Source: Patescibacteria group bacterium
Lineage (GTDB): Bacteria; Patescibacteriota; Patescibacteriia; Patescibacteriales; UBA12465
Direction of reading: 5' to 3'
Assembly (NCBI GenBank): GCA_028705215.1
Contig: JAQWDY010000001.1
Coordinates: 96,785 to 129,524 of the forward strand
Length of the DNA: 32,740 nt
The position numbers and the translations under genes are program-made. Below the pieces are notes generated by a model. The model saw nothing but the letters and a program-made list of their open reading frames with translations. It was not told where the DNA came from and did not search any database. This document shows positions 1 to 32,740 of this stretch, one piece after another; positions within the stretch are counted from its first letter, which is position 1, and each line of letters begins with the position of its first letter.

Positions 1-837
1 GATGCTGATATTTCACGTGCTTGGGCACCACTGAATGCTAAAAAAAGTCGAGTAAAATTCTTGGTACCCAATACTCAAGTTAAGGCGAGGTTGATTATGT
101 ATGGAGTTAAAGAGAGTAGTATACTTATTACTGGCTTTCCTTTGCCAGTTGAAAATATTGGTGAGAAAAATGAGATATTAAAAAAAGATTTGACAAACCG
201 TATTTCTAATCTTGATGTAGATTACGTTTATCGCGAAAAAGAAAAGGCGTTGCTTAAAAAAATAATCCCTGATGCGTTGGAGAATAGGAAAAAGAGACCC
301 ATTAGTATTACTTTTGCGGTTGGCGGTGCGGGGGCACAAAAAGAAATAGGTGGTGAAATTGTGAAAAGATTAGCTTCTCATATAGCAAGGGGAGAGTTTA
401 TAGTTAATTTAATTGCTGGCGTTAGATCTGAGGTAAAAAAATATTTTGAAACAGTGGTGAAAGAAAGTAATTTAGAATTAGGAAAAGACGTAAATATAAT
501 TTATCATAAAGATAAGATTGAATATTTTAAATTATTTAATAAAGTCCTAAGGCAGACGGACATATTATGGACTAAGCCATCAGAGTTGTCTTTTTATAGT
601 GGTTTAGGCTTGCCAATTATTATGTCGGAAACAGTTGGCTCACAAGAAGATTTTAATCGCGCCTGGTTAATTGCTAATGGAGCCGGCATTGATAGTAAGG
701 ATTTGCGTCATGTAGATGAGTGGTTGCCTGATATGTTAAAATCAGGGCGCCTTGCACGAGCAGCGATGGATGGATATTTAAATGCAGAAAATCGAGGATA
801 TTATAATATTGAGAAAGTGATAAAAAATAAAATATGA
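1..837 (+). CDS. GT-B fold glycosyltransferase-like protein (MurG/UDP-glycosyltransferase-like), 5'-truncated by window edge
   Basis: Frame stays open from base 1 (DADISRAWAPLNAKKSRVKFLVPNTQ...); 'GGAGAQKEIG' and 'TKPSELSFYSGLGLPIIMS' resemble GT-B C-terminal domains. Confidence 0.6.
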   Translation, partial: DADISRAWAPLNAKKSRVKFLVPNTQVKARLIMYGVKESSILITGFPLPVENIGEKNEILKKDLTNRISNLDVDYVYREKEKALLKKIIPDALENRKKRPISITFAVGGAGAQKEIGGEIVKRLASHIARGEFIVNLIAGVRSEVKKYFETVVKESNLELGKDVNIIYHKDKIEYFKLFNKVLRQTDILWTKPSELSFYSGLGLPIIMSETVGSQEDFNRAWLIANGAGIDSKDLRHVDEWLPDMLKSGRLARAAMDGYLNAENRGYYNIEKVIKNKI

Positions 838-1772
838 ACTGGTTAACAGTTGCCCTGACAGCTTATTTATTATTAGCTATAGCTAATCTTTTAGATAAGT
901 TTCTAGTTGACAATGTCTTAAAGAGCAGCAAAGCCTATGCCTTTATTAATGGCATGATGGGTTTGCTGGTTTTTGTTGTTGCTCCCTGGTTTTTAAATTG
1001 GCCTGGATTATTCTGGTTTTCCTTTGATATTTTTTCTGGTTTTTTATTTGCACTTGCCCTGTGGTCACTTTATGAAGCTTTAAAGCAAGGTGACGCTTCC
1101 CGGGTTTTGGTTTTTATAGGTGGCCTGACCCCAGTATTTTCAATTATATTATCTATTTTATTATTTCAGGAAAAATTTAGCGCTAATCAGTGGCTCGGAT
1201 TAGGATTCATGTTACTGGGCGTATCATTAATCGCCTTTTTACCGCAGCCAAGAAATTTTTTATGGCGCTTTCTTGGTAAATTGGGTATAAAAAAAGTTAA
1301 TTTTAGAGCGGGGATTGATATCGCTATAGTCTCTGCACTTTTTTATTCTCTTTATTTTGTAGCAACTAAACATGCTTATAATTATCAGCCATTTGTCAGC
1401 ACCTTCTTGTGGACGCGTTTAGGGGCGGCTTTTTTTGTTTCTTTATTTTTATTTAATAAAAAAAATAGATTGGATATTCTTGACTTATTTAAAAAGAAGA
1501 CGCCAACTAAAAATCAGAGCTTAGTAGTGCTAAATCAAGCATTGGGATCTAGTGGATTTTTATTGCAAAATTATGCAATTTCTTTAGGCTCGGTTGCCAT
1601 TATTAACGCCTTGCAGGGCTTCCAGTATGCCTTTTTATTAATTATCAGTTCAGTTTTAGCTGTTTTAGCGCCTAAGTTATTAAAAGAAACTTTTAGTTGG
1701 CCTATTGTTTTGCAAAAAACGGGAGCGGTTTTGTTGATTGGCATAGGTTTGTATTTTATTGCTTTAGCTTAA
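834..1772 (+). CDS. EamA/DMT-superfamily transporter-like membrane protein
   Basis: About 10 hydrophobic segments, duplicated EamA-like architecture; ATGA overlap with upstream stop. Confidence 0.7.
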   Translation: MNWLTVALTAYLLLAIANLLDKFLVDNVLKSSKAYAFINGMMGLLVFVVAPWFLNWPGLFWFSFDIFSGFLFALALWSLYEALKQGDASRVLVFIGGLTPVFSIILSILLFQEKFSANQWLGLGFMLLGVSLIAFLPQPRNFLWRFLGKLGIKKVNFRAGIDIAIVSALFYSLYFVATKHAYNYQPFVSTFLWTRLGAAFFVSLFLFNKKNRLDILDLFKKKTPTKNQSLVVLNQALGSSGFLLQNYAISLGSVAIINALQGFQYAFLLIISSVLAVLAPKLLKETFSWPIVLQKTGAVLLIGIGLYFIALA

Positions 1773-1779
1773 TTGTGCT

Positions 1780-2832
1780 ATGTTTTTTAAACGAATCAAA
1801 AAAATATTACATCGTCGATCAACCCGGTCGTTTGGCAATAAAAAATGGCTATGGTTATTTCTGGTTTTAATAATAATTGTATCCTTTTTTTATTTTACTA
1901 AAATCGCTAAAAATTATCCTTTAAAACAAGACTTAGATCATGCTCCTGATTTTTTCGGTGTTACCTTTTCTACTAAGTTTTGTGAAGAAATTGGCCTTGA
2001 TTGGAAGGAGACATATCTAGCTACTCTTGATGACTTAAAGGTCAAGGAAATACGACTTCCTATTTATTGGGACGAAATTGAGGCTGAGCCAGGTGTTTAT
2101 AATTTTTCCAAATATGATTATATAATTAGTGAAGGTGAAAAACGTGGTGTTAATTTTATTATAAATATTGGTTGGCGTCTGCCGCGTTGGCCGGAGTGCC
2201 ATGCTCCTGATTGGGCGAATAAGGAAACCCTGGAATCAACTAAGGCAAAGGTTGTTAGAATGTTGATAGCAACAGTTAATCATTACAAAGATTATGACTC
2301 AATTGTCGCTTGGCAATTAGAAAATGAGCCCTTTTTTAATGAATTTGGCGTTTGCCCAAAAAGTGATGAGTGGTTTTTTGAGAAAGAATTGGAAACGGTA
2401 AGAGCGCTAGATGATAGGCCGATAATGATTTCTGCCACCGGAGAATTGAGTTTATGGAGCAAGGAGGCGAAATTGGCTGATATTTTCGGTAGCACTTTAT
2501 ATCGAGTTGTTTGGGGTAATTGGACAGGTTATGTTCGTTATCCTATTCCAGCGTGGTTTTATCGTTTTAAGGCTTATTTAGCTGATATTAAACCGGAAAA
2601 TAGAGTAATTATAGAGTTGCAAGCAGAACCCTGGGTGCCGAAAGGAAGTATTATTTATCTTTCCGATGAAGAGGCAAATAAGTCTTTTAATATCGATCAG
2701 TTTAAGGCTAATTTGCAATTCGCTATAAACACTAAGTTTAAAAAGGCTTATTTATGGGGAGTTGAATGGTGGTATTATAAATATAAAAATGGCAACCCCG
2801 AATATTGGGAATTAGCCAAAACATTATTTTAA
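1780..2832 (+). CDS. Membrane-anchored glycoside hydrolase, clan GH-A-like (cellulase/beta-galactosidase-like TIM barrel)
   Basis: N-terminal TM anchor; 'EIRLPIYWDEIEAEPGVYNFSKYD', acid/base-like 'WQLENEP', later 'VIIELQAEPW' nucleophile-like motif. Confidence 0.7.
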   Translation: MFFKRIKKILHRRSTRSFGNKKWLWLFLVLIIIVSFFYFTKIAKNYPLKQDLDHAPDFFGVTFSTKFCEEIGLDWKETYLATLDDLKVKEIRLPIYWDEIEAEPGVYNFSKYDYIISEGEKRGVNFIINIGWRLPRWPECHAPDWANKETLESTKAKVVRMLIATVNHYKDYDSIVAWQLENEPFFNEFGVCPKSDEWFFEKELETVRALDDRPIMISATGELSLWSKEAKLADIFGSTLYRVVWGNWTGYVRYPIPAWFYRFKAYLADIKPENRVIIELQAEPWVPKGSIIYLSDEEANKSFNIDQFKANLQFAINTKFKKAYLWGVEWWYYKYKNGNPEYWELAKTLF

Positions 2833-3540
2833 ATGTTATCTATTATTATTCCAACTTTAAATGAAGAAAAATACCTACCCCGTTTACTTGAGTCTATAAA
2901 AAGGCAAGAATTTTCTGATTATGAAATTATTGTGTCTGATGCCGGATCTAGTGATAAGACAAAAATGGTTGCAGAAAACTATGGTGCTAATTTTATTTTA
3001 AGTAATAAAATAAAACATCCGTCCTTTCAGCGCAACAAAGGGGCAGAAATTTCTAAAGGAGGCATTTTATTATTTTTAGATGCTGACTCTGTTTTACCAG
3101 ATGGATTTTTGCAAAAAACAGTTAATCAGTTTAAGGCAAAAAATTTAGTTAGCGCTGGTTTTTATATTAAATTTAATCCTAATCATTGGTATTATAATAT
3201 TTATTCTTTTATCTCAAATTCTATTTGTTTTTTTAAACAAAGAGGCCGTCACCCCGCTTCCGTCGGGGCAGGCATCGTGGCTAAAAGGGACGCTCATTTC
3301 CTTATTAACGGCTTTGATTTAAGGGTTTTTTTGGCTGAGGATTATGATTATTGTTCGCGTATTAATAGGATTGGTAAATTTAGAATGATTAAAGGTATTC
3401 GCTTGCTTTATTCATCTCGTCGCATACAAAAGGAGGGTTTTTGGATTTCTGGTTGGAAATGGTTTCGCATGGGACTTTATACTTTAACTTGTCGTTCCAT
3501 TAAAAAAGAAATAATAAAATATGATTTCGGTAAATTTTAA
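2833..3540 (+). CDS. Glycosyltransferase family 2
   Basis: N-terminal 'LSIIIPTLNEEKYLPRLLESIKRQ...DYEIIVSDAGSSDKT' and 'LFLDADSVLP'. Confidence 0.88.
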   Translation: MLSIIIPTLNEEKYLPRLLESIKRQEFSDYEIIVSDAGSSDKTKMVAENYGANFILSNKIKHPSFQRNKGAEISKGGILLFLDADSVLPDGFLQKTVNQFKAKNLVSAGFYIKFNPNHWYYNIYSFISNSICFFKQRGRHPASVGAGIVAKRDAHFLINGFDLRVFLAEDYDYCSRINRIGKFRMIKGIRLLYSSRRIQKEGFWISGWKWFRMGLYTLTCRSIKKEIIKYDFGKF

Positions 3541-3928
3541 AAAGAGCCCAGAAAACTTGTTAAGAATTTTAATAGCTTTAACCTTTTTATCCGCTGGAAT
3601 TTTTAGGGTTATAAATCCAAGCTTTGCTAGTCTGGAGTTGAAAAATTTATACTTGCCAGCATTTTTTAGTTTGCCCCTGATTTTTTTGGAAATAGGTGGA
3701 GGGGCATATCTTTTAACAAGAGGAAAGTATTATCGTCAAGTTTTACTTATTTTTATTATCTTTTTAATTTTTGCCCTGACAAATGCTTTAAGAGTTGATT
3801 TTGCTGGTTTGGTTAAAAACGTTAGCGAGCTTTTTGTTTTTAATTTAACGCCAACCGATTTCTTTCTACACTTTGTTTTACTCGTTGTTTTATTGTTTCT
3901 ATTTTTGAAGAAAAAGAAAACTATTTAA
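3521..3928 (+). CDS. DoxX/MauE-like four-TM membrane protein
   Basis: 135 aa, four hydrophobic segments, 'LSAGIFRVINP' DoxX-like start; overlaps upstream GT2 by 20 nt. Confidence 0.5.
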   Translation: MISVNFKKSPENLLRILIALTFLSAGIFRVINPSFASLELKNLYLPAFFSLPLIFLEIGGGAYLLTRGKYYRQVLLIFIIFLIFALTNALRVDFAGLVKNVSELFVFNLTPTDFFLHFVLLVVLLFLFLKKKKTI

Positions 3929-3934
3929 TAAATA

Positions 3935-3963
3935 AAAATAGTCCTCATTGTAGGACTATTTTT
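3935..3963. terminator. Intrinsic terminator (likely bidirectional)
   Basis: AAAATAGTCCT-cattgt-AGGACTATTTT perfect stem with flanking A/T tracts. Confidence 0.85.
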
Positions 3964-3970
3964 CTAAGTG

Positions 3971-4043
3971 AGCGGGTAACGGGAATCGAACCCGTCTCTT
4001 CAGCTTGGAAGGCTGACATAATAAACCACTATACGATACCCGC
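3971..4043 (-). tRNA. tRNA-Gly (anticodon TCC)
   Basis: Reverse complement GCGGGTATCGTATAGTGGTTTATTATGTCAGCCTTCCAAGCTGAAGAGACGGGTTCGATTCCCGTTACCCGCT folds as a cloverleaf; anticodon loop CTTCCAA. Confidence 0.95.
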
Positions 4044-4099
4044 CTGATTAAAAACTATTTTAAATATTATAAGAAAATACTAGGAAAGTCAATTTTTAG

Positions 4100-5269
4100 T
4101 TATTTTGTATCTGTAATAAAAGAAATTGAAAAAAATGCTGGAATAAGAATTATAGCTAGAACTAAAAAGACATAGTTTATTGGTAAAAATAATATACTTA
4201 AGGCGCCAAAGGCAGCGCCGATTACATAACCTAAGGGCCCGGTCATTCGAAACACATTAATTAAACCCAAATCTTTAGCACTTACGTTTTTAAAAAAATA
4301 TGAATCACGAGTGGCCTCAACCATGGCTGCGCCAACGCGACTAAAAAATAATGTAATTGCCCACAAAATTACAGCCGGAGTTTTAATATAGAAAAATAAT
4401 AAAGAAGAGGCAAAAATTATAAGTAGGCCTAAAAGCATTATCTCTTTTTCTCCCAGATATTTATCAGCCATTAAGCCAACGGGTATTTCAAAGATGACAA
4501 AAGGCAAGAGCATAAAAGAAAACATCCAACCTAAATTAGCCCAATCAATACCAAGTGTTTGGTGAAGATATATAGGAATATATAATACCACGCCACTGAA
4601 AAATATATTTAAAGCAGTGGCCGCAATAAAAACGCCTTTCAAATTTTGGTTTTTCCATATTTTTAGAAAACTGACAATAATTTTTTCCTTAGTTTTCTTT
4701 GTTTTATCTTTTAAATTATTTTTTTGTTTTTCAATTACTAAAAATACGGGGATCAATAAAAGGGCTGCTAATAGAAATGGCAAGGAATAACCGCCTTTTT
4801 CAATTAAATTAGCGGAAATTATAGGACCTATAATCCAACCAAGATTATAGAAAGTTAGGTAGATCGTTCTTATTTTTCCGGTGTCCTTATCATCAGAAAC
4901 CTCTTCTAAGTAAATATCGATATTAATCCAAATTAAATTAGAAGTGACTATAAAAAGCATTAAACTAACAGTGGCGGAAATGGGTCCGCTAGTCGCGGCC
5001 AGTGAAAGCAAGCTCGCGCCGAGTAAAATAAGGATATTTTTACTAGTAAAATAATTACCCAATTTATGGATTATATTTGGAAAATTAGCGATCGTTATTA
5101 AGGTGATAAAGTTGCTGATAACAAAAAACAAACTTATCCAACTAAGGCTAATGTGTTTTTCCAAGAAACTAGATTGGATATAAGATATAAGGGCAACTGA
5201 AGAAGCAATTATAAATCCGAGAAAGTATAAAGTCACCCTTCTTGCCTTATTAGCTTTTTTTACTGGCAT
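4100..5269 (-). CDS. Major facilitator superfamily transporter
   Basis: 389 aa, about 12 TM segments, 'FEIPVGLMADKYLGEKEIMLLG' MFS loop motif. Confidence 0.8.
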   Translation of the reverse strand: MPVKKANKARRVTLYFLGFIIASSVALISYIQSSFLEKHISLSWISLFFVISNFITLITIANFPNIIHKLGNYFTSKNILILLGASLLSLAATSGPISATVSLMLFIVTSNLIWINIDIYLEEVSDDKDTGKIRTIYLTFYNLGWIIGPIISANLIEKGGYSLPFLLAALLLIPVFLVIEKQKNNLKDKTKKTKEKIIVSFLKIWKNQNLKGVFIAATALNIFFSGVVLYIPIYLHQTLGIDWANLGWMFSFMLLPFVIFEIPVGLMADKYLGEKEIMLLGLLIIFASSLLFFYIKTPAVILWAITLFFSRVGAAMVEATRDSYFFKNVSAKDLGLINVFRMTGPLGYVIGAAFGALSILFLPINYVFLVLAIILIPAFFSISFITDTK

Positions 5270-6080
5270 GAATGTTAATAATTAAAATAAAAACGGCAAC
5301 AAAAATAAAAAATAGACTAATTATTTGTGGCCATCGTAAATAAAATAGAATTAAGGTATCATCAAGACGAATAAATTCTAAAAAGAAACGTAATATAGAA
5401 TATAATATCACATAAGTGGCGGTTACTACAACATAGGATGACGTTAAGTGGCTGCTTGTTTTTTTATGAAGATTAATTTTCTCTATCATTATAATTAGTA
5501 AGATAAAAATTACAAATGAGCCCAAACTTTCATATAGAAAAGTTGGATGAAAATGAGTGTGGTTTAAGAAATCAAAGGGACGATTTATTATTTCAATTGG
5601 AATTCCCCAAGGTAGACTTGTCGGGAGGCCAAATAATTCTTGATTAAAATAGTTACCAAATCGGCCGATTGCTTGGCCTAAGGCTAGTCCCGGTACAAGC
5701 ATTGCCGTCATTTTAAAAAATGGCATTTTTTCTCTTTTTGAAAAAAAATAAATGACAATTAATCCAGCAATAATTGCTCCATGAATAGCTAGTCCTCCTT
5801 GCCAAATTTTTAATATTTGCGAAGGGTTATCAATATAGTAGGGGAGAAATAGAAGGACGTCATACAAGCGAGCGCCAATTAATCCAAAAATTATTAAATA
5901 AAAACTTAAGTCAATAACTTTTTCTGAATTAAAATTAAAATATTTTTTCCCTAAACGAAGAGTGATAAGAAGTGCTGCTAGAATTCCTAAACTAACAAAA
6001 AGGCCATACCAACGTAAAGCAAAGGGACCAAAAGTTGTAATTATAGGTTGCGGAAAAAAATTATGAAGAAGATTAAACAT
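5250..6080 (-). CDS. lgt: Prolipoprotein diacylglyceryl transferase
   Basis: 'GARLYDVLLFLPYY', 'GGLAIHGAIIAGL', 'LGQAIGRFGNYFNQELFG' Lgt signatures. Confidence 0.93.
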   Translation of the reverse strand: MFNLLHNFFPQPIITTFGPFALRWYGLFVSLGILAALLITLRLGKKYFNFNSEKVIDLSFYLIIFGLIGARLYDVLLFLPYYIDNPSQILKIWQGGLAIHGAIIAGLIVIYFFSKREKMPFFKMTAMLVPGLALGQAIGRFGNYFNQELFGLPTSLPWGIPIEIINRPFDFLNHTHFHPTFLYESLGSFVIFILLIIMIEKINLHKKTSSHLTSSYVVVTATYVILYSILRFFLEFIRLDDTLILFYLRWPQIISLFFIFVAVFILIINIHASKKS

Positions 6081-6086
6081 ATTTAA

Positions 6087-6115
6087 ATTTTAGCAATTAA
6101 CAGCAATTAAAGCAA
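6087..6115 (-). promoter_or_regulatory. Predicted sigma70-type promoter for lgt; TSS would fall at or near ATG (leaderless)
   Basis: Minus strand TTGCTT-N17-TAAAAT followed by TTAAAT then ATG (6080). Confidence 0.5.
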
Positions 6116-6120
6116 AATAA

Positions 6121-6144
6121 AAAACACCTTTTTAGGTGTTTCTT
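6121..6144 (-). terminator. Intrinsic terminator downstream of tRNA-Leu
   Basis: Minus strand AAACACCTAAAAAGGTGTTTTTTATTTT. Confidence 0.75.
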
Positions 6145-6145
6145 G

Positions 6146-6227
6146 TGCGGACGGAGAGACTCGAACTCTCAAGGGTCGCCCCGCTTGGTCCTAAGCCAAG
6201 TGCGTCTACCAGTTTCGCCACGTCCGC
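6146..6227 (-). tRNA. tRNA-Leu (anticodon TAG)
   Basis: Reverse complement GCGGACGTGGCGAAACTGGTAGACGCACTTGGCTTAGGACCAAGCGGGGCGACCCTTGAGAGTTCGAGTCTCTCCGTCCGCA; long variable arm; anticodon TAG. Confidence 0.95.
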
Positions 6228-6310
6228 TTGTTTTATATATTAAATGATATTTTAAAGAAAGTAAAGTTTATGTTATAATTAAAAAATAATAAAGTAATCA
6301 ATCTTCATTT

Positions 6311-8722
6311 ATGGGAAAATATAAATTCATTAAATTTTTTGACGAACTTACTATTAAAGACGTTCCTTATGTGGGTGGTAAAAATGCTTCTTTAGGAGAA
6401 ATGTATCGTTCTTTATCTAGTAAGGGTCTAAGAGTTCCCAATGGTTTTGCCACTACTTCAGAAGCGTATCGTTATTTTTTAGATTCTGCCAAACTTAAAC
6501 CAAAAATCAGAAAAATTTTAAAGGGGCTTGATACTCACAATGTTAAAGATTTAATGAAGCGTGGCAAGGAAGTAAGAGAATTGATTTTAGATACCCCCTT
6601 TCCGGATGATTTTATTTCCGAAATTAAACTTGCTTATAAGGAATTATCAGTCTTCTATAAAAGCAAAAGATTGGATGTTGCGGTTCGTTCAAGTGCGACC
6701 GCTGAAGATTTGCCTGACGCTTCTTTTGCTGGACAGCAAGAAACTTTTTTAAATATTTATGGAGAAAACAATTTATTGAATGCGGTAAAGGGTTGTATTG
6801 CGTCTCTTTTTACTAATCGCGCAATTTCTTATCGAGTTGACAAGAAGTTTAATCATTTTTCTATTGCCTTATCTGTTGGTGTTCAAAAAATGGTTAGAGC
6901 TGATTTGGGCTCATCAGGGGTAATGTTTACAATTGACACAGAGTCAGGTTTTAAAGACGCAGTGCTTATTAATTCTATATATGGATTGGGGGAAAATATA
7001 GTTCAGGGAAAAGTAAACCCTGATGAATTTTATTATTTTAAACCAACTGAGACGATTATATCTAAAAGCATCGGGCAGAAGGCAATTAAAATGGTCTATG
7101 ATTCTAAAGGGAGAAAGCCAGTAAAAAATATAGCAGTAAGTGAAACAGATAGATTTAAATATTCAATTTCTGATAAAGAGGCTATTCAGTTAGCAAAGTG
7201 GGGCGTAATGATAGAAAAGCATTACAAACGACCAATGGATATTGAATGGGCGCTTGATGGCAAGGATAAGAAGCTCTATATTACTCAAGCACGACCCGAG
7301 ACCGTGCAAAGCCAAGTTAATCCTAATGTCATAGAAAGATATAATCTAAAGGAAAAGTCTAAAATTATTTGTTCTGGTCAAAGTGTTGGTAATAAAATAG
7401 GAGCCGGAGTGGCTAATAGAATAATGGGAGTAAAAGATATTCATAAATTTAAGCCTGGTCAGGTCTTAGTTACTGATATGACAGATCCTGATTGGGAACC
7501 AATTATGAAAATCGCTTCAGCTATTGTTACTGATAAGGGAGGAAGAACTTGTCATGCGGCGATAGTATCTCGTGAGCTTGGTATTCCCTGTGTTGTTGGC
7601 GCAAAAAGCGCTTCTAAAAAAATTAAGAGTGGCAAAAGAATAACGGTTGACTGTTCTCAAGGTGAGGTTGGTTATGTTTATGATAAAGAATTACTTTTTT
7701 CTATAAATAAAACAGATATTCTAAATTTAAAAAGGCCAAAGACAAAAATCATGTTAAATATTGGTGAACCTGATAAAGCATTTTTAAACTCTTTTATTCC
7801 CAACGATGGGGTCGGTTTAGCTCGTTTGGAGTTTATTATTAATAATTATATTAAAGTTCATCCTCTCGCACTTGCTAATTATAATAAGTTAACTGATAAA
7901 GGGGCAAAACAAAAGATAGATCGCCTGACTAAAGGTTATAAAAATAAGAAACAATATTTTATTGATCGTCTAGCGCAGGGCATGGGAATCATTGCCGCTG
8001 CCTTTTATCCTAAAGAGGTTATATTTCGTTTAAGTGACTTTAAAAGTAATGAGTATGCTAATTTAATTGGTGGTAGAGAGTTTGAGCCGATAGAGGCTAA
8101 CCCCATGATTGGCTACAGGGGTGCTAGCCGTTATTATTCCAAACTTTTTTTGTCAGCCTTTAAAATGGAATGTCAGGCAATAAAAATTGTAAGAGAAAAA
8201 ATGAAACTAGATAATTTGAAACTGATGGTTCCTTTTTGTCGCACCATAGAAGAGGGTAAAATGATTTTACAAATTATGGAGGAAAATGGCCTTAAACGAG
8301 GTGATAGGGGCTTAGAAATATATGTTATGGCTGAGATTCCAGCTAATATTATTTTAGCGGAACAGTTTTGTAAAATATTTGATGGTTTTTCTATTGGATC
8401 TAATGACTTAACACAGCTGACATTAGGTATAGACCGTGATTCAGGAGGAACTTTAGAAATTTTAGGATTATCTGATGAAAGAAATGAGGCGGTTAAAGAG
8501 TTGATTAAAAAAATTATAGCGGTGGCAAAGAAAAATAAGAAGAAAGTGGGAATTTGTGGCCAAGGACCTAGTGATTTTCCAGAAATAGCATCCTTTTTGG
8601 TTGAAAATAAAATAGATAGTATGTCCTTAACTCCTGATAGTGCGGTTGAGACAACTATGGCAGTTTACAATACTGAGAAAAAGATGAAAAAGGGGAAAAG
8701 TTTGTTAAGCTATTTTTTTTAA
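6311..8722 (+). CDS. ppsA: Phosphoenolpyruvate synthase (pyruvate, water dikinase)
   Basis: 803 aa; N-terminal PPDK/PEP-synthase ATP-grasp 'VRSSATAEDLPDASFAGQQETFLN'; catalytic His 'KGGRTCHAAIVSRELGIPCVVG'; C-terminal 'FSIGSNDLTQLTLGIDRDSG' and 'GICGQGPSDFPE'. Confidence 0.96.
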   Translation: MGKYKFIKFFDELTIKDVPYVGGKNASLGEMYRSLSSKGLRVPNGFATTSEAYRYFLDSAKLKPKIRKILKGLDTHNVKDLMKRGKEVRELILDTPFPDDFISEIKLAYKELSVFYKSKRLDVAVRSSATAEDLPDASFAGQQETFLNIYGENNLLNAVKGCIASLFTNRAISYRVDKKFNHFSIALSVGVQKMVRADLGSSGVMFTIDTESGFKDAVLINSIYGLGENIVQGKVNPDEFYYFKPTETIISKSIGQKAIKMVYDSKGRKPVKNIAVSETDRFKYSISDKEAIQLAKWGVMIEKHYKRPMDIEWALDGKDKKLYITQARPETVQSQVNPNVIERYNLKEKSKIICSGQSVGNKIGAGVANRIMGVKDIHKFKPGQVLVTDMTDPDWEPIMKIASAIVTDKGGRTCHAAIVSRELGIPCVVGAKSASKKIKSGKRITVDCSQGEVGYVYDKELLFSINKTDILNLKRPKTKIMLNIGEPDKAFLNSFIPNDGVGLARLEFIINNYIKVHPLALANYNKLTDKGAKQKIDRLTKGYKNKKQYFIDRLAQGMGIIAAAFYPKEVIFRLSDFKSNEYANLIGGREFEPIEANPMIGYRGASRYYSKLFLSAFKMECQAIKIVREKMKLDNLKLMVPFCRTIEEGKMILQIMEENGLKRGDRGLEIYVMAEIPANIILAEQFCKIFDGFSIGSNDLTQLTLGIDRDSGGTLEILGLSDERNEAVKELIKKIIAVAKKNKKKVGICGQGPSDFPEIASFLVENKIDSMSLTPDSAVETTMAVYNTEKKMKKGKSLLSYFF

Positions 8723-8740
8723 ACTTGTTTGTTAAATAAA

Positions 8741-8766
8741 AAAAGAGGGCAGCTGCCCTCTTTTTT
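8741..8766. terminator. Bidirectional intrinsic terminator between convergent ppsA and 3D-domain gene
   Basis: Near-perfect palindrome AAAAGAGGGCAGCTGCCCTCTTTT plus T tract. Confidence 0.92.
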
Positions 8767-8789
8767 ATTACTTTTTATCTTATTTTGTC

Positions 8790-9371
8790 TTATTCAATAA
8801 TTTCAATCTTTGCAATTTTAACACCAAACTTTTTTGCATCTTGATAGTCTAACATCCAAATATCAACTCGATCAGTATAACGTTGATTCATACGATCACG
8901 AACAACGAAAACGCGGTCGCCAAATAATTCAGGGATTCTAACCTTGGTACCAAAACGAAGAAAGTTGGCAGCAATGGTATCTTCTATTCCATGTTCACAG
9001 ACATTAAACCCATTGGCTGTTATGCACGGGGTATCATCTGTTTGTCGCGGATCGGAATTATAAGCAGTCATAGTGTAAAAGCCGGTTCTTAAAACCTCCA
9101 CTTCTTTATCTGTGTGAGCAGGAAGAAAAGCTCTCTTTATTGACTCATCCATGGTCTCACTTTTTGTTAATACTTCATTGTTTATCAATGAATCAGTTAT
9201 AACTACTTCATTTTCTAGTAAATCGTTATTTTGCGCAACTGCTTGATTGGCCAGAGTTGGCGCAAAAAAGAGGACAAATTGAAAAATACAAGCAATGATG
9301 ATGTATAATAATAGGCTTTGTTTGCTACTGAGAGGAATAATTTCTTCTCGCAACAATTTCATTTGTTTCAT
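8790..9371 (-). CDS. 3D-domain (MltA/YabE C-terminal-like) cell-wall protein with N-terminal TM/signal
   Basis: 'TAYNSDPRQTDDTPCITANGFNV...IAANFLRFGTKVRIPELFGDRVFVVRDRMNQRYTDRVDIWM' is a typical 3D domain with conserved Asp residues; start moved to ATG at 9371 because the ORF-track TTG (9473) is the -35 box. Confidence 0.85.
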   Translation of the reverse strand: MKQMKLLREEIIPLSSKQSLLLYIIIACIFQFVLFFAPTLANQAVAQNNDLLENEVVITDSLINNEVLTKSETMDESIKRAFLPAHTDKEVEVLRTGFYTMTAYNSDPRQTDDTPCITANGFNVCEHGIEDTIAANFLRFGTKVRIPELFGDRVFVVRDRMNQRYTDRVDIWMLDYQDAKKFGVKIAKIEIIE

Positions 9372-9386
9372 ATAGATTATTTTTTT

Positions 9387-9433
9387 AAATAAAAAATCCC
9401 TAGCATAATGATGATTATCAAGCTTGGGATTTT
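9387..9433 (-). promoter_or_regulatory. Terminator-like hairpin in the 5' leader of the 3D-domain gene (candidate attenuator or 5' stem-loop)
   Basis: Minus strand AAAATCCCaAGCttgATAATcatcATTATGCTaGGGATTTTTTATTT. Confidence 0.65.
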
Positions 9434-9444
9434 CTTGACCAATT

Positions 9445-9473
9445 ATTGTAGCATCTTGTTTAAAAAAAGTCAA
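9445..9473 (-). promoter_or_regulatory. Sigma70-type promoter of 3D-domain gene
   Basis: Minus strand TTGACT-N17-TACAAT. Confidence 0.75.
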
Positions 9474-9506
9474 GGGTAGTTAAACTATTTTAATGTAAAA
9501 TATAAA

Positions 9507-9535
9507 TTGACAAATCTATTTAATTATGATATTTT
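9507..9535 (+). promoter_or_regulatory. Predicted promoter of 251-aa secreted coiled-coil protein
   Basis: TTGACA-N17-TATTTT. Confidence 0.6.
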
Positions 9536-9580
9536 AAAGTTAGTAAAAATAGAACTTTAACATTTAAAAACTAAATAAAA

Positions 9581-10336
9581 ATGAAACAACTGATTGTATT
9601 TTTGTTGCTAGTTTTCATCGCTAGCCATTCAATGGCGCAATCTGCCTACGAAAAAGAAAAGATGGACTTGATTGAATCTGAAATTGCTCGCTTGGAGAAA
9701 AAGCAGATGAAATTAAAGAAAGAGTTGAACCGGGAAAAAGAAGGTCAAATTTCAAAATTGAAGCGTGATCTTAAAAAACATGAAAAAGGGACAGTTTATA
9801 CCGAAGAAGCAAGTAAAATACAAGCAAAAATTGATTCTATTACAAATATTGAATCCAATTTTCAGCTTGATGTACTTGGTTTTGATCTCGAGTATTATAA
9901 AAACGCTCGCCGTGATTTAATTGAATCATGGACCAAGCAAGATGTCCCCAGGGAATTATCGTATTATCGAAAACTTAGGCGCTCTCGTGCTAACGAAATC
10001 CGCCGTGAAGAGTTAGTATTGGAAAAGATTGAAAATAACATCAATCAACGCATCGAAGGAGGTGCTGTAGAAGGGGGGTATAAGGTAATTTTTGATAATA
10101 AATATAGTCAGAATGTCACCTTTATATTAAGAGCTTTAGACGGAAGTCAAAGATTTGCTATTTCAATTGCGCCAAGAACCAAAGAAAGGCATTATATTTT
10201 GCCGGGTAGCTATCAGGTAGAGGGAATTATTTCTGGTCGAAGACTAAGGGATGTTAGCTATTTAAATATCGATGGTGAGCAACATTATTACGAAACAGAG
10301 CCATGTTTTGGTTTTGTTCTAAAAGAAGCGTATTAA
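9581..10336 (+). CDS. Secreted coiled-coil protein of unknown function
   Basis: Signal peptide MKQLIVFLLLVFIASHSMAQ; charged coiled-coil 'ESEIARLEKKQMKLKKELNREKEGQISKLKRDLKK'; C-terminal beta-rich region. Confidence 0.7.
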   Translation: MKQLIVFLLLVFIASHSMAQSAYEKEKMDLIESEIARLEKKQMKLKKELNREKEGQISKLKRDLKKHEKGTVYTEEASKIQAKIDSITNIESNFQLDVLGFDLEYYKNARRDLIESWTKQDVPRELSYYRKLRRSRANEIRREELVLEKIENNINQRIEGGAVEGGYKVIFDNKYSQNVTFILRALDGSQRFAISIAPRTKERHYILPGSYQVEGIISGRRLRDVSYLNIDGEQHYYETEPCFGFVLKEAY

Positions 10337-10350
10337 AAGTTAAATTAAAA

Positions 10351-10376
10351 AAAGAGAGTCACTGGTACTCTCTTTT
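10351..10376. terminator. Bidirectional intrinsic terminator between convergent genes
   Basis: AAAGAGAGT-cactggt-ACTCTCTTT with flanking A and T tracts. Confidence 0.85.
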
Positions 10377-10399
10377 CTTTTTGGTGTGTATAAAAATTA

Positions 10400-10813
10400 T
10401 TAACCGCTAGTTGTTATGCCTCCGGTTGGATCTGAGCTAAAAGGCAGTGCATCAAAGACAAAATAAGTAATAGTGTAGGCAGCTAAGACAATAATTAGAC
10501 CAATAATGGCGTTTTTTATAGTTCCTTGTGCTTTTTTAACCACCTCTTCATTACCTCCAGCCGTCATCCATTTAAAACCCGATACTAAAGTTAGGCCTAA
10601 AAAAATTATAGCCAAAAAACCTAAGATTACCTGAATGCCGCGAGCAGCAATTTGGCCTATTTCAACCTTCCCTAAATTAGACGCCAGACCAGTTTCGTTG
10701 GTCATTTTTTCCATTTCCTGAGGATTGCTTACTAACTGTCCCGAAGCTTGGCTGACGGCAATAATGGGGAAGATGAGAAGAGATAATAGCGCCAGTAAGA
10801 AGGATTTCTTCAT
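10400..10813 (-). CDS. VirB2/T4SS_pilin-like small membrane protein (array member 6)
   Basis: Signal peptide; 'SGFKWMTAGGNEEVVKKAQGTIKNAIIGLIIVLAAYTITYFV'. Confidence 0.75.
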   Translation of the reverse strand: MKKSFLLALLSLLIFPIIAVSQASGQLVSNPQEMEKMTNETGLASNLGKVEIGQIAARGIQVILGFLAIIFLGLTLVSGFKWMTAGGNEEVVKKAQGTIKNAIIGLIIVLAAYTITYFVFDALPFSSDPTGGITTSG

Positions 10814-10817
10814 AGTT

Positions 10818-11273
10818 TTATAAAATTAAATTAACGAATATAAAGTTCCAAATAGTCCAAGCGGACAGGGTTATAATTAAGCCAATTACAGCCGCGGTTA
10901 AAGATTTTGTTGCTTTTTTTACCGTCTCTTCGTTACCCTGTGATGTCATCCATCTAAAGCCAGCAATAACTGTTAGAAAAATGAAGATAAGACCAGTAAC
11001 ACTTAATAGGGCATTAATTATAAGGCCAACTATCCTAGGAACAGAAGCGTTGTTTTCATTAGTTGAATAACCACCTTTTTTAGCAATACTTTCCATGCGG
11101 TCAAGAATGTGGTTACTTTTGCTTGACTTAATTTCCTCATCTTCTTCTGAGCTTGAAGTAAAATCTTGAAATTCCACATTATTTTCTACTTGCGCTTTAA
11201 CGTTATTAAATAGTGGTAAAAATAAAAAAACACTGATTCCAATAAGAAGATAAAATTTTAATTTATTTTTCAT
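10818..11273 (-). CDS. VirB2/T4SS_pilin-like small membrane protein (array member 5)
   Basis: Signal peptide; 'AGFRWMTSQGNEETVKKATKSLTAAVIGLIITLSAWTIWNFI'. Confidence 0.75.
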   Translation of the reverse strand: MKNKLKFYLLIGISVFLFLPLFNNVKAQVENNVEFQDFTSSSEEDEEIKSSKSNHILDRMESIAKKGGYSTNENNASVPRIVGLIINALLSVTGLIFIFLTVIAGFRWMTSQGNEETVKKATKSLTAAVIGLIITLSAWTIWNFIFVNLIL

Positions 11274-11281
11274 ATTTTTAA

Positions 11282-11683
11282 TTAATCGATTACGTTGGCT
11301 AATAATTCCGAAACCCAGGAGCTAAGAGCGTAGGCGGCTAAAACTATAACAAGCCCAATGCTTAAAGATGCTATTTGTTTTTGTGATTTTTTAACCTTTT
11401 CTTCATTGCCATTGGCTCGCATCCAGTTGTTGCCCGCTAAAAACATGAGTATTAGAAATATTGTGCCCAAAACCCCCATTACAGCTTTAATGACTGTTGC
11501 TATTATATCGTCTAGACTTCTTTGCGTATCAATATTAGCTTGAGCAACAATTTCATTTATGTTTTCATTATACTGGTTTTTCTTTTCTGGACTTAAAAAA
11601 TCAGCTTGAGTTGGATTAACAAAAACAAAGCTCATAACAAGTAATGAAAAGATCAAACTTTTTGTTGCAAGTCCCTTTTTCAT
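11282..11683 (-). CDS. VirB2/T4SS_pilin-like small membrane protein (array member 4)
   Basis: Signal peptide; 'AGNNWMRANGNEEKVKKSQKQIASLSIGLVIVLAAYALSSWV'. Confidence 0.75.
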   Translation of the reverse strand: MKKGLATKSLIFSLLVMSFVFVNPTQADFLSPEKKNQYNENINEIVAQANIDTQRSLDDIIATVIKAVMGVLGTIFLILMFLAGNNWMRANGNEEKVKKSQKQIASLSIGLVIVLAAYALSSWVSELLANVID

Positions 11684-11686
11684 ATT

Positions 11687-12088
11687 TTAAGTAAAATAAG
11701 AAATGATAAAATAAGAAATGGCATAAGCAGCAAGGGTAATAATTAAACCAATTATAGCATTAAGCAAACCGTCTTTTGCTTTTTCAACTTTATTTTCATT
11801 GCCTTGCGCTATCATCCATTTAAAGCCGCTAAAAATTATTAAACCAAAAAATATTACTCCGACTAGGCCCAGGGCTGAATAAATAATAGTGCCAATAATG
11901 CTATCTACCGTTTCTGCACTTTCTCCGGTGGCAAAGCCCGCTTTCTCACTAGTAGTTTTAAGGCCGCTATCATTATTGAAATTAAAGCTTTGTGCACTGG
12001 CAATGGTTAAAGGAAGTAGAGTAAAAAGAAAAATACCAAAAGAAAAAGCTAAGGCAATAATATCTTTTTTTCTCAAAAACATAAACAT
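11687..12088 (-). CDS. VirB2/T4SS_pilin-like small membrane protein (array member 3)
   Basis: 'SGFKWMIAQGNENKVEKAKDGLLNAIIGLIITLAAYAISYFI'; start moved from 12148 to MFMFLRKKD at 12088, removing the overlap with the upstream gene. Confidence 0.75.
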   Translation of the reverse strand: MFMFLRKKDIIALAFSFGIFLFTLLPLTIASAQSFNFNNDSGLKTTSEKAGFATGESAETVDSIIGTIIYSALGLVGVIFFGLIIFSGFKWMIAQGNENKVEKAKDGLLNAIIGLIITLAAYAISYFIISYFT

Positions 12089-12092
12089 ACTG

Positions 12093-12485
12093 TTATTGTA
12101 GTATCTCGCTACCAATAAATGAGGTGATGGCGTAGGCAGCAAAAACAATTATTAATCCAATAATGCCGTTTATTAACAAATTTCTAGCTTTAGTTACCTG
12201 AGAGTCGTTGCCTTGAGCTGTCATCCACAAAATACCAGCATATATCATCAGAATTAAAAATAGAACGCCGACAAAGGATAAAACGGTGCCAATTATTTGC
12301 CCAGCCTTAGTTTGTAGAAAATTATCATAATTTGCGCCAGTTTGTGATTTAAAAGCACCTACTTCGCCCGCGGTTTCATTTAAACCATAGGAGCCGGTTT
12401 GGGCCAACGATTTGCTAACAAAAAAAGCGCTATTTAAGAGAAATATACCTATAATTAACAATAATATAGTTTTTTTTATTTTCAT
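12093..12485 (-). CDS. VirB2/T4SS_pilin-like small membrane protein (array member 2)
   Basis: Signal peptide; 'AGILWMTAQGNDSQVTKARNLLINGIIGLIIVFAAYAITSFI'. Confidence 0.75.
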   Translation of the reverse strand: MKIKKTILLLIIGIFLLNSAFFVSKSLAQTGSYGLNETAGEVGAFKSQTGANYDNFLQTKAGQIIGTVLSFVGVLFLILMIYAGILWMTAQGNDSQVTKARNLLINGIIGLIIVFAAYAITSFIGSEILQ

Positions 12486-12500
12486 AAAAATAATTTACAC

Positions 12501-12566
12501 TGGTTTGGATACAAAAAATTTGCACCCAAGCCAGTGATTCCCAATTTTACTGAGAATCACATATTA
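12501..12566 (-). promoter_or_regulatory. Two abutting stem-loops in the intercistronic region between array members 1 and 2
   Basis: Minus strand GTGATTC-tcagtaaaattgg-GAATCAC overlapping CACTGGCTTGG-gtgcaaattttttgtat-CCAAACCAGTG. Confidence 0.6.
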
Positions 12567-12637
12567 TTTATTATTATTTATAATATATAAATAATTTTCA
12601 GCAGTAATCTTTTTTTCTTACGTTAAGGAAATGGGGA

Positions 12638-13024
12638 TTAGACACCACTGGTAGCATTGTAAATAGCATTAATAACGAAGGTAGAAATCGCCCAGGCTGC
12701 TAAAATAATAACCAAACCAATAACGCCAGCTCCTAATAATTTTTGAGCCTCAGACACCTTATCTTCATTACCGCCAGCTGTCATCCATTTAAAGCCACCC
12801 ATTAAGATGATAGCTACAGCAATTACTCCCAAGAAACCAAGAACAACGTTGATAATACTACCAACAATTTCTCTTGGATCACGGTTTGATAAAGCATTGT
12901 CTAGACCATTGTTGACCTGATTTAAACCGAAATCAGCTTGAGCTGATACCTGTATAGCAAATACAGGGGTTAGCAATAAGGCAACGATAGCAAGAGACAA
13001 TAAGTGTTTGTAAATTTTTTTCAT
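12638..13024 (-). CDS. VirB2/T4SS_pilin-like small membrane protein (array member 1, promoter-proximal)
   Basis: Signal peptide; 'GGFKWMTAGGNEDKVSEAQKLLGAGVIGLVIILAAWAISTFV'; very strong SD AAAGGAGGTGA. Confidence 0.8.
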   Translation of the reverse strand: MKKIYKHLLSLAIVALLLTPVFAIQVSAQADFGLNQVNNGLDNALSNRDPREIVGSIINVVLGFLGVIAVAIILMGGFKWMTAGGNEDKVSEAQKLLGAGVIGLVIILAAWAISTFVINAIYNATSGV

Positions 13025-13072
13025 ATTTTCACCTCCTTTCTTAAGTAATAATATTCCTTTTTTATATCTTTA

Positions 13073-13101
13073 ATTCTAGCATATTATTTTTAACAAGACA
13101 A
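13073..13101 (-). promoter_or_regulatory. Promoter of the pilin-like array
   Basis: Minus strand TTGTCT-N17-TAGAAT. Confidence 0.6.
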
Positions 13102-13118
13102 ATAAAAGAAGCTATGCT
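13090..13118 (+). promoter_or_regulatory. Divergent promoter for 531-aa membrane protein
   Basis: TTAACA-N17-TATGCT, with its -35 abutting the minus-strand -35. Confidence 0.5.
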
Positions 13119-13142
13119 AAGATAAAAAAAGAGTCAGAATTT

Positions 13143-14738
13143 ATGTGGGAAAAATTAAGAAAAATAAAATTCGTTAATATATTTTGGTCCCTGTTTTATG
13201 GCCTTATTTTTTTAGTTTTACTAAATAATGGGTTTAACTATTTAGACCCAGATTTAGGGTGGCATTTAAAGGTTGGACAAGAGATTAGCTTAAATAGGCA
13301 GGTCCCAAGTGTTAATCATTATAACTATACCTATACTGGCAATTGGGTGGACCATGAGTGGTTAAGCGACCTATTAAGCTACCTGGCCTTCAATAATTGG
13401 GGCTATGAATTTTTAGTGTTCTTTTTCGCGGCCTTAATAACGCTTACTTTTATAATTTTAAATATTTTTGTTTCTAAAAAATTAAGCGACAAGACGCTTT
13501 TCCCCTTTATCGCTATTTTTCAACTTTTAGGCATTTTTGCCTCACTTCCACATTTTGGGGTAAGAATGCAAGGATTTGGCGTTTTATTCTTGCTTTTACT
13601 ACTTATTATAATTGATTTATATGATAGAAGAGGAGAAAAAAGATATTTATTTTTTCTACCTCTTATTTTTTTGTTTTGGGCAAATCTGCATGCTAGTTTT
13701 ATTCTCGGTCTCTTTATTTGTTTTGCTTGGTTGGGGATAAGAATAGGAGAAAGGTTGCTTTTGCTAGCAAAGAATAGATTACACTTTCTAAAATTAGATA
13801 AGGTGTTATCTGCTGATAAGATAAAACATTTCTTTTATTTTTCTCTTTTGTCTTTAGGTGCAACCTTAATTAATCCCTATACTTATAAGCTGTATAGCTT
13901 CTTAGGAGGTTATAAAAATAGAGCGTATCTATCTTTAATACAAGAATGGCTGCCACAATATCGCTTTCCCTTACATTATGATCAGTTAATTTATCTTGCT
14001 CTGGGTGCAGTAGTCTTGCTTTTTACCATCTATCAAGCTTTAAAAAAACAAAATAAAATAGAGCTTTGGCCCTTCTTTTTGACTTTTTTATTCTTAATTC
14101 TTAGCTTTAAATCAAAACGGCATTTTCCTTTGTTTGTCATCGCTTCGTTTCTGCCCTTAATTTCTTTTTATGGTAATTTCTTTAAAGGATTAAACATTAA
14201 GGGATATCAACATCTTTTGCGGGGATTAGTTATATTGTGCTTATTGTTAGTTGGTTTAAGTCAGGCGTTAAGTATAAATTTTATCAAACAACCTTTCACA
14301 TCTTTTTGTGGCAATTATCCATGCCAGGCTGTTGAATTTATAAAAAATAATAATGAATATCAGCAGTCTAATCTCTTAAATGCCTATGATTGGGGAGGTT
14401 TTTTAATTTGGACTATGCCAGAGAAAAAAATATTTATCGATGGCAGGTTGCCTCAAGTTAAATATGCTAATAAAACGTTTATTGAAGAATATAGGCGCTT
14501 TTTTAAAGAAAAGGAAGATAAAACAAGCTTATTGAATCAGTATAATATTGATTTGGTTTTAATTAGAACCAAAGAAGAGCCTTTGCAACTAAAGAAATGG
14601 GAAAGAGTTTTTTTTCAAATCAAAAGCGAGAAATTAAACGCAAAAAATTACCTTCGTGATTATTTAGAGGCAAGTTCTGAATGGAAGCAAGTCTATCAAG
14701 ATAAAACCGCTTCCATTTATGAGCGTTTACCCTTATAA
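13143..14738 (+). CDS. Polytopic membrane protein, GT-C glycosyltransferase-like
   Basis: 531 aa, many TM segments; early 'DPDLGWHLKVGQEI', 'WVDHEWLSDLL'; soluble C-terminus 'YDWGGFLIWTMPEKKIFIDGR'. Confidence 0.6.
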   Translation: MWEKLRKIKFVNIFWSLFYGLIFLVLLNNGFNYLDPDLGWHLKVGQEISLNRQVPSVNHYNYTYTGNWVDHEWLSDLLSYLAFNNWGYEFLVFFFAALITLTFIILNIFVSKKLSDKTLFPFIAIFQLLGIFASLPHFGVRMQGFGVLFLLLLLIIIDLYDRRGEKRYLFFLPLIFLFWANLHASFILGLFICFAWLGIRIGERLLLLAKNRLHFLKLDKVLSADKIKHFFYFSLLSLGATLINPYTYKLYSFLGGYKNRAYLSLIQEWLPQYRFPLHYDQLIYLALGAVVLLFTIYQALKKQNKIELWPFFLTFLFLILSFKSKRHFPLFVIASFLPLISFYGNFFKGLNIKGYQHLLRGLVILCLLLVGLSQALSINFIKQPFTSFCGNYPCQAVEFIKNNNEYQQSNLLNAYDWGGFLIWTMPEKKIFIDGRLPQVKYANKTFIEEYRRFFKEKEDKTSLLNQYNIDLVLIRTKEEPLQLKKWERVFFQIKSEKLNAKNYLRDYLEASSEWKQVYQDKTASIYERLPL

Positions 14739-14743
14739 AAACT

Positions 14744-15481
14744 ATGAAAACGATTGAAATATGTTTACCAATTAAAAATGAAGAAAAAATAATTGCTACT
14801 AAAGTTAAATTTTTAGATAAAACACTCTCAGATATAAATCTGGGTTTTAATTGGATTATTTCAGGCGTGGTTAATGGTAGCCAAGATTCCTCTTATAACG
14901 TATTGGAAAATTTAAGATTAGATTTAACGCATGAGTTAAAACTTTTTAACATTAAAAAAGGGGGGAAGGCGCGGGCGATAAAAACTTGCTGGCAAGAAAG
15001 CGAAGCTGATATCTTGGTTTTTATGGATATTGACTTAGCCGTTCCTCCTAATTTTTTAAAACCATTAGTCACGCCTCTTATTAATAAGGACGCTGAACTT
15101 GTGATAGGGTCACGTTTTTTACCGGAATCGGAAATGACCCGATCTTGGCAGCGACGACTAGTTTCTTGGCTGTATATAACTCTTTCATCAATATTGATTC
15201 GTCATAAACAAAGTGATCTGCAGTGTGGATTTAAGGCGATTACAAAAAGAGCTTATAAACAAATAGCTCATTATCTGAAAGATGATAATTGGTTTTTAGA
15301 TACTGAGCTTATAATGTTTACTCAGATGCATGGCATGAAAATAAAGGAAATTCCGGTAAAGTGGCAAGAGCGTGAAGGGTTGGTCAAAAAAAGCAATATC
15401 CGTGTTATAAGAGATGGTTGGCATTTTTTTAAAAACTTAATTAACTTGCGTCGTCGTTTAAAAAAGATAGAGAAAAAATAA
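14744..15481 (+). CDS. Glycosyltransferase family 2 (dolichol-phosphate mannosyltransferase-like)
   Basis: 'KTIEICLPIKNEEKII', 'KGGKARAIKTCWQ', 'DILVFMDIDLAVPP', 'QCGFKAITKRAY', 'DTELIM'. Confidence 0.88.
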   Translation: MKTIEICLPIKNEEKIIATKVKFLDKTLSDINLGFNWIISGVVNGSQDSSYNVLENLRLDLTHELKLFNIKKGGKARAIKTCWQESEADILVFMDIDLAVPPNFLKPLVTPLINKDAELVIGSRFLPESEMTRSWQRRLVSWLYITLSSILIRHKQSDLQCGFKAITKRAYKQIAHYLKDDNWFLDTELIMFTQMHGMKIKEIPVKWQEREGLVKKSNIRVIRDGWHFFKNLINLRRRLKKIEKK

Positions 15482-15507
15482 AAAAACCGCGCTTAGCGGT
15501 CTTTTTT
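15481..15507. terminator. Intrinsic terminator
   Basis: AAAAAACCGC-gctta-GCGGTCTTTTTT. Confidence 0.85.
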
Positions 15508-15510
15508 ATA

Positions 15511-15894
15511 TTAGGGCAAATATTTATTTTTTTCTTTTTCTGCCTCTATCTCTTTTTTCTTTTCTGGTATTTTTTTTATCTTTTTAAAAATAAAGTAAAG
15601 CCATAAAACTATGCCAATAGCCCAGAGTGCTAACCAAAAACGAGCTGTAAAAAAGGGGATGTTTTCATAATGAAAGAATAAAAAAATTAGGCCAAGAATA
15701 AAATTGGCCACTGAAAAGTCATAGAGGCTATTAAAAACACCACGATATATTCCTTTTCTTCTTTTTAAAACAATAGTAACTAGCCCTAAGATAAGAAGGA
15801 CAATGGTAAGGGCGAGCAATAAATTAAAACCAAGGTTTAAAAGAGCGCCTGGGTTGACTGAAAACCAATATTTAAAGGTAAAAAGATTTGTCAT
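15511..15894 (-). CDS. Small integral membrane protein, unknown function
   Basis: 127 aa, about 3-4 TM segments, charged C-terminus. Confidence 0.6.
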   Translation of the reverse strand: MTNLFTFKYWFSVNPGALLNLGFNLLLALTIVLLILGLVTIVLKRRKGIYRGVFNSLYDFSVANFILGLIFLFFHYENIPFFTARFWLALWAIGIVLWLYFIFKKIKKIPEKKKEIEAEKEKNKYLP

Positions 15895-15926
15895 ATTTTT
15901 TCAAATTCGTTTATTTCAAATTAAAT

Positions 15927-16478
15927 TTATAATTTTGTTAAAATTAAGCCATAATGATAGGGTCCGGCGGAGAATTCTTCTTCTACTTCAAAGCCTAATT
16001 TTATAGCCGCTAATTTTAAGGACTCTGATTTTATTCTTCTTTCCGGACTTGGGCCTAGCGGTGAATCAATGGCGCTCCATTCGATAACAATTAAGCGACC
16101 CCCAGTTCGCAGGAGACGATAAGTCTCCCTTATTACATCAACTCTTTTATCAGATTGGTGTAAAACATTTACCAAGAAGGCGGCATCTAAACTGTTTGAT
16201 TCAATTTTCGTTCCTTTAAAGATTTCAAGATTGGCCCAAACCGTATTAATTTGCGACAGATTTTGTTCCTTGGCCCTATTTTTTATCTCTTCTAGGTAAC
16301 CCTTGATAATATCAACTGCGAAAACAACGCCACTTTTTCCAACTAGTTTAGCAATTGGAAAAGTGAAGAAACCAAAATTACCACAACCTAATTCAGCTAC
16401 TCGTTGTCTTTCCCCTATTGCCATTTTATCGATAATTTTATCAATGTCAAATAAAATAGTTTTTTTTGCTTCCATCAT
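15927..16478 (-). CDS. Class I SAM-dependent methyltransferase
   Basis: 'RVAELGCGNFGFFTFPIAKLVGKSGVVFAVDI', 'LDAAFLVNVLHQSD', 'YRLLRTGGRLIVIEW'. Confidence 0.88.
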   Translation of the reverse strand: MMEAKKTILFDIDKIIDKMAIGERQRVAELGCGNFGFFTFPIAKLVGKSGVVFAVDIIKGYLEEIKNRAKEQNLSQINTVWANLEIFKGTKIESNSLDAAFLVNVLHQSDKRVDVIRETYRLLRTGGRLIVIEWSAIDSPLGPSPERRIKSESLKLAAIKLGFEVEEEFSAGPYHYGLILTKL

Positions 16479-16488
16479 ATTTTTATTT

Positions 16489-17148
16489 TTACTCTACTAA
16501 GATTTGTCTTATAACAACATTTTCTCGGCTATATTTTTTTTTAGCAACAATTTCAATGTTATTTAAACCTTTTTTCAAACTTATATCATGAGAAAAGGCC
16601 CCATTTCTGTCAGTTAAAATTAATTCTTTGTTAATATTTATCTCAGCGCCAGGATCAGTGATGCCACTTAAAGTTATTTGATTTTCGCTTGTCATGATGT
16701 TTTGTGTTGGATTGGTGATTTCTAAATCAGGAGAAGTGACAAGGTTGCGGAAATAGAAGCTAAGATAAAGAATAAAAATAGAAAAAACTAAAATCAACAG
16801 AATATTTTTTATAATTTTAGGAAAAACTAAGAACTCTTTCTTTTTAATTACTTTTTGCGCAAAAGGATCATCTTTTTCGAACTCATTTTCTAGTTGAGCG
16901 ATATATAAGTCTATTCTTTTTTTATCAATTTCTAAAAAAGTAGCGTATCTTTTTAAAAAGCTCTTGCAATATAAGCCGGATGGAAGACAATTAAAATTCT
17001 CTGATTCTAAATTTAATAAGTAATCTTTTCTAATTTGAATGGCGCTTGCCACTTCATCAATGTTTAATTTTTTTTCATTACGCGCTTGCCTTAACTCTTC
17101 TCCTAGGCTGAAGTCGGGCAATATTTTTTTAGAAACAAACGTATTCAT
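16489..17148 (-). CDS. RodZ-like membrane protein: N-terminal HTH, single TM, extracellular beta-sandwich-like domain
   Basis: 'LGEELRQARNEKKLNIDEVASAIQIRKDYLLNLESENFNCLPSGLYCKSFLKRYATFLEID' HTH_25/RodZ-type; TM; 'ITLSGITDPGAEININ...GAFSHDISLKKGLNNIEIVAKK'. Confidence 0.8.
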   Translation of the reverse strand: MNTFVSKKILPDFSLGEELRQARNEKKLNIDEVASAIQIRKDYLLNLESENFNCLPSGLYCKSFLKRYATFLEIDKKRIDLYIAQLENEFEKDDPFAQKVIKKKEFLVFPKIIKNILLILVFSIFILYLSFYFRNLVTSPDLEITNPTQNIMTSENQITLSGITDPGAEININKELILTDRNGAFSHDISLKKGLNNIEIVAKKKYSRENVVIRQILVE

Positions 17149-17236
17149 TAAGTTAAAGGGTTACAAAACAAAGATTAAATTTACAATAAAAAATATTTTT
17201 ATTTTTTTAATTATCTTTCTTTTCTTCTTGTTTAAT

Positions 17237-17665
17237 TTATTGTTTTAATTCCACTTCTAAGGAATCCTTTTCAGTCGTATTTGCGCCTAAAGAGGTAATA
17301 ACAAAGCTAATAATTAACCAGCTTGAAAAGACAATGATTAAGCCAACTACTGCTGATATAATAACTTGTTTTGCTCTTTGCACCTTTTCTTTTGATCCAG
17401 CAGAAAGCATAAACATGACTCCACCAATAACAAAAACAAGTAGGGAGAGGGAGCCTACTAGACCAAGGATTATGTCGGATATGTTAACTGCCATGTTAAC
17501 AATATCATTGACTCTGTAATTGCCACAATAGGTAGAGTCTCCATACTCACAATTTTTGCCGGTAGCATCTATTAACAAAGATTGGCCGTGGCTGATAGCG
17601 GGCACAGATACGAAGGCGAGAGAGAAAACTAAAATAATAAATATCTTTTTTGTTATATTTTTCAT
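17237..17665 (-). CDS. VirB2/T4SS_pilin-like small membrane protein (divergent seventh paralog)
   Basis: Signal peptide; 'GGVMFMLSAGSKEKVQRAKQVIISAVVGLIIVFSSWLIISFV'. Confidence 0.7.
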   Translation of the reverse strand: MKNITKKIFIILVFSLAFVSVPAISHGQSLLIDATGKNCEYGDSTYCGNYRVNDIVNMAVNISDIILGLVGSLSLLVFVIGGVMFMLSAGSKEKVQRAKQVIISAVVGLIIVFSSWLIISFVITSLGANTTEKDSLEVELKQ

Positions 17666-17668
17666 ATT

Positions 17669-19048
17669 TTAGTAAATTGTTTGCTGCACTTTAACAGCGC
17701 TGTTTGTAATTATTTTACGCATATCTTCAGTATTGGTGTTTAAAACGTTATCTATCATTTCTTTAAAAGCTAGCTCAGCGGCAGTAACATTGCGTCCTTT
17801 ATACCAACTTTTAGCGGTTAATACTTGATCAGCAAAAACACCAACGACATCGTCTTTAATTTGCTCTGAAACAAGGGATCTTAGGGCGGTTGGTTTTTGT
17901 GTTTTAGCTAAATAAGTTTTAGCTTGTTCCGCCTTGGTCATAAATTGAATAAAGTCCCAAGCCTCATTTTTATGTTTACTCTTTTTGGAAACAGTTTCTA
18001 CCCAGTAATTAGCAAAGTTAATATTAGTTGGTGGATTGCCCTCAATTTGGGGAAATTTAGAAACAGAGAAATTTAATTTTGGGGCAGCAGTTTTAATGGT
18101 GGGAATGTGATAAGCGTAACCAAACATAAGGGCCAAATTACCATTTATAAACATTTCTAAAGAATTGTTCATTTCGTTATTCCAGGCGTATGACTCCTTA
18201 GTAGGATTAGCAAAGTCGGTATAAAAACGAAGCGCTTCTAGCCCAGGGTTATAATTAGTTTCTTTGGCAAATTCAGGAATTAATTGAAAAGAAACTTTTA
18301 AATCATCATTTATCATTGTTGCACCGTTTTGTATCATTAAAAGGCTCAAAATATCACTAAAACGTTCAATGTTATCACTGCTGCCCATAGCTACACCAGA
18401 TTGAATTAATCCTTTTTTTGCATCCTGTTTAGTTAATTTTTTAACTGCTTGCAAAAATTCTCGGTTCCAATATTTTGGGGGCTCACTAATACCGGCATTA
18501 TTAAGCAAATCTTTGTTATAAAACATTGCTAGGGTATCGACTGAGAGCGGAAGTCCGTAAACCTTGTTGTCTTCTAAAACTACATCACCGCTGACAACAT
18601 CAACAAAATTATCTCTAATTTCGCGCAAACTTATACTGGGCGTAGTTCTCATCTCGTAAACAATTTCTTTTTTAATTGAACCTTTTTCTACCGGATAAAC
18701 CATGGCAGTTGAATCGGGCATAGGTTCAATTTTTGTTTGATATTTTCTAATCCAAGTATTATGAATTGAGAATATGTCAGGACCCCTATCTTCAGCTAGT
18801 GCATTTAATAATTCTTGCTCATATTCTTCATAGCGTAATTTTCTATAATCAATAGTAATAGATGGATGCATAGCGGTATATTTTTTGATTATTTCATCAA
18901 AAGCGTCGGGTCCTTCAAAGACTCGCCAGTATGATAAGGTGACAGGTTCCATTTTTTCAATTTTGATACCATTATTTACTTTGCAACCAAAACCAGAACT
19001 AATTAAAAAAATAGCAAGTAGTATTAAAAAACTAATTTTTTTTCTCAT
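17669..19048 (-). CDS. Extracellular solute-binding lipoprotein (family 1, sugar-type ABC SBP)
   Basis: Lipobox 'ISSGFGC'; 'VTLSYWRVFEGPDAFDEIIKKYTAMHPSITIDYRKLRYEEYEQELLNALAEDRGPDIF'; 'GLPLSVDTLAMFYNKDLL'. Confidence 0.88.
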   Translation of the reverse strand: MRKKISFLILLAIFLISSGFGCKVNNGIKIEKMEPVTLSYWRVFEGPDAFDEIIKKYTAMHPSITIDYRKLRYEEYEQELLNALAEDRGPDIFSIHNTWIRKYQTKIEPMPDSTAMVYPVEKGSIKKEIVYEMRTTPSISLREIRDNFVDVVSGDVVLEDNKVYGLPLSVDTLAMFYNKDLLNNAGISEPPKYWNREFLQAVKKLTKQDAKKGLIQSGVAMGSSDNIERFSDILSLLMIQNGATMINDDLKVSFQLIPEFAKETNYNPGLEALRFYTDFANPTKESYAWNNEMNNSLEMFINGNLALMFGYAYHIPTIKTAAPKLNFSVSKFPQIEGNPPTNINFANYWVETVSKKSKHKNEAWDFIQFMTKAEQAKTYLAKTQKPTALRSLVSEQIKDDVVGVFADQVLTAKSWYKGRNVTAAELAFKEMIDNVLNTNTEDMRKIITNSAVKVQQTIY

Positions 19049-19056
19049 ATAATAAT

Positions 19057-19105
19057 AATTAAATCTAGTTTAATTATACCAAAAACAAAAATATAGTTCC
19101 AACTT
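19057..19105 (-). promoter_or_regulatory. Promoter of SBP gene with inverted repeat overlapping the predicted TSS
   Basis: Minus strand TTGGAA-N18-TATAAT; inverted repeat AATTAAA-CTAGA-TTTAATT at 19057-19075. Confidence 0.5.
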
Positions 19106-19133
19106 AGTTAAAATATTTCTAATTTCTTATAAA

Positions 19134-19162
19134 AAACAGAAAAACATTGCGCTTTTCTGTTT
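19134..19162 (-). terminator. Intrinsic terminator downstream of smc
   Basis: AAACAGAAAA-acattgcgc-TTTTCTGTTT; U tract weaker than elsewhere. Confidence 0.6.
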
Positions 19163-19186
19163 CTTTAGAATTTTCCTTGGTACAAA

Positions 19187-22100
19187 TTATCGAGCTGCAA
19201 TTTTATTAATATCTACTTCATCTAATTTTATACTTATAATTTGACTTACCCCATCATTTTTCATGGTGACACCATAGAGAATATTGGCGCGACGCATTGA
19301 GGCGCGATTATGGGTGATGACGATAAACTGACTTTTATTTGATAAATCATCAAGAATTTTTGCCAATCTTTCAGAATTTGATTCATCTAAAGCAGCATCA
19401 ACTTCATCTAAAACCACAAAAGGAGCAGGATTAGCACTTATTATAGCACAGATTAGGGCAATAGCTGTCAGGGCTCTTTCGCCGCCGGAAAGCATGGTGA
19501 CTGATTGAATTTTTTTTCCAGGAGGATTGGCTTGAATTTCGATACCTGCTAATCCAACGGCATTATGTTTTTTGAGAAATTTAATTTTTCTCATTTTTTC
19601 ATCAGAGGCTAATTTAATTTCTGCCTCTGCCTTACTTAGGCCAGTTTCTATGTAATCTGATATTTCTTTTTCTTTCTTTTTGTCTTCATTTTCAAGATCC
19701 TCTAGCATTACCTTTGAAATTTTAGCGCTGCCACCACTAAATAAGATTTGAAAATATTCATTAAATTTCTCAGAAATGATTTTAAACTCCTTATCAAATC
19801 GTTCCTTGATTTTAACGTCAAGCTCTTTGATAATTTGTTCCAGCGATTTAATAGTTTTATCCAAATCATCGGTTTGCTTGAAAAGAAAATCATATCTTTC
19901 CTTGGTGTTAGCATATTCCTTTTCCGTTTCTTCATCTATGCCACCAATTTGTTCAAGTTGATTTTTGTAGTTATTGATATTTTTTTGCAAGACATTAAGG
20001 TCGGGTATTGTTTCTTCTTCAGGAAAGCTTTCTATTTCATTTAAGCTTAAATTATTATTTCTAATATTATTTTCTAAATCCTCTAATCTTGTTTCTTGAC
20101 GAGTAGCATCAATTTTAAGATTATTTAAATTGTTTAAATAGTCAGTCAGTTCAGTTTGTAATACTTGAATCTTTTTTTGACAAGCAAACATTTGATTTTT
20201 CTCTTCTTCCTTAGCTTGATTTAAGTCATCTAGCTCATTGTTAAGAGCTGCTTCCTCTTTTTCAATGTTTGCAATTTTTTCTGATAATTTTATTTTTTCT
20301 TCTTCAATCTGAAAAGTATCAAATTTTGTTTGACCTTTTTGGATTTTAATTTTAATCTCTTCTATTTCTGTGGCAGTTTTTTCCCTTTGTTCGTTTAGCA
20401 ACCTTATTTTATCTTCAAGTGCAGAATTTTTAAAATGACAAGTTTGTAATTTATTTAAGATTATCTGTTTTTTTTCAAGAAGTTGATTGCTTTTATTTTG
20501 CGGAATAAGGCGACTTAACTTTTCTGCTTGAGCACGTAAGTCTTGTTTTATAGAGCCGATATCACTATTTAAATTATTTTCTTTTTCTATATCTTCTTTT
20601 TTTAAGTCTTGTTCAATAGTGACAAGCTCCCACTCAAGGCGACTCTTCTTTTCTAAAACAACATTTATTTCTTCTTTAATTTTTGCTCTTTGATTGTTAT
20701 TCTGACTAATTTTTTCATTAATTATTTGTCTATTTTCAGTTAATTCAATTATTTCTTGTTGCAAACTTTGAATGCGCCTTGCATCTTCATCGCTTTCACC
20801 AGTTAGAACCGCCTTTATCTCTTCTTGAAATATCTCCTTAGCTTCTTTTAATAATTTTTTTGCTTCTTTGAAATCAGAAATGGTTTCAATTTTATCTAAT
20901 TTTTGAAGGAAGTTTTTAACAATGCTATTGATAGTTTCTTCCTTTCCTCCTGATTTGGCTGCTTTTTGAATCTTTTCGTTTATTTGTTGAAGCTCAATAT
21001 TTAAGGTTCCAATTTTTTCCTGCAGGACACGAAGTTCTTCTGATAGATTATGACTTTCTTTTTTGTCATATTTATCAGTTAATTCAGAAATTTCTTTATT
21101 TAAATTTTCAATTTCAAGATTAAAATTTTTACGTTTTTCTTTAAGGTTTTTAAAATTTATCCCGGCGCGAGCATTTATATTTGCCTCTAGAACTGCTTCA
21201 AGTCGGGTTAATTTATTTCTATTTTCCTCTTTTTCCTTGTTTAAATGACGAATTTCTTCTTGTATTTGAGCCGATTGTTTAAGTTCCTTTTCGATATCAG
21301 ATAGTTCTATTTTTAGAGATTCTTCTTCTTGATTTGAGCGATTTTTTTGCAGAGACTCTATTTCTAAATTTATGTTTTCAAGTTCTAATTTTAACTCTGA
21401 CAATTTGCCGTTTAGCCATGAGAGGTCAAATTGACCGCGCGATTCTAATTGGGTTTCCAGTTCTATTTCCAATTTTGCTAATTTCTTTTGATAAATATTT
21501 TTTTGATCGGACAAGTCTCTTATTAGAGGTTGAAGCTCATTGATTTTTTGGAAATTATCATTAGCGCGTATATGATTTAATTCATCATTCAAATTTTCTA
21601 AGTTTTTTTCTTTGCTAAGTTTAATTTTTTCAAGTTCAAGATAGCTTTTATTAGCTGAATTTAACTTTTGGCTAATATTTTGCCAGAGGTAACCAAAATA
21701 ATTAATTTGCGAACCTTTTAATTTATCTTCAATTTCTGTTCTTTTCTTCAATTTCTCCATTTGTCTAGTAAGGCTTTTAAGACGTGGCCTGATTTCCGAA
21801 AGCAACATTTCCACCTGTTGCAGGTTGTCATAACTTAATTCCAACTTGTTTAAGGCGTGATCTCTTTTTATTTGAAATTGTTTTACGCCCGTGGCTTCAT
21901 CAAAAAAATCCTTACGATCAGCAATGGAAGAATTTAAAAAATTATCAACCATTCCTTGCCCAATGACGCTATATGTCTTTTGGCCAAAGCTTGCCTTGGC
22001 TAATAACATTTGGATGTCACTTAAGCGAGAACGGGTATTATTAATTAAATATTCGCTTTCACTGTTTCTAAAAACTCGTCTAGTGATTACAATTTCACTA

Positions 22101-22453
22101 CAAGTGTTGATTATTTTATCTAAATCGCTATCATTTTTTTGGTCTAAATCCTTATTTTTTGCAACATTTTCAGCATTGTTTAAAAATAAAGACACCTCAG
22201 CTAAACCAAGACGACCTTTTTTGTCGGATCCAGAAAAAATAACATCTTCACTTTTTTTGCCACGTAGCATTTTTAGGCTTTGTTCTCCTAATACCCAACG
22301 AACAGCGTCGGCAATATTAGATTTTCCAGATCCATTAGGTCCGACTATTGCGGTTAGGCCCTTTTTGTCCTTAGATATAGAGCCAGAAAATATTAATTTA
22401 TTTTTATAAGCAAAAGATTTAAATCCTTGAATTTCTAATTTTTCTAAAAACAT
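19187..22453 (-). CDS. smc: Chromosome segregation protein SMC
   Basis: 'LEKLEIQGFKSFAYK', Walker A 'GPNGSGKSNI', long coiled coil, 'SVTMLSGGERALTAIALICAI', 'VLDEVDAALDESN'; start set at ATG 22453 (MFLEKLEIQGF). Confidence 0.95.
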   Translation of the reverse strand: MFLEKLEIQGFKSFAYKNKLIFSGSISKDKKGLTAIVGPNGSGKSNIADAVRWVLGEQSLKMLRGKKSEDVIFSGSDKKGRLGLAEVSLFLNNAENVAKNKDLDQKNDSDLDKIINTCSEIVITRRVFRNSESEYLINNTRSRLSDIQMLLAKASFGQKTYSVIGQGMVDNFLNSSIADRKDFFDEATGVKQFQIKRDHALNKLELSYDNLQQVEMLLSEIRPRLKSLTRQMEKLKKRTEIEDKLKGSQINYFGYLWQNISQKLNSANKSYLELEKIKLSKEKNLENLNDELNHIRANDNFQKINELQPLIRDLSDQKNIYQKKLAKLEIELETQLESRGQFDLSWLNGKLSELKLELENINLEIESLQKNRSNQEEESLKIELSDIEKELKQSAQIQEEIRHLNKEKEENRNKLTRLEAVLEANINARAGINFKNLKEKRKNFNLEIENLNKEISELTDKYDKKESHNLSEELRVLQEKIGTLNIELQQINEKIQKAAKSGGKEETINSIVKNFLQKLDKIETISDFKEAKKLLKEAKEIFQEEIKAVLTGESDEDARRIQSLQQEIIELTENRQIINEKISQNNNQRAKIKEEINVVLEKKSRLEWELVTIEQDLKKEDIEKENNLNSDIGSIKQDLRAQAEKLSRLIPQNKSNQLLEKKQIILNKLQTCHFKNSALEDKIRLLNEQREKTATEIEEIKIKIQKGQTKFDTFQIEEEKIKLSEKIANIEKEEAALNNELDDLNQAKEEEKNQMFACQKKIQVLQTELTDYLNNLNNLKIDATRQETRLEDLENNIRNNNLSLNEIESFPEEETIPDLNVLQKNINNYKNQLEQIGGIDEETEKEYANTKERYDFLFKQTDDLDKTIKSLEQIIKELDVKIKERFDKEFKIISEKFNEYFQILFSGGSAKISKVMLEDLENEDKKKEKEISDYIETGLSKAEAEIKLASDEKMRKIKFLKKHNAVGLAGIEIQANPPGKKIQSVTMLSGGERALTAIALICAIISANPAPFVVLDEVDAALDESNSERLAKILDDLSNKSQFIVITHNRASMRRANILYGVTMKNDGVSQIISIKLDEVDINKIAAR

Positions 22454-22484
22454 AACAAGTTTCAAACTAAGATCATTAATAAGT

Positions 22485-22501
22485 AAAAAGGCCTAGGGCC
22501 T
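22485..22501 (-). promoter_or_regulatory. Terminator-like hairpin in predicted smc 5' leader
   Basis: Minus strand AGGCC-CTA-GGCCTTTTT just downstream of a TATAAT (22518-22513). Confidence 0.5.
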
Positions 22502-22525
22502 CTAATGATTTTATTATAAAGCAAT

Positions 22526-22560
22526 TAATTGATTTTTAAAAGCGCTTTCGCTATTATGAA
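22526..22560 (+). promoter_or_regulatory. Promoter of kinase gene; predicted leaderless transcript
   Basis: TTGATT-N17-TATTAT, then gaagatat and ATG (22566). Confidence 0.55.
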
Positions 22561-22565
22561 GATAT

Positions 22566-23138
22566 ATGATTATTTCATTTAGCGGCACTGAAGGCTCGGG
22601 TAAGAGCACAATTGCTAAAAGATTAGCAGAAAAATTAAAAATTCCCCGTTATTATATGGGGGCCTTAAGGCGCGAAGCCGCTCAGAAAAAAGGCTTAACC
22701 TTAGCCCAATACAATAAATTAGGAGAAGAGGACCCGCTAACTGATTTTGAGGTTGATGAGCATCAACGTCAATTAGGTAGGGAAAGAGACAACTTTATCA
22801 TTGAAGGGCGTACCTCTTGGTATTTTATCCCTCATTCTCTTAAAATATATCTTGATGTTAAGCCTGAAATTGGAGCCAAAAGGATATTTGAAAGTTTACA
22901 GAAAAAAAATGATCGCAATGAGGATAGGGGACTTGAAACTTGGGAAAATGTTTTGGCAAGCAATCAAAGAAGGCAAGAAAGTGATCGCTTGCGTTATCAA
23001 AAATATTATAATATTAATGTAAATGATCCCAATCATTATGATTTTTACTTAGATACAAGTAATTTAAATGCGGATCAAGTTTATAATAAAGTAGAGGAAT
23101 TTGTGCTAAGTAAAGGGAAAAAAAAGAAAAAAAGTTAA
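22566..23138 (+). CDS. Cytidylate kinase-like (AAA_18/Cytidylate_kin2) P-loop kinase
   Basis: 'MIISFSGTEGSGKSTIAKRLAEKLKIPRYYMGALRREAA', 'FIIEGRTSWYFIP', 'IYLDV'. Confidence 0.8.
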   Translation: MIISFSGTEGSGKSTIAKRLAEKLKIPRYYMGALRREAAQKKGLTLAQYNKLGEEDPLTDFEVDEHQRQLGRERDNFIIEGRTSWYFIPHSLKIYLDVKPEIGAKRIFESLQKKNDRNEDRGLETWENVLASNQRRQESDRLRYQKYYNINVNDPNHYDFYLDTSNLNADQVYNKVEEFVLSKGKKKKKS

Positions 23139-23162
23139 TTTTTTCTTATTCTGGTCTAAATC

Positions 23163-23191
23163 TTGACATATCTAAAATTAAATTATAAGAT
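23163..23191 (+). promoter_or_regulatory. Promoter of rplS
   Basis: TTGACA-N17-TAAGAT. Confidence 0.55.
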
Positions 23192-23221
23192 TAGACAAGA
23201 AATAAATTATAAAAAAAGTAA

Positions 23222-23247
23222 AAACGAGATTTAAATTAATCTCGTTT
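23222..23247 (+). promoter_or_regulatory. Leader hairpin upstream of rplS
   Basis: AAACGAGATT-taaatt-AATCTCGTTT, perfect 10-bp stem, 16 nt before ATG. Confidence 0.65.
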
Positions 23248-23263
23248 CTAGCTTATAAATTAT

Positions 23264-23590
23264 ATGGTTGAAACTAAAATGGAATTAAAACCGGGACTGA
23301 CTGTCAGGGTTTATCAAAAAATTAAAGAATTGAATTCAAAAGGAGAAGAAAAGGAAAGAGTTCAATATTTTGAGGGCATGATTATTGCTCGCAAACATAA
23401 CAAAGAAAAGGGAGCAACAATAACAGTGCGTAAAGTTTCTGAGGGCATTGGCGTTGAAAAGATTTTTCCCCTAAATTTACCGACAATCACTAAAATAGAG
23501 ATTAAAAAAGAGGCAAAGGTAAGGCAGGCTAAACTTTATTATCTACGTTCAGGTTATAAAAAGAAATTAAAAGAAAAGACTGTAAAGTAA
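23264..23590 (+). CDS. rplS: 50S ribosomal protein L19
   Basis: '[14 protein letters not shown]...[15 protein letters not shown]...[28 protein letters not shown]...[12 protein letters not shown]'. Confidence 0.96.
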
Positions 23591-23604
23591 TTTATGGTTT
23601 TTTT

Positions 23605-23691
<87 letters not shown>

Positions 23692-23724
23692 CGCCATTTG
23701 CCAATCGCGGTTGAGTCCGCTTTT

Positions 23725-23798
23725 GGGCGCATAGCTCAGTTGGTTAGAGCACTTCGTTTACACCGAAGGGGTCCAGGGTTCGAATCCTTGTGCGCCCA
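23725..23798 (+). tRNA. tRNA-Val (anticodon TAC)
   Basis: GGGCGCATAGCTCAGTTGGTTAGAGCACTTCGTTTACACCGAAGGGGTCCAGGGTTCGAATCCTTGTGCGCCCA; anticodon loop TTTACAC. Confidence 0.95.
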
Positions 23799-23809
23799 CA
23801 AGAGCAATG

Positions 23810-23832
23810 AAACATCCGAGAGGGTGTTTTTT
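23810..23832 (+). terminator. Terminator downstream of tRNA-Val
   Basis: AAACAtCC-gaga-GGgTGTTTTTT. Confidence 0.6.
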
Positions 23833-24039
23833 GCTTTATTTACGGGCATATTCTAAGATTTCAAACTCTGCATCACTTCTTTTGCAGTTACCTTTTCTGG
23901 GATTGTGGCCATATTGTGGCCAAAATTTAAATTTTAAATACCTCTGGTTCTAGATGCGCGTTTTTTATCGAAAATGAATTGTTGTTGATTTGGGTGTAAT
24001 TTTTGATGCATACCTCTAGATTACCACTAAAACCGCCAT

Positions 24040-24053
24040 ATGTGTGCACACAT
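24040..24053. promoter_or_regulatory. 14-bp perfect palindrome, candidate operator
   Basis: ATGTGTGCACACAT located 12 bp upstream of a TTGACA box. Confidence 0.5.
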
Positions 24054-24065
24054 CACCTCTCTCTA

Positions 24066-24094
24066 TTGACAAAATTTGAGATATGATGTATAAA
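24066..24094 (+). promoter_or_regulatory. Sigma70-type promoter of GreA/B-like gene
   Basis: TTGACA-N17-TATAAA. Confidence 0.75.
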
Positions 24095-24135
24095 TATAAA
24101 GTTATTTAACATAAACAATAAAAAACAGAAGGTAA

Positions 24136-24564
24136 ATGGAGAAAATTTCTGCAGGTTTAAAAAAGCACTTGAATAAGGAGCTGTCGCAATTATTGTCTCA
24201 ATATGAAAAGAAGCGGTTAACTCTAGCAAGAGAAGCGGAGGCTGGCTTTGACATTTCGTTTGCATTAGAGGAGGAAGTTTGGGAAAGAAAAATAAAATTT
24301 CTAAAAAATCTAATGAAAAACAAGGAGGTTGCGCCTTTTCAAAAAAAGAGCACAGAGGTTGTTTTGGGTAGTTATGTTACCATTAATTTTCAAGGGCTTA
24401 AAAAAAGCTTTATCGTTGATGGTGTTGGCTACAAAAAAGACGACATTATGATTGTAAGCAGTAAAAGTCCGATAGGCGCTATTCTGTTGGGCAAAAAAAA
24501 GGGTGAAACTATTTTGTTTCAAGGAAAAACTATAAAAATTGAAACAATCACATCCGCCTGGTAG
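24136..24564 (+). CDS. GreA/GreB-family C-terminal-domain-like protein
   Basis: N-terminal helical region; C-terminal 'VVLGSYVTINFQG...DIMIVSSKSPIGAILLGKKKGETILFQ' resembles the Gre-factor FKBP-like domain. Confidence 0.65.
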   Translation: MEKISAGLKKHLNKELSQLLSQYEKKRLTLAREAEAGFDISFALEEEVWERKIKFLKNLMKNKEVAPFQKKSTEVVLGSYVTINFQGLKKSFIVDGVGYKKDDIMIVSSKSPIGAILLGKKKGETILFQGKTIKIETITSAW

Positions 24565-24581
24565 TTAGTAATTATTAATAG

Positions 24582-24608
24582 GTCGTCACATAGGGGCGAC
24601 TTTTTTTT
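24582..24608 (+). terminator. Intrinsic terminator
   Basis: GTCG-tcacatagggg-CGAC plus T8. Confidence 0.5.
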
Positions 24609-24649
24609 ATTCATGATATAATAAAGTAATATAAATTAAGATAAATTAT

Positions 24650-25531
24650 ATGTCTTTTGAGAAAAATTTTATCAAGTCAGAAAACAATAATGAAAGTTCT
24701 CTTGTTTTAGAAAGAGAAAAAGGGGTTGGGGAAAATCTGAAAAAGAAAGAAATGAATCATGAATTTTTATATGGCGCAGAAAAGTTGCGCTCATTTAAGC
24801 TCAGCAAAAAACCTGAAGAAAGAGCGATTTATGAAGCAGTTGAAAAAAAAGTAGAAGAGCTTACAAAAAAATCTAAGTTAGATGTTTTTGATACTATAAT
24901 AAAATTAAGAGCTAAGGGTGAGACAAATTGGAAGGAAAAGCTATTGGAAGAAAATATTGATAAGCTAATAAAAAAATATGGTTATTCTGATGAAACTTTG
25001 CTTGTTGATTTAAATGAAGAAACCTTAGGTCAACTGTTGCAACCCTTGCGCAAGGAGTTAAGAGAGAATACCTATGTAGCAAGAGATAGAGTGCCTTTAG
25101 GTAAATTTATCAAAGAAGGCCTAGGTAGAGCTAAAGATGATGTTTTAGTTTTTCATGTTAGCCCAGAAAAAATTAAAGATGGACTAAAGCCGGGAGATGG
25201 CGAAAATTATATTTATTTTAGTAGTGATCTTAAGCGTTTATTTAATTTAAATACGGCTAAATATATTTATGCTTTAAGGGTTGATAAAAGCCGGTTAGCA
25301 AAGTCTTTATACTGTGCCGCCAATTGCTTTCATCGAATATTGGCTACAGATGTCAAAGATTATTTAATTGAAGATAGTATTAAGATATTTTCTGAAGGAG
25401 ATCCTGGATACCGAAAATCTGTCTTAGATAGCTTGGGGGCTGATTTTAATACTTCTTACAGTCCAGCAAGTGGCCGAGCAGAGTCCTTTATGAAACAAAA
25501 AAATCAAGAAGAAGACAGATTTTCTTTATAA
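24650..25531 (+). CDS. Unknown protein with possible ADP-ribosyltransferase-like C-terminal domain
   Basis: 'DDVLVFHVSPEKIKDGLKPGDGENYIYFSSDLKRLF...AKYIYALRVDKSRL...DYLIEDSIKIF' fits an H...Y...E-type ART layout by eye. Confidence 0.5.
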   Translation: MSFEKNFIKSENNNESSLVLEREKGVGENLKKKEMNHEFLYGAEKLRSFKLSKKPEERAIYEAVEKKVEELTKKSKLDVFDTIIKLRAKGETNWKEKLLEENIDKLIKKYGYSDETLLVDLNEETLGQLLQPLRKELRENTYVARDRVPLGKFIKEGLGRAKDDVLVFHVSPEKIKDGLKPGDGENYIYFSSDLKRLFNLNTAKYIYALRVDKSRLAKSLYCAANCFHRILATDVKDYLIEDSIKIFSEGDPGYRKSVLDSLGADFNTSYSPASGRAESFMKQKNQEEDRFSL

Positions 25532-25567
25532 AAAAAAGACTCGAAATCATGATAGATTTGAGTCTTA
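25532..25567. terminator. Bidirectional terminator between convergent genes
   Basis: AAGACTCgAAATC-atgata-GATTTGAGTCTT. Confidence 0.75.
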
Positions 25568-25574
25568 AATTAGG

Positions 25575-25904
25575 CTATTTTTCCATTTTGTTTTTAGTGA
25601 TTAGAGCTAAATTTACAAAGCCCATATCCTTCTCTTTTTTTAGCACGTCGCGATAGATAATGAAATCTCGAATTCCATTTCTTTTGTTGTAAGCATCGTG
25701 AAGCGCATCAAATAATTTTTCTCTCTTATCAAAATTAGGGCCAATAATGAAGAGCCTACTTATTTCATGCAGTATTACAGCATGATCAAAGCCGGCCCTA
25801 CCTTTTAAATCATCTGATTTTTTATTGGCATTTATTTTTTCAAAAGAGTCAATAAATTCAATTAATAAGGACTGAACTGTTTTCGCATTTTCTCCAAATA
25901 ACAT
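25575..25904 (-). CDS. Conserved-looking small helical cytosolic protein, unknown function
   Basis: Start reset to ATG 25904 (MLFGENAKTVQ...) because the ORF-track N-terminus 'KKGGY' is the translated SD AAAAAAGGAGGTTAT. Confidence 0.65.
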   Translation of the reverse strand: MLFGENAKTVQSLLIEFIDSFEKINANKKSDDLKGRAGFDHAVILHEISRLFIIGPNFDKREKLFDALHDAYNKRNGIRDFIIYRDVLKKEKDMGFVNLALITKNKMEK

Positions 25905-25959
25905 ATAACCTCCTTTTTTGTTTTTGTAAATGAACAATAAGCTACAATCTAGCTATTAG

Positions 25960-25988
25960 TTTATATCATATAATTTAATATATGTCAA
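25960..25988 (-). promoter_or_regulatory. Sigma70-type promoter of the small helical protein gene
   Basis: Minus strand TTGACA-N17-TATAAA. Confidence 0.8.
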
Positions 25989-26011
25989 TATTTTCAAAGC
26001 TGGAATAATAA

Positions 26012-26695
26012 TTATCCCCTTTTTTCATTTTTTTGTTCTTTTTTAAAAATTATGTAGGAAAAAATAGTGAGACTGGCAACCAAAATAATAGAGCCAGCAA
26101 TTATTGTGGGCATAACTAATTTTGGATTTAACCAAGGAAGAGCTATCATAATAAAGCCAAATATTACAAAAAGTTTACCGCTTAAGCGATGAGTTCTATT
26201 CCAAACATTGTCTGAAGAGAGGGTCCAGGGGTTTTTGATGCCAACAAACCAATTTTTTTTGACTTTTCCCAAGTAATTGCCCATAACTATAAAAAGCAAG
26301 CCAATGGTTCCTCCGGTTAAGCCGCCTATATTAAGTTTGTGGCCTAAATTAACGTAAGTAGCTCCAGTAAAAATGACCAAAAGACTAAATAGTAAGGTGT
26401 TTCTAATTATTAAATAGGTTTTAAAGAATTCTTGGTATCGTTTTTTGTTGGGATCTATGGCGGGCGTGATGTTGAGTACTAAATATATAAAGGCGATTAA
26501 TGCGGGAAAGAAAATAGTGTGGAAATTACGACTAGACCAGCCGTCAGCCACGCCCTGGGCGTTCCAGTGGCTTATCACTACTTGTGGTAAGAGAGGATGG
26601 GCAACAAGAGCTATAATTATAGTTGTAACTATGATTAAAATGGGGAATAGCTCAGTTTTTAATGTAAATTTTAAATTTTGTTTGTCTATACTCAT
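26012..26695 (-). CDS. SdpI/DUF1648-family integral membrane protein (immunity-like)
   Basis: 'HPLLPQVVISHWNAQGVADGWSSR', 'GNYLGKVKKNWFVGIKNPWTLSSDNVWNRTHRLSGKLFV' are hallmark DUF1648/SdpI motifs. Confidence 0.9.
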   Translation of the reverse strand: MSIDKQNLKFTLKTELFPILIIVTTIIIALVAHPLLPQVVISHWNAQGVADGWSSRNFHTIFFPALIAFIYLVLNITPAIDPNKKRYQEFFKTYLIIRNTLLFSLLVIFTGATYVNLGHKLNIGGLTGGTIGLLFIVMGNYLGKVKKNWFVGIKNPWTLSSDNVWNRTHRLSGKLFVIFGFIMIALPWLNPKLVMPTIIAGSIILVASLTIFSYIIFKKEQKNEKRG

Positions 26696-26696
26696 A

Positions 26697-26960
26697 TTAT
26701 TTTTTTATTAATTTTGTTATTGCTATCAACAACTCTTCGCTTACACTAAGATTAAGAGAATAGAAAATATTTTTGCCTTGGCGACGAGAGCTTATAAGAC
26801 CAATTTTTTTTAAAACATCAAGATGGTGGGAAAGCGTTGCTAGTGTGATATCAAGATTTTTAGAAATTTCTCCTACGTTTAACTCTGACCTCTTTAATAA
26901 TTGAATAATTTTTTGACGATTTTTATCGGCTAAGGCGTTTAGTATTTGTGATAAGCTCAT
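26697..26960 (-). CDS. ArsR-family transcriptional regulator (SdpR-like autorepressor)
   Basis: 87 aa winged-helix: 'LADKNRQKIIQLLKRSELNVGEISKNLDITLATLSHHLDVLKKIGLISSRRQGKNIFYSLN'. Confidence 0.92.
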   Translation of the reverse strand: MSLSQILNALADKNRQKIIQLLKRSELNVGEISKNLDITLATLSHHLDVLKKIGLISSRRQGKNIFYSLNLSVSEELLIAITKLIKK

Positions 26961-26970
26961 AAAATAACAA

Positions 26971-27021
26971 TTAGATATTCATCTAAATATAATCATAGCA
27001 AATATATAATATGGCAGTCAA
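26971..27021 (-). promoter_or_regulatory. sdpR-like promoter with operator-like inverted repeat
   Basis: Minus strand TTGACT-N18-TATGAT; inverted repeat TTAGAT-attc-ATCTAA at 26971-26986. Confidence 0.7.
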
Positions 27022-27098
27022 TGGTTTTTGTTGAATATAAAAATCTTTGCTTTTTATTTATTTTTGTATAAAATAAAAACAAGGCTTATTTTGGAATT

Positions 27099-27560
27099 AT
27101 GAAAAATAACAATATTTTTAACAAAGAGCATTTTATTGAAAACTTATCTCAGACCAAGTCTTTAGCTTCTGCTTTAGCAGACAATATAAGGGGGGGTGAA
27201 GTTTTGTTGTTTTTTGGAAATTTGGGTGCAGGCAAGACCGCTTTTATTAAATATCTCGCAAATTTTTTGGGAGTTAGAGGTGTGGTAAGTAGCCCTACCT
27301 TCAATATTTTAAAAGTTTATAATGTTGCAAAAAATGAAAGGGTTAAACATTTTTGTCATATTGACGCCTATCGTCTTAATTCCGGAAAAGAATTGATAGA
27401 TTTGGGAATTGAGGAAATACTAGATCAAACTGACACTGTAACAGCAATAGAATGGGCTGAAAAAATTAAAGATATTTATCCTAAAAAATATATAAAAATT
27501 GAAATAAAAACATTAGATGAAAAGAGTCGTTTAATTAAGATTGCGAAAATAAAATCTTAA
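27099..27560 (+). CDS. tsaE: tRNA threonylcarbamoyladenosine biosynthesis ATPase TsaE
   Basis: 'GNLGAGKTAFIKYLA', 'VSSPTFNILKVY', 'HIDAYRLNSGKELIDLGIEEIL', 'AIEWAEKI'. Confidence 0.93.
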   Translation: MKNNNIFNKEHFIENLSQTKSLASALADNIRGGEVLLFFGNLGAGKTAFIKYLANFLGVRGVVSSPTFNILKVYNVAKNERVKHFCHIDAYRLNSGKELIDLGIEEILDQTDTVTAIEWAEKIKDIYPKKYIKIEIKTLDEKSRLIKIAKIKS

Positions 27561-27565
27561 GATGG

Positions 27566-28033
27566 CTAGTTTTTTTTGGATAATTTAAGAAGATAGAGAA
27601 AGGCACCAAGACTAATCATTACATCAGCTAAGTTTAAAATTGAGAAGTCTTTAATATTGAGATAATCGATTACATATTTGAGTTGAAAGCGGTCAATTAA
27701 ATTGGAAAGGGCGCCTAAAATAATTAAAAGCAGAGAAAGAAGACTTAGATGATTTAAGTCCCTTTTTTTTATTAAAAGAATAAGCCAAGTGATAAGACCA
27801 ATGATAATAAGAAGGGTTAGCGGTAGGGTGATGTAAATAGAAAGTGGCAAAGAAAAGGCAATGTTGTGATTTGCTGCAAATTTAAAACTAAGTAAATTTT
27901 TAACAATAACCCACTCTCCATCAAAACTTATAGCTATTTTTTTAAAACAGCGATCAAGAATAAAAAATATAGCTATTATAAAAATAATAGCTATATTGTT
28001 TAATTTTATTTTATTTATTTTAATTTTATTCAT
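27566..28033 (-). CDS. lspA: Lipoprotein signal peptidase II
   Basis: Four TM segments; 'GALSNLIDRFQLKYVIDYL' and 'FSILNLADVMISLGAFL' contain the catalytic Asp pair; start moved to ATG 28033. Confidence 0.88.
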   Translation of the reverse strand: MNKIKINKIKLNNIAIIFIIAIFFILDRCFKKIAISFDGEWVIVKNLLSFKFAANHNIAFSLPLSIYITLPLTLLIIIGLITWLILLIKKRDLNHLSLLSLLLIILGALSNLIDRFQLKYVIDYLNIKDFSILNLADVMISLGAFLYLLKLSKKN

Positions 28034-28439
28034 TTTCCTGAAGTTCGGTTTTGCATGCAATGCAGGCGCCGGCTGTGGGTCTAGCTATTAAACGTTTTTC
28101 TCCAATTGGTTTTTTACAATATTTACAAATGCCATAAGTATTGTTTTCAATTCTTTGTAAGGCGCTTTCAACGTCACTTAAGCTTTTCTCTAAAACTTTT
28201 TGTGTAGCCAAGGTTGTAGAGAAATCATTTATTTCCTGTGCGTTTTCATCTGGTTTATCACCATATTCAGGAAAGGCTACCCCTCTTTTATCAGCTTCGC
28301 GACTATCTTTTTTCGAGATTTTCTCTAAATCAGATATAATTTGACTTTTTCGTACTAAAAGATCGTTCTTGATTTTTTCAAGTGCCTCTTTCGTGATAAC
28401 AGTTTCTTTTTTTGCGAAAAAATTTGCTTCCTTTTCCAT
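28026..28439 (-). CDS. DksA/TraR-family C4 zinc-finger regulator
   Basis: 'YGICKYCKKPIGEKRLIARPTAGACIACKTELQE' plus N-terminal coiled coil. Confidence 0.9.
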   Translation of the reverse strand: MEKEANFFAKKETVITKEALEKIKNDLLVRKSQIISDLEKISKKDSREADKRGVAFPEYGDKPDENAQEINDFSTTLATQKVLEKSLSDVESALQRIENNTYGICKYCKKPIGEKRLIARPTAGACIACKTELQENE

Positions 28440-28456
28440 ATATTTAATAGTAAGTT

Positions 28457-28480
28457 AAAAAAATCGAACCCCTAAAGTTC
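28457..28480 (-). promoter_or_regulatory. Terminator-like hairpin at predicted 5' end of DksA-like mRNA
   Basis: Minus strand GAAC-tttaggg-GTTC-GATTTTTTT, directly downstream of TTGTCA-N17-TATACT (-10 at 28493-28488). Confidence 0.5.
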
Positions 28481-28487
28481 TACAAAA

Positions 28488-28516
28488 AGTATAGCTTATA
28501 TTAACACTTTTGACAA
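28488..28516 (-). promoter_or_regulatory. Promoter of DksA-like/lspA operon
   Basis: Minus strand TTGTCA-N17-TATACT. Confidence 0.65.
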
Positions 28517-28539
28517 GTCTCTCTTATTTTTTACAACCT

Positions 28540-28568
28540 TTGACAAGAAAAAAAGATTTTGCTATGAT
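28540..28568 (+). promoter_or_regulatory. Promoter of tRNA-Asp
   Basis: TTGACA-N17-TATGAT; a second TTGACA at 28510 suggests a tandem promoter. Confidence 0.8.
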
Positions 28569-28609
28569 TTTTCTGTAATGGCTTGTAAGTTTGCCATTTT
28601 TTCAAACCT

Positions 28610-28683
28610 GGAGCGGTAGTTCAGTTGGTTAGAACGCCTGCCTGTCACGCAGGAGGTCGCGGGTTCGAGTCCCGTCCGTTCCG
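28610..28683 (+). tRNA. tRNA-Asp (anticodon GTC)
   Basis: GGAGCGGTAGTTCAGTTGGTTAGAACGCCTGCCTGTCACGCAGGAGGTCGCGGGTTCGAGTCCCGTCCGTTCCG. Confidence 0.96.
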
Positions 28684-28686
28684 CAT

Positions 28687-28716
28687 TAAAAAATCACCGT
28701 AAAGAGTGATTTTTTT
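28687..28716 (+). terminator. Terminator downstream of tRNA-Asp
   Basis: AAATCAC-cgtaaaga-GTGATTTTTTT. Confidence 0.85.
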
Positions 28717-28740
28717 ATATGCTTTTTATTGTTGAAATAT

Positions 28741-29136
28741 CTATTTAGCAATATCATTGTTTAAGTTTTCGGAAATGCTCCAGAGAGAGTAAAAACGACT
28801 GTAATATTTATGGGTAACAATAGCACTTTTATTATTATCCGATTTAAATAAATAGCCAGACCCCATTTGTTCGGTAAAGTAATATCCTTTATTCTTCATG
28901 AAGCTCTCAATTATGGTAAAGTTGTTATTTTTTGTTATGTATCTATTGCCATCATCATCTACCTGTACCATTTTTTTAGCAGTTAAATTTAACTGAGCAA
29001 CGCCTTTTATTTGTGGCCAAGGATTCCCTTCTTGGAAAACTATAGGCGAATAAAGAAGTGCAAAAACTCCAAATATTAAAATAATAATAGAGATAAGAAA
29101 TATGGATTTTTTATTTTTTGAGTAATGATAAATCAT
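28741..29136 (-). CDS. Small membrane-anchored protein of unknown function
   Basis: N-terminal TM 'SIFLISIIILIFGVFALLYSPIVF'; 131 aa; overlaps the next gene by 4 nt (ATGA-type). Confidence 0.55.
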   Translation of the reverse strand: MIYHYSKNKKSIFLISIIILIFGVFALLYSPIVFQEGNPWPQIKGVAQLNLTAKKMVQVDDDGNRYITKNNNFTIIESFMKNKGYYFTEQMGSGYLFKSDNNKSAIVTHKYYSRFYSLWSISENLNNDIAK

Positions 29137-29318
29137 AATTTCTTCTTCCTCTTTCTTATTATAATAGTAATAGTTGTTAGAATTACAATAAGTCCAAGTC
29201 CCTGCAATCCCGGACTATCATCGTGGCCACCATAAACGATAAAAAATGAACCTAAAAATATTATTAGTATTTTTGGCCCCCAATACAAAATATTATTGAT
29301 AGCATTAGAACTATTCAT
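29133..29318 (-). CDS. Small two-TM protein of unknown function
   Basis: 61 aa with two hydrophobic segments; coupled to downstream ORF. Confidence 0.4.
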   Translation of the reverse strand: MNSSNAINNILYWGPKILIIFLGSFFIVYGGHDDSPGLQGLGLIVILTTITIIIRKRKKKL

Positions 29319-29460
29319 CTAACTTTATTAAATTTTAAATAAATATAACTTGTAGTTATTTATTGTAGGAAGACTATTGGTTATTTAAGAATATTTTTAA
29401 TATTTAGTTTTTTTGGCGGAGAGGGTGGGGCGTAGTTGGAACGGTTTTGAATAATTAGAA

Positions 29461-30108
29461 CTATTCTTTTGCTATATTTTCTGAAACTCTTATTATTAAA
29501 TCATTAGCCTCCTCTTCATTTATTATAGTTCCAGTTTTATTTCTATTTATTTTATCAAAAAATTTATCAATTCCAGCTAGTTTCAATGCTTCTATTTCTT
29601 TATTTATACCATAACTATCTCCTAGTTTTTCTAGAGTTAAATTAATATCTATAGTGCCACAAAAGAAATCATATAGATCTTTGAAAGAATTAAAATCTTC
29701 TATTTTTAATTCTCCTTTACACTTTTGAAATTCACCTTCAAGTCTTTCGATAAATTCGGGATAGTATTTAACGGCTCTACTCCAACCACGAGAATATGCA
29801 TCCTGCTCTTTTTGTATGTTGAAACTTTGCTCGGGATTAATATTGATAAACTCATCTTGACGTAAATGACCCAGTTCATGTATTATGGCTGCAAATGAAA
29901 AAAATTTATCTCCCTTTGGATACCTTACTTCAAAATTATCACCTTCGATAATACGACCGGAACCTTGAACCTCTAAAGGCCAGTTCAAGACTTTAAAAAA
30001 CTCTTTATTTTCCAAATAGTTCATTAATTCTTCTAATGCTATTATATTTTCAGGCTTTATAGAAAATCTTGGTTTTTCCTGATAAAATTGTTCTTTCATT
30101 TTCTCCAT
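29461..30108 (-). CDS. Putative HExxH zinc-metallopeptidase-like protein
   Basis: 'FSFAAIIHELGHLRQDEF' HELGH motif, followed by 'KEQDAYSRGW' (possible third ligand). Confidence 0.55.
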   Translation of the reverse strand: MEKMKEQFYQEKPRFSIKPENIIALEELMNYLENKEFFKVLNWPLEVQGSGRIIEGDNFEVRYPKGDKFFSFAAIIHELGHLRQDEFININPEQSFNIQKEQDAYSRGWSRAVKYYPEFIERLEGEFQKCKGELKIEDFNSFKDLYDFFCGTIDINLTLEKLGDSYGINKEIEALKLAGIDKFFDKINRNKTGTIINEEEANDLIIRVSENIAKE

Positions 30109-30165
30109 ACTTGAATATTATACTAATATTATAACATACCATTTCAAAGCGATAAACTCCCTATC

Positions 30166-30192
30166 AAAAATAGCCCATATTTAGGACTATTT
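30166..30192 (-). terminator. Intrinsic terminator for upstream minus-strand operon
   Basis: Minus strand AAATAGTCC-taaatat-GGGCTATTTTT. Confidence 0.7.
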
Positions 30193-30362
30193 ATAATCTG
30201 CGGGCTACCTCGGGCTGGAACCGTGGTTTCGGTAAGCCCAGTAAGGCTTTTCGGTGATATTTAAAGTATTCAATAAATAAGATCCTCGCGCACTATGGTT
30301 TTTCTTAAAAAGTGACAAAAGTAACACGAGTATTAAATATATAGTTACAGTTAGATGTAATC

Positions 30363-30911
30363 TTATTCGTCAGCAATAAATTCCAATATTTCTCTGGTTG
30401 TCCTAATTTGCTTACCATTAGGTAGTTTTATAGTTGTTTCTATTTTTTCTGTTACCTCCTCTGGCGCTTGTTGATTATCCTCTACCCTTATTTCTCCAGT
30501 TGTACCATCAATTACTATATGGACCTTACTGCCAGAACCATCTCTTTTACCAACCAAAACATGCTGATCCTCACCCTGTATTCTTGATTCAATAAAGAAC
30601 TGATCGTCACCAATTCTTTTTTTAATAGTTTTTTCTGCTAAATATTGCTGGAAAATATCAATATATTTCTCTATTTTTTGCCAGGCATTATCAACCGGAA
30701 AGCCTGCTGAATTAGACCACCAAGAATCTGGTTTTGCGTTTGAAGTAATTTTTCTTAATCTTAAACCTGGTAAAGAGCTTACATCTAAAACTGAATTTAA
30801 ATATTCAAGGATAGTGTCACGAATTTTTACAGCTTCACTAGTTAATAATAAATTCTCTCTTAAGGCAGTTTCATTGCTCCAAATTAATTTTGATATTTCT
30901 TTGTCATTCAT
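30363..30911 (-). CDS. Hypothetical protein
   Basis: 182-aa ORF, 3 nt from the downstream end of the S51-like gene; codon usage consistent with neighbours. Confidence 0.55.
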   Translation of the reverse strand: MNDKEISKLIWSNETALRENLLLTSEAVKIRDTILEYLNSVLDVSSLPGLRLRKITSNAKPDSWWSNSAGFPVDNAWQKIEKYIDIFQQYLAEKTIKKRIGDDQFFIESRIQGEDQHVLVGKRDGSGSKVHIVIDGTTGEIRVEDNQQAPEEVTEKIETTIKLPNGKQIRTTREILEFIADE

Positions 30912-30914
30912 ACC

Positions 30915-31523
30915 TTATAAGTCTTTGTTTATATAATGAAATACCGAGTTTTTCAAAATAAAAGCTTGATTATCTTCTAATTCAATAATCGGATATCCAG
31001 TTCTTTTTTTAAACTCATCTAACTGCGGTTTTAATTCTTTTCTGTAATGAGGGTAAATTATATAATCAGTTAAACAGAGGCCCTTTAAATCTGTGAGTCC
31101 GATATCATTAGGGTCTTCGTCCCCAGCAATGGCTATATCTGGTCCTGCTAGAATACTGCCAGCACTAACACCAACATACGTGCTATTTTCTTTTTTAGCA
31201 AAATCCAATATAAACCTATAGAGCCCAGTTTTTCTTACTCTATCTAAATAATCAAAAGTATTACCTCCACAAACAAAGATTACGTCATATTCTTTACTAG
31301 CGGTAAATTTTTCATTTCCTAATTTAAAAACATCAATATCCTGAGCCCCCGTATTTTTTATTTCACTTAATGTTTTCTCTAAATAAAAAGCGTCCTGCTC
31401 TGAGTCTTGAATTGAAATAACTAAAAAAGATAAATCTTTAGGCTCTTTTGGCAAAAAGCTTGTTTCGAAATGACGTGAAATATCTATATTTTCTAAACCT
31501 GTTGATGTTAAAAATAGTTTCAT
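30915..31523 (-). CDS. Peptidase E/S51-family protein (class I GATase-like fold)
   Basis: 'VIFVCGGNTFDYLDRVRKTGL', nucleophile 'TYVGVSAGSILAGPDI', 'GLCLTDYIIYPHY'. Confidence 0.85.
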   Translation of the reverse strand: MKLFLTSTGLENIDISRHFETSFLPKEPKDLSFLVISIQDSEQDAFYLEKTLSEIKNTGAQDIDVFKLGNEKFTASKEYDVIFVCGGNTFDYLDRVRKTGLYRFILDFAKKENSTYVGVSAGSILAGPDIAIAGDEDPNDIGLTDLKGLCLTDYIIYPHYRKELKPQLDEFKKRTGYPIIELEDNQAFILKNSVFHYINKDL

Positions 31524-31533
31524 ATTTTAAAAA

Positions 31534-32007
31534 TTAATTATCCTGCTCAAATCTCTTTAATATCTGCAAATAATCATTTTGAATATCACCATTAATTTTA
31601 GGATGATTTAACTTAGCTATTTCTCCATTATTTTTAATAATATTTACTATTTCATCCATATAAAATCCATCCAAAGTGGCAATAAATAGATACGACGGAT
31701 TCCAGGATTGACTCATTCTGTTCGCAGCCTTAAGCGTATATTCCGAGCTTAAAGAACGCTGATATTTAACCTCTATTAATTTTACCTGTCTAGTGTCCCT
31801 ATCAATAACCGCAAAATCAGGGGCCGTCCTTAATGTTTCAATCATCGGGTTGCTTTCATTAAACCCCTGCTGAATCATTTCGGGGATTACTTTTTCATAA
31901 CCAAATTCCAAGACAGTAAAATTGCCCGATTCTCTAAACATCTGTGAAAATATTGTCTCAGCAATTTTACCTTTAACCAGTTGTCTGGTGAAGTTGATGT
32001 TGCTCAT
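31534..32007 (-). CDS. PD-(D/E)XK nuclease-like protein
   Basis: 'VKGKIAETIFSQMF' helix, 'APDFAVIDRDTRQVKLIEVKYQRSL' PD...ExK core. Confidence 0.65.
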   Translation of the reverse strand: MSNINFTRQLVKGKIAETIFSQMFRESGNFTVLEFGYEKVIPEMIQQGFNESNPMIETLRTAPDFAVIDRDTRQVKLIEVKYQRSLSSEYTLKAANRMSQSWNPSYLFIATLDGFYMDEIVNIIKNNGEIAKLNHPKINGDIQNDYLQILKRFEQDN

Positions 32008-32079
32008 ATTATGTTAATTTAATTATCAAAAAATAAGATTACTATAGTTTATTTAAATATGTTTATAAAATTATTTTCT

Positions 32080-32643
32080 TTATCCTAAATAATAATAGTC
32101 TAAATAATAATAGTCGTTTTCTAATTCTGGCATCGCCACATCATCCTCGTAAACTTCCTGAATTTCTTCATTTTGATTGACTTCAACGCCGTCCTCATAT
32201 TCCTCATAATCAACAGGACTCTTCCAGCCCTCCTCGTCTCGTTCACTTTCATAACGCAAATTCTGCATGTCTTTTTTTACTGACTCCGGCAACATATCTT
32301 CGCAATTATAACCAAGCTCTGGCAAGTAATAAGCAAGTGCGCTTAAGTTATCATAAGAAACTAATTTTTCTGCTATTTTATTCTTTATGTTTATCTTCTT
32401 TATATTAATCTTTTCTAGTTTTTCAATATTATCAAAAGAAATTAAATTAGAATGCGAATAAGCAATAAAATTAATAATGTCGTCTAAATAGCCATTAAAA
32501 GTATCTATATTATTAAGTATAAACTCAAAATTATTGGAATCTGCTAATTTTTTTATAAACTCTTTTGTAAAATCTAGACATGATTCAGGAGTGCTAATAT
32601 AACATGTCACCCAATTGGAAGGTACCCATTTTCTTAGACACAT
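32080..32643 (-). CDS. Hypothetical protein with acidic, Tyr-rich C-terminus; 5' boundary uncertain
   Basis: ORF continues upstream of the ATG (KNAACNVQSAISIDPWT) to a TAA without another ATG; C-terminus NDYYYLDYYYLG. Confidence 0.45.
   Translation of the reverse strand: MCLRKWVPSNWVTCYISTPESCLDFTKEFIKKLADSNNFEFILNNIDTFNGYLDDIINFIAYSHSNLISFDNIEKLEKINIKKINIKNKIAEKLVSYDNLSALAYYLPELGYNCEDMLPESVKKDMQNLRYESERDEEGWKSPVDYEEYEDGVEVNQNEEIQEVYEDDVAMPELENDYYYLDYYYLG
32086..32115. repeat. Two-copy 15-bp tandem repeat inside the 3' end of the CDS
   Basis: TAAATAATAATAGTC x2, encoding the duplicated YYYLD/YYYLG tail. Confidence 0.85.
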
Positions 32644-32740
32644 TGTCCACGGGTCAATTGATATTGCCGACTGTACATTACAGGCGGCATTTTTAATTTA
32701 GTATGTATTCTGGTGTTGTTGTAGACATGGATAGTCCTGT

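What the first reader, a model, noticed from the sequence alone, without database searches (positions are those of the whole stretch)
10400..13024. Tandem array of six divergent VirB2/T4SS-pilin-like paralogs without visible secretion machinery
Seen: six consecutive minus-strand ORFs (about 130-150 aa) each have a signal peptide, a variable post-signal segment, a TM, a short loop with the signature G(F/I/N)xWM(T/I/R)AxGNExxVxKA and a second TM ending GLIIxLAAYAI. Five are nearly gap-free; the first is separated and has a very strong SD. Knowledge: this layout fits VirB2/TrbC- or T4SS_pilin-type subunits common in CPR. Inference: the variable ectodomain next to a constant membrane core suggests a heteromeric surface filament, pore, or diversified pilin/holin set rather than redundant copies. 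No VirB4/VirB6/VirD4 gene is in the window.
Basis: partly seen in the sequence, partly recalled or inferred. Interest (0 to 1): 0.75.

Follow-up and report, generated by a model that had tools for sequence, protein, structure and literature searches.

The report
Pilin array with conserved RNA hairpins
A tiny bacterium of the Falkowbacteria type carries six neighbouring genes for related but distinct pilus subunits, kept in the same order in its relatives, and a conserved folded RNA after the first gene probably lets the cell make far more of that subunit than of the other five.

Summary
The array is real: all six ORFs pass the Pfam T4SS_pilin cut-off, and a missed seventh lies at 17237-17665. 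Multi-gene VirB2-like arrays in Patescibacteria are already published (PMC12102498), including an essential six-pilin array in a saccharibacterium, so the array alone is a new member of a known kind. "Without machinery" holds only for the window: PrgI and VirB4 lie on another contig; no coupling protein passes its cut-off.

New here: (1) nine of ten well-assembled family genomes keep exactly six genes; positions are orthologous (9 label changes on the tree, minimum 6, shuffled 44) and under purifying selection, so they are fixed subunits, not antigenic variants. (2) Gene 1 has a near-perfect Shine-Dalgarno sequence, the only such site in the genome; genes 2-6 have none. (3) Between genes 1 and 2 lies an uncatalogued two-hairpin RNA (23 of 26 pairs compensated, no Rfam match), found in 36 of 39 family genomes. 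(4) Gene-1-type pilin domains also begin two giant Ig-domain proteins. Best model: gene 1 is the major pilin, genes 2-6 are minor subunits, the RNA sets the ratio, the giants are adhesins. Function is untested.

The parts
12638..13024 (-). A1, 128-aa T4SS_pilin, proposed major subunit
   Evidence: PF18895 34.9 bits; one clade (100/99) from 11 of 11 genomes; SD duplex -22.2 kcal/mol
13022..13040 (-). near-perfect Shine-Dalgarno plus start codon of A1, GAAAGGAGGTGAAAATATG
   Evidence: only match of GAAAGGNGGTGA-N2-8-ATG in the 746-kb genome; none of 25 other window genes below -6.0 kcal/mol
12489..12560 (-). two-hairpin structured RNA in the A1-A2 gap
   Evidence: 26 pairs, 23 with double changes, 91.8% of cells paired against 71.9% shuffled; model R1 72.5 bits; no Rfam match; only strong hit in own genome
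12093..12485 (-). A2, 130-aa T4SS_pilin
   Evidence: PF18895 33.0 bits; best hit at the same position 109/110; no SD
11687..12088 (-). A3, T4SS_pilin (ORF listed to 12148; likely ATG at 12088, 133 aa)
   Evidence: PF18895 42.5 bits; start choice
11282..11683 (-). A4, 133-aa T4SS_pilin, the most divergent position
   Evidence: PF18895 37.9 bits; core identity 46% within the position
10818..11273 (-). A5, 151-aa T4SS_pilin
   Evidence: PF18895 39.9 bits
10400..10813 (-). A6, 137-aa T4SS_pilin
   Evidence: PF18895 39.7 bits; relatives in 78 loci
10347..10379 (-). terminator-like hairpin with U-tract after A6
   Evidence: 13 pairs, pattern scan only
17237..17665 (-). S, solitary seventh T4SS_pilin about 4.2 kb from the array, next to a solute-binding protein gene
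   Evidence: PF18895 39.3 bits; a solitary pilin lies near the array in most related genomes

Best explanation
The locus encodes one set of non-interchangeable VirB2-like pilins for the chromosomal, monoderm-type T4SS of a Falkowbacteria-like patescibacterium. Shown by sequence: six T4SS_pilin genes in a fixed order; gene 1 with a uniquely strong ribosome-binding site; a covarying two-hairpin RNA directly after gene 1; genes 2-6 nearly gap-free, without SD, with a terminator-like hairpin at the end. Inferred: all six are co-transcribed, and the two hairpins mark the 3' end of a stable processed gene-1 mRNA (selective RNA processing and stabilisation), so that gene 1 (major pilin) is made in large excess over genes 2-6 (minor or assembly subunits). 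Inferred: the subunits form a short pilus or channel extension driven by the unlinked VirB4/PrgI machinery, and the two giant proteins that begin with a gene-1-type pilin domain are built into the same structure as tip or surface adhesins facing the partner cell.
For: PF18895 hits for all six. Ten family genomes repeat the set: array of six (seven in one), a solitary pilin, two giant fusions, an extended pair, single genes. Best hits fall at the same position: A1 110/110, A2 109/110, A3 89, A5 85, A6 94 of 110; tree: 9 label changes, minimum 6, shuffled 44.1. Purifying selection against L043, omega 0.06-0.20. A1 SD -17.4 to -22.2 kcal/mol; medians of A2-A6 from -3.9 to +0.1; only such site in own genome, one of 1-4 per genome in ten relatives with A1 always among them. 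RNA: 23 of 26 pairs with compensatory changes; 36 of 39 family genomes; downstream of an A1-type gene in all 26 loci inspected. Second hairpin not followed by a terminator-like T-tract. Giants' pilin domains group with A1 (support 98) and carry Big_5/TIG/fn3. PrgI and VirB4 in the genome. Precedents: stem-loops set cellulosome stoichiometry (PMC4423207); papBA pilin mRNA decay (PMC5927463); pilin array essential in S. epibionticum (PMC10633639).
Against: No expression, mass-spectrometry or microscopy data. A2-A6 lacking an SD is normal for this genome (median -0.8 kcal/mol), so only A1 is exceptional. The array is far from virB4 in single-contig genomes (G029: 759 against 533 kb), so the link to the T4SS is by family only. 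No coupling protein over cut-off. The A1 model finds no significant PDB match. Position 4 is only weakly orthologous by best hit (32/110).
Confidence: 0.5

Rival explanations
1. Antigenic or host-range variation: tandem pilin copies that diversify and turn over so the surface pilus varies between strains (the reading offered in PMC12102498 by analogy with Bartonella and Anaplasma).
For: Low identity between paralogs (32-46% in own array); N-terminal segments less conserved than the core; array size varies in more distant families.
Against: Within the family the number and order of genes are nearly fixed and positions are orthologous; omega 0.06-0.20 with no marked excess in the ectodomain; A1 ectodomain identical to L043.
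Confidence: 0.1
2. The two-hairpin RNA is not a stoichiometry element but a regulated attenuator or a protein- or ligand-binding translational switch that controls A2-A6 in response to a signal such as host contact.
For: Strong covariation, single copy per genome, ends 0-20 nt before the A2 start in many genomes; the CAC between the hairpins can pair with either neighbour (sequence).
Against: The second hairpin lacks a terminator-like U-tract; loops are variable and no conserved ligand-pocket-like sequence is seen.
Confidence: 0.25
3. The proteins are not pilins but a heteromeric membrane pore, holin-like set or channel lining that merely shares the two-helix hairpin fold.
For: No significant structural match to a solved pilus, best weak match an ATP synthase c-subunit hairpin; array unlinked to virB4.
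Against: All six over the T4SS_pilin cut-off; a giant paralogue also matches TrbC/VirB2 at E 1.3e-4, below its cut-off; homologous arrays lie in or near T4SS loci in other Patescibacteria.
Confidence: 0.12
4. Redundant tandem duplicates with no division of labour.
For: Common domain and tandem layout.
Against: Separate orthologous lineages held in order across at least four genera, each under constraint.
Confidence: 0.03

Closest known systems
VirB2 pilin arrays of Patescibacteria (PMC12102498, 2025)
   Same: Tandem sequence-divergent PF18895/VirB2-like genes, 2-11 per array, in CPR genomes
   Different: That paper suggests diversification for host range; here the family keeps six orthologous positions. 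A search of its text for hairpin, Shine-Dalgarno and Ig-like found none. Many of its pilin genes lie near virB4; this array does not.
Essential six-pilin array in the T4SS locus of Southlakia epibionticum (PMC10633639; reviewed in PMC12857230)
   Same: Six divergent VirB2-like pilins; monoderm-type T4SS; no recognisable coupling protein by the original study
   Different: Located inside the T4SS cluster; a different class (Saccharimonadia); RNA element not examined there
Selective RNA processing and stabilisation in operons (cellulosome cip-cel, PMC4423207; papBA, PMC5927463)
   Same: Intergenic stem-loop next to the gene of an abundant subunit of a multi-subunit surface complex
   Different: Here only inferred; two tandem covarying hairpins, a sequence family with no Rfam match
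VirB2/TrbC conjugative pilins (PF04956)
   Same: Signal peptide, two membrane helices, short polar loop
   Different: The six array proteins do not match PF04956 at E 0.01; only a giant paralogue does, below the cut-off

Membership tests
T4SS_pilin (PF18895) | match above the curated cut-off of 26.6 bits | tested here: met
   33.0-42.5 bits for all six and 39.3 for the seventh
TrbC/VirB2 pilin (PF04956) | match above the curated cut-off | tested here: not met
   no hit at E 0.01 for the array proteins; giant paralogue 22.5 bits against cut-off 27.9
VirB2-like pilin | signal peptide and two hydrophobic helices joined by a short polar loop | tested here: met
   sequence and A1 model, helices 50-82 and 87-126 with pLDDT mostly about 90
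VirB2-like pilin | structural similarity to a solved T4SS pilus subunit | tested here: inconclusive
   no PDB match at E 0.001; a two-helix hairpin is a weak target for this test
VirB2-like pilin | assembly into a helical filament | not testable with these tools
   needs microscopy
Monoderm-type T4SS of Patescibacteria | VirB4 and PrgI/VirB3 encoded in the genome | tested here: met
   PrgI 32.5 bits, P-loop_TraG 95.7 bits, AAA_10 38.7 bits on contig C12
Monoderm-type T4SS of Patescibacteria | VirB6-like polytopic protein | tested here: inconclusive
   827-aa multi-TM protein upstream of prgI, no Pfam match
Conjugative T4SS | VirD4 coupling protein | tested here: not met
   only a sub-cut-off hit, 19.5 against 20.1 bits
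Conjugative T4SS | relaxase | not tested
   no relaxase search was made
Known Rfam RNA family | match in Rfam 15 | tested here: not met
   no match at E 1 for 12400-12750
Selective RNA processing and stabilisation element | processed transcript end at the stem-loop and higher abundance of the upstream gene | not testable with these tools
   needs transcript data

The most novel reading that the evidence does not exclude
The A1-A2 element is a new family of structured RNA whose job is to fix the ratio of a major T4SS pilin to five minor pilins in a heteromeric, host-contacting filament, tipped or decorated by giant Ig-domain proteins that carry the same pilin domain. That would be a fixed multi-pilin T4SS pilus with adhesin-fused pilins, unlike the single-pilin conjugative pili known so far.
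Probability: 0.35. Interest if true: 0.8.

Novelty: new variant of a known kind. Interest (0 to 1): 0.6.

Why it matters
The T4SS of Patescibacteria is essential in the one species tested, yet its role is unknown and its multiple pilins are explained only as diversification. A fixed six-subunit order, one subunit with the genome's strongest ribosome-binding site, a conserved RNA and giant pilin-fused surface proteins turn the question into specific predictions: which subunit is the shaft, which are minor, and what touches the host. The RNA is also a strongly supported structured element that Rfam does not hold.

Tried and rejected
Foldseek of the A1 model against PDB: nothing at E 0.001. Terminator reading of the A1-A2 hairpins rejected: no U-tract, not flagged by the scan. 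Antigenic variation rejected within this family. A check of phylum-level loci found strong SDs on some pilins in other families and classes but no clear two-hairpin element, so the RNA looks restricted to the order (57 of 111 genomes); about half those loci could not be read in that check because of orientation. One tree attempt failed for unequal row lengths and was redone. Literature searches for this RNA found nothing specific.

Full report
WHAT IS THERE. Six minus-strand ORFs occupy 10400-13024. All exceed the Pfam T4SS_pilin cut-off. I call them A1 (12638-13024, first in reading direction) to A6 (10400-10813). A seventh pilin lies at 17237-17665, behind a solute-binding protein gene. The nearest named relatives are Candidatus Falkowbacteria and unclassified Patescibacteria; the closest locus, L043, is 86% identical in A6. 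The window lies in a 746-kb, 99%-complete genome.

THE REST OF THE GENOME. The genome holds 13 T4SS_pilin places: six in the array, the solitary seventh, two small single genes, two pilin domains in 342/447-aa ORFs, and two at the N-termini of adjacent 888- and 1917-aa ORFs on contig C27. These giants carry Big_5, TIG and fn3 domains after the pilin domain. The secretion core is present but elsewhere: contig C12 encodes PrgI (VirB3), a TraC-like N-terminal part, a VirB4 P-loop ATPase and an 827-aa polytopic protein that may be VirB6. No coupling protein passes the cut-off. In the single-contig relatives the array is far from virB4 (G029: 759 against 533 kb; G018: 702 against 131 kb).

A FIXED SET OF SUBUNITS. 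All 39 family genomes searched have T4SS_pilin matches. In ten of the best assembled, the array has exactly six genes (seven in G007) with the same layout. A protein's best hit in another genome is nearly always at the same position: A1 110/110, A2 109/110, A3 89, A5 85, A6 94 of 110; A4 is weaker, 32. On a tree of 67 array pilins the position labels need 9 changes, where 6 is the least possible and shuffled labels need 44. Most close loci from a separate collection also read A1-A2-A3-A4-A5-A6 in order (some are the same genomes). More distant lineages (Magasanikbacteria, Uhrbacteria and others) have four to about fourteen pilins, usually with an A1-type gene recognisable. Against L043, omega is 0.06-0.20 for each gene, with no marked excess in the N-terminal segments; dS is high for several genes, so exact values are rough. 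These are therefore old, constrained, separate subunits, not a recent amplification and not a diversifying antigen set.

ONE SUBUNIT STANDS OUT. A1 has AAGAAAGGAGGTGAAAATATG upstream. The predicted duplex with a generic anti-SD is -22.2 kcal/mol in the window and -17.4 or stronger in all ten arrays tested; medians for A2-A6 lie between -3.9 and +0.1. None of 25 other window genes is below -6.0. The pattern GAAAGGNGGTGA-N2-8-ATG occurs once in the genome, at A1. In ten relatives a slightly looser pattern occurs one to four times per genome, always including A1. A1 is also the slowest-evolving member (core identity 75%). Several pilins in other families and classes have equally strong SDs.

A STRUCTURED RNA AFTER THE FIRST GENE. 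The A1-A2 gap (152 nt here, about 80-150 nt in most relatives; the gaps between A2 and A6 are mostly near zero) folds into two adjacent hairpins at 12489-12560. On 25 sequences RNAalifold predicts 26 pairs. Of these, 23 have compensatory double changes; 91.8% of cells pair, against 71.9% in shuffles and 38-47% when partners are slid. The structure was derived from these same sequences, which favours it in the paired-cell comparison, but 144 cells with a change on both sides against 40 in shuffles (0 of 500 as high) is far beyond that. There is no Rfam match. A covariance model finds the window element at 72.5 bits and no other convincing site in the genome, elements in 36 of 39 family genomes and 57 of 111 order genomes, and an A1-type gene directly upstream in all 26 loci inspected. 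The second hairpin is not followed by a terminator-like T-tract, whereas a terminator-like hairpin does follow A6.

MECHANISM. Shown: gene order, SD contrast, RNA structure, orthology. Inferred: one transcript, processed or protected at the hairpins so that A1 mRNA accumulates, reinforced by A1's SD; A1 is the major pilin and A2-A6 are minor. Stem-loops at intergenic processing sites set subunit ratios in the cellulosome operon (PMC4423207), and the E. coli papBA pilin operon uses differential mRNA decay (PMC5927463). The giants' pilin domains form one group with A1 (support 98), so they could take A1's place at an end or along the filament and present their Ig-like parts. Class relatives have the same kind of pair, one ORF of about 590-690 aa and one of 2478 to 14266 aa.

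COMPARISON WITH THE KNOWN. VirB2 arrays in Patescibacteria are published: 441 arrays of 2-11 genes, mean identity 25%, most abundant in Microgenomatia and Saccharimonadia (PMC12102498). The pilin array of S. epibionticum is essential (PMC10633639) and has six divergent pilins (PMC12857230). So the array alone is a new member of a known kind. The fixed orthologous order, the RNA, the SD contrast and the giant A1-type fusions are not in the passages I could search; supplements were not available. I therefore rate the whole a new variant of a known kind.

LIMITS.

Noticed in passing
L010:7881-10547 and L010:10580-16333 (genome contig C27): Two adjacent genes encode T4SS_pilin domains fused to about 770 and 1800 further residues with Big_5, TIG and fn3 domains; the pair recurs in the related genomes examined. 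A third large secreted protein follows.
   Followed up: partly
G192:C1:501316 (no locus fetched): A class relative has a 14,266-aa open frame containing an A1-type pilin domain; other class relatives have 2478-3766-aa versions.
   Followed up: no
window 17237-17665: A seventh T4SS_pilin gene directly downstream of a solute-binding protein gene and upstream of an HTH_25 (RodZ-like) gene; a solitary pilin lies near the array in most relatives.
   Followed up: partly
L011:5097-7474 (genome contig C18): Two tandem pilin-containing ORFs (342 and 447 aa) are almost identical over the first 125 residues but differ in length and C-terminus, which suggests recent duplication or gene conversion.
   Followed up: no
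L131 (relative G007), 4306-7615: One relative has a seven-gene array; its genes 6 and 7 match positions 5 and 6 of the others, so one extra gene sits in the middle.
   Followed up: partly
window 8790-9473: Secreted protein whose C-terminal half resembles a 3D/RlpA-type domain from memory; no Pfam match at E 0.01.
   Followed up: no
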